DNA from: Acidisarcina sp.
GTDB taxonomy: Bacteria; Acidobacteriota; Terriglobia; Terriglobales; Acidobacteriaceae
Direction: 5' to 3'
Length of the DNA stretch: 64,000 nucleotides
NCBI GenBank assembly: GCA_035539175.1
Contig: DATLIY010000007.1
Location: 744,001-808,000, forward strand
Position numbers and translations under genes: made by a program. The notes under the pieces are model-generated. The model did not search any database. It was not told the origin of the DNA and was given only the letters and a program-made list of their open reading frames with translations. Of the stretch, positions 1 through 64,000 are shown piece after piece; positions within the stretch are counted from its first letter, which is position 1, and every line of letters starts with the position of its first letter.

Positions 1-594
1 CGAAGTGGAGCGATCCGGGGTATCTGCTGCGGTACGCCTCCTCTTGTGTCTTTTCCGCTTTCAGCGTGGCGTCCAGAGCCGCCTGCGCTGCGGCTGTCTC
101 CTGCTTCACCTTCTCCAGTTCAGCGGCGGGCACAAAAACAGGCATCTCGGCTAGCCTGTCCTTCGCAGCCTTGTCACCGGGTGTAATGAAGATTTTGGAG
201 TCGAAGTGTGGATCGTCGTCGCCGGACACCTCCCGCAACTGGAGCGTATATTCGTTGCCGTGGTCCGAGACGATATGAACGTCCGTCGTGCTCCCCGCGA
301 TTTTCGGCTTGATGCTGACAAACCGGCTTGCGACATGGCCGCCGTCAAACACCCAATCCACTGTGTCGCCGGCAAAGACGTTAGCCACCTTCTCCTCCGC
401 CGGGAGCAGGATCAGCGTCGATTGGAGCATCCCAGCGCGAATCACAGGGGGCGTGTCCGCCTCGGATACGGTGATCGTGCGCGGCGCATTGGGCTGGAGG
501 TGCTTGGCATCTGGAGCGCCGGGGCCGGAGGCAAAGGCGGCGGTTGCAGAAAACCCGAGTCCGCAAGCGATGAAGATGATGATCGGTGGTCTCA
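1..594 (-). CDS. virB9: VirB9/TrbG-family T4SS outer-membrane complex protein (3' part missing)
   Basis: Periplasmic/outer-membrane component of a conjugative type IV secretion channel. Reading leftward from an ATG at 594, 198 residues are visible before the window edge cuts the gene. Residues 1-25 form a signal peptide with a run of isoleucines. Residues around 55-75 carry the family signature LLPAEEKVANVFAGDTVDWV, typical of the VirB9/CagX/TrbG N-terminal domain. A lysine/alanine-rich coiled-coil-like stretch follows near residue 165. The C-terminal half lies outside the window. It starts 20 bases after the virB4 stop on the same strand, so it belongs to the virB2-virB3-virB4-virB9 operon. 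Family recognition is by motif only. Confidence 0.82.
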
Positions 595-614
595 TTTCCC
601 TGTGGTCCTTTCGG

Positions 615-2984
615 TTAGGCAGACTCACCCTGAGCGAATCTTGCAATCCCTTCGGTGAGTCCGTACTTTGCGATCAGCTTCGACCGGCGGACCCGGTCCT
701 TTGGCTTGGTGGTGAAGGTCGCATAGCTGCGCGAGTCGAGATTGAAAACAAACACTTTTGTGAGCCTATCGCGGCGCATGTAGAGCGCTTCGCGCTCCTG
801 CAAGCTCTCGAAGAGAGCGAGCTGCTGTTCCGTCATCTTGAACAGATCGGCGTACCGCTTACGATTGAACGTCGCGTCTTTCAGAAACAGGAACGACGTG
901 CAGGAGTTCACAATGCTGTCGGCGTTCTCACCGAGATCTTCTGCGGATTGTCCGATCATCGTGACGCCGCCAAGGTTCTTACGGACGGTTTTGATGGACG
1001 CGAGAGCAGCTTCCAGCAGCTGGCGATTCTTCATCGACGAGAAGATTTCCTCGATCAGGACGTGCTTGGGCACTCCGAGGTTCGCGGGATCGTAGAGCAC
1101 ATCGTTGATGCGATGGAGCAGCCAGACCATCACCGGCTCAATGAGGTCCGCATTCTGCTCGTTGTTCACTCCCTGGAAGTCGAAGCACTGCACGCGGGAC
1201 AGTGACAGACTGTCTTCAACGTTGTCGAAGACTGCACCGTAGACGCCCTTGCCGACCCATTTCGACAAGTAGCGGTCGAGCTTCTTCGGGAGGAAGAGGT
1301 TAGAGAGTCGGCGGTTCTCTGGGGCGAGCAGGTAGATGTCCTGAACCGCCTTGTGGACTACGTCGTCGTCCTCCGGCTCCAACTCCGCGCCGCCATTCGT
1401 CAACAAGAGCTTGATGAAGCTGAAGAGAAATCTGACATTGGCCTCAGTCGGCTCCAAAGCGAAAGGGGCAACGCGAGGCCCGTCTTTGCCGATGCGGTCT
1501 ACACGCCCACCATACAGGTCGACTACGCTTTCGTAGCTGCCTCCGATGTCGAAGATGTACGTAAAGCCGCCGTACTTCTGCTCCAGCGCGACGGTCGCGT
1601 TCCCTATCACGCTCTTCCCCGAGCCGGTCGGGCCGATGATGAGCATCACGCGCACTCCGTCCACGTACACATCCTGAAAAAACGGCGTCCGTGTACGTGT
1701 CTCGAACACATTGAGGTATTCGGAGTCGAGATCGTCCGAGTGCAGATGGCCGATGTGTGGCGCAAACACCGACGACAGCCGCGCATGATGCTCCTCGGAA
1801 AGCCACATCGGAAAGACGTTGAACTTCCCGTTGCCGGGGAACATGGCATAGAAGGCACAGAGGTTGCCAAGCGTCTCTTCGATCACCTGCGCTCGTGCAT
1901 CGACGAAGATCCGATGTACGGCCGGCGCGGCATTGCGAAGTTGTTCCGGGCTATCGGCGGCAAGCAACAGGCGCAGCGAATATTCGCCATGCGCCTTCTT
2001 ATCCAGTTCGCGGATGACAAGGCTCAAATCATCGACACTGCTGTTGGCGGCCTTCGCTCCGGCACCCGTTTCAAGCGAAGCCGTATCCCGCCCGCTCATC
2101 ACACGCGCCAAGACACCAACCTTAAAAAACGAGATGAACTTCTCCTGTGCGTCTATCTCGTGCCGTGCGGCGGCTGTTGACTTCGGCCGCCAGGTCGAGC
2201 ACAGCACACTGTCGCAATCGAGCGTCAACAGACCGGAGAAGAGACATGGCCTCGACGCCTCCGGAGTTGTCTTGAGCGAGAACATCTGTACGTGCCGTTT
2301 GCCTACGCGCAGATGATCGCTGTGCCATGCGACGGGATTGCTGACGATCTGGCGGTCTACACCTGTATCGTCGCGGAGCTGTGCCTGCGTCGTCCATTGT
2401 TCAAGGTTGAAGAGATAGGAAAAGAACTGAAACGCTCTGACCTTGTCCAGCATCCGCAGCCCCAATAGGCTGCCGAGGTGCGCCTCCAAGGTCGTTGCCG
2501 CTTTTTGAAGCTCTGCAAGCATCCGCGAAGTGACCGCGGAGTTCTCCTGCGGCTTGCGCTCGAAGGCTTTCAGTTTGGACGGCTCCAGCGTGAGGCACCA
2601 GTGAAGGTCAATGCGTCTAAATCCAGCGTTCTTCTCAAGAAAAGTGAGGCGATCATCGACGAACGCCTGCGTGACGGGATTGCCATACGCCTTCTGTCGT
2701 GGCAATTCGTAGCCGGACATCACGCGCGTGTACTGATACAGGCACGAATCCTGCAGGAGTCCCCGCAACGCGCCTTCAATTGAACGCATCCGAGATTCGA
2801 GTTCCTGATCGGTCAAGCTCTCTTCGTCGATGCCTGTGAGCTTAAACAGGCATCCGTAGCCCCCGCCCTTAAGGGCGAACATATTCGGGCCAATGAAGCG
2901 CGCAATCGGAACGATGCTGCAAGCGGCACCGGCCTTTGCGAACCACGGAACGAATTTGGCGCGTTCAGTATTTGCGCGGGTCAT
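615..2984 (-). CDS. virB4: VirB4/TrbE-family conjugal transfer ATPase
   Basis: Cytoplasmic AAA+ motor that drives pilus assembly and substrate transfer in type IV secretion. The 789-aa length is normal for VirB4. The N-terminal VirB4 domain (about residues 20-240) precedes the ATPase domain with Walker A GPTGSGKS at 451-458. The Walker B region reads HVLIEEIF near 641-647, with Glu-Glu where most relatives have Asp-Glu. GQSAEDL near 678 matches the family's conserved downstream motif. Its ATG lies inside the last codons of virB3 (20-base overlap), which implies translational coupling. The neighbours on both sides are other channel subunits. Confidence 0.9.
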   Translation of the reverse strand: MTRANTERAKFVPWFAKAGAACSIVPIARFIGPNMFALKGGGYGCLFKLTGIDEESLTDQELESRMRSIEGALRGLLQDSCLYQYTRVMSGYELPRQKAYGNPVTQAFVDDRLTFLEKNAGFRRIDLHWCLTLEPSKLKAFERKPQENSAVTSRMLAELQKAATTLEAHLGSLLGLRMLDKVRAFQFFSYLFNLEQWTTQAQLRDDTGVDRQIVSNPVAWHSDHLRVGKRHVQMFSLKTTPEASRPCLFSGLLTLDCDSVLCSTWRPKSTAAARHEIDAQEKFISFFKVGVLARVMSGRDTASLETGAGAKAANSSVDDLSLVIRELDKKAHGEYSLRLLLAADSPEQLRNAAPAVHRIFVDARAQVIEETLGNLCAFYAMFPGNGKFNVFPMWLSEEHHARLSSVFAPHIGHLHSDDLDSEYLNVFETRTRTPFFQDVYVDGVRVMLIIGPTGSGKSVIGNATVALEQKYGGFTYIFDIGGSYESVVDLYGGRVDRIGKDGPRVAPFALEPTEANVRFLFSFIKLLLTNGGAELEPEDDDVVHKAVQDIYLLAPENRRLSNLFLPKKLDRYLSKWVGKGVYGAVFDNVEDSLSLSRVQCFDFQGVNNEQNADLIEPVMVWLLHRINDVLYDPANLGVPKHVLIEEIFSSMKNRQLLEAALASIKTVRKNLGGVTMIGQSAEDLGENADSIVNSCTSFLFLKDATFNRKRYADLFKMTEQQLALFESLQEREALYMRRDRLTKVFVFNLDSRSYATFTTKPKDRVRRSKLIAKYGLTEGIARFAQGESA

Positions 2985-3228
2985 AGTAGGATTTCTGGCT
3001 GAGGCTCAGGCCCCAGAGTTGAAACATCTTTGGGTGTTTGCGGACGATGAGCCACGCTGCTATTGCTAGTGTGGGGAACGCCATCATCGCCAGAAGACGA
3101 AACCCAAGGAGGAAAACCGTTACGCAGACGAAAACAATCGCCATCCATGCGCTGAGGTCCAATCCGAGCTTGGCTCGTGGCCGGTTAAGCGCCTGATTGA
3201 TCGGTAACGGCTCTCCCCGCTTGGTCAT
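2965..3228 (-). CDS. virB3: VirB3/TrbD-family inner-membrane T4SS protein
   Basis: Small inner-membrane subunit of the type IV secretion machine, 87 aa. A hydrophilic N-terminus containing the VirB3-like sequence PINQALNRP is followed by a hydrophobic stretch (about residues 27-62) that can form two membrane segments. A polar C-terminal tail ends in YYDPRKY. This size, topology and its place between the pilin and VirB4 are characteristic of VirB3. It starts 9 bases after the virB2 stop codon. Sequence similarity alone would be weak for such a short protein, so the context carries much of the call. Confidence 0.8.
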   Translation of the reverse strand: MTKRGEPLPINQALNRPRAKLGLDLSAWMAIVFVCVTVFLLGFRLLAMMAFPTLAIAAWLIVRKHPKMFQLWGLSLSQKSYYDPRKY

Positions 3229-3237
3229 GGGCGCACC

Positions 3238-3606
3238 TCACATGGACTGACCGGTCAAAGACCCGATCCATCCTGCGCCCCATCCGAGCACTCCGGCGCC
3301 GAACAGCGCGCCGAAGAGACCAGGAATTGCGTCTTGGAACCGACCGCTCATCATGCGGATTCCCGCAAAAATGAGGCCGCCGAGACAGATGACAGCGCCA
3401 GCGTACATCGCGAACGTTTTGAAGGTTGACATGAGTGTTTGCGCGCCAGAGAAGTCCATAGTTCCCTGGGCTTGGGCTGCGGTGGCGATCGCCACCGCAA
3501 ACAGGTAGGGGGCGAATAGGCGTGCGAGACGGTACGGAATTGGCTTGGAGATGAAGCGTTCACTCTGTTTTTGTATCGGGAGAACGGGGTGGGATGTTTG
3601 GGGCAT
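3238..3606 (-). CDS. virB2: TrbC/VirB2-family pilin subunit precursor
   Basis: Major pilin of the conjugative pilus, exported and inserted in the inner membrane before assembly. The ATG at 3606 is preferred because GGAGGAG lies about 5 bases upstream; an in-frame start at 3678 would add 24 polar residues without a good ribosome site. The 122-aa product has a long positively charged N-terminus, then a signal peptide ending near AAQAQG. The mature part has two hydrophobic helices (about residues 65-85 and 92-115), the standard VirB2/TrbC layout. It is the first gene of the leftward operon, so a promoter should lie upstream, in 3607-3908. Confidence 0.82.
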   Translation of the reverse strand: MPQTSHPVLPIQKQSERFISKPIPYRLARLFAPYLFAVAIATAAQAQGTMDFSGAQTLMSTFKTFAMYAGAVICLGGLIFAGIRMMSGRFQDAIPGLFGALFGAGVLGWGAGWIGSLTGQSM

Positions 3607-3908
3607 TTGCTCCTCCGGACGGCACTGGTGTTGGCCGTCATGTTTCGGAAGGTAATGCCACTGGGAAATTCCGTCCAAGACTTCTTATCTATAGTGCTAT
3701 TGCTCTAGCCAATGACCGATGCTGTATGCCGATCTGGCAACAGCAAAGTGGGAATCCTTCCGGTGTTCCATAGGCACTCAGCTGTTTGTCTCTTCCCGCT
3801 CAGAGACTAGGGATTTGGCATAGACCGAAGACTTGTGGTTCTGGTTGACGTTTTTGCTGGAGCAGAGCCCGTTTGGCTGGATTAATTGCCTCTCGATAGT
3901 ATGGGAGC
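3607..3908. other. Intergenic region between T4SS operon and cargo pair
   Basis: About 300 bases without a convincing gene, lying between the divergently read virB2 and the cargo pair. It must hold the promoters of both units. An AT-rich stretch near 3680-3700 (CTATAG on either strand) could be a -10 element for the leftward operon, but no well-spaced -35/-10 pair was found. Base composition is lower in GC than the chromosomal part of the window. Confidence 0.4.
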
Positions 3909-4940
3909 ATGAAATCCGCATTGAATGCACTGCGCCTTGTGTACCCGCCTGTTTCAAATCAAGAAGGCGAATGGTTAAAGAAGGATAGCGAAGTGGAAGA
4001 AATGCTCAGGCGCAGTGATCTCTATATGATCGGTCAACGCCGAGAAGCCAAATTCGTTTGGGACAAGCAAAATGTTCTAGGATTCGGAGTGTTCGGCGGG
4101 CAAGGAATTCGTTTCAAGTTCGAAATTCCAGGGGTGGCGACATCCGAGGTAGAACTCTCGATAGAAAAAGATCTTCGAAGTAGCAAGACCCTATATTACG
4201 ACGTCGGTGACAAACACGTGCGCTGCTCCCTCAAGCCCCAAAAGGGTGAAGAGATCGGAGAGGTGGTCTGGTGGTATTCAACCGAATCATTGCTCTGGTC
4301 CAAGTGGCGGGGCGATCCGCGAATTAAAGGATTGGACAACTACAGAGAGTTCACCGAATACGATCTGCATTATGTGGGAATATCCACGGATCAGGATAGT
4401 TACGATCGCCTTCTAGCGAACGCCCATCACAAACGGGTAGCGATTCTCTCGAATGAAACTCAGTATGTCCCAGACGCTCGATTGACTGATGAAATCTACC
4501 TGTTTTTCTTTCAGTCCGACCCGCTTTTTATTCGCGCCTTCGACGAAGTAGACGATTTCTCAAGTTTTGGCGCACCGATGCCTTTCACAGAGAAGCAGGC
4601 ATCTGCGGATGCTGAAAAGGCATTTAGCAAGCTGTTGCAGCCGGAATATAATACCGTCAGATTCAAAACATTCCCACGCGGGAAGAACGGCTTATACGGA
4701 GCCGGTTTAGCCCGATATGCCCATGTGATATGCGAAGATATCACGTTCAAAACCCCAACCGCACGGTTTAGGGGGAGCAGCTTTGATGACCTCTTACTAG
4801 GCCGAACGCCAGGAGACGCCATTCTCGTCTCAGGAGAAGAAGTAGAACTATATCAGCACAAATCAAAGGTGAATCGTCGAAGTGGCGAAAAAGCTCCAAT
4901 TCTAGGGTCCCAAGGCAGTAGTTCTGCGAAACGTAATTAG
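3909..4940 (+). CDS. Unknown protein with degenerate GIY-YIG-nuclease-like signature
   Basis: No family could be named with certainty. The 343-aa protein is soluble, with no signal peptide or membrane segment. Three features recall the GIY-YIG nuclease fold: HYVGIS at 154-159, a following Arg167 and the histidines of AHHKR at 172-176, and a later E236 in AEKAFSKLLQPEYN (235-248). That last motif resembles the family's E-x-x-x-x-(6-8)-P-x-Y-N end. The usual first GIY strand is not seen, and about 60 residues separate the two halves, so this is inference. It is followed after 7 bases by an HNH nuclease gene, suggesting one two-gene unit. The codon usage is AT-richer than in the chromosome, in keeping with transferred cargo. 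The ribosome site (GGGAG) lies unusually close to the ATG. Confidence 0.55.
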   Translation: MKSALNALRLVYPPVSNQEGEWLKKDSEVEEMLRRSDLYMIGQRREAKFVWDKQNVLGFGVFGGQGIRFKFEIPGVATSEVELSIEKDLRSSKTLYYDVGDKHVRCSLKPQKGEEIGEVVWWYSTESLLWSKWRGDPRIKGLDNYREFTEYDLHYVGISTDQDSYDRLLANAHHKRVAILSNETQYVPDARLTDEIYLFFFQSDPLFIRAFDEVDDFSSFGAPMPFTEKQASADAEKAFSKLLQPEYNTVRFKTFPRGKNGLYGAGLARYAHVICEDITFKTPTARFRGSSFDDLLLGRTPGDAILVSGEEVELYQHKSKVNRRSGEKAPILGSQGSSSAKRN

Positions 4941-4947
4941 GTGGCCA

Positions 4948-5727
4948 ATGGCAGGTATACAGCGTCAGGACGCGCGGAAGATACTCAAGATTATCGCCAG
5001 TAGCCAAGCCAAAAATGAATTGCTGACCTATTCAGGATTGGCAGTGACCATGGGCCGTCCTGCTGACAACTCCCGCGCCATGGCATCCACATGCAATCTT
5101 CTTGATGCCGCGGCGTGTCTCGCAGATGTTCCGCTTGTCGCCATTGTGGCTGTTCGCTCGCAAACAGGCGAGGTCAATCCGGCCGCCTTCGCGAGAGAAT
5201 TCGATGAAGCTCAACGGCAGAACATAATTCAGAGGTCTCAGAACCATAAATTTACGGCGGCTGACTTTCAAGCCATAGCAACGGGGCTAGAAGATCTGGG
5301 AGACAAAGGAGCCGTAAGGGCATGGCAATTTGTAGAGAATCTATATCCGGGCAATCTCCTATATCTCAGACTTATAGGTGATTACGCCGAGAGCAAGTCA
5401 AATGCAATCGACGATCTCGGTTCGGTCACACCAGATCGATCAATATCGGAAGTGTGGACGTATTCGCGTGATCCCGGGGTGCGTGAAGCAGTCTTGCTGC
5501 GGGCCAATGGAAGATGTGAATTTTGTGGAAAGCTCGGTTTCGTGAAGCCCGACGGAACACGCTACCTGGAATCGCATCACGTGATTGCATTGGCCAATGA
5601 GGGTGAAGACAGGGTCACGAACGTGATGGCGCTCTGTCCCAACGATCACAGGGAAGCTCACTTTGGAGAGAGGCGAGACGAGATCGAAGCACAAATGGTG
5701 CTCATGCTCAACACCTTGAATCCTTAG
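4948..5727 (+). CDS. HNH endonuclease with distinct N-terminal domain
   Basis: Probable DNA nuclease of the McrA-like HNH class, 259 aa. The C-terminal domain has a zinc-finger type HNH: C190-E-F-C193, the H210-H211 pair, N225, then C230-P-N-D-H234 and H238. The N-terminal third contains LTYSGLAVTMGRP (26-38) and LLDAAACLADVPL, which recalls the winged-helix 'TYGELA' region of alkyltransferase-like DNA-binding proteins. This could be the target-recognition part, but that is inference. The ATG has a GGTGG site 5 bases upstream and starts 7 bases after the partner gene. Restriction, anti-phage or element-maintenance roles are all possible. Confidence 0.8.
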   Translation: MAGIQRQDARKILKIIASSQAKNELLTYSGLAVTMGRPADNSRAMASTCNLLDAAACLADVPLVAIVAVRSQTGEVNPAAFAREFDEAQRQNIIQRSQNHKFTAADFQAIATGLEDLGDKGAVRAWQFVENLYPGNLLYLRLIGDYAESKSNAIDDLGSVTPDRSISEVWTYSRDPGVREAVLLRANGRCEFCGKLGFVKPDGTRYLESHHVIALANEGEDRVTNVMALCPNDHREAHFGERRDEIEAQMVLMLNTLNP

Positions 5728-5746
5728 CACAAAGTTCGTCTTCGAA

Positions 5747-5777
5747 AGGTCCGTGTGCCCCTGGGCTGTGTGGACCT
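5747..5777. terminator. Hairpin after the HNH gene, possible terminator
   Basis: The arms AGGTCC and GGACCT enclose an inner GCCC-CT-GGGC stem, giving a bipartite hairpin starting 20 bases after the HNH stop. No T-run follows it, so termination is uncertain. It lies between convergent genes. Confidence 0.3.
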
Positions 5778-5952
5778 GAATGAGCGCCGTGATCTCTGAT
5801 CCGTCATATCATCGTGCAGAATATTGAAGAAGGATCGGCTGGTGTTCTGATCAAGGAAGTCGAACCTCGGCTGATTACATCAGGCCCAATCACTTTTGAC
5901 ATAATCGCTTCCTTGCCTCTCACGGATCGGCACAACGACCCTCGGCAGAACA

Positions 5953-6906
5953 TTACGCTAGCAGTTCCAGTTGAATCGATTTCAATGCACGTTGCTGAAC
6001 CGGCATTTTTCGTAGCGGTATCCGTTTAGCTTTGGGAAGGTGCCGAAGAAGAATTGAGAGCGCAATATGATTGGCGCTCCCGTGATGTACGAACGCCGTG
6101 TCGGCCGTCCACCGTGCTCCTGCAATTGGTCTGGAAGTGAGGTCAGAAGGCAACGCAGTTCTTTCATCAATGAGAGCCAAACCGCACCGGCTTTGAACCA
6201 TCATCTGAATGTCTGCTGGCGTGGCCGCGAGGCAGGACGCTTCCGGGCGAATCCCGATTTCCAGCAGCATCTCCATCAGTCGATGGTGTGCAGCAGGATG
6301 AGTCTCCGGATCGCGAAATACCTTCAGCCGACCGGCAAGTTCAGATGGTTGCACCTCTCGGCTTGACGCCAAGGAATCATCTGCCCTCATGCAGACTACG
6401 AGAGGATCGGATGCGACATGCGAGACGACCCAATTCGCACCCGTCACGGGCAACGGCATAATCGCTGCGTCAAGCGATCTCTCCTCCATTCTGTGAAGTA
6501 GTTGGACTGGATGGCCACCCGCCATCTGGATCGGACTGTCAGGAAAAAGGCGGGCATACGCCTGCCGCAATGATTGCACGGAGTCTGGATTGATAAAGCT
6601 CGACAAGCCGACGCGTAGGACCGGTATTTCGCCGCGATCCATCGCGCGAGCGGCGCTCACAACTTCGTCTCGCAGTTCCAGCGCTTCCTGCGCATAGGCG
6701 AAGAGCATCTGCCCTGCGGGCGTCAGACTGACCCCTTCTCGCCGTCGAACAAAGATCTGAACTCCGATCCCTTCTTCGAGAGCGATGACCTGCTGACTGA
6801 GTGTTGGTTGGGCCAGGAACAGGCGCTCGGAAGCCCGCGTAAAGTTGGCCGTTTCCGCAATCGCGACTATGAACTTGAGAAGCCTGAATTCAAGAAGGTC
6901 CGACAC
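5953..6906 (-). CDS. LysR-family transcriptional regulator
   Basis: DNA-binding regulator of 317 aa, the normal size for LysR. The winged HTH is at residues 5-65, with the typical TANFTRASERLFLAQPTLSQQ stretch split over about 18-38 and LEEGIGVQIFVRR after it. The effector-binding domain fills residues 90-300. GTG at 6906 is chosen because AGGAG lies 9 bases upstream. The ligand cannot be told from sequence. It sits between the cargo pair and the recombination genes, reading toward the cargo, so it may control element genes. No divergent metabolic target gene is adjacent. Confidence 0.88.
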   Translation of the reverse strand: MSDLLEFRLLKFIVAIAETANFTRASERLFLAQPTLSQQVIALEEGIGVQIFVRRREGVSLTPAGQMLFAYAQEALELRDEVVSAARAMDRGEIPVLRVGLSSFINPDSVQSLRQAYARLFPDSPIQMAGGHPVQLLHRMEERSLDAAIMPLPVTGANWVVSHVASDPLVVCMRADDSLASSREVQPSELAGRLKVFRDPETHPAAHHRLMEMLLEIGIRPEASCLAATPADIQMMVQSRCGLALIDERTALPSDLTSRPIAGARWTADTAFVHHGSANHIALSILLRHLPKAKRIPLRKMPVQQRALKSIQLELLA

Positions 6907-7211
6907 GGGTTTGATCTCCTGGGCTGAGGGTTTGGCAGAAGCACATCGCGCAGGCCCCTGTGGAAATCAGCGACGTAATCAGAGTCCCTTGGATGAATCA
7001 AGACTGTCAATCGGGCACCTTCAGGTACCCACTTGTTGTCGGCTGAGTAGCGAGCGCTATAGAGAAAACCAATGGTGCTATTGGTGCAAAGTCTTGGACA
7101 AAGAATCGAGATCACAGGAGGCTTGTTGCAGAGTCGGATATCAGGGCTGGAAGAGTTACAGCTTTCGATATGCCGATGGACGCAAATCTGCTGACTTGCC
7201 TGAGGTGAACC
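6907..7211. other. Intergenic region between LysR gene and excisionase
   Basis: About 305 bases separate the divergent lysR and excisionase genes. No gene-like frame with a ribosome site was found. The region probably carries the regulatory sites for both, and LysR proteins commonly bind their own divergent promoter region. No clear T-N11-A inverted repeat could be assigned by eye. Confidence 0.35.
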
Positions 7212-7490
7212 ATGGCAACTGCCACGGCCCGAACCGCAATGCAATCGACCACATCCGAACCCGAGTTGGAAGAAGTTGCCACGTCAGATCGAGAAGATGA
7301 TCGTCTGCTCGATGCGCGCCAGGTGGCCGCCAAGCTGGGCGTATCGGAACGGTTCATCCGCGACCACACAACGAGACGGTCTCCGCGGATTCCCGGCGTA
7401 AAGCTCGGAAAGCTCCTTCGCTATCGTGCCGCCGATGTCGCAATCTTTATGGCCGAACTAAATACGCAACCCTCTTCCCGTCGCTCCTAG
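7212..7490 (+). CDS. Excisionase-family helix-turn-helix protein
   Basis: Small DNA-binding protein of 92 aa. After a 30-residue polar N-terminus it has the MerR-like HTH of excisionase/AlpA proteins: LLDARQVAAKLGVSERFIRD (about 32-51), then a short wing ending in KLLRYRAADVAIFM. The ribosome site GAGGTGA is 5 bases before the ATG. The integrase starts 61 bases downstream on the same strand, so it most likely acts as the recombination directionality factor of this element. A role as a plain transcription factor is also possible. Confidence 0.8.
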   Translation: MATATARTAMQSTTSEPELEEVATSDREDDRLLDARQVAAKLGVSERFIRDHTTRRSPRIPGVKLGKLLRYRAADVAIFMAELNTQPSSRRS

Positions 7491-7551
7491 TTTGGTGAAC
7501 AATTGAATTGTTCTCCACGACCAGGACCAGAAGCAGAAATCGGAGAACCAC

Positions 7552-8826
7552 ATGGCAATGAAGTACCAGAAGGGCACCGTCTACCCCAGCGGCAAGAAGG
7601 TGAAGATGTGGTACGGGAAGTACCTGATCTACGGACAGGACAACGAAGGGAAGGAGGTCCGCAAGCATCGCAACGTTGCAATCTGCCCCAAAGCCGGCAA
7701 TCCGAAATGGAAGGCAGAGCAGCTCTTGCGAGAGATGATTCTGAAAGAATGCGGGATTCTCTCTGAAATACCTCGCGTTCAGCAAGAGGAAGCTGTGACG
7801 TTCCGTTGGTTCGTGAAGGAACGATACATCCCAATGCGCCAGGGCAAATGGAGCCCGGCATACAAGCAAACCAACACCGATCAACTTGAACGGTACGTGA
7901 TCAAGAGGTTTGGGGACGTTCCGCTCGCCAAGCTGGATTCCTTTCAGATTCAGATCTGGTTGAACGGCATGGCGGAGAAGTATTCCGAATCTGTCGTTCG
8001 ATCCTGCTTTTCGAACATTCGCGCGATTACGGCGATGGCCCGCAAGCAAAAGTTCCTCGCGGAAGACCCCGGAGAAGACGTGAACATGCCTCAGACCAAA
8101 ACGGTCGAAAAACCAGTGATGACGCAGGAACAGATTTTGGGCCTGGTCAACGCTGTTGAGGATATGCACGATCTATGTCTGCTTCAGATAGGGATCTTTT
8201 GTGGCCCTCGCGCGAGCGAGGTAATGGGGCTGCAATGGAAGTCCTGGACGGGTGAAGCGCTGTTGCCCTACGGGACGGCCTACGAGGGACAGTTCTTCGC
8301 CGGTCGTCTGAAGACGAAGCAGAGCAAGGCTCCGATCCCGGTTCCCGAGCAAGTTCGGCCTGTGATCGAGGCTTGGCGACGGCTCTCGAAAGACTCCTCG
8401 CCGGAGGCTCTGATGTTCCCAACATTCGGACGCGGGGAACGGAAGGGGCAGGCGGTACCGCGCTGGGGGAAGAATTTCCTCCGCTGGCGTGTCCGTCCAA
8501 TCGCCCGGAAGCTGGGTATCCCAGACCGGCTCGTCACCTTTCAGGTGATGCGGCGGACACTGGGAACAGACATGCAGCAGCACGGCACGCTAAAGGACAC
8601 GCAGGGCATGTTGCGGCACGCGAGCATCAAAACCACGGGGGATGTCTACGTTCAAACAATCGAACATAGCGTTCTTGCGGCGGTCAACTCGCGCACGTCA
8701 GCGGTGCTCGGCGATTGGAGCATGCCGGAAGATCGTTTGGGCTTGAAGGGGAGGAATCTGAAAGGTCTGAATGAAATTCGGCGAAGTTCGGCGAAGTCGA
8801 TTGGGAGGGAGGCTGTAAGTGCTTGA
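7552..8826 (+). CDS. int: Tyrosine site-specific integrase of the mobile element
   Basis: Catalyses integration and excision at the tRNA-Asn site. The 424-aa protein has an N-terminal arm-binding region (1-80), a core-binding SAM-like domain (about 82-175) and a C-terminal catalytic domain. Visible catalytic residues are R220 (GPRASEVMGL), a lysine near 254-259, R334 in QVMRRTLGT, H356 (LRHASIKTT) and the nucleophile Y366 (DVYVQ). The box II histidine of the usual HxxR is Gln331 here, a tolerated but uncommon change. GGAG lies 7 bases before the ATG. The stop codon is 5 bases from the 3' end of tRNA-Asn, which identifies the target. Confidence 0.93.
   Translation: MAMKYQKGTVYPSGKKVKMWYGKYLIYGQDNEGKEVRKHRNVAICPKAGNPKWKAEQLLREMILKECGILSEIPRVQQEEAVTFRWFVKERYIPMRQGKWSPAYKQTNTDQLERYVIKRFGDVPLAKLDSFQIQIWLNGMAEKYSESVVRSCFSNIRAITAMARKQKFLAEDPGEDVNMPQTKTVEKPVMTQEQILGLVNAVEDMHDLCLLQIGIFCGPRASEVMGLQWKSWTGEALLPYGTAYEGQFFAGRLKTKQSKAPIPVPEQVRPVIEAWRRLSKDSSPEALMFPTFGRGERKGQAVPRWGKNFLRWRVRPIARKLGIPDRLVTFQVMRRTLGTDMQQHGTLKDTQGMLRHASIKTTGDVYVQTIEHSVLAAVNSRTSAVLGDWSMPEDRLGLKGRNLKGLNEIRRSSAKSIGREAVSA
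8777..8796 (+). repeat. Tandem 10-bp repeat near the attachment site
   Basis: Two perfect back-to-back copies of TTCGGCGAAG sit inside the 3' end of the integrase gene, about 36 bases from the tRNA. Each copy is itself nearly palindromic (TTCG-GC-GAAG). Arm-type sites for integrase or excisionase often lie in this position, but they may be only low-complexity coding sequence. Confidence 0.4.
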
Positions 8827-8830
8827 TTTA

Positions 8831-9286
<456 letters not shown>

Positions 9287-10612
9287 CTATTGAGATGTGG
9301 TGCGCTTCTTCAGTGCGGAAATGAGGGCGTCCGCCACGCGCCTCCCCGAGGCAATTGAGCCTTGAATCGACGAGGTTTCGCGGTAGTCCCCGCATAGGTA
9401 AATCCTGGCGCCTCGATCCGTTCCACTTCCGAACTGCACGGAAGTATCGGCCTTCTCCCACCTTGCCATCTGCTGCCGTGGCACTGCGTAGCGAATTGGA
9501 TAGCCGCCGACAATCTGCCAGTTCCCTACCTGTTGCCCAAACCAGCGCGTCATGTGTGCACGCACCTCCTGCTCCAGCGCTGCAATCTCCGCGTCGGTAT
9601 CCGGCGCGACGCCCACGACGTTCGCGGCAAGCAGATGCGTACCGCTGGGAGCATAGGATTTAGAGACTGCCGTCATCACGGCAAGGTGGTTCACTGGACC
9701 CGCAGCCGATCCCTCACCGTTCAGCATCAGCATCGGCTCATCAACAGGAGCCTGCCCCGCGGCATAGTAGAACGTGGTGGTCGCATTCCACTCGCGCGGC
9801 GCCCCTAGCTTGCCTTCTCCATTGCCCTGCGATAGAAGCAGCCTTGCGGCGCGCTCATCCACCGCCAGCACGATGGCGCGCGCTTCCACCGGAGCCTTTC
9901 CTTCCACCTCCACGGTAAACCGTCCCTTGGACCGCTTCAGCGTCTTTACGCAGGCACCAGTAATGAGTGTGCCCGGCGACAGGGTCGCAGCCAGTTGCCG
10001 CGGAATCTCCTCCATCCCCAGAGAAGGCACGCACGCGGAACCCGAGGAAAGCATGCGAAACAGAAACTCGAAAAAGTGGCTGGAGGTCACCAACTCGTGC
10101 TCCAGAAACATTCCCCCAAAGAGCGGCTGAAAGAAGCGCTCAATTGCGAGATCGGAAAAGCCGAAGTCCCGCAGGAACGCCCGGGTTGTGCGCTCGGGGT
10201 GTTCGAAGTATTCCATGTTTTTCCACCGCGCCATGTCGCGGCGCAGTCGCATGATGCCGATCTTGTCCATCATGGGAACCACCGGGTCAAAGAGAGAGCC
10301 AAGCGCTGCTACGGGCTCTCGCAAAGGATCTGCAAAACGGTGGAAACGGCCTCCTTGCCACACCATGGCGCCAGGGCGAAACGCCTTCAACGAGAGAGCC
10401 GAATAATCGAGGGACCGCTTCGCCTCAGGATACGACGTGAGCAGAACCTGAAATCCGCGATCAAGCCGAAAGCCATCGACAACATCCGTGCGCACGCGCC
10501 CACCGGGAGCATCCGCAGCTTCCAGCAGAGTGACGTCCAGTTCAGCCTCTTCGAGCAGCCGTGCGCACTCCAGGCCCGCTAACCCCGCGCCAATTACCGC
10601 TACATCCTTCAT
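9287..10612 (-). CDS. FAD-dependent amine oxidase/desaturase-like oxidoreductase
   Basis: Flavoprotein of 441 aa from the flavin-containing amine oxidase/phytoene desaturase/protoporphyrinogen oxidase group. The N-terminus has the Rossmann signature VIGAGLAGLECARLLE (5-20) and the acidic strand end LLEAADAPGGRVRTD. Near the C-terminus IYLCGDYRETSSIQGSIASGRRVA matches the group's FAD-binding motif in two pieces (about 405-430). No signal peptide or membrane segment is seen, so it is probably cytoplasmic. The substrate cannot be told from sequence and no carotenoid or haem gene is next to it. The neighbouring GH76 gene is divergent. Confidence 0.83.
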   Translation of the reverse strand: MKDVAVIGAGLAGLECARLLEEAELDVTLLEAADAPGGRVRTDVVDGFRLDRGFQVLLTSYPEAKRSLDYSALSLKAFRPGAMVWQGGRFHRFADPLREPVAALGSLFDPVVPMMDKIGIMRLRRDMARWKNMEYFEHPERTTRAFLRDFGFSDLAIERFFQPLFGGMFLEHELVTSSHFFEFLFRMLSSGSACVPSLGMEEIPRQLAATLSPGTLITGACVKTLKRSKGRFTVEVEGKAPVEARAIVLAVDERAARLLLSQGNGEGKLGAPREWNATTTFYYAAGQAPVDEPMLMLNGEGSAAGPVNHLAVMTAVSKSYAPSGTHLLAANVVGVAPDTDAEIAALEQEVRAHMTRWFGQQVGNWQIVGGYPIRYAVPRQQMARWEKADTSVQFGSGTDRGARIYLCGDYRETSSIQGSIASGRRVADALISALKKRTTSQ

Positions 10613-10723
10613 CTTCCCCCACTCTCAAACGCACTGCGCCGGCTCGGAAGCCACACCGAAACTTCGTCAGCATAACTCTCTCCCGTTCCTCGGCGGCGAA
10701 TCATGTCAATATGGACAGTGCCC

Positions 10724-11824
10724 ATGAAACTCATCTCTATCTTGCTAGTCTGCCTGGTTGCTCTTTTCTGTTCGCCGATGGTCCCGGCACAGACATCTGC
10801 CTCTTCCTCAAAACCAAACTATACGGAGCAGGCCACTCTTGGGATGCAGGCACTCGAGGTCTGGTATGTCCAGGGTACGGGCTTGTATCAGACGACGGGG
10901 TGGTGGAACTCCGCCAATGCAATCACCGTCCTGGTGAATTACTCGCGAGTCAGTGGGTCGCAAAAGTATCTGCCTGCGATTGCCAACACCTTTACGGCGG
11001 CACAAACAACCAGCAAAAACTTCCTGAACGATTACTACGACGATGAAGGCTGGTGGGCGCTTGCCTGGATCGATGCCTACGACCTGACCAGGAATCCACA
11101 ATACCTGGAGATGGCCGCGACGATCTTTACCGATATGGCAGGCGGATGGGAAACCAACACCTGCGGAGGCGGCATCTGGTGGAGCAAAGAGAAGCACTAC
11201 AAGAATGCCATCGCCAATGAGCTGTTTCTCTCGGTCGCCGCGCATCTGGCCAACCGCGCGGCCAGCGCAAAGGATCGCTCCCACTACCTGGCGTGGGCCG
11301 TCAAGGAATGGGACTGGTTCCAGCGCTCGGGCATGATCAACGCACAGCACCTCGTCAATGATGGGCTGGACTCAACCCATCCAAATGCCTGCGTGAACAA
11401 CCGGCAAAACACCTGGTCTTACAACCAGGGCGTGGTCCTCGGCGGGTTAGTGGAGTTGAATCGAGCTCATGGAGACCCGGCATTGCCCCGGATTGCACAG
11501 GAGATCGCCGGCGCGACACTGGCGCAGCTTCCGGATGCCAATGGTGTTCTCCGGGAGCCGGGCGGCCCACATGGCGGAGGCGACGTTCCCCAGTTCAAAG
11601 GCATCTTCGTGCGGAACCTGATGGCGCTCAACGACGCGTTCCCAAATAGCACGTACCGCTCGTTCGTAGACACCAATGCGCAGAGCATCTGGAACAACGC
11701 GCGCGATGCAAGCTATCACTTTGGCCAGCACTGGGCTGGCCCATTCGATGCGGCAAATGCCGCAAATCAGAGCTCCGCGCTCGATGCCATTCTCGCCGCT
11801 GCGGAGATGCATTCCTCTCATTGA
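10724..11824 (+). CDS. Secreted GH76 alpha-mannanase-like glycoside hydrolase
   Basis: Likely exported endo-alpha-1,6-mannanase or related (alpha/alpha)6-barrel glycosidase, 366 aa. Residues 1-23 are a clear signal peptide beginning MKLISILL, which is why this ATG is preferred to the one at 10703. The GH76 hallmark is the Asp pair D106-D107 in NDYYDDEGWWALAWIDAYD, preceded by GWWNSANAITV near 59. A second conserved stretch CGGGIWWSK follows near residue 155. Family 76 enzymes act on yeast and fungal mannans, which suits a soil heterotroph. It may be cotranscribed with the AhpD-like gene 24 bases downstream. Confidence 0.85.
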   Translation: MKLISILLVCLVALFCSPMVPAQTSASSSKPNYTEQATLGMQALEVWYVQGTGLYQTTGWWNSANAITVLVNYSRVSGSQKYLPAIANTFTAAQTTSKNFLNDYYDDEGWWALAWIDAYDLTRNPQYLEMAATIFTDMAGGWETNTCGGGIWWSKEKHYKNAIANELFLSVAAHLANRAASAKDRSHYLAWAVKEWDWFQRSGMINAQHLVNDGLDSTHPNACVNNRQNTWSYNQGVVLGGLVELNRAHGDPALPRIAQEIAGATLAQLPDANGVLREPGGPHGGGDVPQFKGIFVRNLMALNDAFPNSTYRSFVDTNAQSIWNNARDASYHFGQHWAGPFDAANAANQSSALDAILAAAEMHSSH

Positions 11825-11848
11825 TCCCTGCAACAGAAAGGACGGAAG

Positions 11849-12376
11849 ATGCCACGAATCTCACGCCTGGGTAGAAACGATGTATCGGAAACAACCGGAG
11901 CCATCTACGACCGTTACATGCGAACCCGCGGCAACGTTCCGAATATGTTTCGCACCATGGCGCATCGGCCGCAGATCTTGGAGACGATGATTGCGCATTT
12001 TGAGGCGATTCTGACTACAGGCACGCTCTCCACCAAGCTAAAGGAGTTGGTGATCGTGCGAACCTCGCAGCTCAACGCATGCGAATATTGCCTCGCCTCC
12101 CACTCGATCATCGCGAAAAAGCTCGGATGGACGCCGGAGCAGGTCGAGGACCTGGCAAACTTCGAACAGCGAAGCGACTTTACTCCCGCAGAGAAAGCCG
12201 CATTGCGACTGGCCGAAAAGATGACGCTGGATTCAACCCACATCAGCGACGCTGAATTTGCACAGGTACGCGAGTTTTATGAAGAAGGAGAAGTCGTGGA
12301 GCTGATGGCCGCAATTGGCCTCTTCAACTACTTCAATCGTTTTAATAACGCGCTGCAAATGGAACCTACAAAGTAA
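11849..12376 (+). CDS. AhpD/carboxymuconolactone decarboxylase-family protein
   Basis: Protein of 175 aa in the AhpD-like fold. The redox motif C78-E-Y-C81 followed by H85 (ACEYCLASHS) matches the active site of peroxidase-type members that use a thiol pair. The C-terminal half continues the all-helical fold with FNYFNRFNNALQM. AAGGACGGAAG lies directly before the ATG. It probably protects against organic peroxides or acts as a thiol redox enzyme. Its physiological partner is not apparent from the neighbours. Confidence 0.85.
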   Translation: MPRISRLGRNDVSETTGAIYDRYMRTRGNVPNMFRTMAHRPQILETMIAHFEAILTTGTLSTKLKELVIVRTSQLNACEYCLASHSIIAKKLGWTPEQVEDLANFEQRSDFTPAEKAALRLAEKMTLDSTHISDAEFAQVREFYEEGEVVELMAAIGLFNYFNRFNNALQMEPTK

Positions 12377-12389
12377 GGCTGGCCGCTCA

Positions 12390-13154
12390 CTAATACAGCA
12401 GCACGGCGACGCGATAGCTGGCAAAAGCCTGTTGGCCGCCGGAGCATGAGCCCACGGCTGCGCGGTGATACCTCCCGGTCCGAATGCGCTGTTCCAGCAC
12501 TCCCGGTAAACGGCTCAGGTCCGCACCCTCCCAGCGCATCACGAAGCCGGGCCGAGTCCCGCCCGCGTTTCCATGCTCCATGGCGCAGGTGGCCCGCGCA
12601 GCTTCGCGAGATCCGCTGGGCGAAATTCCGCGATTGGCGATAAGGGCTGCGACTCGCTCCTCAACCTGTTGCGATCCGAGATTCTCCACTCTGCGGGAAA
12701 AATCTTCGACGGCATACAGAATTCCGCCTCGCCTGACGATGGCGACCCCCATCGCATCCAGCCTGGGATCGAGAATATTGGCACGGTGATGAGGAGAGTG
12801 CATCCACTGGTCGTGCAGCGAGTCCGCGCTCTGGCCCTCGGCTATGTTCTCGGCAATCTCCTGGAACCGTGCACCGACCCTCGATGCGCGAGATGCAAGC
12901 TCAGGCTCACCACGATATTGGTGAGACAACTCGGATGAGCGCGCCACCCACTGCGCATGCTGCTGCGCTGCTGCTGCCAGATTCCGGTCCCAGCGCAACG
13001 GTCCCAGCCCCTGCTCCGCGCGCGACTGGTTCGTAAGCTCCAGCAGTCGCCGCTCTGCGCTCATCTGCCCGAGCGCCACAGCGCAGCCGCCAGCCACCAG
13101 CACAAACGCCGCAATGCACGCAAAGACCAGGAATCGTGATTTCAAAATTTTCAC
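12390..13154 (-). CDS. CAP/SCP-domain secreted protein
   Basis: Exported protein of 254 aa. Residues 1-29 form a signal peptide with GGC near 22-24, a poor lipobox, so lipid attachment is doubtful. The CAP domain fills about residues 32-155: the LTNQSRAEQGLGPL helix start, QHAQWVARS, and the family signature HHRANILDPRLDAMGVAI. The remaining 100 residues have two further cysteines and no known domain. Bacterial CAP proteins have mostly unknown roles, possibly cell-wall or lipid binding. Starts with GTG. It is convergent with the AhpD-like gene. Confidence 0.82.
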   Translation of the reverse strand: MKILKSRFLVFACIAAFVLVAGGCAVALGQMSAERRLLELTNQSRAEQGLGPLRWDRNLAAAAQQHAQWVARSSELSHQYRGEPELASRASRVGARFQEIAENIAEGQSADSLHDQWMHSPHHRANILDPRLDAMGVAIVRRGGILYAVEDFSRRVENLGSQQVEERVAALIANRGISPSGSREAARATCAMEHGNAGGTRPGFVMRWEGADLSRLPGVLEQRIRTGRYHRAAVGSCSGGQQAFASYRVAVLLY

Positions 13155-13342
13155 CGTTTCTCAAAGAATTATCGATGGAATACCTTGCAGCCTGTCTATC
13201 GATCGAACACTGAGACAGGAACTTTGTCTCGCAGGAATTCAGCGGCGCGCTATTCTTAGAACAATTCCACTTTTACCGTGTCCCGGGCCTGCTTTGGATA
13301 CTTCGGAAGTGGCATTGCCTGGACCCTAAAGGACGTCTCGAA

Positions 13343-14194
13343 TTGGCTACGAGCGATATCACCCGCACCCTGCGACACCAGCCGCTGGCAATCGCCGGTC
13401 TTCTCCTGCTCGTGCTCTTCGTCATGTGCGCTCTCTTCGCTCCCTGGCTGGCCCCTGCGGATCCTGCGGCGCTTGACCTCAACGCGCGGCTGGCGCCTCC
13501 TTCGCACACGCACTGGTTCGGCACGGATGAACTGGGACGGGACATTCTTTCGCGGGTCGTTTACGGTTCGCGGATTTCTCTGGTAGTCGCCATCTCGGTC
13601 GTGAGCTGCTCTCTCTTCCTGGGGCTTATTTTTGGCGGGTTGGCAGGCTATTACGGTGGATTGCTGGACACGATCATCAACATCTTCCTGATGAACGCGT
13701 TTCTCGCCCTCCCCGGGATTCTGCTCGCCATCGCGTTTGTGGCGTTCCTGGGACCGGGACTGCTGAACCTCGTGCTGGCGCTCTCCATCGGTGGATGGGT
13801 GGGCTACGCCCGGCTGGTGCGGGCACAGGTGCTCGCGGTCAAGGAACGTGAATTTGTGGAAGCGGCGCGCGCCCTCGGTGCCAGTGATCTGCGCATCTTC
13901 TCGCGGCACATTTTCCCCAACATCCTGCAGCCGATCATCGTCCAATCGGCCATTGGCATGGCGGGAGCGGTGCTCGCCGAGGCCACCCTCAGCTTTCTGG
14001 GATTGGGAGTTCCGCCTCCCGCCGCAAGCTGGGGATCCATGCTCAACGACGCGCGCTCGCACCTCTTCGATTCCCCGCACATGATCGTCTTTCCGGCGAT
14101 TGCCGTTATGCTTTGCGTGCTGAGCTTCAACTTCATCGGGGATGCGCTCCGCGACTATCTCGACCCCAGGACACGCTTGAGCATCGGACTATGA
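13343..14194 (+). CDS. DppC/OppC-type ABC transporter permease
   Basis: Inner-membrane permease for oligopeptides, nickel or similar solutes, 283 aa. The N-terminal segment (residues 15-35) and the periplasmic HWFGTDELGRDILSRV motif are typical of DppC. Five further membrane segments follow. The cytoplasmic EAA loop EAARALGASDLRIFSRHIFP sits around residues 172-191 and would contact the ATPase. The start is TTG, with AAAGGAC about 10 bases upstream; no better start is in frame. Its partner permease is 0.5 kb away on the other strand, with no binding protein or ATPase gene nearby. Confidence 0.87.
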   Translation: MATSDITRTLRHQPLAIAGLLLLVLFVMCALFAPWLAPADPAALDLNARLAPPSHTHWFGTDELGRDILSRVVYGSRISLVVAISVVSCSLFLGLIFGGLAGYYGGLLDTIINIFLMNAFLALPGILLAIAFVAFLGPGLLNLVLALSIGGWVGYARLVRAQVLAVKEREFVEAARALGASDLRIFSRHIFPNILQPIIVQSAIGMAGAVLAEATLSFLGLGVPPPAASWGSMLNDARSHLFDSPHMIVFPAIAVMLCVLSFNFIGDALRDYLDPRTRLSIGL

Positions 14195-14253
14195 TCTCGC
14201 AAGTTTTTTGCGCGAGCCACATCACAGGCTGAAAAATGAGAGAGAGCTCAACC

Positions 14254-14709
14254 ATGAAGGTCGGCGTCATCTCGGATACACATGGCCTGTTGCGGCCCGA
14301 GGTGCTTTCGGCTTTAGCGGGCTGCGACCACATTCTGCACGCAGGAGATGTGGGCGACGCTGAAATTATCTCGCGCCTGCAATACATTGCTCCGGTCACC
14401 GCCGTGCGCGGCAACATCGATCGACGCGGCCCTTGTGGCACGCTTCCTCTCATCCAGATCCGCGAGCTCAACGGCCAAAATGTCTACATGCTGCATGAGA
14501 TCAACACGCTGGATCTGAATCCCGCAACGGCGGGCTTTGCTGCCGTCGTCTACGGGCACTCGCACAGCCCGGCAGCGGAGTATCGCAGAAAGGTCCTCTA
14601 CTTCAACCCCGGAAGTTGCGGCCCACGCCGGTTCTCGCTCCCCGTATCCATGGGCTTCCTGATCATCCGCGACAATACCATCCAGCCCGAACTGGTCACG
14701 CTGCTCTAG
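14254..14709 (+). CDS. YfcE/MJ0936-type metallophosphoesterase
   Basis: Small calcineurin-fold phosphodiesterase of 151 aa. Metal ligands are visible in order: GVISDTHG at 4-11 (D8, H10), HAGDVGD near 30-36, RGNIDR near 52-57, MLHE, and the YGHSHSPA motif near 101-108. The ATG of MKVGVISDTHG is preferred over one 18 bases upstream because the strand begins directly here, as in relatives. GAGAGAG lies 6 bases upstream. The substrate is unknown; relatives hydrolyse phosphodiesters in vitro. It lies between the two halves of an ABC permease pair without an obvious functional link. Confidence 0.85.
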   Translation: MKVGVISDTHGLLRPEVLSALAGCDHILHAGDVGDAEIISRLQYIAPVTAVRGNIDRRGPCGTLPLIQIRELNGQNVYMLHEINTLDLNPATAGFAAVVYGHSHSPAAEYRRKVLYFNPGSCGPRRFSLPVSMGFLIIRDNTIQPELVTLL

Positions 14710-14726
14710 CCGCGGATCGCTGGCGT

Positions 14727-15650
14727 CTAAGAGCGGATGCGAGGATTGACGACGACGTACAGCGCATCGGTTAGCAGATTCACCAGCACGTATGTGAGCC
14801 CGATGGCCAGGATGCATCCCTGCACCAGTGCGTAGTCGCGATTCGAAATTGCGGATACGGTGAGCCGCCCCAACCCCGGCCAACTGAAGATCGTCTCCGT
14901 CACAATGGCTCCCGCTAACAAAGCGCCAAACTGCAACCCCACCAGCGTTAATACCGGAATCATGGCGTTGCGCAGCGCGTGCTTATAGACCACTGTCCGT
15001 TCCGGGAGCCCCTTGGCCCGCGCAGTGCGAATGTAATCCTGTCCCAGCTCTTCCAGCATCGCCGTCCGGACCATGCGGGTCAGAATCGCGGCCAGACTTG
15101 CGCCCATGGTGAACGCCGGCAAGACCAGATGCGCCAGCGACCCCGATCCCGAGACGGGCAGCCAGCCCAGGCGAATACTCACCAGCAAAATAAGAATTGG
15201 CCCCAGCGCGAAGCCGGGAAAGGAGAGCCCCAGCAGGCTGACCACTCCGATTGCGTTGTCGCGCCACTCTCCACGATGCAGAGCGGCCATCACGCCCGCT
15301 GGTACGGCGAGCAGCAGCGCCAGGATCAGTGCCAGCAACGTCAATTGCAATGTGTACGGATAGCGCGCGACGATCAGATGCGTCACTGAGTCGTTCAAGC
15401 GCAGCGATCGACCGAGATCTCCATGCAGCACACCATGCCAGTAGTGCAGATACTGCTGACCAAGCGGCACATCCAGGCCATATTGATGGCGCAGCGTCGC
15501 CAGGTCGGAGGCGGTAGCGCCCTCGCCGAGCATCTGCTGAACTGGATCGCCCGGCACCAGGTGGATGAGCAGAAAGACCATCGACACCACCAGCCATATC
15601 ACCGGGATCGTGTACAGGATTCGCGCCAGCATCGAGCGCAAGGCAGCCAT
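14727..15650 (-). CDS. DppB/OppB-type ABC transporter permease
   Basis: Inner-membrane permease of 307 aa, the usual partner of DppC-type proteins. The N-terminal membrane segment is followed by LVPGDPVQQMLGEGA and YGLDVPLGQQYLHY, signature sequences of the DppB periplasmic region. The EAA loop TARAKGLPERTVVYKHALRN lies near 220-240, and IFSWPGLGRL follows. ATG at 15650 overlaps the upstream gene's TGA (TGATG), so translation is coupled to the CNNM/CBS gene. DppB and DppC are normally adjacent in one direction; here they are inverted around a phosphoesterase gene. Confidence 0.88.
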   Translation of the reverse strand: MAALRSMLARILYTIPVIWLVVSMVFLLIHLVPGDPVQQMLGEGATASDLATLRHQYGLDVPLGQQYLHYWHGVLHGDLGRSLRLNDSVTHLIVARYPYTLQLTLLALILALLLAVPAGVMAALHRGEWRDNAIGVVSLLGLSFPGFALGPILILLVSIRLGWLPVSGSGSLAHLVLPAFTMGASLAAILTRMVRTAMLEELGQDYIRTARAKGLPERTVVYKHALRNAMIPVLTLVGLQFGALLAGAIVTETIFSWPGLGRLTVSAISNRDYALVQGCILAIGLTYVLVNLLTDALYVVVNPRIRS

Positions 15651-17035
15651 CAACCTTCGCTCTCCCCGGCAGCATCCTTCGCAACGGATTCCTTCTCCGG
15701 CACAAGGCGTTCCACTCGAATTTTGCTGATGCGGTTTCCCTTCATCTCGACAACGGTCAGCCTGCGCCCCTCAAAATCGACCTTCTCCCCGCCGCGCGGA
15801 ATCTTGCCCAGGCGGGTCAGCATAAATCCGGCGAGAGTCTCTACTCCGCCCTCTCGCGGCAAGTGCCAGTGCATCTGTGTCTCCAGATCGCGCAGGTTCA
15901 CGCCGCCATCCAGCAGCAGGGCTCCGGAAGCCGAGGTCAGTACGGTTTTGGCCGCTTCGTCAAACTCGTCTTCCACTTCGCCAATCACCTGCTCAATCGC
16001 GTCTTCCACCGTCACCAGCCCAACGGTCGAGCCGTATTCATCCACCACGATCGCGAGATGGCGGCGCCGCTCCTGAAACTCCTTCAGCAGGTCCACCACC
16101 GGCTTGGTCTCCGGAACCACCAGCACGTCACGCATCACCTGCCGCAGGGTCAGGTCGCTAAAGGGTGCTCGCGCGAATCGTGTTTGTGCAGACATTCGGA
16201 AATGCATCAGCCGTGCAATATCTTTGGAGTAGACGACGCCGATGATGTACTCCGGCCCTCGCGTCGGGTCATACACCGGGATGCGCGAGTGCTGATCGTC
16301 CACCACGCGCGCGCTTGCCTCTTCAATCAGCATATCGGCGGGGAGAGAAAAAATCTGCTGGCGCGGCGTCATGATCTCGCGCGTGGGTATCTGGTTCAGC
16401 TCCACGGCGCGATGGATGATCGCCTCCTGAAACTCGGGCAACAGGCCCATGCGACGCGCCGCGGTCGCAATCAGCTTCAGTTCGTCGGGCGAGTGTACTC
16501 CGCCCTCCTGCATCATGGGAGCGCGAAACAGCGTCAACACGATATGCGCCGAACGCTTCATGAACTGCACCGCCGGGCGCGTCATTTCGATGAAGAATTC
16601 CATCGGTCCGGAGACGGCAACCGCCAGATCCTCCGCCTTGCGCAGCGCCAGCGACTTGGGTACCAGCTCGCCCAGCAGAACGTGGAGGTAGGTAATCAGT
16701 CCAAAGGCCAGGGGTACAGCCACGGCGTGGGCGTAGACACCGGAATGCGGGATCCCTCGCATCCAGTGAACAAAAATGTCTGCCACCACCGGCTCGCCAA
16801 CCCAGCCCAGCGCCAGGCTGCAGAGGGTGACGCCAAACTGCACCGTCGGCAAGAAGTCATCCAGATTGTCCTGCAGGCGGCGGACGGCCCTGGCCCCCGG
16901 CCTGCCTTGAGCGATCAATTGCTCAATGCGGGTTTCCCGGACGCTGACCAGCGCGAACTCCGCCGCCACAAAGAATCCATTGGCCAGAATCAACACGGCC
17001 ACGGAGAAGACGCGGAAGAGCAGGAATCCAAGCAT
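15650..17035 (-). CDS. CNNM/CBS-domain hemolysin-family membrane protein
   Basis: Integral membrane protein of 461 aa, often named hemolysin C-like but related to CorC/CNNM magnesium transporters. The DUF21/CNNM domain (about 1-190) has three to four membrane helices starting LLFRVFSVAVLILANGFFVA and the conserved SLALGWVGEP. Two CBS repeats (about 215-335) contain MTPRQQIFSLP and VVDEYGSTVGLVTVEDA. A CorC_HlyC domain ends the protein. Membrane damage is not implied; Mg2+ or Co2+ transport or sensing is more likely. GGAGGCGAA precedes the ATG. The downstream dppB-like gene overlaps by one base. Confidence 0.9.
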   Translation of the reverse strand: MLGFLLFRVFSVAVLILANGFFVAAEFALVSVRETRIEQLIAQGRPGARAVRRLQDNLDDFLPTVQFGVTLCSLALGWVGEPVVADIFVHWMRGIPHSGVYAHAVAVPLAFGLITYLHVLLGELVPKSLALRKAEDLAVAVSGPMEFFIEMTRPAVQFMKRSAHIVLTLFRAPMMQEGGVHSPDELKLIATAARRMGLLPEFQEAIIHRAVELNQIPTREIMTPRQQIFSLPADMLIEEASARVVDDQHSRIPVYDPTRGPEYIIGVVYSKDIARLMHFRMSAQTRFARAPFSDLTLRQVMRDVLVVPETKPVVDLLKEFQERRRHLAIVVDEYGSTVGLVTVEDAIEQVIGEVEDEFDEAAKTVLTSASGALLLDGGVNLRDLETQMHWHLPREGGVETLAGFMLTRLGKIPRGGEKVDFEGRRLTVVEMKGNRISKIRVERLVPEKESVAKDAAGESEG

Positions 17036-17199
17036 TTCGCCTCCGAGTCTAGCATCCTGACGGCAAACGGATTCCCAGCCCTGCGCGGCGTGCCCGCTCC
17101 TGAGCCGGAAAAGTGCAGTCAGCCGGGAACCACCCGCGCGGGATGTGCGTACTATCTGCCAATGCCCCGCTGGGTGTATTTCGATCCTGGCGGCAGACT

Positions 17200-18420
17200 A
17201 TGATCCGGGTGGGGGCTGAAGTGGCTGCACGCAAACCAAAAAGACGTTGGCTCTGGATTGGACTCGGAGTCGTGCTCATAACAGTCATTGGCGGAGTGCT
17301 GGTGGCGCGTGGCCATGGGACAAAGATCGATCCCAACCGCCTCGGCAAAGTTACCCGCGGAGATATCGCCCGGAGCGTCGTCGCTACCGGCAAGATCCAG
17401 CCCATTACCAAGGTAGAGGTCAAGTCCAAGGCCAGCGGCATTGTGACCCGGCTCTACGTGGACATCAACCAGGTGGTGAAGAAAGGCGACCTGCTGGCCC
17501 AGTTGGACCAGCAGGAGATTCTGGCGCAGGTAGCGGCGCAGCGGGCGCAGTTGCAGGCAGCAGAGGCCAACGTCTCCACCTATGAAGCGAACATTGAGCA
17601 GGACAAGGTCAATGCCGCCGCCCCCGATCTTCCGCTCTACAAAAGCACCCTCGACCGAAACCAGCAGATGGCCAAAGAAGGCGTCGTCTCGCAGCAGGTG
17701 CTGGACAATGCCAACCGCGACTACCTAGCTGCCTTGAACAAACGGGATGCTGCCCATGCCCAAATCTCGGTCGACACGGCGCGCCTGAAGCAGGCAAAAG
17801 CACAGGTGGCCCAGAGCGAGGCAAGCCTGAAGCAACTCGAAGAGCAGCTCAGCTACACCACCATCACCTCTCCCATGGATGGCGTGATCCTCTCCCGTGA
17901 CGTGGAGATTGGCGATGCCGTCAGCTCCATCCTGGTGCTGGGCTCGACGGCGACCCTGGTGATGACCATCGGCGACACCCAGCAGGTCTACGTGCAGGGC
18001 AAGGTCGATGAGGCGGACATCGCTCACGTCTACCTGGGCCAGCCTGCGCGCATCAAGGTCGAATCTTTCCGCGACAAGGTCTTTAACGGCAAGGTGACAA
18101 AGATCGCGCCACTCGGCGTTGAAAAGGACAACGTAACCACGTTTGAAGTGCGCGTCTCCATCGACAACCCCGGCGGAGAGTTGAAGGCCCTGATGACCGC
18201 GAATGCCGAGATCCTGATCGAAGAGCACAAGAACGTCCTCACCGTACCGGAGAACGCCATTGTCTACGACAACCAGAAGCGAGCCTCCGTCGAGGTGCCG
18301 GACCCGGCAGCCAAGGAAGGCAAGAAACGCGTCCCGGTGAAGGCAGGAATCTCGAACGGCAGCAGGACGGAGATTCTGGAGGGGCTGAAGGAAGGCGACT
18401 CGGTCGTGTTGCAGCAATAA
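17200..18420 (+). CDS. Efflux periplasmic adaptor (MacA/HlyD-type membrane fusion protein)
   Basis: Periplasmic adaptor of 406 aa, tethered by one membrane segment (about residues 18-36) after a basic KPKRRW stretch. The biotinyl-lipoyl half-motifs are present: VEVKSKASGIVTRLYVD near 80 and SYTTITSPMDGVILSRDVE near 220. A long alanine/glutamine-rich coiled-coil hairpin lies between them. The beta-barrel and membrane-proximal domains follow. Such adaptors join an ABC or RND pump to TolC, yet no pump gene is adjacent; a TolC gene is 30 kb away. Alternative starts exist at 17113 and at GTG 17221. Confidence 0.85.
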   Translation: MIRVGAEVAARKPKRRWLWIGLGVVLITVIGGVLVARGHGTKIDPNRLGKVTRGDIARSVVATGKIQPITKVEVKSKASGIVTRLYVDINQVVKKGDLLAQLDQQEILAQVAAQRAQLQAAEANVSTYEANIEQDKVNAAAPDLPLYKSTLDRNQQMAKEGVVSQQVLDNANRDYLAALNKRDAAHAQISVDTARLKQAKAQVAQSEASLKQLEEQLSYTTITSPMDGVILSRDVEIGDAVSSILVLGSTATLVMTIGDTQQVYVQGKVDEADIAHVYLGQPARIKVESFRDKVFNGKVTKIAPLGVEKDNVTTFEVRVSIDNPGGELKALMTANAEILIEEHKNVLTVPENAIVYDNQKRASVEVPDPAAKEGKKRVPVKAGISNGSRTEILEGLKEGDSVVLQQ

Positions 18421-18479
18421 ACCCGATTCTTAGCTTCACCAATTCTTTGGTTGTACTGGTTCGAAGAGAAAGGAAGACC

Positions 18480-19352
18480 ATGCGTCCCTCGATTTCCCTT
18501 GCAATCCCGGCGATCACCGCAGCCGCGCTGCTCCTGGTGCCCGCTTGCGTATTCGCAGCAGACGGCACCTTCGACAAGACCCTGAACGTAAACGGGAACG
18601 TCTTCCTCGAGATCTCCACGGGTTCGGGATACATCCATGTCACGCCCGGCTCGGATAATCAGGTCCACATCATCGGCCACGTTAAATCCAGCGGGAACTG
18701 GAGCTTGTTTGGCTCAAGCCGCAGCGCGGAAGACCGGGTGAACGAGGTCGTCGGCCATCCGCCTATCGACCAGACCGGCAACATCATTCGCGTTGGCAAG
18801 GAATCCCACTCTCTCAACAATGTCTCCATCGATTACGACGTCACCGCTCCGCGCGGAACGGCGCTGAGCGCCAACAGCGGCTCCGGCGATCTCCGGATCA
18901 CCGATGTCGGAAAGAACGTAAAATTCAGCACCGGTTCCGGCAACATTGAGGCCCATGGCATCAGCGGAACTCTCTCGCTCGAAACCGGCTCCGGCAACAT
19001 CACCGCCAGCCAGAGTGGCAGCGGAGACGTAAAGGCGGGCACCGGCAGCGGTGACATTCATCTGCAAAATATTGATGGCGGCCTGAAAGCCGAGACGGGT
19101 TCCGGCAGCATCGAGGTCAGCGGAAAGCCCTCCTCAGGCTGGAAGGTCGGAACCGGCTCCGGAGACGTGACGCTCTCAACCGGCAATGCCGCGTTCAACC
19201 TGGATGCATCCAGCGGCTCCGGCGATATCCGAGCAGATGTATCGCTCGCCGCCGAAGGCAGCCCCAACCGGCACCACGTCACCGGCAAGGTCAACGGCGG
19301 CGGCCCGGTTGTCCGCGTAGAGACCGGCTCCGGCAGCATTCATATTCATTGA
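18480..19352 (+). CDS. Exported GSG-repeat beta-helix protein (DUF4097-like)
   Basis: Exported protein of 290 aa. Residues 1-22 are a signal peptide ending FAA; AAGGAAG precedes this ATG, which is chosen over the one at 18447. The rest is made of short beta-strand units, each closed by a GSG-D/N/S-I/V turn; about ten such turns occur between residues 40 and 288. This fits the adhesin-like DUF4097 right-handed beta-helix group. The only basic or catalytic candidates are in the N-terminal part. Function is unknown; a cell-surface structural or envelope-stress role is possible. It lies 59 bases after the efflux adaptor gene and may share its transcript. Confidence 0.8.
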   Translation: MRPSISLAIPAITAAALLLVPACVFAADGTFDKTLNVNGNVFLEISTGSGYIHVTPGSDNQVHIIGHVKSSGNWSLFGSSRSAEDRVNEVVGHPPIDQTGNIIRVGKESHSLNNVSIDYDVTAPRGTALSANSGSGDLRITDVGKNVKFSTGSGNIEAHGISGTLSLETGSGNITASQSGSGDVKAGTGSGDIHLQNIDGGLKAETGSGSIEVSGKPSSGWKVGTGSGDVTLSTGNAAFNLDASSGSGDIRADVSLAAEGSPNRHHVTGKVNGGGPVVRVETGSGSIHIH

Positions 19353-19454
19353 GGTCCCGGCGCATCGGGGCCCTGTCTCATCCCTTCCGAAGCGGAAGTG
19401 GCGTGCTCCGCGGTTCTCGCCTTGGAGTGGACCGCAATCCTTTAGACTGGGTAC

Positions 19455-20159
19455 ATGGTTCATTTCCTGCGCCCCGTACCCACGGATTCCCTCCGCCTTC
19501 TCGTCTTCGATCTGGACGGAACCCTGGTAGACTCGGGTACCGATCTATGCAATTCGATCAACGGGATGCTGCGGCATTTCGGCAGGCACCCGCTGCCTGA
19601 TTCCGTAATTTCCAGCTACATCGGCGACGGTGTTTCCATGCTGGTACGCCGCGCGCTGGGCGATCCAGACGACGCCATCTTCCTGGAGAAAGCGATCACT
19701 TTCTTCCTGGACTATTACCGCGAGCACAAGCTGGACAATACCTACGCCTACCCCGGGGTGCTCGAATCCCTTGAGGCTCTTAAGATCGCTCCCAACGGAG
19801 CGCCGCGCGCGATGGCCGTATTGACGAATAAGCCCGTCGGACCTGCCCAGGCGATCTGCGAAGCTCTCGGGCTCGGCCCCTACTTCTTCCGGATCTACGG
19901 CGGCAACAGCTTCTCCACCAAGAAGCCCGACGCAACCGGACTGCTCGCCCTGATGCAAGAAGCGAACGTTACGCCGCAGCAAACGCTCATGATCGGTGAC
20001 TCCAACGTGGATGTGCTCACCGGCCGCAATGCTGATGCCTGGGTGCTGGGCTGCAAATTCGGCCTGTCGCCGCACACTTTGGAGATTGATCCACCGGACT
20101 GCCTCGTGGACAGCGCCTTCGACTGGGTTCCGGCGCTGACAGGCGATTCGTCGAAGTAG
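19455..20159 (+). CDS. gph: HAD-family hydrolase, phosphoglycolate phosphatase-like
   Basis: Cytoplasmic phosphatase of 234 aa. HAD motif I is FDLDGTLVDSG with D19 and D21. Motif II is LTNKP near residue 117, the catalytic lysine is in STKKPDATG near 155-163, and motif IV is MIGDSNVDVLTGRNA near 177-191. The four-helix cap between motifs I and II is the type found in Gph and related subclass I enzymes. Hydrolysis of 2-phosphoglycolate is the likely activity, but HAD substrates are hard to predict. The length is standard. Confidence 0.82.
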   Translation: MVHFLRPVPTDSLRLLVFDLDGTLVDSGTDLCNSINGMLRHFGRHPLPDSVISSYIGDGVSMLVRRALGDPDDAIFLEKAITFFLDYYREHKLDNTYAYPGVLESLEALKIAPNGAPRAMAVLTNKPVGPAQAICEALGLGPYFFRIYGGNSFSTKKPDATGLLALMQEANVTPQQTLMIGDSNVDVLTGRNADAWVLGCKFGLSPHTLEIDPPDCLVDSAFDWVPALTGDSSK

Positions 20160-20252
20160 TAATTTCTTCGGCTACCAGCTTTCTTTGTGGAACTCAACGC
20201 CCCTGGCTGGCGTATAACCAGTGTGCTGCATTGTCACAAGGAGATCCGCGCC

Positions 20253-20726
20253 ATGCTTCAGCGCTGGTTGGCCGTCGTCTTTCTGTTTGCCGCCTGCACT
20301 TTGCCCGCCTCGGCGGAAGCCGACATCGTTCATTTCGGAAACAGCATCGTCATCTCCGAGGGAGAATCGGCAGGCGACCTGGTCTGCTTCCTGTGTTCGG
20401 TAGACGCCAAAAGCCCGGTTCATGGCGACATCGTCGTGTTTGGCGGCAATCTCCATCTCAAAGAGCGCGCCGGGGGAGACGTCGTTGTATTCGCCGGTGA
20501 CGTATCGCTCGACGGCGATTCCTCCATCGCCCACGACCTCGTCATCTTTGGCGGCAGCCTTCACGGCGAAGAGAGTCACGCCATCGGCGGCGACAGGGTT
20601 ATCTTCCCGCCCGTCATCTTCCTGCCGATTTTGCTGGTCATCGCGGGGATCATCTGGGTCTTCTATCTATTCGCACGTTGGCTCATCCGGGGACGCCAGG
20701 TCTACTACCCCACCCCTCCCCGCTGA
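20253..20726 (+). CDS. Bactofilin-like repeat protein with C-terminal membrane segment
   Basis: Exported or membrane-bound protein of 157 aa with no certain family. The ATG is chosen for AAGGAG 9 bases upstream and the following signal peptide (MLQRWLAVVFLFAAC). The middle (about 40-115) has short hydrophobic strands in a near-repeat: GDIVVFGGNLHL, GDVVVFAGDVSL, HDLVIFGGSLH. This resembles the polymer-forming bactofilin beta-helix. A single strong membrane segment near 126-147 and a basic tail end the protein. It may form small envelope-associated polymers, which is inference. Confidence 0.7.
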   Translation: MLQRWLAVVFLFAACTLPASAEADIVHFGNSIVISEGESAGDLVCFLCSVDAKSPVHGDIVVFGGNLHLKERAGGDVVVFAGDVSLDGDSSIAHDLVIFGGSLHGEESHAIGGDRVIFPPVIFLPILLVIAGIIWVFYLFARWLIRGRQVYYPTPPR

Positions 20727-20781
20727 AGAAGAGATCCCCTTTGCGCCCTTCCCTGCCGGGGAGCATCTAACATAGACAGAC

Positions 20782-22770
20782 ATGGACTTTCAGCTCGTCA
20801 GTGATTACCAGCCCCGCGGGGATCAGGGCCGCGCCATCGAAGAACTCACCTCCGGCGTGGCGGCGGGCGAAAAACACCAGGTGTTGCTCGGCGTTACCGG
20901 CTCGGGCAAAACATTCACCATGGCCAAGATGATTGAGCGGCTCAACCGTCCGGCTCTCATCCTGGCGCATAACAAGACGCTCGCCGCCCAGCTCTTCCAC
21001 GAATTCAAACAGTTCTTCCCCTCGAACGCAGTCGAGTACTTCGTCTCCTACTATGACTATTACCAGCCCGAGGCCTACATCCCCGCAGGCGATCTCTATA
21101 TTGAGAAAGAGGCGACGATCAACGAGGAGTTGGACAAGCTGCGCCTCTCCGCCACCCGCTCCCTCTTTGAACGCCGCGACGCCATCATTGTCGCCTCGGT
21201 AAGCTGCATCTACGGACTGGGATCGCCGGAGGCCTACTTCGGAATGCTGCTGCTGCTGGAAAAAGGCCAGAAGATCCGCCGCGAAGACATTACCCGGCGA
21301 CTGGTCGAGATCCTCTACGAACGCAACGACAACGACTTCCGCCGCGGAACCTTTCGCGTTCGGGGAGACGTCATTGAAGTCTTCCCCACCTACGACGAGA
21401 ACGCCTACCGCATTGAGCTCTTTGGCGACGAGATCGACTCCCTGTCGCAGATCGATCCCCTCTTCGGTACGGTTCGGCAGAAATACGCGCGCCTGCCCAT
21501 CTACCCCAAGTCGCACTATGTGGTTCAGCCGGAGCGCAAGGGCGAGGCAGTCTCCTCCATCCTTGAGGAACTCGCCTGGTGGGAAAAAGAGCTGGAGTCA
21601 CAAGGCCGCCTGGTCGAGTCGCAGCGTATCCACCAGCGCACGCGCTTTGACCTGGAGATGATCAAGTCCGTCGGCTACTGCCATGGCATCGAAAACTACT
21701 CCCGGCACTTCTCCGGCCGTCTGCCCGGCGAGCCGCCTCCGACACTGCTGGACTACTTCCCACGCGACTACCTGCTCTTTATTGACGAATCCCACGTCAC
21801 CGTTCCTCAGCTTCATGGAATGTGGCATGGCGACCGCTCCCGTAAGCAGAACCTTGTGGATTACGGTTTCCGTCTGCCTTCGGCAATGGACAACCGCCCC
21901 CTGCGGTTTGAGGAGTTCGACACCCGCACTAATCAGGTGATCTATGTTTCGGCAACGCCCGGCCCCTACGAGCTGACGAAGTCCGCCGGTGTCGTCGTGG
22001 AGCAGATCATCCGGCCCACGGGCCTCGTCGATCCCGAGGTCGAGATTCGCCCTGTCCGCGGCCAGATCGATGATCTGCTCGCCGAGATCCGCGACCGCGT
22101 GGCCAGGAAGGAGCGCGTGCTGGTCACCACGCTGACCAAGCGCATGGCCGAGGATCTTTCCAGCTACTACTCCGAGGTGGGCGTGCGCTGCCGCTACATG
22201 CACTCGGAGATTGAGACGCTGGAACGCATCCGTCTGCTGCGCGATCTGCGCAAGGGCGAGTACGACGTGCTCGTTGGCATCAATCTTCTGCGCGAGGGCC
22301 TGGATCTTCCCGAGGTCTCGCTTGTCGCCATTCTGGATGCCGACAAAGAGGGCTTCCTGCGCAGCTCCGGATCTCTCATCCAGACCATCGGCCGCGCTGC
22401 CCGCCATATCCGCGGGCGAGCGATCCTGTATGCCGACAAGATGACCGACTCCATGCGCCAGGCCATCGGCGAAACCAATCGCCGCCGCGAAGTGCAGCGA
22501 GCCTATAACGAGGAGCACGGCATTACGCCCACCTCCATCCTGCGCCCCATCGATATGTCGCTGGTCAACATCCTGAAGACCGAATACGCCGACCTGACCG
22601 AAGAAAACGCCGACCTGCCTGACTTCGAAACGCAGGAGGAGCTGGATACCTACATCAACAAGCTGGAGTCCGATATGCGCGAAGCCGCCAAGAAATTCGA
22701 GTTCGAAAAGGCCGCTCGTCTTCGCGACACCATCAAGGATCTGCGCACCAGGGAATTCCTCTTCAGCTGA
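20782..22770 (+). CDS. uvrB: UvrB, excinuclease ABC subunit B
   Basis: Damage-recognition helicase of nucleotide excision repair, acting with UvrA and UvrC. The 662-aa length is standard. Walker A is G37-V-T-G-S-G-K-T44, and the beta-hairpin that grips DNA is [12 protein letters not shown] near 92-103. DESH helicase motif II ([11 protein letters not shown]) lies near residue 335. Motifs V and VI appear in [16 protein letters not shown] and [13 protein letters not shown] domain ([22 protein letters not shown] in two parts) closes the C-terminus. No LexA-like palindrome was seen in the 55 bases upstream. Confidence 0.97.
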
Positions 22771-22872
22771 GAAAAAACACTGCTTCTGCCGATTAAGAGA
22801 CCACCTTTTCTGCCGTTATTTGTCAGGGCCCGCTGAACCGTTCTGTTACATTCATTTGCGGAGTCTCAAGAC

Positions 22873-24198
22873 ATGTTGAATCGGTATCTAATCAAGAGCA
22901 CCCTTGTAGGTGCTCTCGGTGGCCTTCTTTTTGGTTTTGACACCGCTGTTATCTCCGGCACCATTCATTCCCTCACGCAGGTCTACCACCTCACGCCCAA
23001 AAGCCTTGGTCTTACCGTCTCCATCGCACTCTGGGGCACCGTTGTTGGCGCTATGAGCGCCGGTGCCATCGGCCAGCGATTGGGTGGGCGCGAAACCCTG
23101 CGCATCACAGCCATCCTCTATGTGATATCGGCTCTTGGCTGCGCCTTCGCGTGGAACTGGCCGGCACTGGTTATCTTCCGATTTATTGGCGGTCTTGGCG
23201 TCGGAGGCTCCTCGGTTCTGGGCCCTGTCTACATCGCGGAGCTGGCCCCCGCAAAATTGCGCGGCCGCCTCGTAGGAATGTTCCAGATCAATATCGTCAT
23301 CGGCATTCTGCTGGCCTATTTTTCGAACTATGTCATCGGAACCCTGAACCTTGGGGCCAACGAATGGCGCTGGCAGTTGGGCGTTGCTGCCATACCGGCT
23401 TTCTTCTTCCTCGTCCTGCTCTTTGGCATCCCGCGCAGCTCCCGTTGGCTGGTCACCCAGGGACGCATCGATGAGGCCCGCTCCGTGCTGCAGATGATGG
23501 GCTCTCCGGAATCCGAGGCCGAACTCCGCGAGATCGTGGACTCGATCCACCTGGAGCGGGAGGCCAAATCCGAGCCAGTCTTCGCCGCCAGGTACAAGCT
23601 GCCGCTCTTTCTCGCCATCACCATTGGCATGTTCAACCAGCTCGCGGGAATCAACGCGATTCTCTATTACCTGAACCAGATATTCGAGCAGGCTGGATTC
23701 AGTAAGCTCTCCGGCGATCTGCAGGCAGTAGCGATCGGCTTCACAAACCTGATCTTCACCTTCGTCGGCATGTCCGTAATCGATAAAGTGGGGCGCAAAA
23801 CTCTCCTGCTGATCGGGGCGGCTGGAACCGGCATCTGTCTTTCTGGTGTCGCCTATGTTTTTGCTACGCATCAGCATGCTGGCGCCCTGCTGTGGCTGCT
23901 CATCGCCTACATCGGGTTCTTCGCCGTGTCCCAGGGGGCGGTGATCTGGGTTTATATAGGAGAGGTCTTTCCCAACCGTGTTCGCGCCAAGGGTCAGAGC
24001 ATCGGAAGCTCTGCCCACTGGATCATGAATGCCCTGATAGCCTTTGAATTTCCCCGCATGGCTAGCACTTCCGGTGCATACCCCTTTATCTTTTTCGCGG
24101 CCATGATGGTAGTCCAATTCTTCGTTGTGCTCTTTATCTACCCGGAAACAAAGGGCTACACCCTCGAGCAGATGCAGCACAAACTGGGAATTCCATAG
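22873..24198 (+). CDS. Sugar porter family MFS transporter
   Basis: Twelve-helix inner-membrane transporter of 441 aa, related to XylE/GalP/AraE proton symporters. Family signatures are GALGGLLFGFDTAVISG at 14-30, GxxxxG-R-rich loop GQRLGGRETL near 75, IGGLGVGGSSVLGPVYIAELAP near 110-131, PRSSRWLV near 190, and QLAGINAILYY near 257. The C-terminal PETKGYTLEQ motif is present. GGAG precedes the ATG by 9 bases. The sugar is not determined by these motifs; xylose, glucose or galactose are plausible. A xylulokinase gene lies 10 kb downstream but is not linked. Confidence 0.9.
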   Translation: MLNRYLIKSTLVGALGGLLFGFDTAVISGTIHSLTQVYHLTPKSLGLTVSIALWGTVVGAMSAGAIGQRLGGRETLRITAILYVISALGCAFAWNWPALVIFRFIGGLGVGGSSVLGPVYIAELAPAKLRGRLVGMFQINIVIGILLAYFSNYVIGTLNLGANEWRWQLGVAAIPAFFFLVLLFGIPRSSRWLVTQGRIDEARSVLQMMGSPESEAELREIVDSIHLEREAKSEPVFAARYKLPLFLAITIGMFNQLAGINAILYYLNQIFEQAGFSKLSGDLQAVAIGFTNLIFTFVGMSVIDKVGRKTLLLIGAAGTGICLSGVAYVFATHQHAGALLWLLIAYIGFFAVSQGAVIWVYIGEVFPNRVRAKGQSIGSSAHWIMNALIAFEFPRMASTSGAYPFIFFAAMMVVQFFVVLFIYPETKGYTLEQMQHKLGIP

Positions 24199-24361
24199 GG
24201 AGAGATGTATTCAAGCGGTTTCGCAGGAGCAATCCGCCGCATTGCGAAGATTACGTTGACATTGCATTTCAGCTAAAATTTCAGTAAAAATTCTTAGCCG
24301 TAAATGCAACCGATTTCTGCAGGACGCATCTTTCCCTTAGGAAGTAGTTGAAGCCTTGCCG

Positions 24362-24745
24362 ATGAAACGTATCACTCTCCTGGTAGATGACAACGCGGTC
24401 CAGGCCGCGACTCGCAAAGCGATTCTGGAACGAGCAGGCCAGCGAGTCGCCGTCGCCACAGATGGATTCGAGGCGCTGTCTTTACTGGAAAATCCCGAGA
24501 TCCTGCAACGATTGGGGCTCATCATCAGCGATCATCTGATGCCGGGCATGAATGGCCCCGAACTGGTGCGCAGAATCCGCGAGGCCTACTCCACTATTCC
24601 GATCCTGATTCTGAGTGGCTTACCCAATGCGGAAGAGGAGTACCGAGGCATGAACGTGGTCTTTCGCAATAAACCCTTCCCTCCGGATGCGCTGATCTCT
24701 CTCTCCCGAGAGTTGCTCGACGAGCCAATGAGCCGCACTGCCTAA
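24362..24745 (+). CDS. Single-domain response regulator
   Basis: CheY-like receiver of 127 aa without an output domain. The acidic pocket is VDDN at 9-12, the phospho-acceptor Asp is in IISDHLMPGMNG near 58, the switch Ser is in LILSGLP near 86, and Lys is in RNKPF near 106. ATG at 24362 is preferred to TTG 6 bases upstream. It probably acts by protein-protein interaction with a kinase or regulator encoded elsewhere; no histidine kinase gene lies in this window. Confidence 0.85.
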   Translation: MKRITLLVDDNAVQAATRKAILERAGQRVAVATDGFEALSLLENPEILQRLGLIISDHLMPGMNGPELVRRIREAYSTIPILILSGLPNAEEEYRGMNVVFRNKPFPPDALISLSRELLDEPMSRTA

Positions 24746-24895
24746 ATCCTTCTCAGCATTGAGTTAAACTGGTCTCCTCCGCGTTCCCCTCGCCACTGCG
24801 CCGTTTCTCCCTCGAGCCTCCAACCTTGGTAGGATTGCGGTGCCCGTCCGGGAATGCGACAATCGGAAGCGATACTCATTTGGAAATCGAAACCT

Positions 24896-26953
24896 ATGGC
24901 GGCATTTGGTAGTTTCGCTCTTCTGCTCGCACTGGTGCTCTGCGCTTATAACCTGATCGCGGGGACGATCGCTCTGCGCCAACTCTCCACGGGCACCGAG
25001 GGTCGCATTTCGCCGGAAAGACTGGCAGAAACCGCCCGTCGCGCAGGAATCGCCGGCTTCATCGCCATCACTGGCGCAGCCGTGGCACTCCTCTACGCAG
25101 TATTCACCGACGATTTCTCCATCGCTTACATCCTGCATCACTCCAACCGCGCGCTGCCCGGTGCCTACAAATTTGCCGCGCTCTGGTCTGGTCAGGAAGG
25201 CTCCCTGCTTCTATGGGCCTGGTTGCTGGCTGGTTATGGATTCGTACTGCGCCTGCGGCATAAGGTGGACGTCCGCCTTACCGCCTATGCGTCTACGATT
25301 CTCGCGGGCATTCAGGTATTTTTCCTGCTCCTGCTGAACTTTGCGGCGCTTCCCTTTGCCCTGGTTCCCGGAGAGATTCCCGCAGACGGCTTTGGCCTGA
25401 ACCCGCTGCTGCAATATCCCGAGATGGTCATCCATCCGCCAATGCTCTATCTCGGATACGTCGGCTTCAGCGTGCCCTTCGCCTTTGCACTGGGAGCGTT
25501 GATGATGCGCTATCCCGGCGAAAAGTGGATCCACATCACCCGGCGCTGGACCATGGTCACCTGGGTCTTCCTCACCTGTGGCATCGTGCTCGGAATGCAC
25601 TGGGCCTATGCCGTACTGGGCTGGGGTGGCTACTGGGGCTGGGATCCAGTGGAGAATGCTTCGCTGATGCCATGGCTTACCGGCACCGCCTTCCTCCACT
25701 CGGTCATGATGCAGGAAAAGCGCGGCATGATGAAGAACTGGAATGTGTGGCTGATCTTCTCCACCTTCCTGCTCTCGATTCTCGGAACACTGCTGACCCG
25801 TTCCGGTATCGTCAGCTCCGTTCACGCCTTTGCGCAATCCTCCATCGGCAACTGGTTTGTCGGCTTCCTGGTGCTCACGCTGGTTGTCTGCACCTTCACG
25901 TTTGTGCTGCAGCGAGACCACCTGAAGACCGAGCATAAGCTGGAGTCGCTGGTTTCCCGCGAGTCAAGCTTCCTCTTCAACAACCTGGTGCTGCTCGCCG
26001 CCTGCTTCACCGTCCTGTGGGGCACGCTCTTTCCGGTTCTGTCGGAGTATGTGCAAGGTTCCAAGGTCACGGTCGGCGCTCCCTTTTACAACCGTGTCGC
26101 TGTTCCCATTGGAATGTTTCTGCTCTTCCTGACCGGCGTCGGTCCCCTGCTGGCCTGGCGCAGCTCCTCGTTTAAGAGCCTTCGCAAGAACTTCGTTGTG
26201 CCCGGCATCGCCGCAATCGTCACGGCCATCGTCCTCACCCTGTGCGGTGTGCATTTCTGGGAGGATCAAGGCTCCTTCTACTCCCTGGTCTGCTTCTCGC
26301 TGTCGGCGCTGGTCATCACTGCAATCGCGGCGGAGTTTGTCCGCGGAGCCGCCGTCATTCAGCGGCACACGGGACAGAACCTCATCGCCTCCATGGTGCA
26401 GCTCACCCGCCGCAATACACGCAGGTACGGCGGCTATATCGTTCACTTCGGCATTGTCGTGATGTTCATTGGCCTGGCAGGCTCGGCCTTCAATCGCAGC
26501 GTGGAAAAGGAGCTCGGTTTCGGTCAGAGTATGGATCTTGGCCCCTACCACCTTGTCTGCCAAAGCTTTACGCAGGAAACGAATGCGAATTACGACACCG
26601 AATACTCGTTGATGGATGTCTACCGCAACGGTAAGAAGCAGTTCCAGCTTGCGCCGGAAAAGCGATTCTACCAGGCGAGCCAGCAGACGCAGACGATGGT
26701 GGCAAATCACTCCACGCCCATGTGGGATCTCTATCTCGTCTACGAGGGCAAGAATCCCGATAGCGGGCTTCCCATCATCAAGGCGTTTCTGAATCCGCTG
26801 ATTATGTGGATCTGGATCGGCGTAGCCATCGTGGTCTTCGGCACGGCAGTCGCCCTCATGCCCAACCTGACCGCGGCGCTCGCGTCCCAGAGAAGCCGCG
26901 CAACGGCGGCCGCACCGGCGGAAGCTGCAGCCGCCTTGCGAGGAGCGGACTAA
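24896..26953 (+). CDS. ccmF: CcmF-type cytochrome c haem lyase subunit
   Basis: Integral membrane protein of 685 aa that passes haem to apocytochrome c in system I maturation. The haem-handling WWD-like motif is seen in GWGGYWGWDPVENASLMPWL near 240-259. Conserved periplasmic histidines lie around HPPMLYLGYVG near 180 and in later loops. About fifteen membrane segments span the protein. The start MAAFGSFALLLAL matches the short N-terminus of relatives; an ATG 42 bases upstream is an alternative. Its TAA overlaps the ATG of ccmH (TAATG), so the two are coupled. CcmA, CcmB, CcmC and CcmE genes are not in the window. Confidence 0.92.
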   Translation: MAAFGSFALLLALVLCAYNLIAGTIALRQLSTGTEGRISPERLAETARRAGIAGFIAITGAAVALLYAVFTDDFSIAYILHHSNRALPGAYKFAALWSGQEGSLLLWAWLLAGYGFVLRLRHKVDVRLTAYASTILAGIQVFFLLLLNFAALPFALVPGEIPADGFGLNPLLQYPEMVIHPPMLYLGYVGFSVPFAFALGALMMRYPGEKWIHITRRWTMVTWVFLTCGIVLGMHWAYAVLGWGGYWGWDPVENASLMPWLTGTAFLHSVMMQEKRGMMKNWNVWLIFSTFLLSILGTLLTRSGIVSSVHAFAQSSIGNWFVGFLVLTLVVCTFTFVLQRDHLKTEHKLESLVSRESSFLFNNLVLLAACFTVLWGTLFPVLSEYVQGSKVTVGAPFYNRVAVPIGMFLLFLTGVGPLLAWRSSSFKSLRKNFVVPGIAAIVTAIVLTLCGVHFWEDQGSFYSLVCFSLSALVITAIAAEFVRGAAVIQRHTGQNLIASMVQLTRRNTRRYGGYIVHFGIVVMFIGLAGSAFNRSVEKELGFGQSMDLGPYHLVCQSFTQETNANYDTEYSLMDVYRNGKKQFQLAPEKRFYQASQQTQTMVANHSTPMWDLYLVYEGKNPDSGLPIIKAFLNPLIMWIWIGVAIVVFGTAVALMPNLTAALASQRSRATAAAPAEAAAALRGAD

Positions 26954-27459
26954 TGAAGAAATCGAGCTGTTTCTCCAGCCCGGCGCTGCGCGTTGTTCAG
27001 GTGGTCCTGCTCTCTGTGCTGGTCATCTTTTCCATGGGAGCGTCCAATCCCGGGAGCCGCTTCAACGATCTCGGGCACAGGATGATCTGCAGCTGCGGCT
27101 GCAACCAGGTGCTGCTGGAGTGCAATCACGTTGGCTGCCCGGCCTCCGAAGGCATGCGCAACGAGCTGATGGCCGGCATCGATCGGGGGGATAGCGACAA
27201 CCTCATCCTCCAGTCCTTTGTGCAGAAGTACGGTCCAACCGTGCTGGCCGCACCCAGCTCGCAGGGTTTCAACCGCGTCGCCTGGATCATGCCCTTTGCG
27301 GTGCTGTTGCTCGGCATGTTTGCCACCGTGCTGCTGGTTCGCAAGTGGAAGCTGCGCACCGTCGATATGCCGCACGTGCCTGCCACGCCGGGCTTTGAAC
27401 GCGTGCGCGACCGCATTCGCCACGACACTGACGAGTTCCAAGGAGATTCCCGCCCATGA
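26953..27459 (+). CDS. ccmH: CcmH-type cytochrome c maturation thiol protein
   Basis: Membrane-anchored protein of 168 aa that handles the thiols of apocytochrome c before haem attachment. A signal or anchor segment at residues 10-29 is followed by the cysteine-rich ICSCGCNQVLLECNHVGCP near 43-61, with five cysteines instead of the usual single LRCxxC. A second membrane segment lies near 115-133, giving the CcmH topology. It overlaps ccmF upstream (TAATG) and the next gene downstream (ATGA). The extra cysteines are an acidobacterial-looking variation whose chemistry is unknown. Confidence 0.87.
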   Translation: MKKSSCFSSPALRVVQVVLLSVLVIFSMGASNPGSRFNDLGHRMICSCGCNQVLLECNHVGCPASEGMRNELMAGIDRGDSDNLILQSFVQKYGPTVLAAPSSQGFNRVAWIMPFAVLLLGMFATVLLVRKWKLRTVDMPHVPATPGFERVRDRIRHDTDEFQGDSRP

Positions 27460-27731
27460 GCACCATTGCATGCGGACTTCTGCTCATCGCCCTCTTCGGC
27501 TATGTCTTCTGGCCGGAACGGCATGTGGAGGCACAGGTCCAAAAGAGCCGGCTCGACTTTCTGGAGGAGCGGCGCGACGTAGTCTACGACAACCTGCGAG
27601 ATCTGAACTTTGAGTATCACGCGGGCAAGTACCCGGAAGAGGACTATGCCGCTCAGCGTGCCACCCTGGAAAACGAGGCTGCTGGAATCCTCGCCGAGAT
27701 CGATGCCATCCGGATGGCGCAGCCCCTCTAA
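27456..27731 (+). CDS. CcmI-like short membrane protein of the cytochrome c cluster
   Basis: Protein of 91 aa whose ATG overlaps the ccmH stop (ATGA). One membrane segment at residues 3-19 is followed by a charged helix. This contains FLEERRDVVYDNLRDLNFEYHAGKYPEEDYAAQR, here given in outline at 36-68. The pattern resembles the N-terminal membrane and coiled-coil part of CcmI, which chaperones apocytochrome c, but the TPR domain is missing. It may dock apocytochrome to the CcmF/CcmH pair. The call rests on position and general shape. Confidence 0.65.
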   Translation: MSTIACGLLLIALFGYVFWPERHVEAQVQKSRLDFLEERRDVVYDNLRDLNFEYHAGKYPEEDYAAQRATLENEAAGILAEIDAIRMAQPL

Positions 27732-27807
27732 GGGAAAGGCAGCATCTCAATTTGGCGGTTTTGCCGCGCGATACTAGTCACTCAACCATTTAGAATCAAC
27801 GGAAACC

Positions 27808-29112
27808 ATGAAGCCTCTTCGATCCCTCTTTCCCGCCCTTGCGGTTGCTCTCTTCCTCGCCAGCCCGCTGTCCTCTCTCGCGGCCTCTCTCACCGGAACG
27901 GTGACCAACCAGACGTTGAATAAGCCTGCTGTCGGCGATGACGTCGTCCTGATGCAGCTTCAGGGCGGCATGACAGAGACCAGCCGGACGAAGACCGACG
28001 CCAAGGGTCACTTCACTTTCGAGTTGCCGGACGCTGGCCCGCACCTCATCCGCGTCGAGCATCAGAAGGGCTCCTACTTCAAGCAGGCCCCTCCAGGGAC
28101 GCAGTCTGTGGAGATCGATGTTTTCGACGTCGCCCCCAAGGTCGAGGGCATCTCCACGGAGGCCGATGTCGTGCGCGTGGAGGCCGATAACTCCGGCTTG
28201 AAAATCACGGAGAACTACTTCGTAAAGAACCAGTCTTCCCCCCCCCGCACGCAGTTCAGCGATCACGCCTACGAGATCTATCTGCCGGCGGACGCGAAGA
28301 TTGAGGGCTCGGCGGCGATGGCGCCCAACGGCATGCCGGTTTCCTCCTCTCCCGTGCCTCTCGGAGATAAGGGCCACTATGCCTTTGCCTTTCCGATTCG
28401 GCCCGGCGAGACGCGCTTCCAGCTCAGCTACAGCCTGCCCTATACCGGCAGCTATAAGTTCACAGTCCGGCAGTCGATGGCGGCCGATAATGTCGCGATC
28501 ATGCTCCCCAAGAGCATGAAGTTCACCCCGGCCAATGCCGCTGCCTTCCAACCCGTCAACGACGATGTAACCGCGCAGACTTTCCTCGCAAAAAACGTCG
28601 CTCCCGGGCAGCCGCTTGAATTCACTGTCTCTGGAACGGGTTCGATGCCCCGCGAAGCGCAAGGTGCGGACTCGCAGGCGGGTGGCGGCAGCGCCGACGG
28701 CACCGGAGCATCGATGCCTGCTCCCGGCGCCGCCAGTGGAGATAATCGTCCAGGCGGCGGCCTGGGTGTTCCCGTAGGTGGCGAAGACCCCATCAACAAA
28801 TATCGCTGGTGGATTCTCGGAGGTCTTTCGATGGTCCTGGCGATCGCCGCAGGATTTCTGCTGCGCAGGCCCTCCACTTTGCCGGTGCCGGCTCCTTCGG
28901 CCACATCTGCCCGGGTTACCACTGCTTCAGCCAGCACACCAGCGGGCGCAGCTGCGGCATCCCAGAACTCCACGCTGGCAGCGCTGAAGGACGAATTATT
29001 CGCTCTCGAAACGGAGCGACTGGAAGGACACCTCTCCGACGCGGATTACGCCAAGCTCAAAGGTGCTCTGGAGACGGTCCTGCGCCGCGCTCTGGCTCGC
29101 CAGGGAGACTAA
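27808..29112 (+). CDS. Exported carboxypeptidase-regulatory-like domain protein with membrane anchor
   Basis: Protein of 434 aa with a signal peptide (1-25, ending SLAAS). The first domain (26-115) is a beta-sandwich of the carboxypeptidase-regulatory/Cna-B type, with LTGTVTNQTLNKPAVGDDV and TDAKGHFTFELPDAGPH as typical pieces. A second beta-rich region follows to about 280. A glycine/proline-rich linker precedes a membrane helix near 330-350 and a charged cytoplasmic tail that may form a coiled coil (KDELFALETERLEGHLSD). It lies 76 bases after the CcmI-like gene and before a terminator, so it closes the cytochrome maturation operon. Its role is unknown; a CcmI or apocytochrome chaperone substitute is conceivable. 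Confidence 0.72.
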   Translation: MKPLRSLFPALAVALFLASPLSSLAASLTGTVTNQTLNKPAVGDDVVLMQLQGGMTETSRTKTDAKGHFTFELPDAGPHLIRVEHQKGSYFKQAPPGTQSVEIDVFDVAPKVEGISTEADVVRVEADNSGLKITENYFVKNQSSPPRTQFSDHAYEIYLPADAKIEGSAAMAPNGMPVSSSPVPLGDKGHYAFAFPIRPGETRFQLSYSLPYTGSYKFTVRQSMAADNVAIMLPKSMKFTPANAAAFQPVNDDVTAQTFLAKNVAPGQPLEFTVSGTGSMPREAQGADSQAGGGSADGTGASMPAPGAASGDNRPGGGLGVPVGGEDPINKYRWWILGGLSMVLAIAAGFLLRRPSTLPVPAPSATSARVTTASASTPAGAAAASQNSTLAALKDELFALETERLEGHLSDADYAKLKGALETVLRRALARQGD

Positions 29113-29138
29113 GGCCTGAGTATAGGCAGTTCCATTCT

Positions 29139-29163
29139 GAGGAGCCTTCGGGCTCCTCTTTTT
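29139..29163 (+). terminator. Intrinsic terminator of the ccm operon
   Basis: An 8-bp perfect stem GAGGAGCC/GGCTCCTC with a stable TTCG tetraloop is followed by TTTTT. It lies 26 bases after the last gene of the cluster. Confidence 0.92.
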
Positions 29164-29250
29164 GCAAGGCGAACTTGCCGCCGCATCTTTCCCGGCGCAG
29201 ACTCGTCTAACGTAGCAAGTAAGGAAAGTCAGGGGTAAGACCCGAAGTTT

Positions 29251-30123
29251 ATGAATACACTCAAGACAGTTTTTCTTTTGACGTTGATGACCGTAGTGCT
29301 GGTGCTGGTTGGTGCCCGTTATGGAGGCCGCAACGGCATGATTCTTGCCTTCGCGGTCTCACTGGGTATGAACTTCTTCAGCTACTTCTACTCGGACAAG
29401 CTGGCGCTCGCCATGTATCGCGCACAGCCGGTCACGCGCGAAGAGCTGCCTCGCGTATACCAGGTAGTCGAGCGTATGACGCAGCGCGTCAACCTGCCTA
29501 TGCCGAAGATCTACGTGATCCCGAGCGAATCGCCGAACGCCTTCGCTACCGGACGCAACCCCAACCATGCTGCCGTGGCCGTCACGCATGGCATTCTCAC
29601 CCTGCTCAACGATGATGAGCTGGAGGGCGTTCTGGCCCACGAACTGGGCCATGTGCGCAACCGCGACATTCTCACCAGCTCCATCGTAGCGGCGCTTGCC
29701 GGAGCCATCACCATGCTCTCCAGGATGGGCTACTTCGCCACGCTCTTTGGCGGAGGCGGTGGCCGCGACGACCGCGATCGCGGCGGCGGCATGAGTGCTC
29801 TCCTCATGCTCATCCTGGCGCCCATCGCCGCCACTTTGATCCAACTCGCCGTCTCGCGCTCCCGCGAATATGAGGCCGACGCGACCGGAGCCCACATTAC
29901 CGAGAATCCCTATGCCCTGGCCAGCGCGCTGGAGAAGCTGGATTTGTACTCCAAACGCCTGCCACTGCAGGCATCGCCTTCCAACGCGCATATGTTTATC
30001 GTCGCCCCGCTGCTGAGCGGTGTGAGCTTCGCCAGCCTGTTCTCCACCCATCCGCCAATTCCTCAGCGCATCCATCGGCTGATCGGCAGAGACTCGGTTC
30101 TGGGCGGCCCCGGACCTCAGTAA
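29251..30123 (+). CDS. htpX: HtpX-type membrane zinc metalloprotease
   Basis: Inner-membrane M48 protease of 290 aa that degrades damaged membrane proteins. Two N-terminal membrane segments (5-22 and 28-48) precede the HExxH zinc site at H130-E-L-G-H134 (LAHELGHVRNRD). Two further hydrophobic segments surround a glycine/arginine-rich insert GGGGGRDDRDRGGG near 165-180. The third zinc ligand is E in SREYEADATGA near 210. The organisation is as in bacterial HtpX, with FxxHPP as SLFSTHPPIPQRI near the end. It begins a new unit after the ccm terminator. Confidence 0.93.
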   Translation: MNTLKTVFLLTLMTVVLVLVGARYGGRNGMILAFAVSLGMNFFSYFYSDKLALAMYRAQPVTREELPRVYQVVERMTQRVNLPMPKIYVIPSESPNAFATGRNPNHAAVAVTHGILTLLNDDELEGVLAHELGHVRNRDILTSSIVAALAGAITMLSRMGYFATLFGGGGGRDDRDRGGGMSALLMLILAPIAATLIQLAVSRSREYEADATGAHITENPYALASALEKLDLYSKRLPLQASPSNAHMFIVAPLLSGVSFASLFSTHPPIPQRIHRLIGRDSVLGGPGPQ

Positions 30124-30225
30124 ACCCCATCCCTGATCCTCGTTCCTGAACCCTGTCGCCTCCGTTGCACCGGAACCGGCAGGGTTCAAGTGTTTCTGGC
30201 AAGATCGCAGTACAATCAGCCCTGC

Positions 30226-30723
30226 ATGAAGACTTTGGTTCGTACGCTCATCTCTCTTTGTCTCACTGTCTGGATCGGGGCGGAGCTTTTCTTTCCTGGG
30301 CTGGCCGCCGTCACCTTTACGACACTCTCGCCAGATACCCACACAGCCGGACGCATCGTTGGCACCTGCCTGCGTATCCTGCATTGGGAGGGCCTGGTCG
30401 CCGGGGTGCTGCTGCTGGTTCTCACCGTGGCCGCCAGCCGGCTCGCGATGCTCTCTCGCAGAAGCCTGCGCATCGCGCTGACGCTGCTTGTGGTGATGCT
30501 CTCGCTCACCGCCGTATCGCAGTTCGGCATCATCCCGCGCATGGAGACATATCGCGTGGAAGCGGGCGGCAGCGTGAATGCAGCGGCTCTCGACGATCCC
30601 GCGCGCGTCGCCTTCCAGCACCTGCACAAGACCTCCGAGCATGTTGAGGAAGCCGTTCTCTTCTTAGGCCTGGTACTGGTTGGCGTGCTTGCGGCGGATC
30701 CTACCGCTTGCAAGAAGGCATAG
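30226..30723 (+). CDS. DUF4149-family membrane protein
   Basis: Small integral membrane protein of 165 aa. The start at 30226 is chosen because the first membrane helix begins immediately (TLISLCLTVWIGAELFFPG); a start 36 bases upstream would add polar residues. Four hydrophobic segments are spread over the protein, with a conserved-looking FQHLHKTSEHVEEAVLF loop near 130. This is the DUF4149/TMEM205-like layout. Function is unknown. No operon partner is obvious, as 105 bases separate it from the next gene. Confidence 0.7.
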   Translation: MKTLVRTLISLCLTVWIGAELFFPGLAAVTFTTLSPDTHTAGRIVGTCLRILHWEGLVAGVLLLVLTVAASRLAMLSRRSLRIALTLLVVMLSLTAVSQFGIIPRMETYRVEAGGSVNAAALDDPARVAFQHLHKTSEHVEEAVLFLGLVLVGVLAADPTACKKA

Positions 30724-30828
30724 TCACCCTGCGCAAGCGGACACACTGGATCGGAGAGAGAGTCCCGGCGCCATATCCCTGTATCATGGTGAATGGAACT
30801 AAGCACTTGAACCTCTTCCAGGAAGACC

Positions 30829-31908
30829 ATGAAAACTGGCATCATCGGTCTGCCCCAGGTGGGCAAGACCTCCCTCTTTAAGATCCTCACCCGCGCCAAG
30901 GTCGAGGAGAAGGCATTCTCGCGCGAAGCGCATATCGGCATTGCAACCGTCCCCGACGATCGGCTGGCAAAACTCGCCGAGCTCTACGACCCTAAGCGAA
31001 CGATCTACGCGACGGTCGAGTACGCCGACGTGGCCGCCATCGGCCAAGAGGCCCTCAAGGAGACCGCTCTGCTCGCAAACCTGCGCAGTGTGGATGCATT
31101 GATCCACGTCCTCCGCGCTTTTGAGGATGACTCCATTCCTCACGTCGGCGAGATCGATCCCCTGCGCGACATTAAAAACGTCGAGTTCGATCTGATGGTC
31201 AGCGATCTGACGCAGATCGAGAAGCGCCTGGAGCGACTGGAAAAGGACCTCAAGAAGCAGAAGACCGACGAGCTCATGAAGGAGCAGGCCCTGCTGCTGC
31301 GCGCCAAGGCTGCGTTAGAGGAGGAAAAGCCCCTGCGCGAGCTGGAAATGACCTCCGAAGAGAAGAAGCTCATTCGCGGCTTCACCTTCCTCTCGCAGAA
31401 GCCCATTCTCTACGTGCTGAATATCTCCGAGAGCACCACCCTCGGCGCGGACCTCGATGCCGCCGTCACCAAGTACAAACTGGACGAAGTCGCCTCGCGG
31501 CCCTCGGCTGGCGCCACCGCCATCTGCGGCAAGGTGGAAGCCGAGCTGGCGGAGATGGAAGACGAGGAGGCCGCGGACTTCCTCGAAGGCTATGGATTGA
31601 AGGAAAGCGGCCTGCGCAGGCTCATTCGCAAGTCGTATGAACTGCTGGGCCTCATCAGCTTCTTCACCGTCGGCGAGGACGAGTGCCGTGCCTGGACCGT
31701 GCCCGTAAACTCACGCGCGCAGGAGGCTGCCGGGGCGATTCACTCCGACCTGGAAAAGCACTTTATCCGCGCGGAAACCATCCACTGGGACACGCTGCTG
31801 GCGGAAGGCTCAGAAGCCACGGCACGCTCGCATGGCACGCTGCGCCTTGAAGGAAAGGACTACCTGGTTCAGGATGGCGACGTAATGCACATCCGGCACA
31901 GCGGATAG
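30829..31908 (+). CDS. YchF-type ATPase (Obg family, DUF933/TGS domain)
   Basis: P-loop protein of 359 aa from the Obg/YchF group, which binds the ribosome and is redox regulated in other bacteria. G1 is G7-L-P-Q-V-G-K-T-S15, differing from the usual GLPNVGKST. G3-like VEYADVAAIG lies near 64-73. The G4 position reads NISE (VLNISES near 200), fitting the NxxE motif that favours ATP over GTP in YchF. The coiled-coil insert is near 125-175. The C-terminal TGS-like domain ends LEGKDYLVQDGDVMHIR. It is divergent enough that it may be a YchF paralogue rather than YchF itself. Confidence 0.83.
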   Translation: MKTGIIGLPQVGKTSLFKILTRAKVEEKAFSREAHIGIATVPDDRLAKLAELYDPKRTIYATVEYADVAAIGQEALKETALLANLRSVDALIHVLRAFEDDSIPHVGEIDPLRDIKNVEFDLMVSDLTQIEKRLERLEKDLKKQKTDELMKEQALLLRAKAALEEEKPLRELEMTSEEKKLIRGFTFLSQKPILYVLNISESTTLGADLDAAVTKYKLDEVASRPSAGATAICGKVEAELAEMEDEEAADFLEGYGLKESGLRRLIRKSYELLGLISFFTVGEDECRAWTVPVNSRAQEAAGAIHSDLEKHFIRAETIHWDTLLAEGSEATARSHGTLRLEGKDYLVQDGDVMHIRHSG

Positions 31909-31990
31909 CGTCCGGACCCGGAATGCTGACCCCGAAACCATGTCGCTCAACCCAAGTCACTAACCCCGGTCACTGAAAGTCTCGCGTCTC

Positions 31991-32722
31991 ATGTCCAACT
32001 TTCTGCTCTCTCTCACTCTCGGAGCCTGCGCCGCACTCGCCGATATCTTCGGCGGTGTGGTGCTGGTCCGCGCCAACATGGAGAAGAGCTACCTGCGCTA
32101 TTTTGTTGCACTTGGCGCAGGATTTATGATCGCGGCGGCATTCCTGGAGATGATTCCCGAGAGCTTTCATCTCTCGGAGCGATGGGCCCCGGTGCTGGTG
32201 CTGGGCGGTTACTGCGCCATCCACTTTCTTGAGCACACGATTACGCCGCATTTTCACTTTGGAGAGGAGACCCATCCCGGCGAATTCCTCTCCCAGCGCA
32301 CCAGCTATTCGGTTGCAGGCGGGCTGGCAATCCACGCGCTCTTCGACGGAGTTGCCATCGGCTCCGGCTTCGCGCTCTCGTCCTGGCTGGGCTGGATTCT
32401 TTTCTTTGCTGTCTTCCTGCACAAGGTACCGGAGGGGTTCACCGTGGCGTCTGTCATGCTGGCCAGCGGGCGCAGCCGGCCCATGGCGCTCTACTCCTCC
32501 GTGCTGCTGGCGCTCACTACTATCGCCGGAGTTCTGCTGATCAACTTCTTCCCTGCATGGGTGCGCGCCGGGTTGCCGCTTTCGGCGGGAGTTGCTATCT
32601 ACGTGGCGGCTACAGACCTGGTTCCCGAGGTGAACCGCGAACCTGGTATTCGAATGGCGCTGATCTTCTTCGCGGGTGTAGCTATCTTCTTCCTGCTCCG
32701 CCTGCTAGCCCCCTCCATCTAA
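31991..32722 (+). CDS. ZIP-family divalent metal transporter
   Basis: Inner-membrane transporter of 243 aa, probably for zinc or a related divalent cation. Membrane segments begin at residue 3. The two metal-binding helices are visible as AIHALFDGVAIGSGF near 114-128 and FLHKVPEGFTVAS near 143-155, the HxxxDG and HKxPEG patterns of the ZIP family. A histidine-rich stretch HFLEHTITPHFHFGEETH lies in the cytoplasmic loop near 78-95, as in many ZIP proteins. Length is normal. The direction of metal flow is not determined. Confidence 0.88.
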   Translation: MSNFLLSLTLGACAALADIFGGVVLVRANMEKSYLRYFVALGAGFMIAAAFLEMIPESFHLSERWAPVLVLGGYCAIHFLEHTITPHFHFGEETHPGEFLSQRTSYSVAGGLAIHALFDGVAIGSGFALSSWLGWILFFAVFLHKVPEGFTVASVMLASGRSRPMALYSSVLLALTTIAGVLLINFFPAWVRAGLPLSAGVAIYVAATDLVPEVNREPGIRMALIFFAGVAIFFLLRLLAPSI

Positions 32723-32788
32723 AGTGAAGGGTGGCAATCCGCTTCTATTGAGTTGAGAATACAGTGGATAGAGGAGTACGCCTGGACC

Positions 32789-33217
32789 CTAATTCGCGAT
32801 AAGCAAACTATTCGCAGGGATCGCACAGTGCTGCACTGGCTTCTGGCGGTTCCATCCCAGGGCACTGGCGATCTCCTCCGCAAGCGTCTGGGGATCGAAT
32901 GGTTTGGTCAGCACAGCCACGACGGGGAGCGCCTCCAATTGCCGCCGTTCCGAGGTCAAGGCCTGAGCCGTAAGCAGTAAGACCGGGATATGGGCCGTGA
33001 CCGTATTGCCCTTGAGCATGGCCAGAGTCGCACGCCCATCCGTGTGAGGCATCTTCATATCGAGGAGAATCGCATCGGGCTGCTCTTGCAACGCCCGCTC
33101 CATTCCCTCGCAGGCATCACAGGCCTTGATTACCTCCCATTGCGCAAATAGTTCCATGCAAAGCGCAGCCACTTCCCGTATATCCGCTTCATCGTCGATG
33201 ATTAAAATGCGTCGCAT
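32789..33217 (-). CDS. Single-domain response regulator
   Basis: Receiver-domain protein of 142 aa. Acidic residues DDE are at 8-10, the phospho-Asp is in ILLDMKMPHTDG near 54, the switch Thr is in LLLTAQ near 83, and Lys is in LTKPFDP near 108. No output domain is present; the last 20 residues are a short tail. GAGG lies 6 bases before the ATG. The inverted repeat TTACC-N13-GGTAA (about 33235-33257) sits in its upstream region and could be an operator. No cognate kinase gene is nearby. Confidence 0.87.
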   Translation of the reverse strand: MRRILIIDDEADIREVAALCMELFAQWEVIKACDACEGMERALQEQPDAILLDMKMPHTDGRATLAMLKGNTVTAHIPVLLLTAQALTSERRQLEALPVVAVLTKPFDPQTLAEEIASALGWNRQKPVQHCAIPANSLLIAN

Positions 33218-33452
33218 GCAGAGCCTCGAAATATTACCTTGATTACTATCTGGTAACTTTTACGTGTCCGCCCAGGTAGCAATTACACTCGTCGATATTA
33301 TCTCGCCGGTCTATACAACCTGATGTACGCACGGTAATACTTTTGGGGTATAACGAATTGCTAACTCCCTCCAGCATCGAGAGTTTCCCCACCGATGGTA
33401 TGCTTGCTGGCAATAGAAAACCGATTTATGACAACCATTTAGGAGAATCAGG

Positions 33453-34946
33453 GTGTGGCTACTCGGAATTGACGTCGGCACAGGCGGCACTCGGGCGCTC
33501 ATCGTAGACGAGCGGGGAAAGGTAATCGCCGCTGCGGCCTGCGAGCATGCCCCCTTCCGCTCGCCGCAGCCGGGATGGGCAGAGCAGGACCCGGAGGACT
33601 GGTGGCATGCGGCGCAGGAAGCTATCTCCGGCGCTCTCGCGGCAGCGCGCGTTGCCAGCGGCAACTCCAATCAGCAGATCGACGCCATCGGCCTGACTGG
33701 CCAGATGCACGGTGCCGTGGTGCTGGACAGCGATGGCAAGGTGCTGCGGCCAGCGCTCATCTGGTGTGACCAGCGCACCGAAGCCCAATGCGATTGGCTG
33801 CACCAGCAACTGGGACGCGAACACCTGATTGAGTTGACCTGCAATCCTGCGCTCCCCAACTTTACCCTCACGAAGTTGCTTTGGATCAAGGACCACGAGC
33901 CCCAAGTCTTCGCCTCGATTCGCCACGTCCTCTGCCCCAAGGACTTCGTGCGCTATCGCCTCACCGGAGCCTTTGCCATGGATGTGCAGGAAGCTTCCGG
34001 CACCCTGCTGCTCGACGTTGCCAACAGGAAGTGGTCTTCCACTGTGGCCAGGGCTGCCGGCATCCCGGAGGCGTGGCTGCCACAGCTCTTCGAGTCCACG
34101 GAGGTATGCGCCCATGTAACCCCGGAAGCCGCTTCGACGCTCGGGCTGGCTCAAGGAACGCCAGTGGTCGCCGGCGCAGGGGACCAGGGGGCAGGCGCTG
34201 TCGGCATGGGCATTCTGATGCCGGGCTCGGTTTCGGCAACCATCGGCACCTCGGGCGTGGTCTTCGCCGCAACGGATCGTCCCGTGCGCGATCCCCGGGG
34301 TCGGCTGCACACCTTCTGCCATGCTGTTCCCGGGCGCTGGCACGTCATGGGAGTGACGCAATCCGCAGGGCTGTCGTTGCGTTGGTTTCGCGATACCTTT
34401 GCGTCGGACACGGATTACGACACACTCACGGCGATGGCTGCCACGGTTGCCGCGGGCAGCAACGGCCTGCTGTGGGCACCCTATCTGCTGGGCGAGCGAA
34501 CCCCGCATCTGGACTCACAGGCAACCGCGGCTTTCATCGGCGTTACCGCCAGTCACACGCTGGCACATTTTGCACGAGCTGTGCTCGAGGGCGTCGCCTA
34601 CTCGCTGCGTGACAGCTTCACGCTCTTTGCGGACCTGGGCATTCCGGTAAAGGGAGTGCGGCTTGGAGGGGGCGGAGCGCGCAGTCCGCTCTGGCGCAGT
34701 ATCCAGGCCAGCGTCTACAACCACGCCGCAGAGATCCTTGCTGCCGAGGAGGGCGGAGCCTTCGGAGCGGCGCTGCTCGCTGGTGTCGGGATTGGGGTCT
34801 GGCCAACGGCAGATGCTGCCTGCACCACCACTCTGCAGGTAGCAGAGCGCGTCGAGCCCGATGCTGATGCCGTCCGTGCTTACGACGCAGGCTATCGGAT
34901 CTACCAGCGACTGTATCCGGCACTGCGCAGCCTGCGCGATAGTTAG
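33453..34946 (+). CDS. xylB: Xylulokinase
   Basis: FGGY-family kinase of 497 aa that phosphorylates D-xylulose at the start of the pentose phosphate route. The N-terminal phosphate-1 motif LGIDVGTGGTRALIVD is at 4-19, and the xylulokinase-specific GLTGQMHGAVVLD follows near 75-87. LIWCDQRTEAQ lies near 103. The FGGY signature region appears as GVAYSLRDSF near 385 and the adenosine motif as GVRLGGGGARSPLW near 404. GTG start with AGGAGAAT 4 bases upstream. It stands alone; no xylose isomerase gene is adjacent. A strong hairpin terminator follows. Confidence 0.92.
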   Translation: MWLLGIDVGTGGTRALIVDERGKVIAAAACEHAPFRSPQPGWAEQDPEDWWHAAQEAISGALAAARVASGNSNQQIDAIGLTGQMHGAVVLDSDGKVLRPALIWCDQRTEAQCDWLHQQLGREHLIELTCNPALPNFTLTKLLWIKDHEPQVFASIRHVLCPKDFVRYRLTGAFAMDVQEASGTLLLDVANRKWSSTVARAAGIPEAWLPQLFESTEVCAHVTPEAASTLGLAQGTPVVAGAGDQGAGAVGMGILMPGSVSATIGTSGVVFAATDRPVRDPRGRLHTFCHAVPGRWHVMGVTQSAGLSLRWFRDTFASDTDYDTLTAMAATVAAGSNGLLWAPYLLGERTPHLDSQATAAFIGVTASHTLAHFARAVLEGVAYSLRDSFTLFADLGIPVKGVRLGGGGARSPLWRSIQASVYNHAAEILAAEEGGAFGAALLAGVGIGVWPTADAACTTTLQVAERVEPDADAVRAYDAGYRIYQRLYPALRSLRDS

Positions 34947-34998
34947 ACCGCACAGCATCCGCGCAACAGCACCGCGCAACACACCCTTTAGAACAGCA

Positions 34999-35042
34999 AG
35001 GGCGCGGCCTTCCTTTCTTTGGAAAGAAAAGCCGCGCCCTCT
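34999..35042. terminator. Long bidirectional hairpin terminator after xylB
   Basis: The outer arms AGGGCGCGGC and GCCGCGCCCT (10 bp, perfect) enclose an inner TTTCTTT/AAAGAAA stem, giving one long bipartite hairpin. It lies between xylB and a convergent lipoprotein gene, so it can end both transcripts. Confidence 0.8.
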
Positions 35043-35081
35043 TGGATTAGCCCCTCACAGCCGCCGAGGTTTGTGCCGGCC

Positions 35082-35651
35082 CTACTCCGGTACCTGCCAG
35101 CCAGCCATGGTCTGGGAGAGCCTCGCCTTGCCCTGGCCCTCTCCCTTCACTGCCTTGCCCAGCTCCGGGAACACGCTCTGGATGCTTTCCGCCTTTGCCC
35201 ACATTGGCACGTCCATCAGGGTGTAGTGGTACTCCACCTGCGTCTCAGGAAAGCCGTTTACCTTGACCGGCTCGGTCGAGCTGTCGATGCTTGTCAGCAC
35301 CCGATGGCCATAGCAGAAGCGGGCGGTTGCACGGGCCCCCGCAACGCTCAGCGTGTAGCGATTCACATGCAGTTCCTTGTCATCGGATTTCTCCAGCATT
35401 CCCGCAGCCGTCAAAGCATCCAATTGCTTCGCGGTCACCGGCCCGTCCGTGGTTCCACCCTTGGAACTCACTTCGTAAGGAAAGCGCAGCCCACCCGGAA
35501 ACAGGCAGTCGTCGTGGCTCGCATAGTAAGTGTTGAGTGCTGCAGTAAAGTTTTCCTTGGTGGCAGCCGTCTTGGACTGGCATCCTGCCGCAAGCAGCAG
35601 CAATACGCAGGCAGCCGCGCCTGTTCCAAGTCTCCGCATGTTTCGTCCCAT
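35082..35651 (-). CDS. Uncharacterised lipoprotein
   Basis: Lipoprotein precursor of 189 aa. The ATG at 35651 is preferred: GAGGAA is 6 bases upstream, and residues 1-23 then form a compact lipoprotein signal with LLLAAGC as lipobox (Cys near 24). ATG at 35669 is also possible. The mature part is soluble, with no known domain; it contains ENFTAALNTYYASHDDCLFPG and a later FCYGHR. Two cysteines beyond the lipobox could form a disulphide. It reads in the same direction as the RbsD-like gene, 125 bases downstream of it. Confidence 0.7.
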   Translation of the reverse strand: MGRNMRRLGTGAAACVLLLLAAGCQSKTAATKENFTAALNTYYASHDDCLFPGGLRFPYEVSSKGGTTDGPVTAKQLDALTAAGMLEKSDDKELHVNRYTLSVAGARATARFCYGHRVLTSIDSSTEPVKVNGFPETQVEYHYTLMDVPMWAKAESIQSVFPELGKAVKGEGQGKARLSQTMAGWQVPE

Positions 35652-35776
35652 GGTTGTTCCTCGTACCATCTCCTGCTCCTCTTTCCAACGCTGCGGCATG
35701 GCGTGTATCGCGCTCCGAGCGAATCCTCATGCTGCCATGCTGGGCGCACCGATGCAAGGGCAGGTCCAGTTGCGGC

Positions 35777-36355
35777 TTACTTCAAACCAGCGTCGATCAT
35801 CTTCCCGCGCAATTCTTTTTCCGATTCCGCGCTCCAGTATTTGCAGTCCAGTTGCAGAAATACCGACGTATAGGGAATAGTCATCTTCGACTTCAGCACC
35901 AGGATCTTGAACGACTTTCCTGCCTCCGCGACTCTCCCGATGATCTGGTCATGCGGAAGCGTCTGAATGTTTTGCCCATGGAAAAGCTGTGTGATCTGTG
36001 TCCGGTACTCCGTCACACCAGGAGCGCTTTTCTCCGGGACGAAAGGCAACTCTGCATCCATGTAGATATTGGATCGGACGTGCGGGGACTTGCCCAGTGC
36101 GCTCATCACCGCGCGGATCACTTCCATCTGATCCGCATTCGTCTCTATGGTCTCGATCCCCGGCGAGGTCTGCAGAGGATATGCGGAATCCACAATCAGG
36201 ATCCAGTTGCGATGTCCCATCAGAGGCAGCGCCGATTCCATCCTCGCCTGCCACTGATTCGGATCGGTGGTGTGAGGCGTCGCGGCGGCCGCGATTGCCG
36301 GCATGCTCCCCAGCGAGAGCGCGGTCAACAAGACAGAGCAAAGCGTAGTGCGCAT
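35777..36355 (-). CDS. Exported RbsD/FucU-like protein
   Basis: Protein of 192 aa with a signal peptide (1-25, MRTTLCSVLL to AIAAAA). The mature part resembles the RbsD/FucU pyranase/mutarotase fold. MGHRNWILIVDSAYP at 46-60 places H48 and D56 eight residues apart, the spacing of the catalytic His and Asp of RbsD. A later FKILVLKSKMTIPYTSVFLQ matches the C-terminal substrate loop with a Tyr. GGGGGA precedes the chosen ATG; a longer frame overlaps the next gene. RbsD and FucU act in the cytoplasm, so an exported relative is unusual. Sugar anomer or ring interconversion in the periplasm is inferred. Confidence 0.65.
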   Translation of the reverse strand: MRTTLCSVLLTALSLGSMPAIAAAATPHTTDPNQWQARMESALPLMGHRNWILIVDSAYPLQTSPGIETIETNADQMEVIRAVMSALGKSPHVRSNIYMDAELPFVPEKSAPGVTEYRTQITQLFHGQNIQTLPHDQIIGRVAEAGKSFKILVLKSKMTIPYTSVFLQLDCKYWSAESEKELRGKMIDAGLK

Positions 36356-36419
36356 GAGACGAATCCCCCAGAAAAGATCACCATCCTGCGGCTCGACGGG
36401 ACGCGTTGAACGAGACAGC

Positions 36420-37646
36420 TTAATCGACTTTGGGCTTGGCGCGGTAGCCATCGCGGGCAATGACGTCGTACTTCAGCGGATGGTGTTTCTCGTCCTGAAT
36501 GCGCAGCGGCTGTCCCTCGCCATCGATCAGTTCCACCCGCAATTTGCGGTAGGTTCCATCCTGCTTCGAGTTCGTCGGCTTATAGGTCAACTGGTACTGG
36601 TTGCGAATCGTGTCGTTGATGGTGTGGAAAATATCCGGCATCTCGCCGGTAAAGCGGGGAAAGAACGACATGCCACCGGTCATCCGGGCAAAGGTGGTCA
36701 TCTGGTTGTCGGCCTGCAGGAAATCCAGCTGGCCCATCGGCCCCATCATTCCGCGGGATTCCGCCATAAGACGAGCCGCCTGCCCTGTGCCCACGGTAAA
36801 GATGGTGACGTTCGGAGTCGCCTTGATCTTCTGCAGGACCTTGTCGAGATTGATCTTGCTGAAGGTGTCCCTGCCGGTGGCGATGAGGACGATGTACTTG
36901 CGCCCCTCAATGCGGCTCAAACGGTCCAGCGACTCATAGAGCGCGTCAAACATGTTCGTCTCGCTGAATCCGGGAATCTGGAGAGAGTTCAAGGAGTTGT
37001 AGACCACCCTCTTGTCCTGGGTAAAGTCGGTCAGGATCTGGGTGTGCATGTCATAGGTCATCACCGCGACATAGTCGTCGGGCTTCAATTGCTCGGCAAA
37101 GCTGTAAGCTGCGTTCCGCATATCCCAGATGAAGTAGTAGCTGTTCGCCGCGAACTCGCAGAGCAGCAAGGCGGTAATGGGCGCCTGTGTCCGCTGGAAA
37201 CCTACCAGGGGTTGCGCCACACCATCCTCATAAACGCGGAAGTTCTCTTCTTTCAGATTGGGAACGAACTGGTGTGTCTTCTGCAGGATTACTCCGACGT
37301 CGACCGTGACAACGGGAACATCGACGTGCAGCGAATACGCGCCCATGCCCGGAGGATTCTTCACCTTAGGCTCAACGGGTGCGGGAGCCTCCTCGGGGGC
37401 CGGCCTCTTCTTCGGAATGGCAATCGATCCCGAATCGCCGCCTGGGCCGCCCGCTTCCGGACTCGATTGATCTTCCGGCTTTTGCGGCTGCTGGCTGGCC
37501 GGGCCAGTCTGTGCCGCGACACGGCCGGGAAGCAGCCCGAATGGCAGGAGCAGCAGAGCTACCAGCACCAGCAAGATGACCTGGCGCGATACGGCTGGGC
37601 GACGGTTGCGTAAGGTCCAGGAACGGCAGCAGATAATCGATGTCAT
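36420..37646 (-). CDS. Exported VWFA-related domain protein
   Basis: Exported protein of 408 aa. A hydrophobic signal or anchor at about 20-40 is followed by a proline/glutamate-rich linker (45-95). The von Willebrand A-like domain is about 105-345, in the form common in acidobacteria (VWFA-related, TIGR03436-like). Its opening region is VDVPVVTVDVGVILQ, with later LKEENFRVYEDGV and KYIVLIATGRDTFS. The metal-site strand reads LLLCEFAANS instead of the usual DxSxS, so MIDAS metal binding may be lost. The function of this family is unknown; protein-protein adhesion is usual for VWA domains. Confidence 0.8.
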   Translation of the reverse strand: MTSIICCRSWTLRNRRPAVSRQVILLVLVALLLLPFGLLPGRVAAQTGPASQQPQKPEDQSSPEAGGPGGDSGSIAIPKKRPAPEEAPAPVEPKVKNPPGMGAYSLHVDVPVVTVDVGVILQKTHQFVPNLKEENFRVYEDGVAQPLVGFQRTQAPITALLLCEFAANSYYFIWDMRNAAYSFAEQLKPDDYVAVMTYDMHTQILTDFTQDKRVVYNSLNSLQIPGFSETNMFDALYESLDRLSRIEGRKYIVLIATGRDTFSKINLDKVLQKIKATPNVTIFTVGTGQAARLMAESRGMMGPMGQLDFLQADNQMTTFARMTGGMSFFPRFTGEMPDIFHTINDTIRNQYQLTYKPTNSKQDGTYRKLRVELIDGEGQPLRIQDEKHHPLKYDVIARDGYRAKPKVD

Positions 37647-37715
37647 AAACAACCCCAGGATGCATTGGAAGGCGCTGCCCTATGCGGCAGACGCGGTAAC
37701 AGCTACTCTGTAGAC

Positions 37716-39464
37716 GTGCGAAACCGTATTAAGGAAACATGCCGACTGATTCTTGCCGCAGGCCTCCTGCAATCTGCTGCCTTGCTGGCGCAGACACCCT
37801 CCGCTCCACCGCCTTCGAATGCAGGCATTTATCCCCTGGACCAGGTGCATCGTGGTCTGCGAGGAGTAGCGTACACGGTTTTTGAGGGGACGCAACCGGA
37901 AGCAATGGATGTCGAGATCCTCGGAGTGTTGAAAGCAGCACTGGGACCCGGCAAGGATATGATCCTGGCGCGACTCCACGGCACCAAACCAGAGTACACC
38001 GGCGTGGTAGCGGGGATGAGCGGCAGCCCGGTCTACGTGGATGGCAAACTGCTCGGGGCACTCTCGTATCGTATCGGAGAATTCAGCAAGGAACCCATTG
38101 CCGGCATTACCCCAATCGCACAAATGCTGGAGGTGCGCGACGATTCCAGCGCCTCGCATCCCGACGCCGCCAGCCCGGTTGTGGCGTCGCAGGGATTTGT
38201 TCCGATTGAAACTCCGCTGGTCCTCTCCGGCTTCAGCCCGCAGGCCATCAAGCTCTGGCAGGATCGCTTTTCCGGAACCGGCATGATGCCGGTCGCCGGA
38301 GTGGGAGGCGGTGCCTCCACGCAGCCGCAACCGGAGCCTATCGTCCCCGGCTCGGCCGTCAGCGCCCTGCTGGTGCAAGGCGACCTGCAGATAGCCGCGA
38401 CCTGCACCGTTACCTATGTCGATAAAGATCAACTGCTGGCGTGCGGACATCCCATCACGCAATTCGGCTCCGTCTCCATTCCCATGACCAAGGCCGTGGT
38501 ATTGGCGACTCTTCCCTCGCCCCTCAACGCATTCAAGATTGTGAACACCACGGAGACGGTCGGCGCATTCACGGACGACCGGCACTCGGCCATCCGCGGA
38601 GTCTTTCACCGCAACGCCAGCATGGTTCCGGTCACCGTCTCCATTCACGGTACGGACCGGCCGCGCGAGCTGCACTTCGAGGTGATCGATCAGCCGCAGA
38701 TTACGCCCTCCGCGCTGATGGTTTCCGTCTACCAGGCATTGCTGGACTCCAACAGCGTTGGCGGAGACACCAGCTTCCATCTCCGGGGCAATGTCGATCT
38801 GGACGGCTACGCCCCGGTTCCGCTGGATAGCTGGATAGCGCCCGCTGAGAACCGGCCTGCCAACCTGAGCGCGGCCGTTATGGTGGGCGAGCGCTTTAGC
38901 GAGATCTACAGCAACTCCACCCGGCAAGCCAAAATTCGCGGCGTAACCCTGAACGTCGAAGCTGTTCCCGAGCGGCGGACTCTGCAGCTGGAAGCCGCGC
39001 GCACCTCAACCCAGGAGGTTCACGCTGGAGATACGATCACGGTAGAGGCGACCGTGCGCCCCTATCGTGGGCCCGCGCGGAACATTCGGATTCCCGTCAA
39101 GCTGCCCGTGTCGCTGCCTGGCGGACCGCTACGCTTACTGGTGAGCGATAGCGCCGCTCTCGACCGCATCACCCAGCCAGCTCTCACCGGAAGCCACCCC
39201 CTCGATATGAACGCGACCATTGCCCAGATCGAGGGCATACGTGCCAATGACCGTCTCTACGTCACCCTGCTGATGCCCGGCGCGCAGGCTCTGCTGGAAG
39301 GGCGAACCCTTCCGGAACTCCCGATCTCCATGGCGAATGTGCTGGAACCCCTCCGATCCGCCCATGAAATGACGCTTAACGGAGAATCCGCAATTCCGGT
39401 AACATCAATACCAGTGGATGCCGTGCTCACCGGTCAGCAAGTTATTTCTTTGCATATTGATTAA
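37716..39464 (+). CDS. SpoIVB-type S55 serine peptidase domain protein
   Basis: Exported protein of 582 aa. GTG at 37716 gives a signal peptide (MRNRIKETCRLILAAGLLQS, ending LLAQ at 26). The S55 peptidase domain (about 35-300) has VHRGLRGVAYTVFEGT near 44-59 and the catalytic GMSGSPVYVDGKLLGALSY at 100-118, with S102 aligning to the catalytic serine. A domain with ACGHPITQFGS near 240 matches the family's conserved Asp/His region. The remaining half is beta-rich without known domain. SpoIVB is known from sporulation signalling in Bacillus, whereas this host is not expected to sporulate, so a periplasmic processing role is inferred. Confidence 0.78.
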   Translation: MRNRIKETCRLILAAGLLQSAALLAQTPSAPPPSNAGIYPLDQVHRGLRGVAYTVFEGTQPEAMDVEILGVLKAALGPGKDMILARLHGTKPEYTGVVAGMSGSPVYVDGKLLGALSYRIGEFSKEPIAGITPIAQMLEVRDDSSASHPDAASPVVASQGFVPIETPLVLSGFSPQAIKLWQDRFSGTGMMPVAGVGGGASTQPQPEPIVPGSAVSALLVQGDLQIAATCTVTYVDKDQLLACGHPITQFGSVSIPMTKAVVLATLPSPLNAFKIVNTTETVGAFTDDRHSAIRGVFHRNASMVPVTVSIHGTDRPRELHFEVIDQPQITPSALMVSVYQALLDSNSVGGDTSFHLRGNVDLDGYAPVPLDSWIAPAENRPANLSAAVMVGERFSEIYSNSTRQAKIRGVTLNVEAVPERRTLQLEAARTSTQEVHAGDTITVEATVRPYRGPARNIRIPVKLPVSLPGGPLRLLVSDSAALDRITQPALTGSHPLDMNATIAQIEGIRANDRLYVTLLMPGAQALLEGRTLPELPISMANVLEPLRSAHEMTLNGESAIPVTSIPVDAVLTGQQVISLHID

Positions 39465-39553
39465 CTGAGCACCGGCTCTCTCACAATGGCTATTAGGATA
39501 ATTTCAGGGGTTGCTAAAGAGCGCTCCACTCACTGAGGGCTGGAAGAATTGAC

Positions 39554-40564
39554 ATGGGTTCTATAAATGGATTTGCCGCACACGCTGCCGGCGCTGAACT
39601 ACTGCCTTATAAATATTCGCCTGGTACTTTGAAGGCGCACGAAGTTGAGATTCAGATAACCCACTGCGGGGTCTGTCATAGCGACATCCATCTGATTGAC
39701 AACGATTGGGGGATGAGTGAATACCCGTTCATCCCCGGCCACGAGATTGTCGGCTCTGTCTCCGCCATAGGCGCGGACGTCAAGACGCTCTCCGTCGGGC
39801 AACGTGTCGGCGTTGGCTGGCAGTCGGGTTCCTGCGGCATCTGCGAGTGGTGCCTGCAGGGCAAGGAAAATCTCTGCTTAGAGAGCCAGGCTACCTGCGT
39901 CCACCGCAACGGTGGCTATGCGGACGCTATCCGCATCAACAGCCGCTTCGTCATTCCTATGCCGGAAAAGCTGCAGAGTGAAAACGCCGCGCCGCTGCTG
40001 TGTGCCGGGATCACTGTCTACAATCCGCTTCGGACTCATGGCGTCAACCCTTCTTCCAGAGTTGGAGTGATTGGAATTGGCGGCCTGGGCCATCTGGCCA
40101 TCCAGTTTGCCCGCGCATTCGGTGCTGCGGTCACCGCTCTCTCCACCTCCGCTTCAAAGGAAGCAGAGGCGCTGGAACTCGGCGCGCATCACTTTGTGAA
40201 CACGCGGGAGACCAAGTCGCTCAAGGCCCTGGCCGGGTCCTTCGACTTCATTCTGTCCACGACCAATGCCGATCAGGACTGGTCCGCATATGTAACGGCT
40301 CTTCGCCCCACCGGCACGTTCTGCTTTGTCGGCGCTCCGGAAAAGCCGGCATCTCTGCCGATATTCCCCCTCATCTCGGGGCAAAAGAGCGTCGCCGGCA
40401 GCAATATCGGCAGCCCCCTGATGCTGCGCGAAATGCTGGATGTAGCCGCACGTCACGGCATCCAGGCCAAAACAGAGCGCTTTGCCATGGCCAAGGTCAA
40501 CGACGCCATCGCCCGGGTGAAAAAGAATCAGGTACGCTATCGTGCCGTTCTGATAAACAGCTGA
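39554..40564 (+). CDS. Zinc-dependent NAD(P) alcohol dehydrogenase (cinnamyl type)
   Basis: Medium-chain dehydrogenase of 336 aa. The catalytic zinc ligands are C37 and H59 (ITHCGVCHSD, PGHEIVG) and a later Cys in LLCAGIT near 153. The structural zinc uses C-G-I-C-E-W-C with a fourth Cys in GKENLC, near 93-109. The Rossmann motif is GVIGIGGLGHLAIQ near 172. The HCGVCHSDIH spacing and the short C-terminus place it with cinnamyl alcohol/YahK-like enzymes, often NADPH dependent with broad aldehyde specificity. It stands alone between two exported proteins. Confidence 0.88.
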   Translation: MGSINGFAAHAAGAELLPYKYSPGTLKAHEVEIQITHCGVCHSDIHLIDNDWGMSEYPFIPGHEIVGSVSAIGADVKTLSVGQRVGVGWQSGSCGICEWCLQGKENLCLESQATCVHRNGGYADAIRINSRFVIPMPEKLQSENAAPLLCAGITVYNPLRTHGVNPSSRVGVIGIGGLGHLAIQFARAFGAAVTALSTSASKEAEALELGAHHFVNTRETKSLKALAGSFDFILSTTNADQDWSAYVTALRPTGTFCFVGAPEKPASLPIFPLISGQKSVAGSNIGSPLMLREMLDVAARHGIQAKTERFAMAKVNDAIARVKKNQVRYRAVLINS

Positions 40565-40659
40565 CGCATGCAGGGCAGCGAGTCAGCAGGCAGCGGGATT
40601 ACCCGTTCCGGCTGACTCCGCCACTTGCGGGCTCGCCGCTCTAGTAGACTCCAATCAGC

Positions 40660-42906
40660 ATGATGCGAAATTCGCTGGTCCCTTCCGTCGCCCTGCTTCT
40701 CCTTGCACCCTTGTTCTCCGCTCCCTGCCGCTCGCTGGCTCAGGGGACGAAGCAATGGACCCAATCCCGCTTTGAGGAGTTTCAGAAGGGCACGCCGCAA
40801 TCGGTGACGATCCGCAACGATGGCGTCCTGGAAGCCGGAAACGAGGCGCACGAACTGCTGACGACGCCCTCGACCTACATCTGGTCGATCAGCTCCGACC
40901 CTCTCGGCAATGCCTATCTGGGCACCGGCGCACCCGCTACCGTTCTTGAGATCAGCCCCGGCGGAAAGCTCACCACCCTCTTCGAGACCAAGGACCTCTC
41001 GGTGCAATCCGTGCGCGTAGGGCCGGATGGCGCGGTCTATGCAGCGACACTGCCCAAAGGCCGCATCTATCGGCTCCAGGCGGGACAAGGCAAAGCCGCG
41101 AACGATGAAACCGCCAAGGTCATCTTTGATCCGGAGACAACGCAGGAGAAACCCCGCTATATCTGGGATATGGCCTTCGATGCCCAGGGCAGGCTCTACA
41201 TCGCCACGGGCGGACCCGGCGCGATCTACCGCTGGGATCCTGCGAAACCATCTGCCAAGGCGGAGCTCTTTTTCAAGAGTGACGAGCCGCACATCCGCTG
41301 CCTGGCCTTCGCGCCCGACGGCAGCCTGATCGCCGGTTCGGACGGCAGCGGACTCATCTACCGCGTCGACAAGGCCGGTCAGGGCTTCGTACTCTTCGAT
41401 GCTCCCCGCCGGGAGATTACCGCGCTGGCTGTCAGCCCCTCTGGCACCATTTATGCCGCGAACGTTGGCGATAAGAACCGCAGCAGCCTGCCTCCGCTAC
41501 CCGTCCAGGGGAATGCCGTCGTCAGCACCACCATCACCCTGGTGCAGCCGGGATCCATTCAGACCTTCAACGGCAACACCATCATTCCCGATGGCACAGA
41601 GATCTTCGAAGTGCCTGTCTCCGGAGCCCCACGCTCCCTGTGGTCGAGCCGCGACGACATCGTCTACGCGGTCCGCTCGACGCCCCAGGGCCTGTTGGCC
41701 GCGAGCGGGAATCGCGGACGGATCTATCGCATAGAAGATCGCGGCAAGTACGCCGATATCGCGCATCTGAAGGCATCGCAGGCAGTCGGATTCGCAGATG
41801 CGCCCGGCGGCCTCTTTGTCGCCACCAGCAACATCGGCAAGCTGTACCGCATCGACAAAGCGCCGGCAGCCGAGGCCACCTACCAGAGCGATGTCTTCGA
41901 CGCTGCTCTCTTCTCTCGCTGGGGACGCGCGGAGACAGAAGACGCTACACCCGGCAAGTTCGACCTGTACGCGCGGAGCGGCAACGTGGAAAACCCCGAG
42001 CGCGGCTGGAGCCCGTGGCAGAGAGTGGCCCCGGACCAGGCTACGATCGGAGTGCCTTCGGCGCGCTTTGTGCAGTGGAAGGCGATAATGCGTCCCGGGG
42101 CGCATCTTGGAAGGGTCACCCTCAACTACCTGCCAGTGAACGTCGCGCCGGTGGTGGACGAAATCGTTGTGCAGCAAGGAGCACGCGTCAATCCGCAGGC
42201 CCAGGCCCAGCCTTCGACCACCGTCTCGATTACCTTTCCTTCGGTGCAGAGCAACATCGTCAGCTTCTCCCCGGATCCCGGCACGGCGCCTCTTGCCGCG
42301 GTCAAGGATCGCACGGCCATCACCGCCAGATGGGCAGCACACGACGACAACGGCGATGACATGGTCTTTGATGTCTACTATCGCGGAGAGCAGGAACAGC
42401 GATGGCTGCTGCTGAAGCGGAACGTGACCGACCGCTATCTCTCATTTGACACAGCGACGGTGCCAGATGGCGCGTACCGGATCAAAGTCGTGGCCCGGGA
42501 CACCCCCTCGCACAACCCCGGCGAAGACCTGCGCGGCGAGCGGGAGAGCGACCTGTTCCTGGTCGACACGGCGCCACCGGTAGTTTCAGGATTCGCGGCA
42601 AAGCTTGAGGGCAACACCATCCATGCCACTTTGGACGCAGCCGACACAACCACCGCCATCGGACACGCAGAGTACTCTGTAGATGCGGGGCCCTGGCAGT
42701 ATCTGGAGCCGGTGGGGGCTCTGTCCGACTCGCTTCGCGAACACTACGACTTCCGCGCCAACGTGCCTTCGCTCGCCGATCTGGCCTCATCCGACAAGAA
42801 GCTGACGGACGACAAATCCAGCGGCGCTGCTCACGAACACATCCTCACGGTTCGCGTCTATGACCGGAGAGAGAATGGAACAGCAGCAAAGATTGTGGTG
42901 CGTTAA
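40660..42906 (+). CDS. Large exported beta-propeller protein
   Basis: Exported protein of 748 aa with signal peptide residues 1-29. Residues 50-400 contain repeated strands of a beta-propeller with NHL/WD-like units: GNAYLGTGAPATVLEI, GAVYAATLPKGRIYRL, GRLYIATGGPGAIYRW, GSLIAGSDGSGLIYRV. The second half (about 440-740) is beta-rich with probable immunoglobulin-like domains, including VFDVYYRGEQEQRW. No catalytic motif was recognised. A role in cell-surface binding or sensing is possible. It may start a unit of its own; 74 bases separate it from the LolC-like gene. Confidence 0.72.
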   Translation: MMRNSLVPSVALLLLAPLFSAPCRSLAQGTKQWTQSRFEEFQKGTPQSVTIRNDGVLEAGNEAHELLTTPSTYIWSISSDPLGNAYLGTGAPATVLEISPGGKLTTLFETKDLSVQSVRVGPDGAVYAATLPKGRIYRLQAGQGKAANDETAKVIFDPETTQEKPRYIWDMAFDAQGRLYIATGGPGAIYRWDPAKPSAKAELFFKSDEPHIRCLAFAPDGSLIAGSDGSGLIYRVDKAGQGFVLFDAPRREITALAVSPSGTIYAANVGDKNRSSLPPLPVQGNAVVSTTITLVQPGSIQTFNGNTIIPDGTEIFEVPVSGAPRSLWSSRDDIVYAVRSTPQGLLAASGNRGRIYRIEDRGKYADIAHLKASQAVGFADAPGGLFVATSNIGKLYRIDKAPAAEATYQSDVFDAALFSRWGRAETEDATPGKFDLYARSGNVENPERGWSPWQRVAPDQATIGVPSARFVQWKAIMRPGAHLGRVTLNYLPVNVAPVVDEIVVQQGARVNPQAQAQPSTTVSITFPSVQSNIVSFSPDPGTAPLAAVKDRTAITARWAAHDDNGDDMVFDVYYRGEQEQRWLLLKRNVTDRYLSFDTATVPDGAYRIKVVARDTPSHNPGEDLRGERESDLFLVDTAPPVVSGFAAKLEGNTIHATLDAADTTTAIGHAEYSVDAGPWQYLEPVGALSDSLREHYDFRANVPSLADLASSDKKLTDDKSSGAAHEHILTVRVYDRRENGTAAKIVVR

Positions 42907-42980
42907 GCGGCTATCGTAAGGTTTAGAAAGTGCTGCCTGATTTTTTTGAGAACGCTGTCTGGAAACTGGTCTGAGCAAGA

Positions 42981-44243
42981 ATGTCTTTTGAACTCTTTAT
43001 TGCGGCGCGATATCTGCGAGCCAAGCGGCGGCAGGCGGTGGTCGGAGTCATCACCGTCATCTCCATCCTGGGAGTAGCGGCGGGAGTCGCCTCGCTCATC
43101 ATCGCTCTCGCCATCACCAATGGAATGCGCCGCGATCTGCAGGCCCGCCTGCTCGGTTCCACCGCCCACGTTGAACTGATGCGCGTGCAGAGCGATGGCA
43201 TCCGCGACTGGCGGCCACTGACCGAGCGGCTCCGGCAATTGAAGCATGTCACCGCCGCCGCACCCGGACTCTATGGCCAGGTTCTCATCTCCCGCGGAGC
43301 CCGCTCGGGAGGCGTGCTGGTCAAGGGCATTCTGCCCGAGCAGGAACGCACGGTCAGCGACCTGCTCGACAAGGTGACGGCAGGCAGCACCCAGCCGCTG
43401 GAGCAGGCAGACGCACCCCTGACAGCCGAAGACCAGCCCGGCAACCGCAGCGAACCGCCGCTGGTGATCGGCTACGATCTGGCCGATACTCTCGATGTAA
43501 AGGTGGGCTCGTCGGTGATGGTGACCAGCCCTCAGGGCGAGCTCACGCCATTAGGCATCGTGCCGAAGTACCAGCGTTTTCGCGTGGTGGGCATCTTTCA
43601 CTCCGGCTTCTACCAATACGACTCCAGTATGGCGTTTCTGCGCTTAAAAGACGCGCAGGCTCTCTTTGGAGAGCCAGACCTCGTATCCGTTATCTCCTTT
43701 AAGGTGGATGATCTGTACCACGCCGACCGTGTTGGCAAAGAGATCGAGGCAGCGGCGGGCCCCGGCTTCCTGACGACCAACTGGATGGAGCAGAACCGCG
43801 AGCTCTTCCGTGCCCTGCGTCTGGAGCAGATTGTCACCTTTATCGTCATCGGCCTGATTGTCTGCGTGGCTGCGCTCAATATCCTCATCGCCCTGACCAT
43901 GATGGTGATGGAGAAGACGCGCGACATCGCTGTCCTGATGTCCTTTGGCGTTCAGCCGGCGCAGATCCGGCGCATCTTCCTGTTGCAGGGATTGCTGATC
44001 AGCGTGCTGGGAACCGCGATTGGCCTGGCCCTGGGATACTCCCTGTCCTGGATCGGCGGGCACTACCGCTTCATCCATCTCTCTGCCGAGGTCTATTCCA
44101 TCGACTATCTTCCCTTCGCTGCGCGCTGGATCGATGGCTTGATTGTTGCCGTCGTCTCGCTCTCCGTATCGCTGCTGGCCACGCTCTACCCCTCGGCCTC
44201 CGCAGCGCGAATTGCACCCGCGGAAGCGCTCCGCTACGAATAG
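42981..44243 (+). CDS. LolC/LolE-type ABC transporter permease
   Basis: Inner-membrane permease of 420 aa in the FtsX/LolCE group, which extracts lipoproteins for outer-membrane transfer. The N-terminal segment starts IAARYLRAKRRQAVVGVIT; the first membrane helix is 18-45. A large periplasmic domain (50-260) follows, then three C-terminal membrane helices from about 280 on. The FtsX-like motif MMVMEKTRDIAVLMSFGVQP lies near 303-322. The downstream ATPase completes the transporter. A single LolC-type gene suggests a homodimeric permease rather than LolCE. Confidence 0.88.
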   Translation: MSFELFIAARYLRAKRRQAVVGVITVISILGVAAGVASLIIALAITNGMRRDLQARLLGSTAHVELMRVQSDGIRDWRPLTERLRQLKHVTAAAPGLYGQVLISRGARSGGVLVKGILPEQERTVSDLLDKVTAGSTQPLEQADAPLTAEDQPGNRSEPPLVIGYDLADTLDVKVGSSVMVTSPQGELTPLGIVPKYQRFRVVGIFHSGFYQYDSSMAFLRLKDAQALFGEPDLVSVISFKVDDLYHADRVGKEIEAAAGPGFLTTNWMEQNRELFRALRLEQIVTFIVIGLIVCVAALNILIALTMMVMEKTRDIAVLMSFGVQPAQIRRIFLLQGLLISVLGTAIGLALGYSLSWIGGHYRFIHLSAEVYSIDYLPFAARWIDGLIVAVVSLSVSLLATLYPSASAARIAPAEALRYE

Positions 44244-44330
44244 CAATGGCCCGAATAAGAATTACGAATAGCACGATAGTTCACCATCCGGACGGTCCCC
44301 TCTCGATTTCTGCCGATTAGAATAGAGAGT

Positions 44331-45092
44331 ATGGACGCTTCATCCTCTGTCAATGCCTCGCAATCCGGCCTTCCACTGGCCCCTGGCCTGATAACCGATC
44401 TGGTTCCATTGGTGCGCGTGGAGGCATTGCACAAGGAGTACATCACGGGCCGCGGCCGGCTGGTTCTGTTTGATGGCGTTAGCTTTGAGGTGCGGAAAGG
44501 CGACCTGCTCGCCATTGTGGGGCAGTCCGGCGCCGGCAAGAGCACGCTTCTGCACATGCTCGGAGCGCTTGATACCCCTTCCAGCGGTAACGTATACTGC
44601 GCCTCAAATCATTTGGCGTCACTGTCCGCCAAAGAGGCAGCGATATTCCGCAACCGCGAAATTGGCTACGTTTGGCAATTTCACTACCTGTTGCCCGAGT
44701 TCACAGCGCTGGAGAACGTAGCCATGCCGCTGCTGGCCCGGGGAGAATCGAAGGCAAATGCCTTCAGAAGCGCGGAGAAATGGTTGGATGAGGTCGATCT
44801 TGGAGATAGGGCGAGTCACCGGGCCGGAGAGCTCTCCGGTGGCGAGCAGCAGAGGGTTTCGCTCGCCCGGGCCCTGGTTACGGGTCCAAAACTCCTCCTT
44901 GCCGACGAGCCAACCGGAGATCTGGACATCCAAACCGCGGAAACGGTGTTTAACCTGATTGAGCGGCTGCACCACAGCCACGGCCTGACGTCGTTGATCG
45001 TCACTCACAATCTGGCCCTGGCGCGGCGATGTTCCAGGGTTTTACGGCTGGAAAAGGGCCAGATGGAAGAAGTGTCTCCGCTCGAGGTTTAA
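44331..45092 (+). CDS. lolD: LolD-type ABC transporter ATPase
   Basis: Cytoplasmic ATPase of 253 aa that powers the adjacent LolC-type permease. Walker A is GQSGAGKS near 63-70, the Q-loop is VWQFHYLLPEFTALENV near 113, the signature is LSGGEQQRVSLARALV near 163, and Walker B is LLLADEPTGDLD near 184. The MacB/LolD group feature LLPEFTALENVAMPLL is present. The N-terminal 25 residues are an unusual polar extension. It lies 87 bases after the permease gene in the same direction. Confidence 0.9.
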   Translation: MDASSSVNASQSGLPLAPGLITDLVPLVRVEALHKEYITGRGRLVLFDGVSFEVRKGDLLAIVGQSGAGKSTLLHMLGALDTPSSGNVYCASNHLASLSAKEAAIFRNREIGYVWQFHYLLPEFTALENVAMPLLARGESKANAFRSAEKWLDEVDLGDRASHRAGELSGGEQQRVSLARALVTGPKLLLADEPTGDLDIQTAETVFNLIERLHHSHGLTSLIVTHNLALARRCSRVLRLEKGQMEEVSPLEV

Positions 45093-45392
45093 TGCGGAGC
45101 AAAGTCGGCTTTGAACCGTTTTTGTTCGAACTGCGTCTTAAAGAACAGAAGGATGCAGGGCAGGCAGGAAGGCTAAAACCGCCTGATCCAGGGGAAATCT
45201 CTCCTGGGACAGGCGACCGGAAATGCCAAACCAGGCTACCGGCAGCCAACCTAAATCGTCTCTTTTGAGCGAAATAGCTGTTCGCAAAGAGACAGGCAGG
45301 AAATTGGAGCTTTCGCTGCTGTATACGCTGCCATTCGGATCTGCGCCCGAAACGGTAGCGGCAGTGGGGTTAGCTCTCAGTGAAGGGAAAAC
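45093..45392. other. Intergenic region before clpC
   Basis: About 300 bases between lolD and clpC. No gene was recognised. It should contain the clpC promoter and leader; no CtsR-like or CIRCE repeat was found by eye. GAAGGG lies just before the clpC start. Confidence 0.5.
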
Positions 45393-47849
<2,457 letters not shown>

Positions 47850-47864
47850 AGTGCGGATGCGCAA

Positions 47865-47905
47865 AAGGAAAGGCCCTGTCGAGATGGCAGGGCCTTTCCT
47901 TATTT
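47865..47905. terminator. Bidirectional terminator between clpC and ytxH-like gene
   Basis: The 14-bp arms AAGGAAAGGCCCTG and CAGGGCCTTTCCTT enclose a 9-base loop. A T-rich end is present on both strands, so the convergent genes can both terminate here. Confidence 0.85.
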
Positions 47906-47938
47906 GATTGCGAAAATATGCGTTTACCAGGATAGGCG

Positions 47939-48217
47939 CTACAAAGAGAAGTCCGTAACCCGCCTGGCAGCTTGCTGCGCTGCCTTCTGTGCAGAGCTTA
48001 CCAAGTCATCTACGACATCTCTGCCGCGACTCACCGCGTCGCCAGCCCGATCGCCGAAGTCCTCTCCCACGCCTTTCACGTAATCGGCGGCATCATCGAG
48101 CTTGCGTTTCAACTGCTTGCGGGTTCTCGCTCCGGATTGCGGAGCATAGATGAGCGCCACGGTAGCGCCCGCAGCGACACCGACTGCAAAGACTGCCCAG
48201 AATTTGAACGTATTCAT
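47939..48217 (-). CDS. YtxH-domain small membrane protein
   Basis: Protein of 92 aa. A single membrane helix (5-27) contains the YtxH signature FAVGVAAGATVALIYAPQSG, ending near residue 29. A basic KQLKRKLDDAADYVK coiled-coil helix follows, and an alanine-rich amphipathic helix near the C-terminus. Such proteins are common in envelope or stress contexts and of unknown precise role. It lies convergent with clpC. Confidence 0.82.
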   Translation of the reverse strand: MNTFKFWAVFAVGVAAGATVALIYAPQSGARTRKQLKRKLDDAADYVKGVGEDFGDRAGDAVSRGRDVVDDLVSSAQKAAQQAARRVTDFSL

Positions 48218-48286
48218 CCATTCCTCCTCGGAGTGCGTCCTTTTTTGCTGATCTCTAAATTGAGATGACGGTTTCCTTCCCGGGGG

Positions 48287-48330
48287 TTGCAGATTTTGGA
48301 GTTGCAGATTTTCAGGATTGCAGATTCAGG
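48287..48330 (+). repeat. Three short TTGCAGATT direct repeats
   Basis: TTGCAGATT occurs three times with a spacing of about 15 bases, in GTTGCAGATTTT, GTTGCAGATTTT and GATTGCAGATTC. The first two copies are identical for 12 bases. They lie upstream of the tolC gene and could be regulator binding sites or a chance small repeat. Confidence 0.55.
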
Positions 48331-48500
48331 GCCGCAGAATTCTCCCTTTACGGTCGCCTGTTACGGTCGTCTGGTGCAGCACTCTTTCCCGCTCCCGAGG
48401 GTTTCTTCCGTCTTCGCCTTCCGCCGGCTTGTCTTCCATGGACAAGCTTGTCTGGCATCCCGTTGTACATTGGAGGAGCAGCACTGAGGGAACCATCCAT

Positions 48501-49883
48501 TTGGACAAGAATCGCTGGCTTGCCGTGGCCCTTCTGCTCTTGATGCCGCTCTCGCGTGGCCTGGGACAAGAGACCGCTCCATTACGCGCCCCCACAGTCG
48601 ATGCTTCACCGGCCGTCCTCACGCTTGGAGAAGTCATCCGCCGAGCCCAGGCGAATGATCCGGCGTTTGCTACCTCCGTTGCCGATCACGGCGTCGCAGC
48701 GCTGGACCGCTCGATAGCCCGCGCCGCGCTTCTCCCTTCGGTCGTCTATCACAATCAATACATCTATACCCAGCCGAGTTCCCTGTCCGCCAACACTCCA
48801 TCCACGGCCCAGAGCAGCACTCAGGCCAACACGCCGACTACCCCCAGGTTCATCGCCAACAACGCTGCGCACGAGTACGTCAGCCAGGCACAGGTCAACG
48901 AAACCTTCGGTCTGCAGGGAATCGCAGGATTCCGGAAAGCTGGAGCTCTCTCTGCCCAGGCGGCAGCACAGTTGGAAGTTGCGCGGCGAGGATTGATTGC
49001 CAATGTTGTCAATGCGTACTACACGCTGCTGGCGGCAGATCAGAAGCAGAAGATCGCGACGTTAGCAGCCGCCGAGGCACAGCACTTCCTGACGCTGTCG
49101 CAACAACTGGAGGCAGGACGCGAAGTGGCGCACGCGGACGTGGTCAAGGCCAGCCTGCAGACGCAGCAGCGAGAGCGGGACCTCGCCGATGCCACGCTGG
49201 CTGCACAGAAGGCGCGCCTCGATCTTGGAGTGCTGCTCTTCCCCGATCCCCGCACTCCCTACAAACTGGCGGATGACACCGATCAGCCTCCGCCCGCGCC
49301 GCTCCGCGAAGAAGTGGAGGCTGCGGCCTCGCGAAACAATCCTGAACTGAAGAGCGCAATCGCAGCGGCTCACGCTGCCGATCAGGAGGTAATGCTCGCA
49401 CGAGCCGCGTACCTGCCAGAGTTGTCGCTGAACTACAGTTATGGCATCGACGCTCCGCAATTCGCGGTAAATGGCCCTGACGGCGTTCGGAACCTTGGCT
49501 ACTCCGCAACCGCGACTCTCGATATCCCGGTATGGGATTGGCTGGCAACCCATGACCGCGTCAAGCAGGGAGAGCTGCGGCGCAATGCGGCCAGGACCGC
49601 CCTCAACTTTACCCAGCGCCGGCTGCTGGCGCAGTTGGAGGAGTTCTACGCGGAGATGCGGACCTCGGGAGACGCCCTCGTCTCCCTGCAGAAGAGCGTA
49701 GATACCGCGCGGGAGAGCCTGCGGCTGACCAACCTGAGGTACAGCGCCGGCGAAGCTACCGCGCTTGAGGTCGTGGACGCGCAAAACGCCGTGATCCTTG
49801 CCGAGACTTCGCGTGCCGACGGCGTGGTTCGCTACCATCTGGCACTGGCAAGCCTGCAGACGCTAACCGGAAACATGCCGTGA
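48501..49883 (+). CDS. TolC-family outer-membrane efflux protein
   Basis: Outer-membrane channel of 460 aa, taken from the TTG at 48501 with GAGGGAA 8 bases upstream; it then begins with a signal peptide (LDKNRWLAVALLLLMPLS). An ATG 63 bases upstream is an alternative. The two OEP repeats are visible: LTLGEVIRRAQANDPAFA near 41 and LREEVEAAASRNNPELKSA near 270, each with long coiled-coil helices. It is the outer-membrane partner of efflux adaptors. No pump gene is adjacent; the adaptor at 17.2 kb could use it, but the distance makes this uncertain. Confidence 0.85.
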   Translation: MDKNRWLAVALLLLMPLSRGLGQETAPLRAPTVDASPAVLTLGEVIRRAQANDPAFATSVADHGVAALDRSIARAALLPSVVYHNQYIYTQPSSLSANTPSTAQSSTQANTPTTPRFIANNAAHEYVSQAQVNETFGLQGIAGFRKAGALSAQAAAQLEVARRGLIANVVNAYYTLLAADQKQKIATLAAAEAQHFLTLSQQLEAGREVAHADVVKASLQTQQRERDLADATLAAQKARLDLGVLLFPDPRTPYKLADDTDQPPPAPLREEVEAAASRNNPELKSAIAAAHAADQEVMLARAAYLPELSLNYSYGIDAPQFAVNGPDGVRNLGYSATATLDIPVWDWLATHDRVKQGELRRNAARTALNFTQRRLLAQLEEFYAEMRTSGDALVSLQKSVDTARESLRLTNLRYSAGEATALEVVDAQNAVILAETSRADGVVRYHLALASLQTLTGNMP

Positions 49884-50091
49884 CCGGGAATGAAAGAGAA
49901 TGCATCCCGCTGCGATCTCCCTGCTGCTGTTGCGGTTACGATGCTCGCCATCTATCATTCCCTCACGCGTAACTTCTTTCCCTGAACCAACTCAGATCAG
50001 AAGTAGACCGCAACTGGCCCTTCGTTCTTCTTACCGCGAAGGCCGCATCTGGAATCACGCTGCACATAAAAACTAGCCAAGGAGCAAGAGG

Positions 50092-51711
50092 ATGTTGTCG
50101 AGTGACCGCAGAAGATTCATCGGTATGGTTGGAGCAGGGGTAGCAGGAGCGGCCATCGATGCCGCCAGCCCCCAGATGACTCACGCGATGCCTCGACAAG
50201 CTCCAGCAGGCACAGCTTCTCAGCATGCATCCTTCTTGAATGTGCGCAGCTTTGGCGCGGCAGGCGATGGCCATGCGATCGACTCCACCGCCGTCAACGC
50301 TGCGATTGAGGCTGCGGAGAAGAGTGGCGGCGGAACCGTCTTCTTCCCTGCAGGCAACTACCTCTGCTACTCGATTCGTCTGCGCAGCAATATTTCCTTG
50401 TATCTCGATCAGGGTGCGGTCCTCATCGCCGCGGAGCCTCCTGCTGCCGGGCAAGCCGGGGGATACGATCTCGCGGAACCTCGCCAGCCATGGGAGGAGT
50501 ATCAGGATTCGGGCCACAATCACTGGCACGATAGCTTGATCTGGGGCGAGAATCTGCACGATATATCCATCCTCGGTCCCGGCAGAATCTGGGGCCGCGG
50601 TTTAAGCAAAGGCTACGGCCCTGGCCCGGTCTCAGGCCAGCCTGGAGTGGGCAACAAGGCCATCAGCCTGAAGCTTTGCCACAACGTACTGTTGAAGGAT
50701 TTCCAGATTCTCCAGGGAGGGTGGTTCGGCATTCTGGCCACCGGCGTCGATAATCTCACCATCGATGGCCTCACCATCGATACCAATCGCGATGGAATGG
50801 ACATCGATTGCTGCCGCAATGTGCGTGTCTCCAACTGTTCCGTTAACTCTCCCTGGGACGACGCCATCGTCCCCAAGAGCAGCTTTGCGCTGGGCTACAA
50901 CCGGGCTACGGAAAACGTGTCAATTACAAATTGCTATGTAACCGCGGCTTATGAGTTGGGAAGCATGTTGGACGGCACATGGAAGCGCCTGGACCCGGCA
51001 GCTAAAGTTTTTCGTACCGGACGCATCAAGTTCGGAACCGAATCGAATGGCGGCTTCAAGAACATCGTCGTCTCCAACTGCGTCTTCGAAGGCTGCCAGG
51101 GGCTGGCACTGGAGAGCGAGGACGGTGCGCTGCTGGAAGATATGTCCATTACCAACATCACCATGCGCGACATCAACTCGGCTCCCATCTTCCTGCGTCT
51201 CGGCAGCAGGCTGCGCGGGCCAAAGGGCACACAGGTCGGCGCTCTGCGCAGAGTTCTCATCAGCAATATCGTCTGCTCCAATGCGGCTTCCCAGTTCGGC
51301 TGCATCATCAGCGGCATTCCCGGGCATCCGATTGAAGACGTAACCATCTCGAATATTTATTTGCAGCATCGCGGTGGAGGCACAAAGGCGCAGGCTGCGC
51401 TCAATCCGCCAGAGAAAGAAGCGGCCTATCCTGACCCCGAAATGTTTGGGGACATGCCCTCGCAAGGGTTCTACATTCGCCACGCAAAAAATATCGACAT
51501 CTCAAACGTTCGCATCGTGGCGGCCTCGCTCGATGAGCGCCCGGCATTTGTGCTTCAGGACGTCGATGGAGCGGAGTTCTTCCGCATCCGCAGTACAGAG
51601 GCTGCGTCGGTACCGAAGTTCGCCCTCAAGGATGTTCGGAACTTCAGCGTTCTCCAGACGAAGGGTGTAAAAGACACGACCTTTGAGAGCGCAACGCAGG
51701 AAACCCTTTAG
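50092..51711 (+). CDS. Exported GH28 polygalacturonase-family glycoside hydrolase
   Basis: Probable pectin-degrading enzyme of 539 aa. A Tat-type signal opens the protein (DRRRFIGMVGAG at 5-16). The beta-helix begins LNVRSFGAAGDGHAIDSTA (49-68). Family 28 catalytic Asp candidates are D234/D237 in NRDGMDIDC and D256-D257 in SPWDDA; RIK lies at 311-313. The usual GHG motif was not found, so substrate or mechanism may differ. AAGGAGCAAGAGG precedes the ATG. The convergent neighbour is an altronate dehydratase gene, consistent with use of galacturonate. Confidence 0.83.
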   Translation: MLSSDRRRFIGMVGAGVAGAAIDAASPQMTHAMPRQAPAGTASQHASFLNVRSFGAAGDGHAIDSTAVNAAIEAAEKSGGGTVFFPAGNYLCYSIRLRSNISLYLDQGAVLIAAEPPAAGQAGGYDLAEPRQPWEEYQDSGHNHWHDSLIWGENLHDISILGPGRIWGRGLSKGYGPGPVSGQPGVGNKAISLKLCHNVLLKDFQILQGGWFGILATGVDNLTIDGLTIDTNRDGMDIDCCRNVRVSNCSVNSPWDDAIVPKSSFALGYNRATENVSITNCYVTAAYELGSMLDGTWKRLDPAAKVFRTGRIKFGTESNGGFKNIVVSNCVFEGCQGLALESEDGALLEDMSITNITMRDINSAPIFLRLGSRLRGPKGTQVGALRRVLISNIVCSNAASQFGCIISGIPGHPIEDVTISNIYLQHRGGGTKAQAALNPPEKEAAYPDPEMFGDMPSQGFYIRHAKNIDISNVRIVAASLDERPAFVLQDVDGAEFFRIRSTEAASVPKFALKDVRNFSVLQTKGVKDTTFESATQETL

Positions 51712-51745
51712 CTGGCACGATCCGCTTGAAAGGAAACATGCGTCC

Positions 51746-51779
51746 AGCGGCGCGAGGTCTTCACGGACCTCGCGCCGCT
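51746..51779. terminator. Strong hairpin between GH28 and uxaA genes
   Basis: Perfect 14-bp arms AGCGGCGCGAGGTC and GACCTCGCGCCGCT enclose a 6-base loop, lying between convergent genes. No T-run follows on either strand, so it may act as a transcript-end stabiliser instead of a classical terminator. Confidence 0.65.
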
Positions 51780-51782
51780 TAG

Positions 51783-51820
51783 ATTAAAGCGAGATGCCGC
51801 GATTAAAGCGAGATGCCGCG
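51783..51820. repeat. Tandem 19-bp duplication at the uxaA stop codon
   Basis: ATTAAAGCGAGATGCCGCG occurs twice back to back without mismatch. On the minus strand the second copy encodes the last residues and stop of UxaA (RGISL-stop); the first copy repeats the same codons just beyond the stop. It looks like a recent slippage or duplication. Confidence 0.9.
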
Positions 51821-53431
51821 CTTCCAGGGGATGAAGTCGTTCTGCCCCAGCATTTCTGCCTTGGTATGCTGGCGTCCGCTGGCCACTTCGAGCACAGTAT
51901 CCAGCAGCGCAGCACCGATATCTTCGACCGTGCTCTCTCCCGAGAGAATGCTTCCCGCATCCAGATCGATGATATCGCTCATGCGCGTCGCCAGGTTCTT
52001 GTTGGTCGAGACCTTGATCACCGGGGCAATTGGATTCCCGGTCGGCGTACCAAGCCCGGTTGTGAAAAGAACCATGTTCGCGCCTGCACCTACCTGCGCC
52101 GTCACGCACTCCACATCATTGCCTGGGGTGCAGAGAAGATTTAATCCAGCGGTAGTTACATATTCGGGGAAATCCCGCACATCCATGACCGGAGAGGTTC
52201 CGCTTTTGCGTGCTGCCCCGGCGGACTTCATCGCATCCGTGATCAGCCCATCCTGAATATTTCCCGGCGACGGATTCATGTCGAACCCGGAATGTACGGC
52301 CTTGGCACGTGCGGCGTAGCTGGTCATCAATGCAACAAAACGGCTCGCGACCTGCTCATTCACCGAGCGATCGATGATGTTCTGCTCCATGCCACAGAGT
52401 TCCGGAAACTCCGAAAGAATCGTCTTTCCGCCAAGAGCCACAAGCAGATCTGATGTGTGTCCGATCGCAGGATTTGCAGAAATGCCGGAGAAGCCATCCG
52501 ACCCGCCACACTTCAGGCCAAGCGTGAGAGCCGCGAGCGGGGCCGCTGAGCGCTCAACGGCATTTGCCTCTTCCAGTGCCCCGAAGGTCTTCTCAATCGC
52601 GCGCGTGAGCATCGTCGATTCAAGGCCCGTCGCCTGTTGATCGAAGATCAACACCGGCTTTGTGGATTGCGGGTCGCGCCGTTGCAGTTCCTCCTGCAGG
52701 ATGGAGACCTCCGCGTTCTGGCAACCCAGGCTCAGTACCGTTGCCCCTGCAACATTGGGATGATGGATGTATCCGGCCAGCAAGCCACACAACGCACGCG
52801 CATCTTCCCGCGTCCCGCCACAGCCTCCCTGGTGAAACAGAAATTTGATTCCATCCAGATGGGGAAAGAGAGGACTCGATGCTGCCTCCTGTCGCATCTC
52901 CCCGGCGAAGCGGTTGCGGCGCTGAATCAGTTCCCTCACCTGCAGGCGATAAGGATTCGCCTTGCCATAGCCCAGCTCTTCTTCGAAGGCTTCGCGCAGC
53001 AACTCGACGTTCCGGTTCTCGCAAAATACCAGGGGAATCACCAGCCAGTAATTCCGCGTGCCTACCTGGCCATCGGTGCGCCGATATCCATAAAACTTTT
53101 GCGCCGCCCATCGCGACACATCCGGCGCATTCCACTTGTACGCTGCGCTCCGCAGCGAATGTTTTCCGGAATCATGCTGCAGGTTCTGTGTGGTGAGCAA
53201 GCCTCCCGCGGGGATAGGCTCTCTCGCTCGACCCACCACAACGCCGTACATGACAATCTCTCCACCCGCAGGTATGTCGCGCTCAACAAACTTGAACTTT
53301 GCCGGAATCGCGGATGCCGGAAAATATTCCTTGTCTGCGAAACTCACAGCTTCGCCCGCCATCAGCGGAGTCAGTGCTACCAGCACGTTGTCACGCGGAT
53401 CTAACTTCAGCACCTTTCGAATTGCAGACAT
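51803..53431 (-). CDS. uxaA: Altronate dehydratase (UxaA family)
   Basis: Dehydratase of 542 aa that converts D-altronate to 2-keto-3-deoxygluconate in the galacturonate isomerase pathway. The N-terminal SAF-like UxaA domain (about 1-90) is followed by the large catalytic domain, with YRRTDGQVGTRNYWLVIPLV near 105. FHQGGCGGT near 200, GLKCGGSDGFSGISANPAIG near 318 and VLFTTGLGTPTGNPIAPVI near 460 are characteristic. The ATG is preceded by GGGAGG. It is the last gene of a three-gene leftward run behind the TPR and flavin-oxidase-like genes. Galactarate or similar aldarates are alternative substrates. Confidence 0.87.
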   Translation of the reverse strand: MSAIRKVLKLDPRDNVLVALTPLMAGEAVSFADKEYFPASAIPAKFKFVERDIPAGGEIVMYGVVVGRAREPIPAGGLLTTQNLQHDSGKHSLRSAAYKWNAPDVSRWAAQKFYGYRRTDGQVGTRNYWLVIPLVFCENRNVELLREAFEEELGYGKANPYRLQVRELIQRRNRFAGEMRQEAASSPLFPHLDGIKFLFHQGGCGGTREDARALCGLLAGYIHHPNVAGATVLSLGCQNAEVSILQEELQRRDPQSTKPVLIFDQQATGLESTMLTRAIEKTFGALEEANAVERSAAPLAALTLGLKCGGSDGFSGISANPAIGHTSDLLVALGGKTILSEFPELCGMEQNIIDRSVNEQVASRFVALMTSYAARAKAVHSGFDMNPSPGNIQDGLITDAMKSAGAARKSGTSPVMDVRDFPEYVTTAGLNLLCTPGNDVECVTAQVGAGANMVLFTTGLGTPTGNPIAPVIKVSTNKNLATRMSDIIDLDAGSILSGESTVEDIGAALLDTVLEVASGRQHTKAEMLGQNDFIPWKRGISL

Positions 53432-53447
53432 GAGCCTCCCGGATGAG

Positions 53448-53930
53448 TTATTTGCATGGTGTGCCCTGTGCATCGCTGCCAGGCATCAGTTCGAACTTGT
53501 AACCAAATCCCTTTGCGTTGTCGATATACCGCAGGAATTCAGGACAAAATTTGTAGAGAGTGCTTTGCGCGATCGCTTCCCGAAAGCTCGCCTCTAAATG
53601 GAAACGATTGACGTACAAGTCGATCACCGACTCCCTATGCTCCTCGTCGCGCACGGGAATGGCGCAGCCGCGCATCTGCACGCCGCGAATCTCTTCCCAA
53701 TGCTCGGTCGAGTGATAGATCGTGATCGAGGCCCTGGAATCCCTCTCCAGATTCCTGCTGTGTACGGTTGTGCCGGACGAGATCCAGTAGAGAGCAAGCG
53801 CTTCATCCGCGATGTAGAACAACGGAGCGATGCTTGCGCCACCAGACTCATCCGCCGTGGCAAGCGCCAGCGTGCTTTCCGTTCGCAGCAGAGTCGTTAC
53901 CAGATCGAGCTGGCTTGTCTCCTCGAGCAT
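53448..53930 (-). CDS. Pyridoxamine 5'-phosphate oxidase-family flavin protein
   Basis: Split-barrel flavin-binding protein of 160 aa. STLALATADESGGASIAPLFYIADE near 18-42 (given in outline) and LERDSRASITIYHSTEHWEEIRG are typical of the family's FMN-binding barrel. Members bind FMN, F420 or haem and the reaction here is unknown. Its ribosome site AAGGAG lies inside the last codons of the upstream TPR gene, three bases before this ATG's spacer, showing translational coupling. It ends 16 bases before uxaA. Confidence 0.8.
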   Translation of the reverse strand: MLEETSQLDLVTTLLRTESTLALATADESGGASIAPLFYIADEALALYWISSGTTVHSRNLERDSRASITIYHSTEHWEEIRGVQMRGCAIPVRDEEHRESVIDLYVNRFHLEASFREAIAQSTLYKFCPEFLRYIDNAKGFGYKFELMPGSDAQGTPCK

Positions 53931-53933
53931 CGC

Positions 53934-54947
53934 TTACTCCTTAGGATCAGGGGAGGAGTGGCCGCCGCTAAGCTGCCCCACCTTGGCAAACTCCGCGCGA
54001 GCCTTATCGGTTAAGCCCAATCTCTTATAGATCTGCCCCAGTTGAAAGTGCAGTCCCGCCGTGCCCGGAGAAAGCTCCACCGCCGTCTCCATCTCCGCAC
54101 GAGCCTTGTCCAGCTGCTCCTGCTTGAGATAGAGACGCCCCAGCTGCTCATGCACCTTCGTCTCTTTGGGTGCGAGCACCTGGGCCCGTACGAGCAAGGG
54201 CAGCGCTTCTGCCAGTTGATCGCGATTCACCAGAACAATCGCAAGATTGATGAGGGGTTGTTCGCTGGGGTTGTCGGAGTTCTCCTGCCACGCAATCGCT
54301 TGACGGTAGGCAGCAATGGCATCGTCGTTACGATTCAAACCCTCCAGCGCCAAGCCAAGATTATTCTCTGCCTTCACGCTGCGCGGCAATAATTGAAGCG
54401 ACTTCTGAAAGCATTCGATCGATTCCTGAAAACGGTTTTGCGTGTATTTGATGCGCCCCATTTCGTACCACGACTCGGGATCGCTTCCCTTCCAGGCCAG
54501 CGATTGCGCCATCCATTTGGAGGCGTCCTCGTAGTCGTTCAGCAGTACATAGTCGAGGGCGACAATCCTCAGGTCATCCGCTGTTGGCGTGCGCAGCCTG
54601 GCTGACTTGGTGTACTCGTCCAGGGAGGCTTGCGCCTTTGCCTCATGAAACAGAACAAAGGCGAGCAGCGTGTGCGCCTCTGGCGAATCCGGCTTCTGCA
54701 CCAGGTATTCGTGTAACGCTCCCTCTGCGTTCGAATACTTCCCGCCAGAAATAAGCGTGCGGATGTTCAGCAGGCCAGCATCTAAAGTTGGCGACGGTTG
54801 CGCATTCGCCATGGCAACGCCCTGCGGCGCAAAGAAGATGCAGGGAATGGAGAGAACTATGCCGAGCGGCCATGAGAGCCGCCACCGAAGAGTACGCTTC
54901 CTCTGTCCTGACCTCAAAACCGATTGCCACCCCATAGCATGCAGCAT
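53934..54947 (-). CDS. Exported tetratricopeptide-repeat protein
   Basis: TPR protein of 337 aa. The ATG at 54947 is chosen because the reading frame beyond 55,100 is only the antisense translation of tRNA-Gly. A hydrophobic signal or anchor segment lies at about 26-45. From residue 60 on, 34-residue TPR units follow each other (SWYEMGRIKYTQNRFQESIE, KAENNLGLALEGLNRNDDAI, KVHEQLGRLYLKQEQLDKAR among them), about seven in all. TPR stacks mediate protein-protein binding. It begins the TPR-flavin protein-uxaA run, though no metabolic link is evident. Confidence 0.78.
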   Translation of the reverse strand: MLHAMGWQSVLRSGQRKRTLRWRLSWPLGIVLSIPCIFFAPQGVAMANAQPSPTLDAGLLNIRTLISGGKYSNAEGALHEYLVQKPDSPEAHTLLAFVLFHEAKAQASLDEYTKSARLRTPTADDLRIVALDYVLLNDYEDASKWMAQSLAWKGSDPESWYEMGRIKYTQNRFQESIECFQKSLQLLPRSVKAENNLGLALEGLNRNDDAIAAYRQAIAWQENSDNPSEQPLINLAIVLVNRDQLAEALPLLVRAQVLAPKETKVHEQLGRLYLKQEQLDKARAEMETAVELSPGTAGLHFQLGQIYKRLGLTDKARAEFAKVGQLSGGHSSPDPKE

Positions 54948-55097
54948 GCCGCCCAGATTTTCCTCTGGATCAGTATAGGTGTCCGCTGAGGATTGTGCCT
55001 CCCCACTACGAGGCATGAAGCTGTAGGCAATCTCGAACTCCGCAGACTGAATCCTGCAGACTAAACTCTGCAAGCCGACCTCCGCAGACCGGGGGAA

Positions 55098-55126
55098 TTG
55101 CCATTTCGAGTCGTGCGAGCGATACT
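55098..55126 (+). promoter_or_regulatory. Sigma-70 type promoter of tRNA-Gly
   Basis: TTGCCA (55098-55103) is followed after 17 bases by GATACT (55121-55126). The predicted start is about 16 bases before the mature tRNA 5' end. Confidence 0.6.
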
Positions 55127-55148
55127 TTCTAAAGCTCAGCGATTTTGG

Positions 55149-55223
55149 GCGGGAGTAGTTCAGTGGTAGAACGCCAGCTTCCCAAGCTGGATGTCGCCGG
55201 TTCAATCCCGGTCTCCCGCTCCA
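55149..55223 (+). tRNA. tRNA-Gly (anticodon CCC)
   Basis: The cloverleaf pairs GCGGGAG with CTCCCGC, followed by T and an encoded CCA. The D arm contains TAGTTCAGTGGTAGA. The anticodon stem CCAGC/GCTGG holds the loop TTCCCAA, with anticodon CCC. The T arm contains CCGGTTCAATCCCGG. All arms are intact and no integrase lies nearby. Confidence 0.97.
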
Positions 55224-55291
55224 TAGAATCAGAAATTTACAAAGATTCTTCCTCACCTTCAGAGGGTCATAATCTCGGAGACTCAGACTTC

Positions 55292-55444
55292 TTAGATGAC
55301 GTGGAGGAGTAACAGCAGAACCACGATGACCAGGATCAGTCCAATTCCACCACTCGGGTAATATCCCCAGTTGCGGCTATACGGCCATGATGGAAAGGCC
55401 CCGATCAGCACCAGCAGCAGCACGACAATCAAAATCGTTATCAT
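55292..55444 (-). CDS. DUF3309-family small membrane protein
   Basis: A 50-aa gene. GGAGGAAG sits 5 bases before the ATG at 55444, a near-perfect ribosome site. The protein is two membrane helices (about 2-17 and 34-49) joined by the conserved loop WPYSRNWGYYPSGGIG, the hallmark of DUF3309 proteins found widely in acidobacteria and proteobacteria. Function is unknown. It lies between tRNA-Gly and the uracil-DNA glycosylase gene, reading leftward. Confidence 0.88.
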   Translation of the reverse strand: MITILIVVLLLVLIGAFPSWPYSRNWGYYPSGGIGLILVIVVLLLLLHVI

Positions 55445-55545
55445 TCGTCTTCCTCCGCACTCCGGCTACACACTCCCTTGAGTGGATGCCGTTCCCACTG
55501 CCACAAGATGCCCTCATTCCGCATCGACGCAGGCAATTCCCTGCC

Positions 55546-56265
55546 TCACTTGGCGGATAACTCTCGAGCCCGGTTGAAGATTGCTGCGAACATCGGCCGT
55601 GTCAACCGGCCTGTGTTCGTGTTTTGCAGCGAGGGGTGATAACTGGCCAAGAGCCACCTGCCATCGGGAAACACATACTCGGCTCCATGCGAAAAGGTGA
55701 AGGCGGAGCGCCGCGCAATCTCTCCGGCTCGAACCAGAAACTTCAGGTAGGCATGGAAGGCGATTTGCCCCAGGCAAACCACTACGCGCAGTGTGGAGAG
55801 CAGAGCAATCTCCTCGTCCAGGTAACTGGAGCAATTGGCGATCTCTTCCGGCAAAGGCTTGTTTCCAGGGGGTGCGCAGCGAACCGTGGCGCTGATCCAG
55901 AGGTCGCGCAGCTTCATTCCATCGTCGCGGGATGTAGCCTTCGGCTGCGAAGCATAGCCCGTCTCATAGAGCACCGGATACAGGAAGTCTCCTGAGCCAT
56001 CCCCGGTAAAGGGCCGGCCGGTGCGGTTGGAACCATGTGCCCCCGGCGCGAGGCCCAGAATCATCACTCGCGCCCGCGTGTCTCCGAACGAAGGAACCGG
56101 ACGTCCCCAATAGTCCCAGTCCCTGTAGGCCTTCTTCTTTACCGCGGCGATGTGCTGGCAGTACTCACGCAGGCGGGGGCAACGTTCGCAGGCGATAATG
56201 TGCTGGTTCAACTCCTCCAATGTGCGCGGAGCGGCGTTGACAGTACCCCGGGATTTTGCGGCCAT
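55546..56265 (-). CDS. Family 5 uracil-DNA glycosylase (UdgB-like)
   Basis: Base-excision repair enzyme of 239 aa. The N-terminal iron-sulphur cysteines are C27-x2-C30 (ACERCPRLREYC). Motif A is LGLAPGAHGSNRTGRPFTGD near 70-89, where family 5 enzymes lack the polar Asp/Asn of families 1 and 4. VRCAPPGNKPLPEEIANC near 127-144 supplies the other two cysteines. Motif B is YHPSLQNTNTG near 208. The GxHGxNRTGRPF sequence is diagnostic for UdgB, which also removes hypoxanthine in studied relatives. No clear ribosome site was seen. Confidence 0.9.
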   Translation of the reverse strand: MAAKSRGTVNAAPRTLEELNQHIIACERCPRLREYCQHIAAVKKKAYRDWDYWGRPVPSFGDTRARVMILGLAPGAHGSNRTGRPFTGDGSGDFLYPVLYETGYASQPKATSRDDGMKLRDLWISATVRCAPPGNKPLPEEIANCSSYLDEEIALLSTLRVVVCLGQIAFHAYLKFLVRAGEIARRSAFTFSHGAEYVFPDGRWLLASYHPSLQNTNTGRLTRPMFAAIFNRARELSAK

Positions 56266-56424
56266 GGGCTGATTCTATCGTTCCCTTCCCAGCAGATGCG
56301 GCATTCCGTTCTGACGCGTAGAATTAGGTCGATTTTCCAGCGCTGCTTCCCGGGAGCTACTTTTTGTTCTCCGGGTAAACGTCCCGCATTACGGGATATA
56401 CCTCACACACGAAGGACAAGAACC

Positions 56425-57627
56425 ATGCGCATGAGCTTCATCCGCACACAAATTGTTGTTGCCCTGGCAGCAGCCACCCTGTTCACCGTCGGCTGCACAC
56501 AAACCCCACCTCCCACGAAACCGGCAACTTCTCCCCTTGCCCTCGCCGAGCCCATGGAGATGGGCGGCCAGAAGATCGTGAAGTTAGAGCGCAAGCCTAC
56601 CTCGAATGGCACCAAGCCCGAATTTCTGAGTGCGACGATCCTGCCCGGACGAGGCATGAACCTCTACCAGATCAAGGCGAGCATCCCTGGCAAAGGAGAG
56701 GTCGAGGTCTTTACCTCGCCTTCCCTGGCGGAAGCTGCCACCATCCTGAACGGAAATGAAGCCGACGAAAATGGCAACAAGAGCTTCAGTCTTGGGGGAG
56801 CCTTTCTTGTCCCCTACCCCAACCGTATTCGCGGACCGCTCTCGGCAGACGGCAAGACGATAACCACCTCCTGGCACGGCAAGACAATCACTCTGCCTGC
56901 CAACTGGAAGGGCAAGCTCCCCGGTGCGGAGCCGCATGCCATGCATGGCCTGATCCTTGCCGACAAGACAGAGGACGTGCAGATCAGCCCGGATGGCTCC
57001 ACTGTTACCGGCGTCATCCATGCCGGCAACTTTGGTGGGCACTGGCTCTCGGAGACGGATCTGAACTTCTCCATCGTGCTCAAAGACGATACGGTCGAGA
57101 CCACCATCACGGCGAAGAACGTTGGCAAGGAGCCGGAGCCGATGGCCATTGGCTGGCATCCCTACTTCAACCTGCCCAGCGGAGACCGCAAGCAGGCTCG
57201 CCTGCATATTCCCGCCGACGTTTATGCACAGGTCAACAACTACGACGACGTCTTTCCTACCGGAAAGCTGATCCCCGTCAAAGGCACTCCCTATGACTTC
57301 AACGCCCCCGACGGCAAAGCTCTGGATGATCAGTTTCTCGACGACAACTTTGCTCATCTGAAGTGGGCCAACGGTCAGGCGACTGTGGATGTTATCGATC
57401 CGGCTGCCAGCTATGGCATCCACATTCAAGGGCTCTCGAAAGAGATCAAGACCATCCAGGTCTATGCACCGAAGGAGAAATCCTTCATCGCGGTCGAGGA
57501 GCAGTACAACTTCGGCGACCCGTTCAGCAAGGTCTGGAAGGGAATGGACACCGGCATGGTTACACTTAAGCCCGGCCAATCCACCAGTTGGAAGGTTCGC
57601 CTGCAACTCTTCACTCCGGCGAAGTAA
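56425..57627 (+). CDS. Aldose 1-epimerase lipoprotein
   Basis: Exported galactose mutarotase-family protein of 400 aa. Residues 1-24 form a lipoprotein signal with TLFTVGC as lipobox. The ATG has AAGGA 8 bases upstream; the frame opens much earlier but overlaps the glycosylase gene. The mature domain has LVPYPNRIRGPLS near 135, MHGLI near 175 (conserved His), and WHPYFNLP near 247, the family motifs. The general acid/base Glu near the C-terminus is probably E in AVEEQYNFGDPF. Periplasmic location is unusual but not unique; it could feed sugars to uptake. Confidence 0.85.
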   Translation: MRMSFIRTQIVVALAAATLFTVGCTQTPPPTKPATSPLALAEPMEMGGQKIVKLERKPTSNGTKPEFLSATILPGRGMNLYQIKASIPGKGEVEVFTSPSLAEAATILNGNEADENGNKSFSLGGAFLVPYPNRIRGPLSADGKTITTSWHGKTITLPANWKGKLPGAEPHAMHGLILADKTEDVQISPDGSTVTGVIHAGNFGGHWLSETDLNFSIVLKDDTVETTITAKNVGKEPEPMAIGWHPYFNLPSGDRKQARLHIPADVYAQVNNYDDVFPTGKLIPVKGTPYDFNAPDGKALDDQFLDDNFAHLKWANGQATVDVIDPAASYGIHIQGLSKEIKTIQVYAPKEKSFIAVEEQYNFGDPFSKVWKGMDTGMVTLKPGQSTSWKVRLQLFTPAK

Positions 57628-57940
57628 CCTCTCGGACAGCGGGGAGGCAAGCCGGTCGATCGGCTCCTCCCCCTGCCATTCGCTCCATCCTTCGATCTTC
57701 CAGCCGCTCCCTCCGGCAACCCATCCATTCCCCCATCGATGGGCAGATACATTCCGGGCGGGTTCTCCTTTGAAATGCGCGGTTTCACCCCGGTTTCCCT
57801 CAGGCTGCGGTTTGACCCTCTTCCCAAAGCCACTTACCATGGGTAATAGACCGCCCAACCCGCATCTCTCTCGTGATGCGGCCCACGCGCCGCGATGCAA
57901 ATTCTCAAAAGGTTGGGCGCGCGCATCTGGAAGGCACACG
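57628..57940. other. Intergenic region before tig
   Basis: About 313 bases. A GC-rich bipartite hairpin (about 57641-57672, GGGGAG/CTCCCC with inner AGCCG/CGGCT) lies just after the epimerase gene but lacks a T-run. No gene was recognised. The tig promoter should be here. Confidence 0.5.
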
Positions 57941-59359
57941 TTGAGCTCAACTGAAACTCTCGATACAACACCAAATCCCGAACCTACCCCCAATGCTGAA
58001 GCGGAGCACCAGGCTGCTCACTCTCATGAGGGTCACGAGCACGAAGGCCATGACCACCAGCACTCGCATGGTCCGGTGCTCAACCCCGATTGCACCCGCG
58101 AAGTCGATATCGAAGTCCCCGCGGACGAAGTCAGCAAGACCTTCCGCAGCGTGACCAAGCGCTATCAGAAGATGGCACGCATCCCCGGCTTTCGCGCCGG
58201 CAAGGTTCCGGAGTCGCTGATTCGCACCCGCTTTGCCGATCAGATCCGGCAGGACGTCATGGAAGCCCTGGTACCGGATCGCTTCCGCGCAATCGTCGAG
58301 AAGGAAAAATTTCAGCCCGTCTCGCAGCCGCAGGTTACCTCGCTAACCGTGGTCGATGGCGAGCCCATCCACTGCAAGGCTGCTTTTGAGGTATTGCCAA
58401 CCTTCTCCGTCGAGGGCTATCAGGATGTGAAGATTGCCAAGCCGGAGACGGAGTTGACCGAAGAGGAGTATCAGACGGAGCTCGAGCGGCTGCGTGACTC
58501 ACGCGCCACCATGGAACCGGTATCCGAGGACCGCGCCCTGGTCGATGGCGATTGGACCCAGATCTCCTTCCACGGAGACTTCAAGCCGGCGGGCGATGAA
58601 CAGCCTGCAACCCCGGCCGAGCCGGTCAAGGGCGAGGACGTCGTAATTGAGGTTGGCGGCAAGAATACGCTTCCGTCCTTCAACGACGCGCTCCGCGGAG
58701 CCAAGCCCGGACAGGAGCTGAAGTTCGAGGTTACCTACCCCGAGGACTTCGGAGAGCAGAACCTGGCGGGCAAGACCGTTGCCTACGACGTCGAGGTGAA
58801 GGCAATCAAGAAGCGGATTCTCCCCGAGTTGAATGATGATTTCGCCAAGGAACTCGGCGAGTATGAGACCTGGGATGCCTTCGCCGAGAAGTTCCGCGAG
58901 CACATGGCAAATGAGAAGCGTCGCCGCCTGGAAGCCGAAGCGAAGGACAAGATGATCGAAGCGCTCATCGCCAAATTCGACTTTCCGGTTCCCGAGACCC
59001 TCATCCAGCAGCAGGTGGACGCGCGGCTCGATCGTGGTCTTCGCGCCCTTGCCCAGCAGGGAATGCGCGCCGAGGACATGCGCAAGCTTGACTTCAACCG
59101 CCTGCGGGAGGCTCAGCATGACTCCGCCCGCAACGAGGTCAAGGGCTCAATGGTCCTGGATCGCATTGCGGACGAAGAAAAGATTGAGGTTACCCCCGAA
59201 GATGTCGAGCAGGAGTTGCAGATCCTCTCCTTGCAGACGCGCGAACCCGTGGAAAGCCTGCGCACGCGTTTGACGGAAGACGGCAGCCTCGCTAGAATCC
59301 GGGAACAACTACGAAGAGAAAAGACAGGAAACACACTCTACGACAGGTTGGTGTCTTAG
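57941..59359 (+). CDS. tig: Trigger factor with histidine-rich N-terminal extension
   Basis: Ribosome-associated chaperone and prolyl isomerase of 472 aa. TTG at 57941 has GGAAGG 6 bases upstream. The ribosome-binding domain follows with the signature PGFRAGKVPESLI near 87 (usual GFRxGKxP). The PPIase domain (about 200-290) contains VDGDWTQISFHGDF and is intact. The C-terminal chaperone arms contain IEVTPEDVEQELQ. The unusual part is residues 20-45, with nine histidines alternating with Glu, Gly and Asp, absent from standard trigger factor. It may bind metal. The clpP gene follows. Confidence 0.92.
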   Translation: MSSTETLDTTPNPEPTPNAEAEHQAAHSHEGHEHEGHDHQHSHGPVLNPDCTREVDIEVPADEVSKTFRSVTKRYQKMARIPGFRAGKVPESLIRTRFADQIRQDVMEALVPDRFRAIVEKEKFQPVSQPQVTSLTVVDGEPIHCKAAFEVLPTFSVEGYQDVKIAKPETELTEEEYQTELERLRDSRATMEPVSEDRALVDGDWTQISFHGDFKPAGDEQPATPAEPVKGEDVVIEVGGKNTLPSFNDALRGAKPGQELKFEVTYPEDFGEQNLAGKTVAYDVEVKAIKKRILPELNDDFAKELGEYETWDAFAEKFREHMANEKRRRLEAEAKDKMIEALIAKFDFPVPETLIQQQVDARLDRGLRALAQQGMRAEDMRKLDFNRLREAQHDSARNEVKGSMVLDRIADEEKIEVTPEDVEQELQILSLQTREPVESLRTRLTEDGSLARIREQLRREKTGNTLYDRLVS

Positions 59360-59383
59360 GGTTGCAGAAGCGCGTATTTGCCT

Positions 59384-59410
59384 GAGCAGGCCCAGAATTA
59401 CGGCCTGCTC
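59384..59410 (+). terminator. Hairpin between tig and clpP
   Basis: Perfect 9-bp arms GAGCAGGCC and GGCCTGCTC with a 9-base loop lie 24 bases after the tig stop. No T-run follows, so it may attenuate or process the tig-clpP transcript. Confidence 0.4.
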
Positions 59411-59466
59411 CTGACTCCACGTTATCCGCCGGGGCGGTCGGCTCCGGAGAGCGAGAGTAAGAGAAG

Positions 59467-60057
59467 ATGGCATTAGTCCCCATGGTGATTGAGCAGACGA
59501 GCCGAGGCGAACGCGCCTACGACATTTACTCCCGCCTGCTCCGCGATAACATCATTTTTCTGGGCACCCCGATTGACGATCAGGTCGCCAATCTCATCAT
59601 TGCTCAAATGCTGTTTCTCTCCGGCGAAGATCCGGAAAAGGATCTTCAGCTCTACATCAACTCGCCAGGCGGATCCATCACGGCGGGCCTGGCGATTTAC
59701 GATACCATGCAGTTCATCAAGAACGACGTTGTGACCTACTGCATCGGTCAGGCGGCCAGCATGGGAGCCTTCCTGTTGATGTCGGGAACGCAGGGAAAGC
59801 GCTTTGCTCTCCCTAATTCCCGCATCCTGATCCACCAGCCCTCGATGGGAGGACTCTCCGGTCAGGCGACAGACATCGATATCCATGCTCGCGAGATTCT
59901 TCGCATTCGCGAAATCACCAACCGCCTGATGTCCAAGCACACCGGGCAATCGCTCGAAAGAATTGAACGGGACGTGGAGCGCGATTTCATCATGAATGCC
60001 CCGCAAGCCAAGGAATACGGCATCATCGACGAAATCATCGACCGGCCCCGCACCTGA
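59467..60057 (+). CDS. clpP: ClpP, ATP-dependent Clp protease proteolytic subunit
   Basis: Serine peptidase of 196 aa that forms the Clp chamber. The catalytic triad is S98 in [12 protein letters not shown]123 in [11 protein letters not shown], and an Asp near 173 in [12 protein letters not shown]. The INSPGGSI strand at 65-71 and the length match ClpP1-type enzymes. It partners with ClpX next to it and with ClpC 11 kb upstream. GAGAAG precedes the ATG. It lies between tig and clpX as in most bacteria. Confidence 0.97.
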
Positions 60058-60097
60058 TCTTAAAGAAAAGAACAAATGGGACCAAAGGAGTTGCAGC

Positions 60098-61375
60098 ATG
60101 AAAACGCGCACGGGATCTGACGACACACTACGGTGCTCGTTCTGCCATAAATCGCAGGACGCCGTAGCCAAATTAATCTCATCGCCCAGCGATTATCCAC
60201 GTGCCTACATCTGCGATGAGTGCGTCGCCGTCTGCAACTCCATTTTGGAAGATGATCGCACCGAGACGCAGCCGGGCGCTGCGCCCACCCACCTGCCCAA
60301 GCCGCAGGAGGTAAAAGCGTTTCTCGACGAGTACGTCATTGGCCAGGAGCAGACCAAGAAGAAGCTGGCGGTCGCTGTTTACAACCATTACAAGCGCATC
60401 CAGATGAACCGCACACGCGGCAACGATGTGGAGCTTTCCAAGTCCAACATCCTGCTGGTCGGCCCTACGGGCAGCGGAAAGACCCTTCTCGCCCACACGC
60501 TGGCCAAGATGCTCGATGTGCCCTTTGCCATCGTCGACGCCACTACCCTGACTGAGGCAGGCTATGTAGGCGAAGACGTGGAAAACATCATCCTCAAGCT
60601 GCTGCAGGCAGCCGACGGCGATGTGGCACGCGCCCAGACAGGCATCATCTACATCGACGAAATCGACAAGATCGGCCGCAAGGACGAGAATCCTTCGATC
60701 ACCCGCGACGTCTCCGGCGAAGGAGTGCAGCAGGCTCTTCTGAAGATTCTCGAAGGCACCGTCGCCAACGTTCCCCCGCAAGGCGGACGAAAGCACCCCC
60801 ATCAGGAATTTACGCCGGTCGATACCACCAACATCCTCTTCATCTGCGGAGGAGCATTCGTGGGGCTGGAGAAGGCCATCGCCCGCCGCATCGGCAAGAA
60901 GGCCCTCGGCTTCAAGGCTCTCTCCGAGAAGGAGACAGTGGAGGCCGCTTCGGCCCGCAATCAGCGCGACGCGGAGCTGCTCCGCCAGGCGCAGCCCCAG
61001 GACCTCATCAAGTTCGGTTTGATCCCCGAATTTGTAGGCCGTCTGCCCGTGATCGGCATCCTCGACGAGCTGGACGAAGTGGCCCTGGTTGAAATCCTGA
61101 CCAAACCGCGTAATGCAATCATCAAGCAGTACCAGCGGCTCTTCGAATACGAAGATGTGCAGCTTACCTTTACCGAAGAGGCTGCGCGAGCCATCGCCCG
61201 CGAGGCCCTGGCCCGCAAGGTAGGAGCACGCGGGTTGCGCATGATCCTGGAAGAACTGATGCTCGACCTGATGTACAACTTGCCGAGCAGCAAGAAGGTC
61301 AAGGAACTCGAGATCACCGCTGAGATGGTGGCCAAACGTGACCTTTCCGTTACCGTTCTGGAGAAGGCTGGTTAG
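60098..61375 (+). CDS. clpX: ClpX, ATP-dependent Clp protease unfoldase subunit
   Basis: AAA+ unfoldase of 425 aa that recognises tagged substrates and feeds ClpP. The N-terminal zinc-binding domain uses C13-x2-C16 and C39-x2-C42. Walker A is GPTGSGKT near 122, Walker B is [10 protein letters not shown] near 185, and the [22 protein letters not shown] stretch is characteristic. The pore loop GYVGEDVE is near 155. AAAGGAG lies 7 bases before the ATG. It starts 40 bases after clpP, clearly cotranscribed. Confidence 0.97.
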
Positions 61376-61589
61376 GAAAAGACTGGTTCAAAAAAGTCTG
61401 GTTCAGCACCGGCATTGTTCGCCAAGCCTGGGATTCATGTTTTGTTTCTCCACTCTCCCTCTATGACAGCGAGCGAGAGCGGAGTAGCGTATGAAATACT
61501 TCTTTCTTTATGAGTTACGTTTCGTGCCGAGGACCCCGCATCGAGATAGCCCCTGATACATCTAAAATGGAAAGCGAAAGGGAAACGGC
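61376..61589. other. Intergenic region between clpX and lon
   Basis: 214 bases with no recognised gene. The spacing suggests lon has its own promoter. No CIRCE element (TTAGCACTC-N9-GAGTGCTAA) was seen. A short ATG frame at 61568 ends at the lon GTG (TGA overlapping) and could be a small leader, but it is only eight codons. Confidence 0.5.
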
Positions 61590-64000
61590 GTGACACAGGC
61601 CAAAGAAGCACGAGAGAAAAACGACATTCGAAAGCTTCCCATGATGCCCATTCGGGACATGGTGATCTTTCCCTATATGATGCCGCCCTTCGTGGTTGGC
61701 CGGGAATCCAGCGTTCGCGCGCTCGAAGAAGCTCTCGCCGGAGATCGCAAGATTTTTCTCGCGACCCAGCATGATGCCGGCGTCGATGATCCCCACCCCG
61801 AAGACATCTACAACGTAGGCACCATCGGAAACATCGTGCAGAGCGTCAAGATGCCTGATGGAAACATCAAGGTTCTGGTGGAGGGTCTGGAGCGCGCCAA
61901 GGCGCTGAACATCTCCGACTCCGATGGCTTCTTCGTGGCTACGGTGCGCGTGAGCACTGTCCAGTTGGAGATGACTCCGCAGGTCGAGCAGTTAATGCAG
62001 CGCGTCACCTCTCTTTTTGAGCAGTACGTCAAGCTGCAGCAGTCCCTGAACTACGAGACCATGATTGCCGCCGTTCGCATGGACGAGCCGGCGAAGCTCT
62101 CGGATACCATCGCGGCCAATCTCCAGCTCTCGATTGAAGAGAAGCAGGAACTGCTCGATATCTTCGACCCCGCCGAGCGGCTCGCGCGAGTTGCCGACGT
62201 GCTCGACATGGAGATCGAAAAGCTCAACATGGACCGCAGCATCCAGTCCCGCGTGAAGCGGCAAATGGAGCGCGCGCAAAAAGAGTACTACCTCAACGAA
62301 AAGATCAAGGCCATCCAGAAGGAACTGGGCCGCGGCGAAAAGAGCGAATTCGACGAACTGAAGAAGAAGATCGAGCTCGCCGGCATGCCGAAGGACGTCT
62401 TTGAAAAAGCCATCCTTGAGCTGAAGAAGCTCGAAGCCATGCCGCCCATGTCCGCGGAATCGACTGTCTCGCGCAATTACCTCGACTGGCTCCTCGCCGT
62501 GCCGTGGAAAAAGAAGTCCAAAGAGACGCGCAGCATCGATCATGCGGAAAAGGTCCTGAATGAGGATCACTACGGCCTGGAGAAGATCAAGGAGCGCATC
62601 CTGGAGTTCCTCGCCGTGCGGCAGTTGGTCAAGAATCCCAAGGGTTCCATCCTCTGCTTCGTTGGCCCTCCAGGCGTCGGAAAAACCTCGCTCGGCATGT
62701 CCATCGCCAAGGCCACTGGACGCAAATTTGTCCGTATGTCGCTCGGTGGAGTGCGCGACGAAGCCGAAATCCGTGGTCATCGCCGCACCTATATCGGGGC
62801 GCTCCCCGGCCAGATTATCCAGTCCATGAAGAAGGCTGGCACGCGGAATCCCGTCTTCATGCTCGACGAAGTCGATAAGATGGCCTCCGATTTTCGTGGC
62901 GACCCCGCATCGGCATTGCTGGAAGTCCTTGATCCGGAGCAGAACACCAGCTTCCAGGATCACTACCTCGACGTGGAGTACGATCTGTCGCAGGTTCTCT
63001 TCGTGGCAACGGCAAATGTGCTGCACACGATCCCCGGCCCGCTGCAGGACCGCATGGAGATCCTGCGCCTGCATGGCTACACGGAGGCGGAGAAGCTGGA
63101 GATCGCCAAGCAGTACCTGGTGAAAAAGCAGCGCGAAGCTACTGGCCTCAGCGACAAGAACATCGTCTTCACCGACGATGCCATCGTGGAGGTCATTCGC
63201 TCCTACACTCGCGAGGCGGGCGTGCGAAATCTGGAGCGCGAGATCGGCAACATCTGCCGCAAAGTGGTTCGCCGGGTCATCAAGAACGGACTGAAGCATA
63301 AGGAAGAGATCACCGCGGAAAATGTCTCGTCGTTTCTCGGAGTGGCTAAATTCCGCGACTCGCAGGTTCACGAGAAGAGCGAAGTCGGCCTGGTCACGGG
63401 TCTGGCATGGACAGAGATGGGGGGCAGCATTCTCTCCACCGAAGTGCAGGTCCTCGATGGCAAGGGCAAGCTGACTCTGACCGGGCAACTCGGCGATGTC
63501 ATGCAGGAGTCGGCTCAAGCCGCGCTCTCCTACATCCGCAGCCGCTCGCAGCATCTTGGCCTGCCCAAAGATTTCTATCGCAATGTGGACATCCACATCC
63601 ACGTGCCGGAAGGCGCCATCCCCAAGGATGGCCCCTCTGCCGGCATTACCCTGGCCACCGGCCTGGCCAGCGCCCTCACCAAAATTGCTGTGCGGCGCGA
63701 TCTGGCCATGACCGGCGAGATCACCCTGCGAGGAAAGGTCCTTCCCATCGGCGGTTTGAAGGAGAAACTGCTGGCGGCGCATCGTGCCGGCATCTTTGAA
63801 GCGATTCTGCCGCGCGAGAACGAAAAGGATCTGGCGGATCTGCCGGAGAATCTCAAGAGCGCGATGAAGCTGCACTTCGTCGATCAGATGGACGAGGTAC
63901 TGAAGATCGCTCTGGAGGCTCCGCTGCCCGAGCTGAAAGAGGAGGCGCCGGCGATTCTTGCCGCTGTTCCTCCTCCGCCTTCGCCGGAGCCGCGCGCCCA
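61590..64000 (+). CDS. lon: Lon ATP-dependent protease (3' end beyond window)
   Basis: AAA+ serine protease that degrades misfolded and regulatory proteins. 803 residues are visible and the frame is open at the right edge, so only a short tail is missing. GTG at 61590 is chosen; an ATG 22 bases upstream runs out of frame and stops. The N-terminal LAN domain begins [15 protein letters not shown]. Walker A is GPPGVGKT near 356. The protease dyad is S683 in PKDGPSAGI and K726 in [13 protein letters not shown]. It follows clpX by 214 bases and ends the proteostasis block. Confidence 0.96.

What the first reader, a model, noticed from the sequence alone, without database searches (positions are those of the whole stretch)
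3909..5727. Two-gene nuclease cargo: GIY-YIG-like protein plus HNH protein
The sequence shows two tightly spaced genes of AT-richer composition inside a conjugative element. The second has a clear HNH nuclease domain. The first has YVGIS, Arg167, AHHKR and a late E236 with PEYN, which together resemble a split GIY-YIG nuclease with a large insertion. Two different nuclease folds in one operon on an element that must defend its host against phage and rival plasmids suggest an undescribed defence or restriction module. Function is inference.
Basis: partly seen in the sequence, partly recalled or inferred. Interest (0 to 1): 0.75.

Follow-up and report, generated by a model that had tools for sequence, protein, structure and literature searches.

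The report
Uncatalogued defence-linked nuclease-like gene family
Two neighbouring genes on a mobile DNA element look like DNA-cutting enzymes; they do not appear to be a fixed pair, but the first belongs to an uncatalogued protein family that repeatedly sits beside bacterial anti-virus genes and carries most of the signature of a known type of DNA-cutting enzyme.

Summary
In detail: two ORFs (343 and 259 aa, 7-nt gap) of lower GC lie on a 51-kb integrative element in tRNA-Asn, bounded by a 63-bp direct repeat. The second gene has a McrA-type HNH domain. The first matched nothing in Pfam, NCBIfam, PADLOC, PHROGs or PDB, yet has relatives in Proteobacteria, Actinobacteria, Bacteroidetes and an Acidobacteriaceae MAG. 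Y155-x-G157, R167, E236 and N248 are invariant in 32 aligned members and in the most distant relative (25% identity). E236 and N248 are 12 apart, as in the GIY-YIG enzyme R.Eco29kI. This supports a divergent GIY-YIG core, but the fold is unproven: the AlphaFold model matched nothing in PDB, and the GIY half (Y39) rests on conservation alone. The pair is not a conserved module: no HNH relative in 38 loci of the first gene's relatives. Those often adjoin defence genes (Gabija, Hachiman, Old, a Ppl-like ATPase overlapping by 4 bp); the element itself carries type I RM, a short-Argonaute pair and Hachiman. Best reading: an undescribed defence-associated, probably GIY-YIG-like family; the HNH gene is a local neighbour.

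The parts
3909..4940 (+). P0001, 343-aa member of an uncatalogued defence-associated family; probable divergent GIY-YIG-like nuclease
   Evidence: ORF; 0 hits in Pfam, NCBIfam, PADLOC, PHROGs, PDB; relatives; invariant residues
4023..4037 (+). Residues 39-43 (YMIGQ), nearly invariant Y39; candidate for the GIY half (weak)
   Evidence: Y39 in 31 of 32 rows and 6 of 6 of A1; profile test of residues 30-50 against UvrC P = 0.17
4371..4379 (+). Y155-V-G157, the YIG half motif
   Evidence: Y and G invariant in 32 of 32 and 6 of 6 of A1; strand 150-158 in the model; aligns to YVG of UvrC-type domains
4407..4436 (+). R167 ... H173 ... R176 on the helix after YIG
   Evidence: all three invariant in 32 of 32; in A1 R167 and R176 6 of 6, H173 5 of 6; helices 163-170 and 172-180
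4614..4652 (+). E236-x(8)-P-x-Y-N248, candidate metal-site Glu and Asn tail
   Evidence: E236 and N248 invariant in 32 of 32 and 6 of 6 of A1; spacing 12 as in R.Eco29kI E142-N154; model pLDDT below 50 at 246-248
4948..5727 (+). P0002, 259-aa HNH protein; McrA-type HNH in its C-terminal third, N-terminal 160 aa of unknown kind
   Evidence: PF01844; EcoKMcrA 6ghc_A E 4.3e-16 over 171-257; PADLOC mREase_IV 3.7e-17 over 171-254
7552..8826 (+). tyrosine-type integrase of the element (name recalled from its sequence and position; not scanned)
   Evidence: ORF; next to the tRNA and repeat
8821..8883 (.). right att-like repeat, exact 63 bp, partner at C7:701722-701784 (window coordinate -42278)
   Evidence: tRNA-Asn 8832-8906 (-)

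Best explanation
The first gene (3909-4940) is a member of an undescribed family of roughly 310-350-aa proteins that travel with anti-phage systems. It most likely is a metal-dependent nuclease with a divergent UvrC/GIY-YIG-type active site: Y155 and R167 act on water and phosphate, E236 holds the metal, N248 completes the site, and the GIY half (perhaps Y39) is separated from YIG by more than 100 residues that may carry target recognition. It probably cuts invading DNA, alone or beside whichever defence operon it sits next to. The second gene is a McrA-type HNH nuclease that shares its transcript in this element, not a fixed partner. Shown: family, conservation, neighbourhoods, element. Inferred: shared transcript, fold, nuclease activity, target, defence function.
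For: Conservation: among the columns invariant in 32 of 32 rows are Y155, G157, R167, H173, R176, E183, D194, E195, D234, E236, Y247, N248 and P256. In the most distant relative, L006 (25% identity), H173, E183, D194 and Y247 change, but Y39, Y155, G157, R167, E236 and N248 stay. The pattern Y.G-x(7-14)-R-x(30-120)-E-x(8)-P-x-[YF]-N hit 41 of 560 ORFs of 200 aa or more: 39 family members or duplicate copies of the window gene and 2 ORFs from loci fetched with the GIY-YIG model; it fits 10 of 10 UvrC-type domains, 29 of 32 family members and 11 of 50,000 shuffles of P0001. Profile comparison of segments 146-182 + 222-262 with the 10 UvrC-type domains aligns 60 columns with both YVG and P-x-[YF]-N in register, score 23.0; 0 of 200 column shuffles reach it, maximum 18.9; against 18 other GIY-YIG domains 18.7, 0 of 200, maximum 18.3. 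Model order: strand 150-158, helices 163-180, strand 196-209, helix 228-242. Active-site residues of R.Eco29kI (Y49, Y76, R104, H108, E142, N154): passages. Defence context: 13 of 18 neighbour proteins scanned, in 11 of 15 loci, match PADLOC at E <= 1e-10, against 1 of 10 chromosomal control proteins. The host element carries type I RM, PDC-S02, a short-Argonaute pair, PDC-S31 and HamAB.
Against: Foldseek: 0 PDB or BFVD matches at E <= 0.001; VIA-align 0 of 995 chains with Z >= 2. 0 of 29 members match PF01541. Whole-family profile comparisons with GIY-YIG sets were weak (probability at most 3.0%, P 0.015 at best); even the cut version has HHalign probability 21.9%. The pattern fits 0 of 18 non-UvrC GIY-YIG domains. 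No GIY motif proper; the N-terminal segment has no profile support (P 0.17). The uncut core 146-262 aligns to UvrC over 11 columns only (P 0.011). The His is at R+6, not R+4 as in R.Eco29kI, and is lost in L006. The PEYN residues 246-248 have pLDDT below 50. I wrote the pattern after seeing both families. A fragment of L010 matching P0001 residues 121-280 folded badly (pLDDT 64.6). The scanned neighbours were chosen by size and nearness, from 15 of 38 loci. Rows are not independent (for example L097-L099, L027/L028).
Confidence: 0.6

Rival explanations
1. The two genes work together as a two-nuclease defence or restriction module.
For: 7-nt gap, ribosome-binding-site-like AGGTGG overlapping the stop, low GC in both.
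Against: 0 of 38 relative loci hold a P0002 relative; nearly full-length P0002 relatives are scarce: 1 of 109 plasmid records with a match covers at least 80%, beside a gene annotated as a thermonuclease; in a sample of 396 genomes of the phylum 21 have some P0002 match and 1 (the window's own) has P0001.
Confidence: 0.12
2. P0001 is not a GIY-YIG nuclease; it is a sensor, adaptor or inhibitor with a fold of its own that accompanies defence operons.
For: No fold match, no family hit, weak HHalign probabilities, further invariant residues outside the GIY-YIG pattern (E183, D194, E195, Y270, T282, G289).
Against: YxG, R, E, N in order with UvrC-like spacing, kept even in the 25% relative where other invariant residues change; 0 of 200 shuffles reach the profile score.
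Confidence: 0.25
3. One or both genes serve the element itself (a homing-like or anti-competitor nuclease against rival elements) rather than phage defence.
For: Placed between the T4SS-like genes and the integrase; family members are also on 6 plasmid records and 5 IMG/VR contigs.
Against: 11 of 15 relative loci examined have a neighbour with a PADLOC match; no relative in 50,697 phage records at E <= 0.01.
Confidence: 0.12

Closest known systems
UvrC / GIY-YIG nuclease superfamily (PF01541)
   Same: YxG half motif, helix Arg, Glu, P-x-[YF]-N tail with E to N spacing 12
   Different: no GIY motif next to YIG, more than 100 residues between Y39 and YIG, 0 of 29 members match PF01541, no fold match
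CMoRE / PD-T4-3 (PMC12923530; abstract and passages seen)
   Same: defence protein with a GIY-YIG domain encoded by a single gene
   Different: CMoRE has an N-terminal GIYxY-YIG domain and a C-terminal sensor; P0001 lacks that motif, and 0 of 29 members gave a PADLOC match beyond one weak REase_II hit (whether PADLOC 2.0.0 holds a PD-T4-3 model was not checked)
SNIPE (PMC13190303; passages seen)
   Same: defence protein with a GIY-YIG domain
   Different: SNIPE is membrane-anchored with DUF4041; no DUF4041 match among 29 P0001-family members
EcoKMcrA type HNH (6ghc_A)
   Same: P0002 residues 171-257 match its chain at 198-285, E 4.3e-16
   Different: the N-terminal 160 aa of P0002 are outside that match
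Ppl-like PHP/SMC ATPase operons (PHP name by recall)
   Same: in L010, L011, L012 and L013 the P0001-family gene overlaps such an ATPase by 4 bp
   Different: no such ATPase beside P0001 in the window

Membership tests
GIY-YIG superfamily | YIG half motif | tested here: met
   Y155 and G157 in 32 of 32 and 6 of 6 of A1
GIY-YIG superfamily | GIY half motif upstream | tested here: inconclusive
   Y39 in 31 of 32 rows (the exception, L033, is a broken copy), but no G-I-Y, 116 residues from Y155, profile P 0.17
GIY-YIG superfamily | central Arg and C-terminal Glu (PMC1564403 passages) | tested here: met
   R167 and E236 in 32 of 32 and 6 of 6 of A1
GIY-YIG superfamily | Asn of the UvrC lineage (PMC1564403 passages) | tested here: met
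   N248 in 32 of 32 and 6 of 6, E to N spacing 12 as in R.Eco29kI
GIY-YIG superfamily | sequence-profile membership (PF01541) | tested here: not met
   0 of 29 members; P0001's place is not among the 2 PF01541 matches of its own genome
GIY-YIG superfamily | three-stranded sheet core fold | tested here: inconclusive
CMoRE / PD-T4-3 | GIYxY-YIG motif | tested here: not met
   motif absent in the alignments
CMoRE / PD-T4-3 | C-terminal modification-sensing domain | not tested
   no CMoRE sequence was compared
McrA-type HNH nucleases (P0002) | HNH domain | tested here: met
   PF01844 35.6 bits over cut-off 21.4; 6ghc_A E 4.3e-16; C190-x2-C193, H210-H211, H234 and H238 present
McrA-type HNH nucleases (P0002) | modified-base sensor domain | tested here: inconclusive
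   no family over its cut-off for residues 1-160 in Pfam or NCBIfam; fold not predicted
Conserved two-gene defence module | partners recur side by side | tested here: not met
   0 of 38 loci, some with flanks cut by contig ends

The most novel reading that the evidence does not exclude
The P0001 family is an interchangeable nuclease accessory: one gene that attaches in the same orientation, overlapping or within about 170 bp, to different defence operons (a Ppl-like ATPase, Gabija, Hachiman, an HNH gene here), with a GIY-YIG active site split by a large recognition insert.
Probability: 0.3. Interest if true: 0.7.

Novelty: new variant of a known kind. Interest (0 to 1): 0.5.

Why it matters
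A family found in several phyla, without a convincing match in Pfam, NCBIfam or PADLOC for 29 members and in PHROGs for P0001, and repeatedly next to known anti-phage systems is a concrete, testable candidate for a missing defence nuclease. If it is GIY-YIG, it would be a further architecture of GIY-YIG defence protein beside CMoRE and SNIPE, with the active site split by an insert. It also shows that two nuclease genes side by side on one element need not be a system.

Tried and rejected
Conserved pair: rejected on the loci held. Fold proof by Foldseek and VIA-align: no match. Fragment model of L010 matching P0001 residues 121-280: too poor to search with. Profile comparison with T5orf172: 11 columns, P 0.3 or worse. 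PDB search with the family profile: one hit, E 0.21, a mitoribosomal protein. Scans with single P0001 in genome contigs and viral contigs and single P0002 in viral contigs: nothing; alignments of P0001 relatives did find loci. P0002 in 289 genomes of the class of one relative at E <= 1e-25: none, which the tool itself says shows nothing. P0002 in phages: only its HNH part, in 7 of 50,697 records. Literature: the capped listings and passages of seven papers named no such family; this covers only that library and those terms.

A bookkeeping fault: from then on, the P0001 query file of my scripts held a gapped copy from an alignment (used). BLAST drops the gaps, and one search shows that its ungapped letters are identical to P0001. 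The shuffle count was invalid and is replaced; the ORF count does not depend on that file. Rows left out of the 32-row alignment: L007 (same contig as L010), L018, L029, L031, L039 and the plasmid rows L002-L006 (these are in A1).

Full report
Observation. The two ORFs are as described. The second starts 7 nt after the first ends, with AGGTGG overlapping the stop codon, so one transcript and coupled translation are plausible (inference). GC is 0.486 and 0.522 against 0.55-0.59 around. The setting is an integrative element: tRNA-Asn at 8832-8906, an integrase-like gene beside it, a VirB4-like gene at 615-2984 (names of integrase and T4SS genes recalled from sequence), and an exact 63-bp direct repeat about 51 kb apart. 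From 9287 on the window looks like ordinary chromosome (names recalled).

The second gene. P0002 has an HNH domain over the Pfam cut-off. The nearest solved structure is EcoKMcrA, E 4.3e-16, but only over residues 171-257, and PADLOC's mREase_IV model matches 171-254. The first 160 residues match no family over its cut-off. Nearly full-length relatives are scarce: of 109 plasmid records with a match, 1 covers at least 80% of it, a Bradyrhizobium plasmid at 46% identity, where it overlaps by 4 bp a gene annotated as a thermonuclease.

The first gene. P0001 matched nothing in Pfam, NCBIfam, PADLOC, PHROGs or PDB. tblastn found relatives in 6 of 72,556 plasmid records and 0 of 50,697 phage records. 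A pattern-based scan of 84,980 species genomes gave 31 loci, by record title in Proteobacteria, Actinobacteria (Nocardioides, Aeromicrobium), Bacteroidetes (Tenacibaculum, Flagellimonas, Allomuricauda) and one Acidobacteriaceae MAG (phylum names recalled); this is a lower bound. IMG/VR gave 5 loci, one of them the same contig as L010. In a sample of 396 genomes of the window's phylum only the window's own matches. Scanned one by one, the 29 members of alignment A3 gave scattered weak matches and no family shared by more than 2 members: Pfam, PADLOC (one REase_II hit, E 0.0086), NCBIfam (best E 0.0015, a kinase model).

GIY-YIG or not. The superfamily is described as having GIY and YIG half motifs, a central Arg, a C-terminal Glu and, in the UvrC lineage, an Asn (PMC1564403, passages). 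R.Eco29kI uses Y49, Y76, R104, H108, E142 and N154 (PMC1952068, passages). In 32 aligned family members Y155, G157, R167, E236 and N248 do not vary, and N248 follows E236 by 12 as in R.Eco29kI. In L006, the most distant relative at 25% identity, other otherwise invariant residues (H173, E183, D194, Y247) change while Y39, Y155, G157, R167, E236 and N248 stay. The combined pattern occurs in 39 family or duplicate ORFs and 2 ORFs from loci fetched with the GIY-YIG model, and in no other of 560 ORFs; in 11 of 50,000 shuffles and 29 of 32 members; in 10 of 10 UvrC-type domains but 0 of 18 other GIY-YIG domains and 0 of 5 T5orf172 domains. I wrote the pattern after looking at both families, so these numbers flatter it. 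With the region between helix 1 and helix 2 cut out, a profile comparison with the 10 UvrC-type domains runs through both motifs, score 23.0, 0 of 200 column shuffles reaching it; HHalign's own probability is still only 21.9%, and without the cut only the YVG part aligns (P 0.011; similar weak values). Against: the N-terminal candidate for GIY has no profile support (P 0.17), the conserved His stands at R+6, Foldseek found nothing in PDB or BFVD, and VIA-align nothing among 995 chains. The model itself is fair (pLDDT 80.9, pTM 0.81) and its order of elements fits, but residues 246-248 are below pLDDT 50 and I had no coordinates to check the sheet. The fragment lacking the N-terminus did not fold (pLDDT 64.6), which would fit a split core but proves nothing.

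Is it a pair? tblastn of P0002 over 38 loci of P0001 relatives (8 to 9 kb flanks where the contig allowed; L007 and L010 are one contig; several loci end early) found no relative; the only hits were copies of the window's own place. In 20 genomes that hold P0001 relatives (of 31 loci), 5 have some P0002-like HNH match elsewhere. The pair is thus peculiar to this element as far as these searches go.

What the family sits beside. Clustering of 524 neighbour ORFs and maps show that in L010, L011, L012 and L013 the gene overlaps by 4 bp the start of a 784-987-aa ATPase; PADLOC's Ppl model matches at about 1e-29 to 1e-30 in three and 4e-8 in the shorter L012. In L017 a GajA/GajB pair follows 170 bp downstream (E 9.9e-198, 8.5e-165). 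In L020 a HamB gene lies downstream after one intervening 282-aa ORF that was not scanned. L014, L019, L025, L030 and L038 have TmtA-like and PDC-S11, PDC-S73, Ppl, PDC-S28 and PDC-S51 neighbours, not all of them adjacent or on the same strand. L004 has an Old-like ATPase 2.8 kb away on the other strand. In total 13 of 18 neighbour proteins scanned, in 11 of 15 loci, match at E <= 1e-10; L034 gave none, and L003, L006 and L012 only weaker hits. The proteins were chosen by size and nearness, and 23 of the 38 loci were not scanned. Ten chromosomal proteins of the window as control: 1 of 10 matched, a ClpB-like AAA protein (name recalled). The window's own element carries type I RM with PDC-S02, a short-Argonaute pair (REase-type partner 1.3e-137, pAgo 1.4e-172), PDC-S31, HamA and HamB; all 9 cargo proteins scanned matched, and they were picked because they looked like defence genes. 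They lie 14-33 kb left of the window start.

Conclusion. The likeliest account is an undescribed, defence-associated family with a divergent GIY-YIG-type active site, and an HNH gene that happens to lie next to it here. Family and context are shown; fold, activity and target are inferred.

Noticed in passing
window -42278 to 8883 (C7:701722-752883): A 51-kb integrative element in tRNA-Asn (63-bp repeats) loaded with type I RM, PDC-S02, a short-Argonaute/REase pair (SPARDA-like, name recalled), PDC-S31 and Hachiman.
   Followed up: partly
L010:9026-11989, L011:8999-11962, L012:9026-11380, L013:4909-7872: Ppl-like ATPase overlapping the P0001-family gene by 4 bp; in L011, L012 and L013 a related 533-557-aa gene follows (no Pfam match for the L013 copy). 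Possibly a three-gene defence operon.
   Followed up: partly
L033:7712-8597: The Acidobacteriaceae MAG copy of the P0001 family looks broken into two frames.
   Followed up: no
L005:8749-9657: The Rhizobium etli plasmid copy matches P0001 only from residue 119 on; its N-terminus looks degenerate.
   Followed up: no
L041:8426-9822: The closest nearly full-length P0002 relative overlaps by 4 bp a small gene annotated as thermonuclease, on a conjugative Bradyrhizobium plasmid.
   Followed up: partly
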